Of a stretch of DNA of 10,123 bases, positions 1-10,123 are shown piece after piece. The first letter of the stretch is position 1, and the number at the start of each line of letters is the position of its first letter. Below the pieces are notes generated by a model. It was not told the origin of the DNA, ran no database searches, and was given only the letters and a program-made list of their open reading frames with translations. The position numbers were made by a program, and so were the translations under genes. The DNA is taken from contig JAHRVD010000338.1 of the NCBI GenBank assembly GCA_019090845.1, positions 1 to 10,123 of the forward strand, given 5' to 3'. This stretch comes from Marinosulfonomonas sp. Its GTDB lineage: Bacteria; Pseudomonadota; Alphaproteobacteria; Rhodobacterales; Rhodobacteraceae.

Positions 1-246
1 CGGATTGCCGGTGGATGGCTCGGCGCGCACCTCGGTGGGGCACCCGCACCAGAGCGCCGTCTCTTTGGTCTAGCGCTGTTGCCGCAAGCCGGGGTGGCGG
101 TTGGTATGGCTCTTATCGCCGCCAATGCTTTGCCGGACTATGCCGACCAGATCATCGCTCTGACCATCGGAACCACAATCGCCTTCGAACTAATCGGCCC
201 CGTTCTGACGCTTTGGGCAATCCGGCAATCCGCCGACAAAGCCTAA
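1..246 (+). CDS. Cation:proton antiporter, C-terminal 81 residues (partial)
   Basis: The reading frame is open from the first base and ends at TAA 244-246. The visible protein is hydrophobic, with the segment LLPQAGVAVGMALIAANAL followed by a second helix, TIGTTIAFELIGPVLTLWAI. The LLPQAGVAVGMAL pattern is typical of the last transmembrane helices of CPA-type (Na+ or K+)/H+ antiporters, which exchange cations for protons across the inner membrane. The 5' end is outside the window, so neither the full length nor the ion can be judged. The stop overlaps the end of the decayed AAA ATPase on the other strand by two bases, so the two are convergent. The alternative +1 frame over this stretch gives a low-complexity Arg-rich product and is a shadow. 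Confidence 0.75.
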   Translation, partial: RIAGGWLGAHLGGAPAPERRLFGLALLPQAGVAVGMALIAANALPDYADQIIALTIGTTIAFELIGPVLTLWAIRQSADKA

Positions 247-871
247 CGGGTGTCGATCGCCGCAAGCCTTGCAATTGCATCGCTCAGGGGCATCGCCCGC
301 GGGCTTCCCTGCCCCGACACTTCGCGATCTCCTGCATAAACCAAAAGACGTTCCGCGACACCCAGACTAGACGCGATCTTCGCCGCATTCATCAACCCAC
401 CCTGCAAAATGCGCCAGCATGGTCCAGAACCGGCGCAGGATCTCGGCAGGCACGCGGGGTCCCAACATCGGAATGTCGCGCTCCAGATAGGTGCGAATGA
501 AATCCTCGCGCCACGTCAGGCTTTGGCGGTCGGTTCCGGCCAGATAGCTTTCGGGAAATCCGCCGCGCAACCACAACGACTGCATGGCCCCGCCCGACCT
601 CGTTCAGGCTGATCGGCGTCAGTTCGTGGTAGCTGACCCGACCGGCCAGTGTTTCAGCGTTTTGCCGCAGCAGAGTGTTCGACGCCGATCCAAGCAGCAG
701 GAACTGTCCGGTGCGGTGCCCCGCCCGGCGGCGGCGGTCGATTTATCATCTCAGCGCGGCGAACAGACCGGGCATCAGCTGCACTTCCGCGATAATGACA
801 AGCCGCCCGATCTGCTCATCCAGATAAATGTCCAGTTTCTCCAGGACCTGCCGGTCAGCTGCGCGTTTCAT
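243..871 (-). pseudogene. Decayed DUF4143-type AAA ATPase
   Basis: Pieces of a DUF4143/AAA_14 ATPase are spread over several minus-strand frames. In order they are: a stretch with EQIGRLVIIAEVQ and MPGLFAALR (Walker B-like region); in-frame stops TGA-TAA at 743-748; then GQFLLLGSASNTLLRQNAE and ETLAGRVSYHELTPISLNE; a frameshift near 583-592; then MQSLWLRGGFPESYLAG and TYLERDIPMLGPRVPAEI; a frameshift near 400; then NAAKIASSLGV. The sequence then jumps near 357 to a C-terminal tail, ERLLVYAGDREVSGQGSP, ending at TAG 243-245. The P-loop region and much of the C-terminal nuclease-like part are missing: about 205 codons remain where family members usually have about 380-400. The family is widespread and its cellular role is poorly defined. 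This copy cannot make a working protein. Confidence 0.85.
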
Positions 872-1282
872 ACCATGCGGCGCGCGCTGCCGCCGAAGTC
901 CGAGGCCGGATATGGCCGCGTCATTAACATCGCCTCTGTTCACGGGCTAGAGGCGTCGGTCAACAAGGCTCTCTTTGTCGCATCGAAGGTCGGTCTGATC
1001 GGGCTTTACCGCGTCGCAGCGTTGGAATACGCCGCCTCTGGCGACAGAAAGGCTGGAGTTGTCACGGTGAATTGCATCTACCCGGGTTGGACCGAGACGG
1101 CCATCATCGAGCCTCAAGTCACAGCGCTTGCAATAGAGTTCGATGGTGATCGCGATGCTGGCATTGCCAATTTGCTGGCCGAGAAGCAACCCAGCCGTCA
1201 GTTGTCCCATCCATCCGAAATCGGCGTTCTGGCACTCTGACTCTGCTCCTCCATTGCCCACAATATTACCGGCACATCCATT
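853..1282 (+). pseudogene. Truncated 3-hydroxybutyrate dehydrogenase (SDR family)
   Basis: The frame reads CAFHTMRRALP, GRVINIASVHGLEAS, FVASKVGLIGLYRVAALE, PGWTETAIIEPQV and LLAEKQPSRQLSHPSEIG. This is the collinear C-terminal half of D-3-hydroxybutyrate dehydrogenase, the short-chain dehydrogenase that oxidises 3-hydroxybutyrate to acetoacetate with NAD+. The N-terminal Rossmann half with the cofactor glycine motif is absent. A TGA at 1238-1240 interrupts the frame, after which homology resumes in the same frame with LCSSIAHNITGTSI up to about 1282. The last few residues (usually a PVDGGW-type tail) are missing. The catalytic YxxxK motif reads FVASK here: the tyrosine codon is TTT (974-976). 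Three independent lesions make this a pseudogene. The open frame running upstream from 584 is unrelated antisense of the AAA remnant. Confidence 0.85.
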
Positions 1283-1563
1283 TACCCCCCACCTCAAAAG
1301 TCGGTTTCAAAATGCGCCACATCCGGCGCTCTCATGGTAGAGCTTGGTGTTCACTATAGTCACATGCCGGACGTTTGGCGGTTCTGACGGAACGTGCAGG
1401 CAGGTGTCCATCCGGGTGATTTTTTTGTTCGTCCGCCTAGGTCGCGTAAAAAGGGCAGTCTTTGGCGCCGGCCCATTTGTATTGTTCAAAATCACACCAT
1501 CAGGTGCCAATGCTCGCTAAATTGTAAGCGAGGTGAAACAAACCCATTTAGGAAATCAGCCCA
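1283..1563. other. Non-coding stretch upstream of the permease operon
   Basis: These 281 bases lie between the last recognisable dehydrogenase homology and the original permease start. Short frames exist on both strands, for example a 67-codon minus-strand frame at 1307-1510, but none resembles a known family. The stretch must hold the promoter of the permease/thioredoxin operon. I see no convincing -35/-10 pair; the only clear structure is the inverted repeat at 1513-1532. It may also contain unrecognised debris of the recombination that truncated the dehydrogenase. Confidence 0.5.
1513..1532. promoter_or_regulatory. Inverted repeat in the permease leader
   Basis: CTCGCT and AGCGAG form perfect 6-bp arms separated by AAATTGTA, ending 31 bases before the ATG at 1564. 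COG0701 permease genes are often controlled by ArsR-family repressors, so this 20-bp palindrome could be an operator. It could also be a chance or RNA-level hairpin. No regulator gene is visible in the window. The call rests only on symmetry and position. Confidence 0.3.
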
Positions 1564-1755
1564 ATGCAAGAACTGCTTATCTGGCTGAATGACCAGCTGC
1601 TGCGCATGCAATGGCTCTCTGATCTTGTCACATGGTTCTTGGCAGATGGTTCTTGGCAGATGGTTTGGGGATGGACATGGCCAATCGTGTTGCTGGCAGC
1701 GTCCATTTCTTCATCTATGACGTCATCAAAATTTTCATCCTCTTATCGGTCCTGA
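1564..1755 (+). other. Original permease N-terminus, now out of frame
   Basis: ATG 1564 has a fair Shine-Dalgarno (AGGAAA at 1550-1555) and encodes MQELLIWLNDQLLRMQWLSD and then LVTWFLADG. It then enters the 14-bp tandem duplication, reads an unrelated frame and stops at 1753-1755. If one copy of the duplicated 14-mer is removed on paper, the frame runs straight through FLADG-LGMDMANRV into the long permease frame and gives a 336-residue protein. This is therefore the authentic 5' end of the gene, uncoupled from its body by +14 bases. Confidence 0.8.
1632..1665. repeat. 14-bp tandem duplication (2.4 copies)
   Basis: TGGTTCTTGGCAGA occurs at 1633-1646 and again directly at 1647-1660, followed by TGGTT. 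The preceding A also matches, so the 14-base period covers 1632-1665. Fourteen is not a multiple of three, so the duplication shifts the permease reading frame. Tandem repeats of this size commonly arise, and revert, by replication slippage. Confidence 0.95.
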
Positions 1756-2588
1756 TCTTTTCCATTTCCTACGTGCAGAGCTATTTTCCGCCCGAACGCA
1801 CACGCCGGATACTGGGGCAGCGAAAGGGTGTGGGTGCGAACACACTGGCCGCTTTTCTGGGCACTTTGACGCCTTTCTGCTCATGTTCATCCATTCCCTT
1901 GTTCATCGGGTTCACCAGCGCCGGTTTGCCACTTTCCGTGACGTTTTCCTTCTTGATATCATCGCCACTGGTTGACCTCGCCTCGGTGATCCTGCTTGCC
2001 AGTATCTTTAACTGGACCATTGCGTTGAGCTATGTCGTTGTCGGCCTCATCCTAGCTGTCCTCGGTGGCACCTTGATCGGATCTTTGAGGCTTGAAAGTC
2101 AGGTAGAGGCGTTCGTATTCCAAAGCCCAGTCAGCGATCACGACAACGATGGCAAGATTAGTCGCGAAGAACGTCTGATATATGCACGAGAGCAAGTTCT
2201 GGATATCGTGCACCGCGTCTGGCTGTTTGTCCTCATTGGCATCGGTATTGGCGCCGCGATCCACAACTGGATTCCCGAAAGCTGTATCGCTTCCACTTTG
2301 GGTCAGGACAGATGGCGGTCGGTTTTTGTTGCGACCGTTGCCGGCGTCCCGATGTATGCGGATATCTTCGGAACCCTGCCAATAGCCGAAGCGCTGGTTC
2401 AAAAGGGCGTTGGTGTAGGGACCGCGCTCGCCTTCATAATGTCGGTGACCGCGCTATCGTTGCCGTCGGTGATAATGCTCAAGCGGGTCGTCAAACTGCC
2501 CTTACTCGTGATCTTTATCGCGATTGTCACGGTGGGGATCATCGTGATTGGTTATGTGTTCAACAGCGCGTCCCAATTGCTCATTTAA
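1632..2588 (+). CDS. COG0701/ArsP-family permease body, N-terminally frameshifted
   Basis: The 318-codon frame encodes a polytopic inner-membrane permease of the DUF318/ArsP group. Known members export trivalent organoarsenicals, but substrates are unknown for most. The hallmark TPFCSCSSIPLFIGF motif, with the paired cysteines, is at residues 80-94. Helices lie near residues 34-49, 85-110, 115-150, 196-212, 230-250, 262-285 and 290-312. The central cytoplasmic loop contains DHDNDGKISREE (169-180), a complete EF-hand-like calcium loop. The frame begins at ATG 1632, inside the duplicated 14-mer, where no Shine-Dalgarno is visible. Later ATGs at 1671 and 1677 are also possible and only weakly preceded by G-rich sequence. 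The protein lacks about 27 authentic N-terminal residues and may be poorly expressed or inactive. The gene is followed 14 bases later by the thioredoxin-like gene. The substrate cannot be read from sequence. Confidence 0.85.
   Translation: MVLGRWFLADGLGMDMANRVAGSVHFFIYDVIKIFILLSVLIFSISYVQSYFPPERTRRILGQRKGVGANTLAAFLGTLTPFCSCSSIPLFIGFTSAGLPLSVTFSFLISSPLVDLASVILLASIFNWTIALSYVVVGLILAVLGGTLIGSLRLESQVEAFVFQSPVSDHDNDGKISREERLIYAREQVLDIVHRVWLFVLIGIGIGAAIHNWIPESCIASTLGQDRWRSVFVATVAGVPMYADIFGTLPIAEALVQKGVGVGTALAFIMSVTALSLPSVIMLKRVVKLPLLVIFIAIVTVGIIVIGYVFNSASQLLI
2136..2171 (+). other. EF-hand-like loop coding segment in the permease
   Basis: These codons give DHDNDGKISREE. Acidic or polar residues occupy loop positions 1, 3, 5 and 9, with Gly at 6, Ile at 8 and Glu at 12, matching the canonical EF-hand consensus. 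It lies in the hydrophilic loop between the two membrane halves, followed by a helical segment (RLIYAREQVLDIVHRVW). Calcium binding is an inference. Confidence 0.6.
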
Positions 2589-2602
2589 AACGGAGAGAAG
2601 AG

Positions 2603-2839
2603 ATGAACATCAAAATTCTGGGATCCGGCTGCAAGAAGTGCCTCGCGCTCGCGGACAACACAAAAGCCGCAGCTGAAACCGCGGGGATCGACCCACAGAT
2701 CGATAAAGTGACTGACGTTGTCGCCATCGCCGGTTATGGCCTGATGTCAACGCCCGGATTGGTCATTGATGAAAAGCTTGTTGCGTCGGGGCGAGTGCTA
2801 AAAGCGGTAGAGATTGGAAAACTACTGGCAAAGGCATAA
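2603..2839 (+). CDS. Small thioredoxin-like (redox-active disulfide) protein
   Basis: This 78-residue protein has the compact thioredoxin fold of the 'redox-active disulfide protein 2' group: the N-terminal strand MNIKILGSG, the redox motif CKKC at residues 10-13, and the cis-proline segment STPGLVID around Pro51. It lacks a signal peptide, so it should be cytoplasmic. ATG 2603 follows a purine-rich Shine-Dalgarno (CGGAGAGAAGAG). It sits 14 bases behind the permease gene, a pairing seen repeatedly for COG0701 permeases. It may reduce or hand over a thiol-reactive substrate, or act on the permease cysteine pair; that partnership is inference. The gene looks intact, so only the permease of this operon is damaged. 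Confidence 0.85.
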   Translation: MNIKILGSGCKKCLALADNTKAAAETAGIDPQIDKVTDVVAIAGYGLMSTPGLVIDEKLVASGRVLKAVEIGKLLAKA

Positions 2840-3045
2840 CCACTTTAGCCATGCCTGCAAGTGATCGAAGCAATCGGAATACTTGCCGCGAGCATGAACG
2901 CCAGGATCGTTAAAGCGTAAGCCGGAATTTTCAGGAGAATTTTCGTAACGCCGCCTTAATTGCCCCCTTGCTATTGATCAGTTTCTCTTGCCCGCCCCTG
3001 TGCTCTGATTGTTGCTGACTAGATGACAGAACAAAGGTAGCCACC
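2840..3045. other. Intergenic stretch after the thioredoxin-like gene
   Basis: No gene of a known family is recognised. On the minus strand a short frame without a start codon (about 2848-2955) reads ILLKIPAYALTILAFMLAAS and looks like a single membrane helix. It could be a fragment of a membrane protein but has no further support. No clear intrinsic terminator was found. Confidence 0.35.
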
Positions 3046-3132
3046 ATGGACCGGACTCTGAAAGCCCAGATTTCATCCAGTATCGACACTGCCGATGACA
3101 TGACCATCGCAACAGTCCGCGACGATGGCTAG
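3046..3132 (+). pseudogene. N-terminal stump of a pyridoxamine 5'-phosphate oxidase-like protein
   Basis: ATG 3046, preceded by AAAGG, encodes 28 residues including DTADDMTIATVRDDG, then stops at TAG 3130-3132. This matches the start of small PPOX-family (split-barrel flavin or general-stress) proteins, where ATVRxDG is normally followed by a P-containing strand and about 110 more residues. Everything after the Gly is gone and cupin-derived sequence follows, so this is a deletion stump. The family assignment rests on a short stretch. Confidence 0.5.
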
Positions 3133-3143
3133 GGGCGCTGAAA

Positions 3144-3320
3144 AGGTCCGGCTCCTGTTCCAACAGGCGGGCGTTGCGCGGTCAGGAACCTGAACGCACG
3201 GAACCTTTGCGTCTCTATACAATCTACGGACCGCCCGAGCATATTGAAGGCACAGTTCACAAGACCAAGGCCCAAGCCGATGCTTCCCACGAGCACTTCA
3301 ACGGGCAGACCACAGAGTGA
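3144..3320 (+). pseudogene. C-terminal remnant of a small cupin protein
   Basis: One frame reads VPTGGRCAVRNLN (3157-3195), resembling the VPAGTxHNVxN strand of small cupins. After a frameshift around 3196-3203, TEPLRLYTIYGPPEHIEG continues into a His/Glu-rich tail, ending with HEHFNGQTTE and TGA 3318-3320. This is the C-terminal part of the single-domain cupins whose last segment reads LKLYTxYxPPEHxxGTVHxTK. The metal-binding first cupin motif is missing and the histidine of the second motif appears mutated. It follows directly on the PPOX stump in the same orientation, which suggests one deletion joined two formerly separate genes. Confidence 0.55.
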
Positions 3321-3389
3321 CTTAAGCCGGTTCCACCGCCTTTCCGAACAATGCGGAGATCCAATTATTGCTCTGGCTGATCGCGGCGT

Positions 3390-4163
3390 TCACCCAAATA
3401 CCACGTCCAGAAACAACATGACGACAACGCCGACAATCAAGCCGGTGGTGGCGGCCTTGTGGTGCCCATGACGATGAGTTTCGGGGATGATTTCATTGCT
3501 GATTACATAGATCATCGCGCCAGCCGCAAAGGTCAGCCCCCACGGAAGCAGTATCTGCGACGCACTGACCGCAATGACACCAGCAAGGCCTGCAATCGGC
3601 TCAACCAGCCCCGTCGCGGCAGCGACGAGAAAGGCATACATCTTGCCATACCCTTCTGATTGAAGAGCGAGCGCGACGGCCAGACCTTCCGGTGCGTTTT
3701 GAAGTCCGATGCCAAGCGCAAGCGTGGTTGCCGCACCGATATCACCGCCTCCAAAGCCGACGCCGACAGCCAAGCCTTCGGGAACATTGTGCAACGTGAT
3801 CGCGATCACGAATAGCCAGATCTTGCGAACCGACGCAGCTTTTGGGCCTTCAAGACCTTTGATAAAGTGCTGGTGCGGCACCCGTTCGTCCAGGGCGTAA
3901 ATTGCGGCCGCTCCCAGCAAAATCCCACCTGCAGCGATGAGGGCCGGAACCGCCCCTTCGCCATAAAGGCCCGCAGATATCTCAAGGCCCGGAATGATCA
4001 GGGAAAAATACGAGGCAGAAAGCATGACCCCGGCGGCAAACCCCAATAGAACGTCGTTTGTTCTGCGCGAAACAGCCTTGCCCACCAGGATTGGCAACGC
4101 CCCAACCGCAGTCATCAGGCCGGCGGCAAGACTGCCAAGCAAACCAAGGGCGATAACGTTCAT
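3390..4163 (-). CDS. ZIP-family divalent metal transporter (ZupT/GufA type)
   Basis: This 257-residue inner-membrane protein of eight predicted helices carries the ZIP core motifs: HNVPEG at residues 125-130 (helix 4), QNAPEG at 155-160 (helix 5) and a conserved glutamate near 188. These line the binuclear metal site in bacterial ZIP proteins. A histidine-rich stretch, PETHRHGHH (227-235), lies in the loop before the last helix and could bind metal. ZIP members move Zn2+, Fe2+ or Mn2+ towards the cytoplasm; the metal cannot be told from sequence. ATG 4163 is preceded by AGGAAGAGGGGA, a plausible Shine-Dalgarno. It follows the peroxiredoxin pseudogene on the same strand after 99 bases and appears intact. 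Confidence 0.9.
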   Translation of the reverse strand: MNVIALGLLGSLAAGLMTAVGALPILVGKAVSRRTNDVLLGFAAGVMLSASYFSLIIPGLEISAGLYGEGAVPALIAAGGILLGAAAIYALDERVPHQHFIKGLEGPKAASVRKIWLFVIAITLHNVPEGLAVGVGFGGGDIGAATTLALGIGLQNAPEGLAVALALQSEGYGKMYAFLVAAATGLVEPIAGLAGVIAVSASQILLPWGLTFAAGAMIYVISNEIIPETHRHGHHKAATTGLIVGVVVMLFLDVVFG

Positions 4164-4262
4164 CCAGGCGTCCCCTCTTCCTTGTCAGCAGATCACAGCG
4201 CCCAAACGCGTGAAGACGTATTCAACCAAGGCGCACAGGCGCATCGCAGGATCATGCAAATA

Positions 4263-4697
4263 TTACGCGGCGTCGGTGAACCTGAGATAAGGACGCACTT
4301 CGTCCCACCCTTGCACGAAAAGTTCTTTCGCCTGATCGTTGCTGATCGACGGCGGAATGATCACCCTGTCACCGGGGCGCCAATCGGCAGGTGTCGCGAT
4401 GCTTTGCGCATCTGCAAACTGAAGATCTGTGTTTTTGTGTGTCGTTCACATCCTCGATCCATTTCACGTCCTCGGCCACGGTACCGGTCGACAGCCCGAT
4501 CGGTTTGGTATTGCGCGCTGCGAAATCACCGGCCAGTTGTGACGTGCGGCCCATTTCCGTCGTGCAAACAGGCGTGAAGTCAGCCGGGTGCGAGAAGAAG
4601 AACACCCAGGCCCCATTGGCCCATGTATGAAAGTCGACCTCCCCCTTCGTGGTATCGATCGTGAAATTCGGGACGTATCGCCAATGTCCAAAGACAT
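4263..4697 (-). pseudogene. 1-Cys (Prx6-type) peroxiredoxin with central deletion and frameshifts
   Basis: The start ATG 4697 with AGGAGA upstream gives MSLDIGDT. The frame then slips by one base (near 4670-4676) into PNFTIDTTKGEVDFHTWANG, the intact peroxidatic motif PADFTPVCTTEMG and KPIGLSTGTVAEDVKWIEDV. After NDTQ an A run (T 4432-4436 on the plus strand) carries one extra base. The corrected frame reads NTDL and jumps directly to QFADAQSIATPADWRPGDR and IIPPSIS, ending LRFTDAA with TAA 4263-4265. About 80-90 residues (the region after NTDL up to the last helix) are missing: 144 codons remain of about 217-220. The product would have been a cytoplasmic peroxidase reducing H2O2 and alkyl hydroperoxides. 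The internal deletion cannot be explained by sequencing error, although the two single-base shifts could be. Confidence 0.9.
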
Positions 4698-4831
4698 GAT
4701 GTCTTCTCCTGTTTCTAAACTGTTGGGTCTTGGCCAGTAGCAATCACTGGGCGCGCACTTTGCTACTCCATTGGCGCGACCGGCCGCGGCTCCATGTCAA
4801 TTGCCTAGACCTCAAATACAGTTCGCCCGGA

Positions 4832-5044
4832 TCACAACCGGCACGTCGAAATGCCAAACACTTTGTAAATCGGGCAGAAACTGAACAGCGCTGTTGCTGC
4901 CAGCACCAGACCGACAGCCATGCTGACATAAGCCCAAGCCCCAACCGACCAAATGGGCGGAGTGTTCAAAAGCGGCGCAACCAACAGAGTAAGGCCGATC
5001 AGCAGCCTCAGCACACGATCCGCACGTCCCAGATTGGCAGTCAT
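4832..5044 (-). CDS. DUF2892 small inner-membrane protein
   Basis: This 70-residue protein has two hydrophobic helices (about 12-28 and 33-55), an N-terminal RADRVLRLLIG motif and the C-terminal CPIYKVFGISTC signature. This is the compact YgaP-membrane-domain-like DUF2892 fold, often found next to rhodanese, sulfide or redox genes; its biochemical role is not established. ATG 5044 has a strong Shine-Dalgarno (AAGGAGGA). Upstream are a TATAAA hexamer and a perfect FNR box at the class II spacing, so oxygen-dependent expression is likely. A longer in-frame alternative is not needed. The gene appears intact, and it diverges from the flavodoxin gene. Confidence 0.85.
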   Translation of the reverse strand: MTANLGRADRVLRLLIGLTLLVAPLLNTPPIWSVGAWAYVSMAVGLVLAATALFSFCPIYKVFGISTCRL

Positions 5045-5138
5045 AGAAATCCTCCTTTTGGTTCAATTCGTTACAATACTCTTTCTCCGCACAAGCCTGA
5101 ACGACTTGGTCGGGAGGGTGATCGTCAAATTCCGATTT

Positions 5139-5144
5139 TTTATA
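5139..5144 (-). promoter_or_regulatory. -10 hexamer (TATAAA) of the DUF2892 promoter
   Basis: On the minus strand TATAAA lies at 5144-5139. If transcription starts at 5132, the hexamer is exactly at -12 to -7 and the FNR box centre is exactly at -41.5, giving a leader of about 88 bases. No good -35 hexamer is needed in a class II arrangement. Confidence 0.6.
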
Positions 5145-5166
5145 GGCCCCCGCCCCGCTGCTCAGA

Positions 5167-5180
5167 TTGATCTTTGTCAA
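5167..5180. promoter_or_regulatory. FNR/FnrL-type operator
   Basis: TTGATCTTTGTCAA on the plus strand fits TTGA-N6-TCAA with both half-sites perfect. It is centred at 5173.5, between the divergent DUF2892 and flavodoxin genes. FNR-family regulators (FnrL in Rhodobacterales) bind this pattern and activate from -41.5 when oxygen is low. Dnr/NnrR-type relatives recognise similar sites, so nitric oxide control is an alternative. Confidence 0.75.
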
Positions 5181-5233
5181 CGCAGCACACATCCCAAGCT
5201 GTCATGAGTATGCCGCACCATCGGAGAACACCC

Positions 5234-5770
5234 ATGGACAACACACCCAAAAAGACCGGCATCGTCGTTTATTCCCGCTCAGGCCATTCCCGTAGGCTCG
5301 CCAAAAAACTAGCCGATACGCTGGATGCGACGATCATCGAGCTGAACGCCCCGGGCTACAAAGGCGCTTTCGGATATATGCGCGCCGGATACAGTAGCCT
5401 CAGACAGACCTGCGCATCGGCGTCGCAGTCCTTCTCGTCGCTATCAGACTATGACCGCATTATCCTGTGCGGGCCGGTCTGGACATCCTACCCGGCCGCG
5501 CCTTTGCGCGGCCTGCTGCGGTCTGACATTACCCTACCTGAATCCGTGTCGCTCTTCCTGACCAGCGGCGGGAATTCGCCAGCGATCAAAGCATTCAACG
5601 CAGCCCATGCAGACATGGGTCACGCGCTGGTCGCCAAGGCGTCGCTTGGCAATTCGGAAGAAGGCACTTTGCAGGAAGACCGCATCATGAAGGCGTTTCT
5701 GGAAGAACTGAATGCCACGGGTGACTGGAACCATTCAGACCCGTCCGTCGTCCGATTGCACACGCTTTAG
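5234..5770 (+). CDS. Flavodoxin-like protein
   Basis: The 178-residue protein shows the flavodoxin alpha/beta pattern: first strand KTGIVVYSRSGHS with an FMN-phosphate loop (SRSGHS, residues 14-19), a second flavin-contacting loop CGPVWTSYPAAP (79-90) and a third loop TSGGN (110-114). It probably binds FMN and acts as an electron carrier or small quinone/flavin reductase in the cytoplasm. The start at ATG 5234 is chosen because GGAGA lies 7 bases upstream and the homology begins just after it. The upstream in-frame ATG at 5174 lies inside the FNR box and would add 20 unconserved residues. The gene is only 24 bases ahead of the ABC ATPase gene, so it probably leads that operon. Confidence 0.8.
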   Translation: MDNTPKKTGIVVYSRSGHSRRLAKKLADTLDATIIELNAPGYKGAFGYMRAGYSSLRQTCASASQSFSSLSDYDRIILCGPVWTSYPAAPLRGLLRSDITLPESVSLFLTSGGNSPAIKAFNAAHADMGHALVAKASLGNSEEGTLQEDRIMKAFLEELNATGDWNHSDPSVVRLHTL

Positions 5771-5794
5771 TGCACCCAGAAAGCGAGAGAGATT

Positions 5795-6502
5795 GTGCCC
5801 GAGATCATCTTCAGAACCGAAAACATTACCAAGGTCTATGACACGGGCGAGGTGAAGGTTTATGCACTGGCCGGCGTCGATCTTGAGTTGTTCAAGGGCG
5901 AGTTGACGGTTCTTCTCGGGCCCTCGGGCAGCGGAAAGTCGACGCTTCTGAACATCCTCGGTGGGCTTGATCACGCGACCGAAGGCCGGGTCTGGTTTGA
6001 CAATACCGAGTTGACCAAGATGACGGATCGGGGCCTGACCAAATACCGCCGCGATCACGTAGGCTTTGTCTTTCAGTTCTATAACTTGGTTCCCAGCCTG
6101 ACGGCGCGCGAAAACGTGCAACTTGTCACCGACGTCGCCGCCGACCCGATGCCCGCCGACGAAGCGCTTGGCCTTGTCGGGCTTGGCGACCGGATGGACC
6201 ACTTCCCATCTGAAATGTCGGGTGGCGAACAACAGCGCGTCGCCATCGCCCGAGCGATCGCGAAACGCCCGCAGATCCTGCTGTGTGACGAACCGACAGG
6301 CGCGCTCGACAGCACCACCGGCGTGCAGGTTCTTGAAGTATTGCGCGACATCAACGAACGCTTCGGCACCACTACAGTGGTCATCACCCACAACGCCGAG
6401 ATCCAGCGCATGGCACATCGGGTGATCTTCTTCCAGGACGGCAAGATCAGCGAAACCCGCATTAACTCCGAACGGCTCGCCCCGTCCGAGATTGTCTGGT
6501 GA
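5795..6502 (+). CDS. ABC transporter ATPase, LolD/MacB type
   Basis: This 235-residue nucleotide-binding subunit is complete. It has Walker A GPSGSGKS (42-49), Q-loop glutamine in FVFQ (94), signature MSGGEQQRV (141-149), Walker B ILLCDEP (161-167), D-loop GALD (169-172) and H-loop His199. The SGGEQQR signature and the size place it with the LolD/MacB/FtsE group, which powers type VII ABC permeases by mechanotransmission rather than by channel transport. It starts with GTG 5795 behind an AGCGAGAGAG purine stretch. It is 24 bases after the flavodoxin and six bases before the FtsX-type permease, which is its partner. Confidence 0.93.
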
Positions 6503-6508
6503 GCACTC

Positions 6509-8872
6509 ATGCAGGCGATTGACCGAAAACTCTTCCGCGACTTTCAACGGCTCTGGTTACAGGCCATCGCCATCGCTGTGGTGCTGTCCTGCGGCGTTGC
6601 GATCCTTCTGACATCGGTCGGGATGTTCGTCGCGCTTTCCGAGACGCGAACGGCATACTATGAACGCAACCGTTTTGCCGATGTCTTTGCCCATACAGTG
6701 CGCGCACCGTTGTCGCTGGTGTCCGAGATCGCCCAGATCGACGGGGTGGCAGGGGTTGAGGCCCGGATTTCAGGAACCGCGATCCTTGATATTCCGGGAC
6801 GCACCCGCACGGCTGTGGGTCGCATCCTGTCATACCCTGAAAAGACAAACCCGGTTCTGAACCTACCGCTTCTGATCCAAGGCCGTTTCCCCGACCCCGC
6901 CGTAACAAGCGAAATCGTCGTCAACGCCCCTTTTGCCGAGGCGAACAACTTTCGACCCGGCGACAGCTTCAGCGCCAATCTGCGAGGCCAAAAGCGCAGT
7001 TTCACAATCGTTGGTGCCGTGCAGTCGCCCGAATTCGTTTATACTATCGGCCCCGGCGCGATGATGCCCGACAACGAGGCTTTCGGGATTATCTGGATGT
7101 CAGAACGCGCCGCGGCGGCGGCATTCGACATGACGGGTGCGTTTAACGAGGTTGCACTTTCGTTTGCCACAGGCACCAATACTGCCTCTGTAATCGACGC
7201 ACTGGACGATCTTCTGGAACCCTTCGGCGGCCTTGGTGCCTACGATCGCACAGATCACCAATCCGACGCCTTTCTAGAGGCCGAACTTAGTCAGTTAAAG
7301 GGAATGGCCGCCATATTGCCGCCGGTATTCTTTGCGATTGCCGGGTTTCTCGTTTCCATGGTCATGAGCCGAATCATCGCACTTGAACGCAGCGAGATCG
7401 GGCTGATGAAGGCCATCGGTTATTCCAACACCGAGGTTTGCCTGCATTATCTGATGCTGGCCGGGTTAATCGCCCTTGTCGGAGTGCTGATCGGCTGGGT
7501 GGCTGGCACAATCCTGGCGCGCAGTCTGGCCGTCCAATACGCGACCTTCTTCAATTTCCCTTATGTGATCTTCCATGTATCGTACTGGGTTTATGCCGCC
7601 GCCGGTCTGGCCGGTCTGGCCACGACCAGCCTTGGTGCGCTGCAAGCGGCCTTGAAAGCCGCCCGGCTTGCCCCGGCGATTGCGATGCAACCCCCTGCCC
7701 CGCCCCGGTTCAAGCGATCCCTGATCGACGAAGCCATGACAAAGGCGCGGCTTGCCCAATCCACCATCATGATCCTGCGCAGCCTCTTGCGTTGGCCGGT
7801 TCGCAGCCTCCTGACGTCACTAGGTCTGGCGCTGGCCGTGGCCTCGGTCATAGCCTCGATCTTCATCAATGATGCGCTGGACGAAATCGTGGACCTGACT
7901 TTCTATCAAACCAACAGGCAAGACGCGATGCTGCTTTTCGCCGAGGACATTCCCGAAACGGTGCTGGAAGAGGTCCGCAACCTACCCGGTGTGCTACAAG
8001 CCGAAAGCCAGCAATTTCACGCCGCCATTCTGCGCAAGGGCCATCTGAGCAAACGTGTCGCCATCGACTCGCGGCGTCCCGGTGCCGACCTCAGCCGTGT
8101 CCTTGATATCGAAGGACGGCCGCTTGACGTCCCGCCCGGCGGCATCCTTCTGTCGCGGCGCTTGGCGGGTCAGTTGGGCGTCCATGCCGGCGACACGCTG
8201 CAGGCTGAATTTCTGACCGGTCGACGCGAAACCTATTCCCTGACTGTAACCGGGCTGGTCGATCAGCTTCTGGGGCTCGGCGCCTACATGGATTTAGAGT
8301 ACCTGAACGCCCTCTTTCGACAGGCTCCGCGCCTGTCGACGGTCAATGTTACGCTGGATGAAAACCAGATCGACGACCTGCATCGCGCCATCAAGGATAT
8401 CCCGCGCCTGACCGGGATCATCGAAATGAACGTCAATCGCCGGGCGTTTCAGGACACCATCGAACAGAACATCGTGGTGATGAACTCGATCTATATTTCG
8501 ATCGCTATCATGATCACCGTTGGCGTGAGCTATAACGCCGCGCGCATCCAGCTGTCTGAACGTGCCCGCGAACTGGCAAGTCTGCGCATCCTCGGCTTCG
8601 GCCGTGGCGAGGTGTCTTATATTCTAATCGGTGAGATGATGCTGATCGCGCTGATCGCCCAACCTATTGGCTGGCTCATCGGTGCCTGGATCGCAAGCGC
8701 GATGACCAACGCCTTTACCAGCGACCTCTATGCGATACCGCTCGTGCTGAAACCGCACATATTCGCCATTGGAAGCCTTGTCGTTCTCAGCGCCACCCTC
8801 GGGTCGGTTCTGATCGTCCGCCGCCGACTGGATCGGCTGGATCTGGTTTCCGTCATGAAGACTAGGGAGTGA
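6509..8872 (+). CDS. FtsX-type ABC permease with two FtsX modules
   Basis: The 787-residue membrane protein contains two FtsX repeats, each with an N-terminal helix, a large periplasmic domain and three C-terminal helices. Module 1 has helix 18-43, periplasmic 45-262, and helices about 267-291, 314-338 and 358-383. Module 2 has helix 433-455, periplasmic 457-650, and helices about 656-676, 705-733 and 748-771. The typical coupling sequences are visible: IALERSEIGLMKAIGYS (289-305) and ERARELASLRILGFGRGEV (684-702). LolC/E and MacB have a single module per chain; this protein carries both halves in one, like the large YbbP-type permeases. It should work with the preceding ATPase and the following HlyD adaptor to move a lipid, peptide or lipoprotein-like substrate through the envelope. 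The substrate is unknown. It overlaps neither neighbour as annotated. Confidence 0.9.
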   Translation: MQAIDRKLFRDFQRLWLQAIAIAVVLSCGVAILLTSVGMFVALSETRTAYYERNRFADVFAHTVRAPLSLVSEIAQIDGVAGVEARISGTAILDIPGRTRTAVGRILSYPEKTNPVLNLPLLIQGRFPDPAVTSEIVVNAPFAEANNFRPGDSFSANLRGQKRSFTIVGAVQSPEFVYTIGPGAMMPDNEAFGIIWMSERAAAAAFDMTGAFNEVALSFATGTNTASVIDALDDLLEPFGGLGAYDRTDHQSDAFLEAELSQLKGMAAILPPVFFAIAGFLVSMVMSRIIALERSEIGLMKAIGYSNTEVCLHYLMLAGLIALVGVLIGWVAGTILARSLAVQYATFFNFPYVIFHVSYWVYAAAGLAGLATTSLGALQAALKAARLAPAIAMQPPAPPRFKRSLIDEAMTKARLAQSTIMILRSLLRWPVRSLLTSLGLALAVASVIASIFINDALDEIVDLTFYQTNRQDAMLLFAEDIPETVLEEVRNLPGVLQAESQQFHAAILRKGHLSKRVAIDSRRPGADLSRVLDIEGRPLDVPPGGILLSRRLAGQLGVHAGDTLQAEFLTGRRETYSLTVTGLVDQLLGLGAYMDLEYLNALFRQAPRLSTVNVTLDENQIDDLHRAIKDIPRLTGIIEMNVNRRAFQDTIEQNIVVMNSIYISIAIMITVGVSYNAARIQLSERARELASLRILGFGRGEVSYILIGEMMLIALIAQPIGWLIGAWIASAMTNAFTSDLYAIPLVLKPHIFAIGSLVVLSATLGSVLIVRRRLDRLDLVSVMKTRE

Positions 8873-8877
8873 GACTT

Positions 8878-10089
8878 ATGGCCTATTTTACACGAACAAT
8901 TGTGCTGACCGGTCTTGGCCTGGCCCTGGTTTCGGGATTGGCTTATGTTGCCTTCAGCGAAGACCCCGTGCCGGTCGATTTTGCCGATGTCACCCGGGAT
9001 TCGCTTGAGATCACCGTCAACGCTGACGGCCAGACTCAGGTCCGCGATCTTTACGAAGTCGCCTCGCCCATCGCAGGTATGGCCATGCGATCCCCCGTCG
9101 ATATCGGTGACCCGGTCAAGGCCGGTGAAACCGTGGTTGCCATCGTGCAGCCGTCGTCTTCCGGACTTTTGGACGAACGCTCGCGCCGGCAAGCCGAAGC
9201 GGCGCTGCAAGAAGCCCTCGCTGCCCGCCAGGTTGCCGAAGCCGACCTGCAACAGGCCCGCGAAACGCAAGCCTTCGCGCAGACGCAAAACGACCGTACC
9301 AGGGCGTTAGTGACCCGTGGCGTGTCTTCGATCACCCGACTGGAAGATGACACACAGCGCCGGCGCGTGGCCGACGCCGCCCTCGAAGCAGCCCAGGCCC
9401 GCATCGAGATGGCCAACGGTTCAGTCGACCGCGCACGGGCCAGTCTGCTCGATCCAAGCACCCCGAAAGACATGGCCTCTAGTTGCTGCGTCGAACTTCA
9501 CGCGCCCTCGGATGGCGTCATTCTTTCCGTCGCCGCGATCAGCAAGCGACCCGTTGCCATCGGCACGCCGCTTGTCAGCATCGGAGACCCAAACGATCTC
9601 GTACTTGTCGCCGACATTCTGTCAAATGACGCCGTCCGGCTAAGCCCCGGCGCGTTGGCATATGTCGATCGCTGGGGTGGCACTGAATTGCTGACCGCCC
9701 GTCTCGATCGCATTGATCCCAAGGCCCGCACCAAAGTGTCGGCATTGGGGATCGAGGAACAACGCGTCGACGCCTATTTCACCCTCGTCAGCCCGCCCGA
9801 AGACCGGGAAAGTCTGGGCGACGGTTTTTCGGTGTTCCTCAGGATTGTCGAGTGGGGCGCTGACGACGTTCTGCAGGTACCACTAAGCGCGGTTTTCAGA
9901 AACGGTGAAGGCTGGGCAGTGTTTGTCCCGAAAGAAAACGCGGCCACTCTGCGACCCGTAACGCTTGGACGACGCAACGGCCAGATGACCCAGGTGCTTG
10001 ACGGACTTGATGAGAGCGAGAGGGTCATTACCCATCCAAGCGATGCCATCTCGGATGGGGTCAGCCTGGTGGAAAGATCACAATTGTAA
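8878..10089 (+). CDS. HlyD-family periplasmic adaptor (membrane fusion protein)
   Basis: The 403-residue adaptor has one N-terminal anchor helix (about 6-26), a split biotinyl-lipoyl domain (about 60-92 and 207-238), and an alpha-helical hairpin of heptad-like Ala/Arg/Gln sequence (96-192) interrupted at TRGVSS (146-151). A beta-barrel (about 240-330) and a membrane-proximal domain (about 334-402) follow. Such proteins bridge the inner-membrane permease to an outer-membrane TolC-like channel; none is in the window. ATG 8878 is chosen because AGGGAG lies eight bases upstream; an in-frame GTG at 8869 would overlap the permease stop and lacks this site. A vicinal cysteine pair (SSCC, 203-204) just before the second lipoyl strand is unusual for this family. 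The stop is TAA 10087-10089, and the gene is probably last in the operon that begins at the flavodoxin. Confidence 0.9.
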   Translation: MAYFTRTIVLTGLGLALVSGLAYVAFSEDPVPVDFADVTRDSLEITVNADGQTQVRDLYEVASPIAGMAMRSPVDIGDPVKAGETVVAIVQPSSSGLLDERSRRQAEAALQEALAARQVAEADLQQARETQAFAQTQNDRTRALVTRGVSSITRLEDDTQRRRVADAALEAAQARIEMANGSVDRARASLLDPSTPKDMASSCCVELHAPSDGVILSVAAISKRPVAIGTPLVSIGDPNDLVLVADILSNDAVRLSPGALAYVDRWGGTELLTARLDRIDPKARTKVSALGIEEQRVDAYFTLVSPPEDRESLGDGFSVFLRIVEWGADDVLQVPLSAVFRNGEGWAVFVPKENAATLRPVTLGRRNGQMTQVLDGLDESERVITHPSDAISDGVSLVERSQL

Positions 10090-10123
10090 CCAAGCCAGAG
10101 CCGCAAAAAATTAAACGGTGGCC

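Follow-up and report, generated by a model that had tools for sequence, protein, structure and literature searches.

Short tandem duplications that are bounded by microhomology and arise by replication slippage form a known class of mutation, and the spontaneous duplication of sequences within capsule genes of pneumococci was reportedly described by Waite et al. in 2001 and 2003. In one account, such spontaneous duplications silence the capsule genes and are described as reversible (PMC4243769). The locus analyzed here has in common with this system that a duplication lies inside an open reading frame and would silence the gene. It differs in that the gene encodes a permease, the neighboring genes are decayed and no second state is known, whereas the pneumococcal duplications are described as reversible.

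The permease is of the ArsP_1 type. Homologs of arsP were counted in ars operons in a 2010 survey, in which ArsP is given no known function and the genes of redox-active disulfide protein 2 are named as new members of ars operons (PMC2963123). Pairs of an ArsP_1 permease and an MTH895/ArsE-type thioredoxin, with the same genes in the same order as here, are found on plasmids of Sulfitobacter sp. SK012 and Neotabrizicola shimadae, in the latter case among ArsR, ArsJ and ArsH genes of an ars gene cluster. Compared with these plasmid pairs, the permease frame is broken in the window, i.e. in the whole stretch of 10,123 nucleotides analyzed here, which represents one entire contig of a fragmented, metagenome-like assembly (434 contigs, completeness 73.67%). 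The gene context of the relatives suggests a role of the permease in metalloid efflux; no ArsR-type regulator was found beside it in the window frames scanned. The break probably reflects a real duplication of fairly recent date that abolished the function of an accessory efflux-type permease and is situated within a decaying block of genes.

Tandem duplication and reading frames of the permease gene

The permease gene is composed of the following elements:

1550..1555, plus strand: Shine-Dalgarno-like AGGAAA, 8 bases before ATG 1564, as read from the sequence
1564..1755, plus strand: 5′ part of the permease gene, 63 codons, frame lost past the repeat, stop codon at 1753-1755
1632..1665, plus strand: exact period-14 run
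1632..2588, plus strand: body of the ArsP_1 permease (PF03773) in a second frame, 318 codons

The run at 1632-1665 comprises 34 bases, corresponding to 2.43 copies of the unit ATGGTTCTTGGCAG, which is a rotation of the unit named in the preliminary description. TRF delimits the repeat as 1623-1665 with 3.1 copies and 93% matches, a degenerate upstream unit being counted in. No other exact tandem unit of at least 10 bp is present in the window. As the period-14 run extends over 34 bases, a single unit is left with 6 shared bases, and indeed ATGGTT is found at both of its ends, 14 bases apart. The duplication thus combines an exact unit with microhomology at the unit ends, as is characteristic of slippage-type tandem duplications. 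A chance repeat was rejected on grounds of length, since a self-match of 20 bases at one offset is not to be expected by chance within 10 kb.

Exact tandem duplications are scarce in the background as well. In a sample of 60 of the 434 contigs of the same genome (319,868 unmasked of 341,359 bases) three with a unit of at least 10 bp were detected, the longest of which measures 11 bp, and the 511,538 bases of 80 related loci contain six with a unit of at least 12 bp. Duplications like that at 1632-1665 hence occur at a low background rate. Pairs of repeats of at least 6 bases, spaced 8-30 bases apart, are by contrast frequent in this gene, numbering 9 in the window permease gene and 1-27 in 20 relatives. 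The 14-bp duplication is real and of an ordinary kind.

The 318-codon frame covers positions 5-293 of the 294 positions of the ArsP_1 profile with a score of 220.3 bits (cut-off 32.3) and is therefore assigned to this family. It is a member neither of the SO_0444 Cu/Zn efflux family (96.6 versus an equivalog cut-off of 300) nor of SaoE (100.5 versus 325), both from NCBIfam. A complete ArsP_1 open frame including the conserved N-terminus is not present, as the N-terminus lies in the other frame, upstream of the duplication. In the protein database the window permease is entered with a start at 1671 and a length of 305 aa.

Within the permease body, positions 2138-2173 encode an EF-hand-like loop, DHDNDGKISREE. 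The spacing of the DxDxDGxIxxxE type is shared by 86 of 120 listed homologs, that of the window included, versus none of 8 homologs examined from other taxa. This loop is possibly a candidate calcium-binding insertion, cytoplasmic or periplasmic, of the Rhodobacteraceae-type ArsP_1 permeases. A search by sequence for a related solved structure returned none, with one unrelated match at an E-value of 0.4.

Comparison with relatives

The intact proteins of ten relatives (L004, L005, L006, L007, L009, L010, L015, L084, L085 and L086) align to frame 1 of the window as far as about position 1650, whereupon the alignment continues in frame 3, starting at about 1647-1659. The alignment to frame 1 begins at about 1564 (at 1537 in L084, at 1561 in L004 and two others). 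Both frames are accordingly spanned by single proteins of the relatives, which bears out the preliminary description of a permease gene started at ATG 1564 behind a Shine-Dalgarno sequence and split by a 14-bp tandem duplication, with family-like sequence on either side. With a frame that is disrupted where those of its homologs are intact, the window permease in this respect resembles a pseudogene.

This comparison was extended to the best 80 of 561 relatives among genome contigs. In all 80 loci a WLNDQLLRM-like motif (72 recognized by pattern, 8 by eye) is joined to the body of the permease by one open frame. Relatives starting at 1632 without the MQELLIWLNDQLL part, which the preliminary description had named as a refutation, are absent, all 80 loci carrying this part in frame. 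The repeat itself is present in none of the 80, the longest period-14 run near the site being 1-5 bases, and just 4 bases in the near kin L004 and L005. Since the relatives possess single-frame genes and no repeat, the duplication is private to the window record. The short period-14 runs likewise leave a conserved fragile site unsupported. Elsewhere in the gene, exact tandem pairs of 8 or 9 bp were observed in 4 of the 80 relatives (L033, L034, L062, L064).

A database search yielded 7,994 proteins; among the best 120 of these, the entry from the window is the sole one to start downstream of the repeat, and all 119 other homologs reach upstream of the site. The latter are 322-359 aa in length, 93 of them 336 aa, and removal of one unit from the window gene yields, by arithmetic alone, just this number of codons. 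Twelve of the 119 are annotated with 322 aa from an internal methionine (MQWLSD or MEWLSD) and, as annotated, do not include the first 14 residues; this methionine is still upstream of the repeat site. The same permease is entered from two starts, with 322 and 336 aa, as P0009 and P0011, both of which derive from a contig of identical length (4,190,786); this shows that the annotation of the start is unsteady in this family. A natural downstream start in the family was rejected, as the upstream part is included in 80 of 80 loci and in 119 of 119 listed homologs.

Constraint and age of the break

The preliminary description had found no other damage in the gene body. This holds with respect to stop codons, none of which interrupts the frame, but is weakened by four private residues at conserved columns and by at least four broken neighboring genes. 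The ratio dN/dS is 0.033-0.036 versus three near kin, at a saturated dS of 1.55-1.89. Private changes, counted as non-synonymous to synonymous, amount to 18:35 in the window permease versus 26:103 pooled in three relatives (L004 8:36, L005 8:37, L084 10:30; Fisher test, p = 0.058). At columns conserved to at least 98% the window has four private residues versus a mean of 0.85 per sequence, which places it tied third of 120; at columns conserved to at least 95% it has four versus a mean of 1.49 and is tied seventh of 120. The codon at 2316-2318 specifies arginine, versus tryptophan in all 119 listed homologs.

Apart from the duplication the frame has stayed open, which suggests a fairly recent event. 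The private changes in the permease body hint weakly at relaxed constraint and would fit a very recent event badly; part of this signal may be due only to the absence of relatives more than 90% identical to the window.

Neighboring genes and genome context

Around the permease the following features were recognized:

370..946, minus strand: remnants of an ATP-binding protein in several frames (AAA_14, 26.9 bits, just below the cut-off of 27)
866..1240, plus strand: C-terminal remainder of an SDR gene resembling 3-hydroxybutyrate dehydrogenase (match to positions 107-235 of a 259-position profile)
2603..2839, plus strand: intact MTH895/ArsE-type thioredoxin-like protein adjoining the permease (TIGR00412, 87.1 bits versus a cut-off of 62; PF13192)
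3201..3320, plus strand: C-terminal end of a cupin-type protein (similarity to cupin domain-containing proteins over residues 34-73 of the piece)
4266..4743, minus strand: peroxiredoxin gene broken over frames, middle DNA gone (AhpC-TSA and 1-cysPrx_C not in the same frame)

Besides the permease gene, at least four genes of the window are thus broken, namely those of the ATP-binding protein, the SDR, the cupin-type protein and the peroxiredoxin. The ATP-binding protein remnants match plasmid ATP-binding proteins in two pieces by tblastn, the SDR gene, of which just the C-terminal half is left, matches plasmid SDR proteins at 73%, and in the peroxiredoxin gene 428 window bases correspond to a span of 622 bases in an intact copy on a plasmid. 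No damage is apparent in the genes of the thioredoxin, a ZIP transporter and a YgaP-like membrane protein or in the ABC/FtsX/HlyD genes. The last-mentioned genes, encoding an ABC ATPase, an FtsX-type permease and an HlyD-type adaptor, lie in a row at 5795-10089; an FtsX/HlyD pair also occurs on the plasmid of Sulfitobacter sp. SK012, about 5 kb away from the permease-thioredoxin pair there. The break of the permease fits a stretch of DNA in decay, although sequence of poor quality might likewise account for several broken genes.

A second intact copy of the permease was not found in the 74%-complete assembly, where the sole other match, located on contig C16, is a paralog with 24% identity. 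Close copies (E ≤ 1e-100) are present in 11 of 394 genomes of the family, the own genome included, and none in the same-genus genome searched (best match 25% identity); the gene is therefore accessory. With regard to a possible mis-binning, the tetranucleotide distance of the window contig, 0.158, is slightly outside the range of 0.076-0.154 spanned by 14 contigs with a length of 7 kb or more, and its GC content is 0.575 versus a mean of 0.557 (s.d. 0.018) for 52 unmasked contigs. A scan of viral contigs returned four relatives at 58-59% identity and nothing near.

Origin of the duplication and alternative explanations

The ATGGTT sequences at both ends of the unit imply that slippage or another microhomology-based event suffices to explain the duplication. 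Most likely, slippage between these two 6-bp repeats, 14 bp apart, would have generated the 14-bp duplication and thereby shifted the frame of an accessory ArsP_1-type efflux permease in a Rhodobacteraceae-like bacterium. The locus is like other slippage duplications in having a head-to-tail exact copy, a 6-bp end repeat and a shift of the coding frame; nothing is distinctive about it within this class, and the mechanism is read from the junction alone. As a consequence, the full-length permease would no longer be made, and loss of permease function is the most likely outcome. At most, a weakly initiated product might arise from the internal ATG 1671 or 1677, devoid of the conserved N-terminal helices.

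It is unlikely that the cells carry one copy and that the two copies of the contig are an artefact of assembly or amplification. The fragmentation of the source genome would be compatible with such an artefact, and no near-identical second record of the permease is known, the next homolog among the matches listed being 89-90% identical. The repeat, however, is interior to the contig, 1.6 kb from its end, and the rarity of exact duplications in the same assembly also argues against this explanation. Short tandem repeats tend to be collapsed and not expanded by assemblers, which again counts against an artefact. Moreover, the neighbors are broken by other kinds of change too, although this could also be read as poor sequence.

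Doubtful, too, is a gene that still works from ATG 1632, 1671 or 1677 and thus dispenses with its first ~23-35 residues. Neither 1632 nor 1671 is preceded by a Shine-Dalgarno sequence at suitable spacing, even though the database gene caller picked the start at 1671; GGGGA precedes ATG 1677, from which a truncated protein might still form. The stop-free 318-codon frame retains nearly the whole ArsP_1 profile, but the missing N-terminal part is nearly invariant in the relatives: L8, N9, L12-M15, W17 and L18 are identical in 20 aligned homologs. In a structure model of low confidence (mean pLDDT 55.2, first three blocks 73-81) this part is predicted to form two helices, which precede the first long one.

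The reversible off state proposed in the preliminary description, in which slippage between the 14-bp copies would restore the gene at a frequency sufficient for phase variation, such that an arsenical/metal efflux permease is lost in the absence of the toxicant and regained by precise deletion upon its return, finds no support and is highly improbable. Exact copies that directly follow one another can revert by recombination or slippage, and the pneumococcal capsule genes provide a precedent, but the repeat tract that a phase-variable contingency locus would keep in its relatives is found at 0 of 80 loci, none of which displays a second state, the permease is no surface antigen, and the neighboring genes are broken irreversibly.

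Implications

If both copy states were present in reads, the locus would represent a rare environmental case of a reversible duplication in a metal/metalloid efflux gene. On the preferred reading, that of a loss-of-function duplication, the significance of the finding lies mostly in annotation: the 305-aa permease of the record represents a frame-shifted gene in truncated form, and the contig should be treated as DNA in which several genes are broken.
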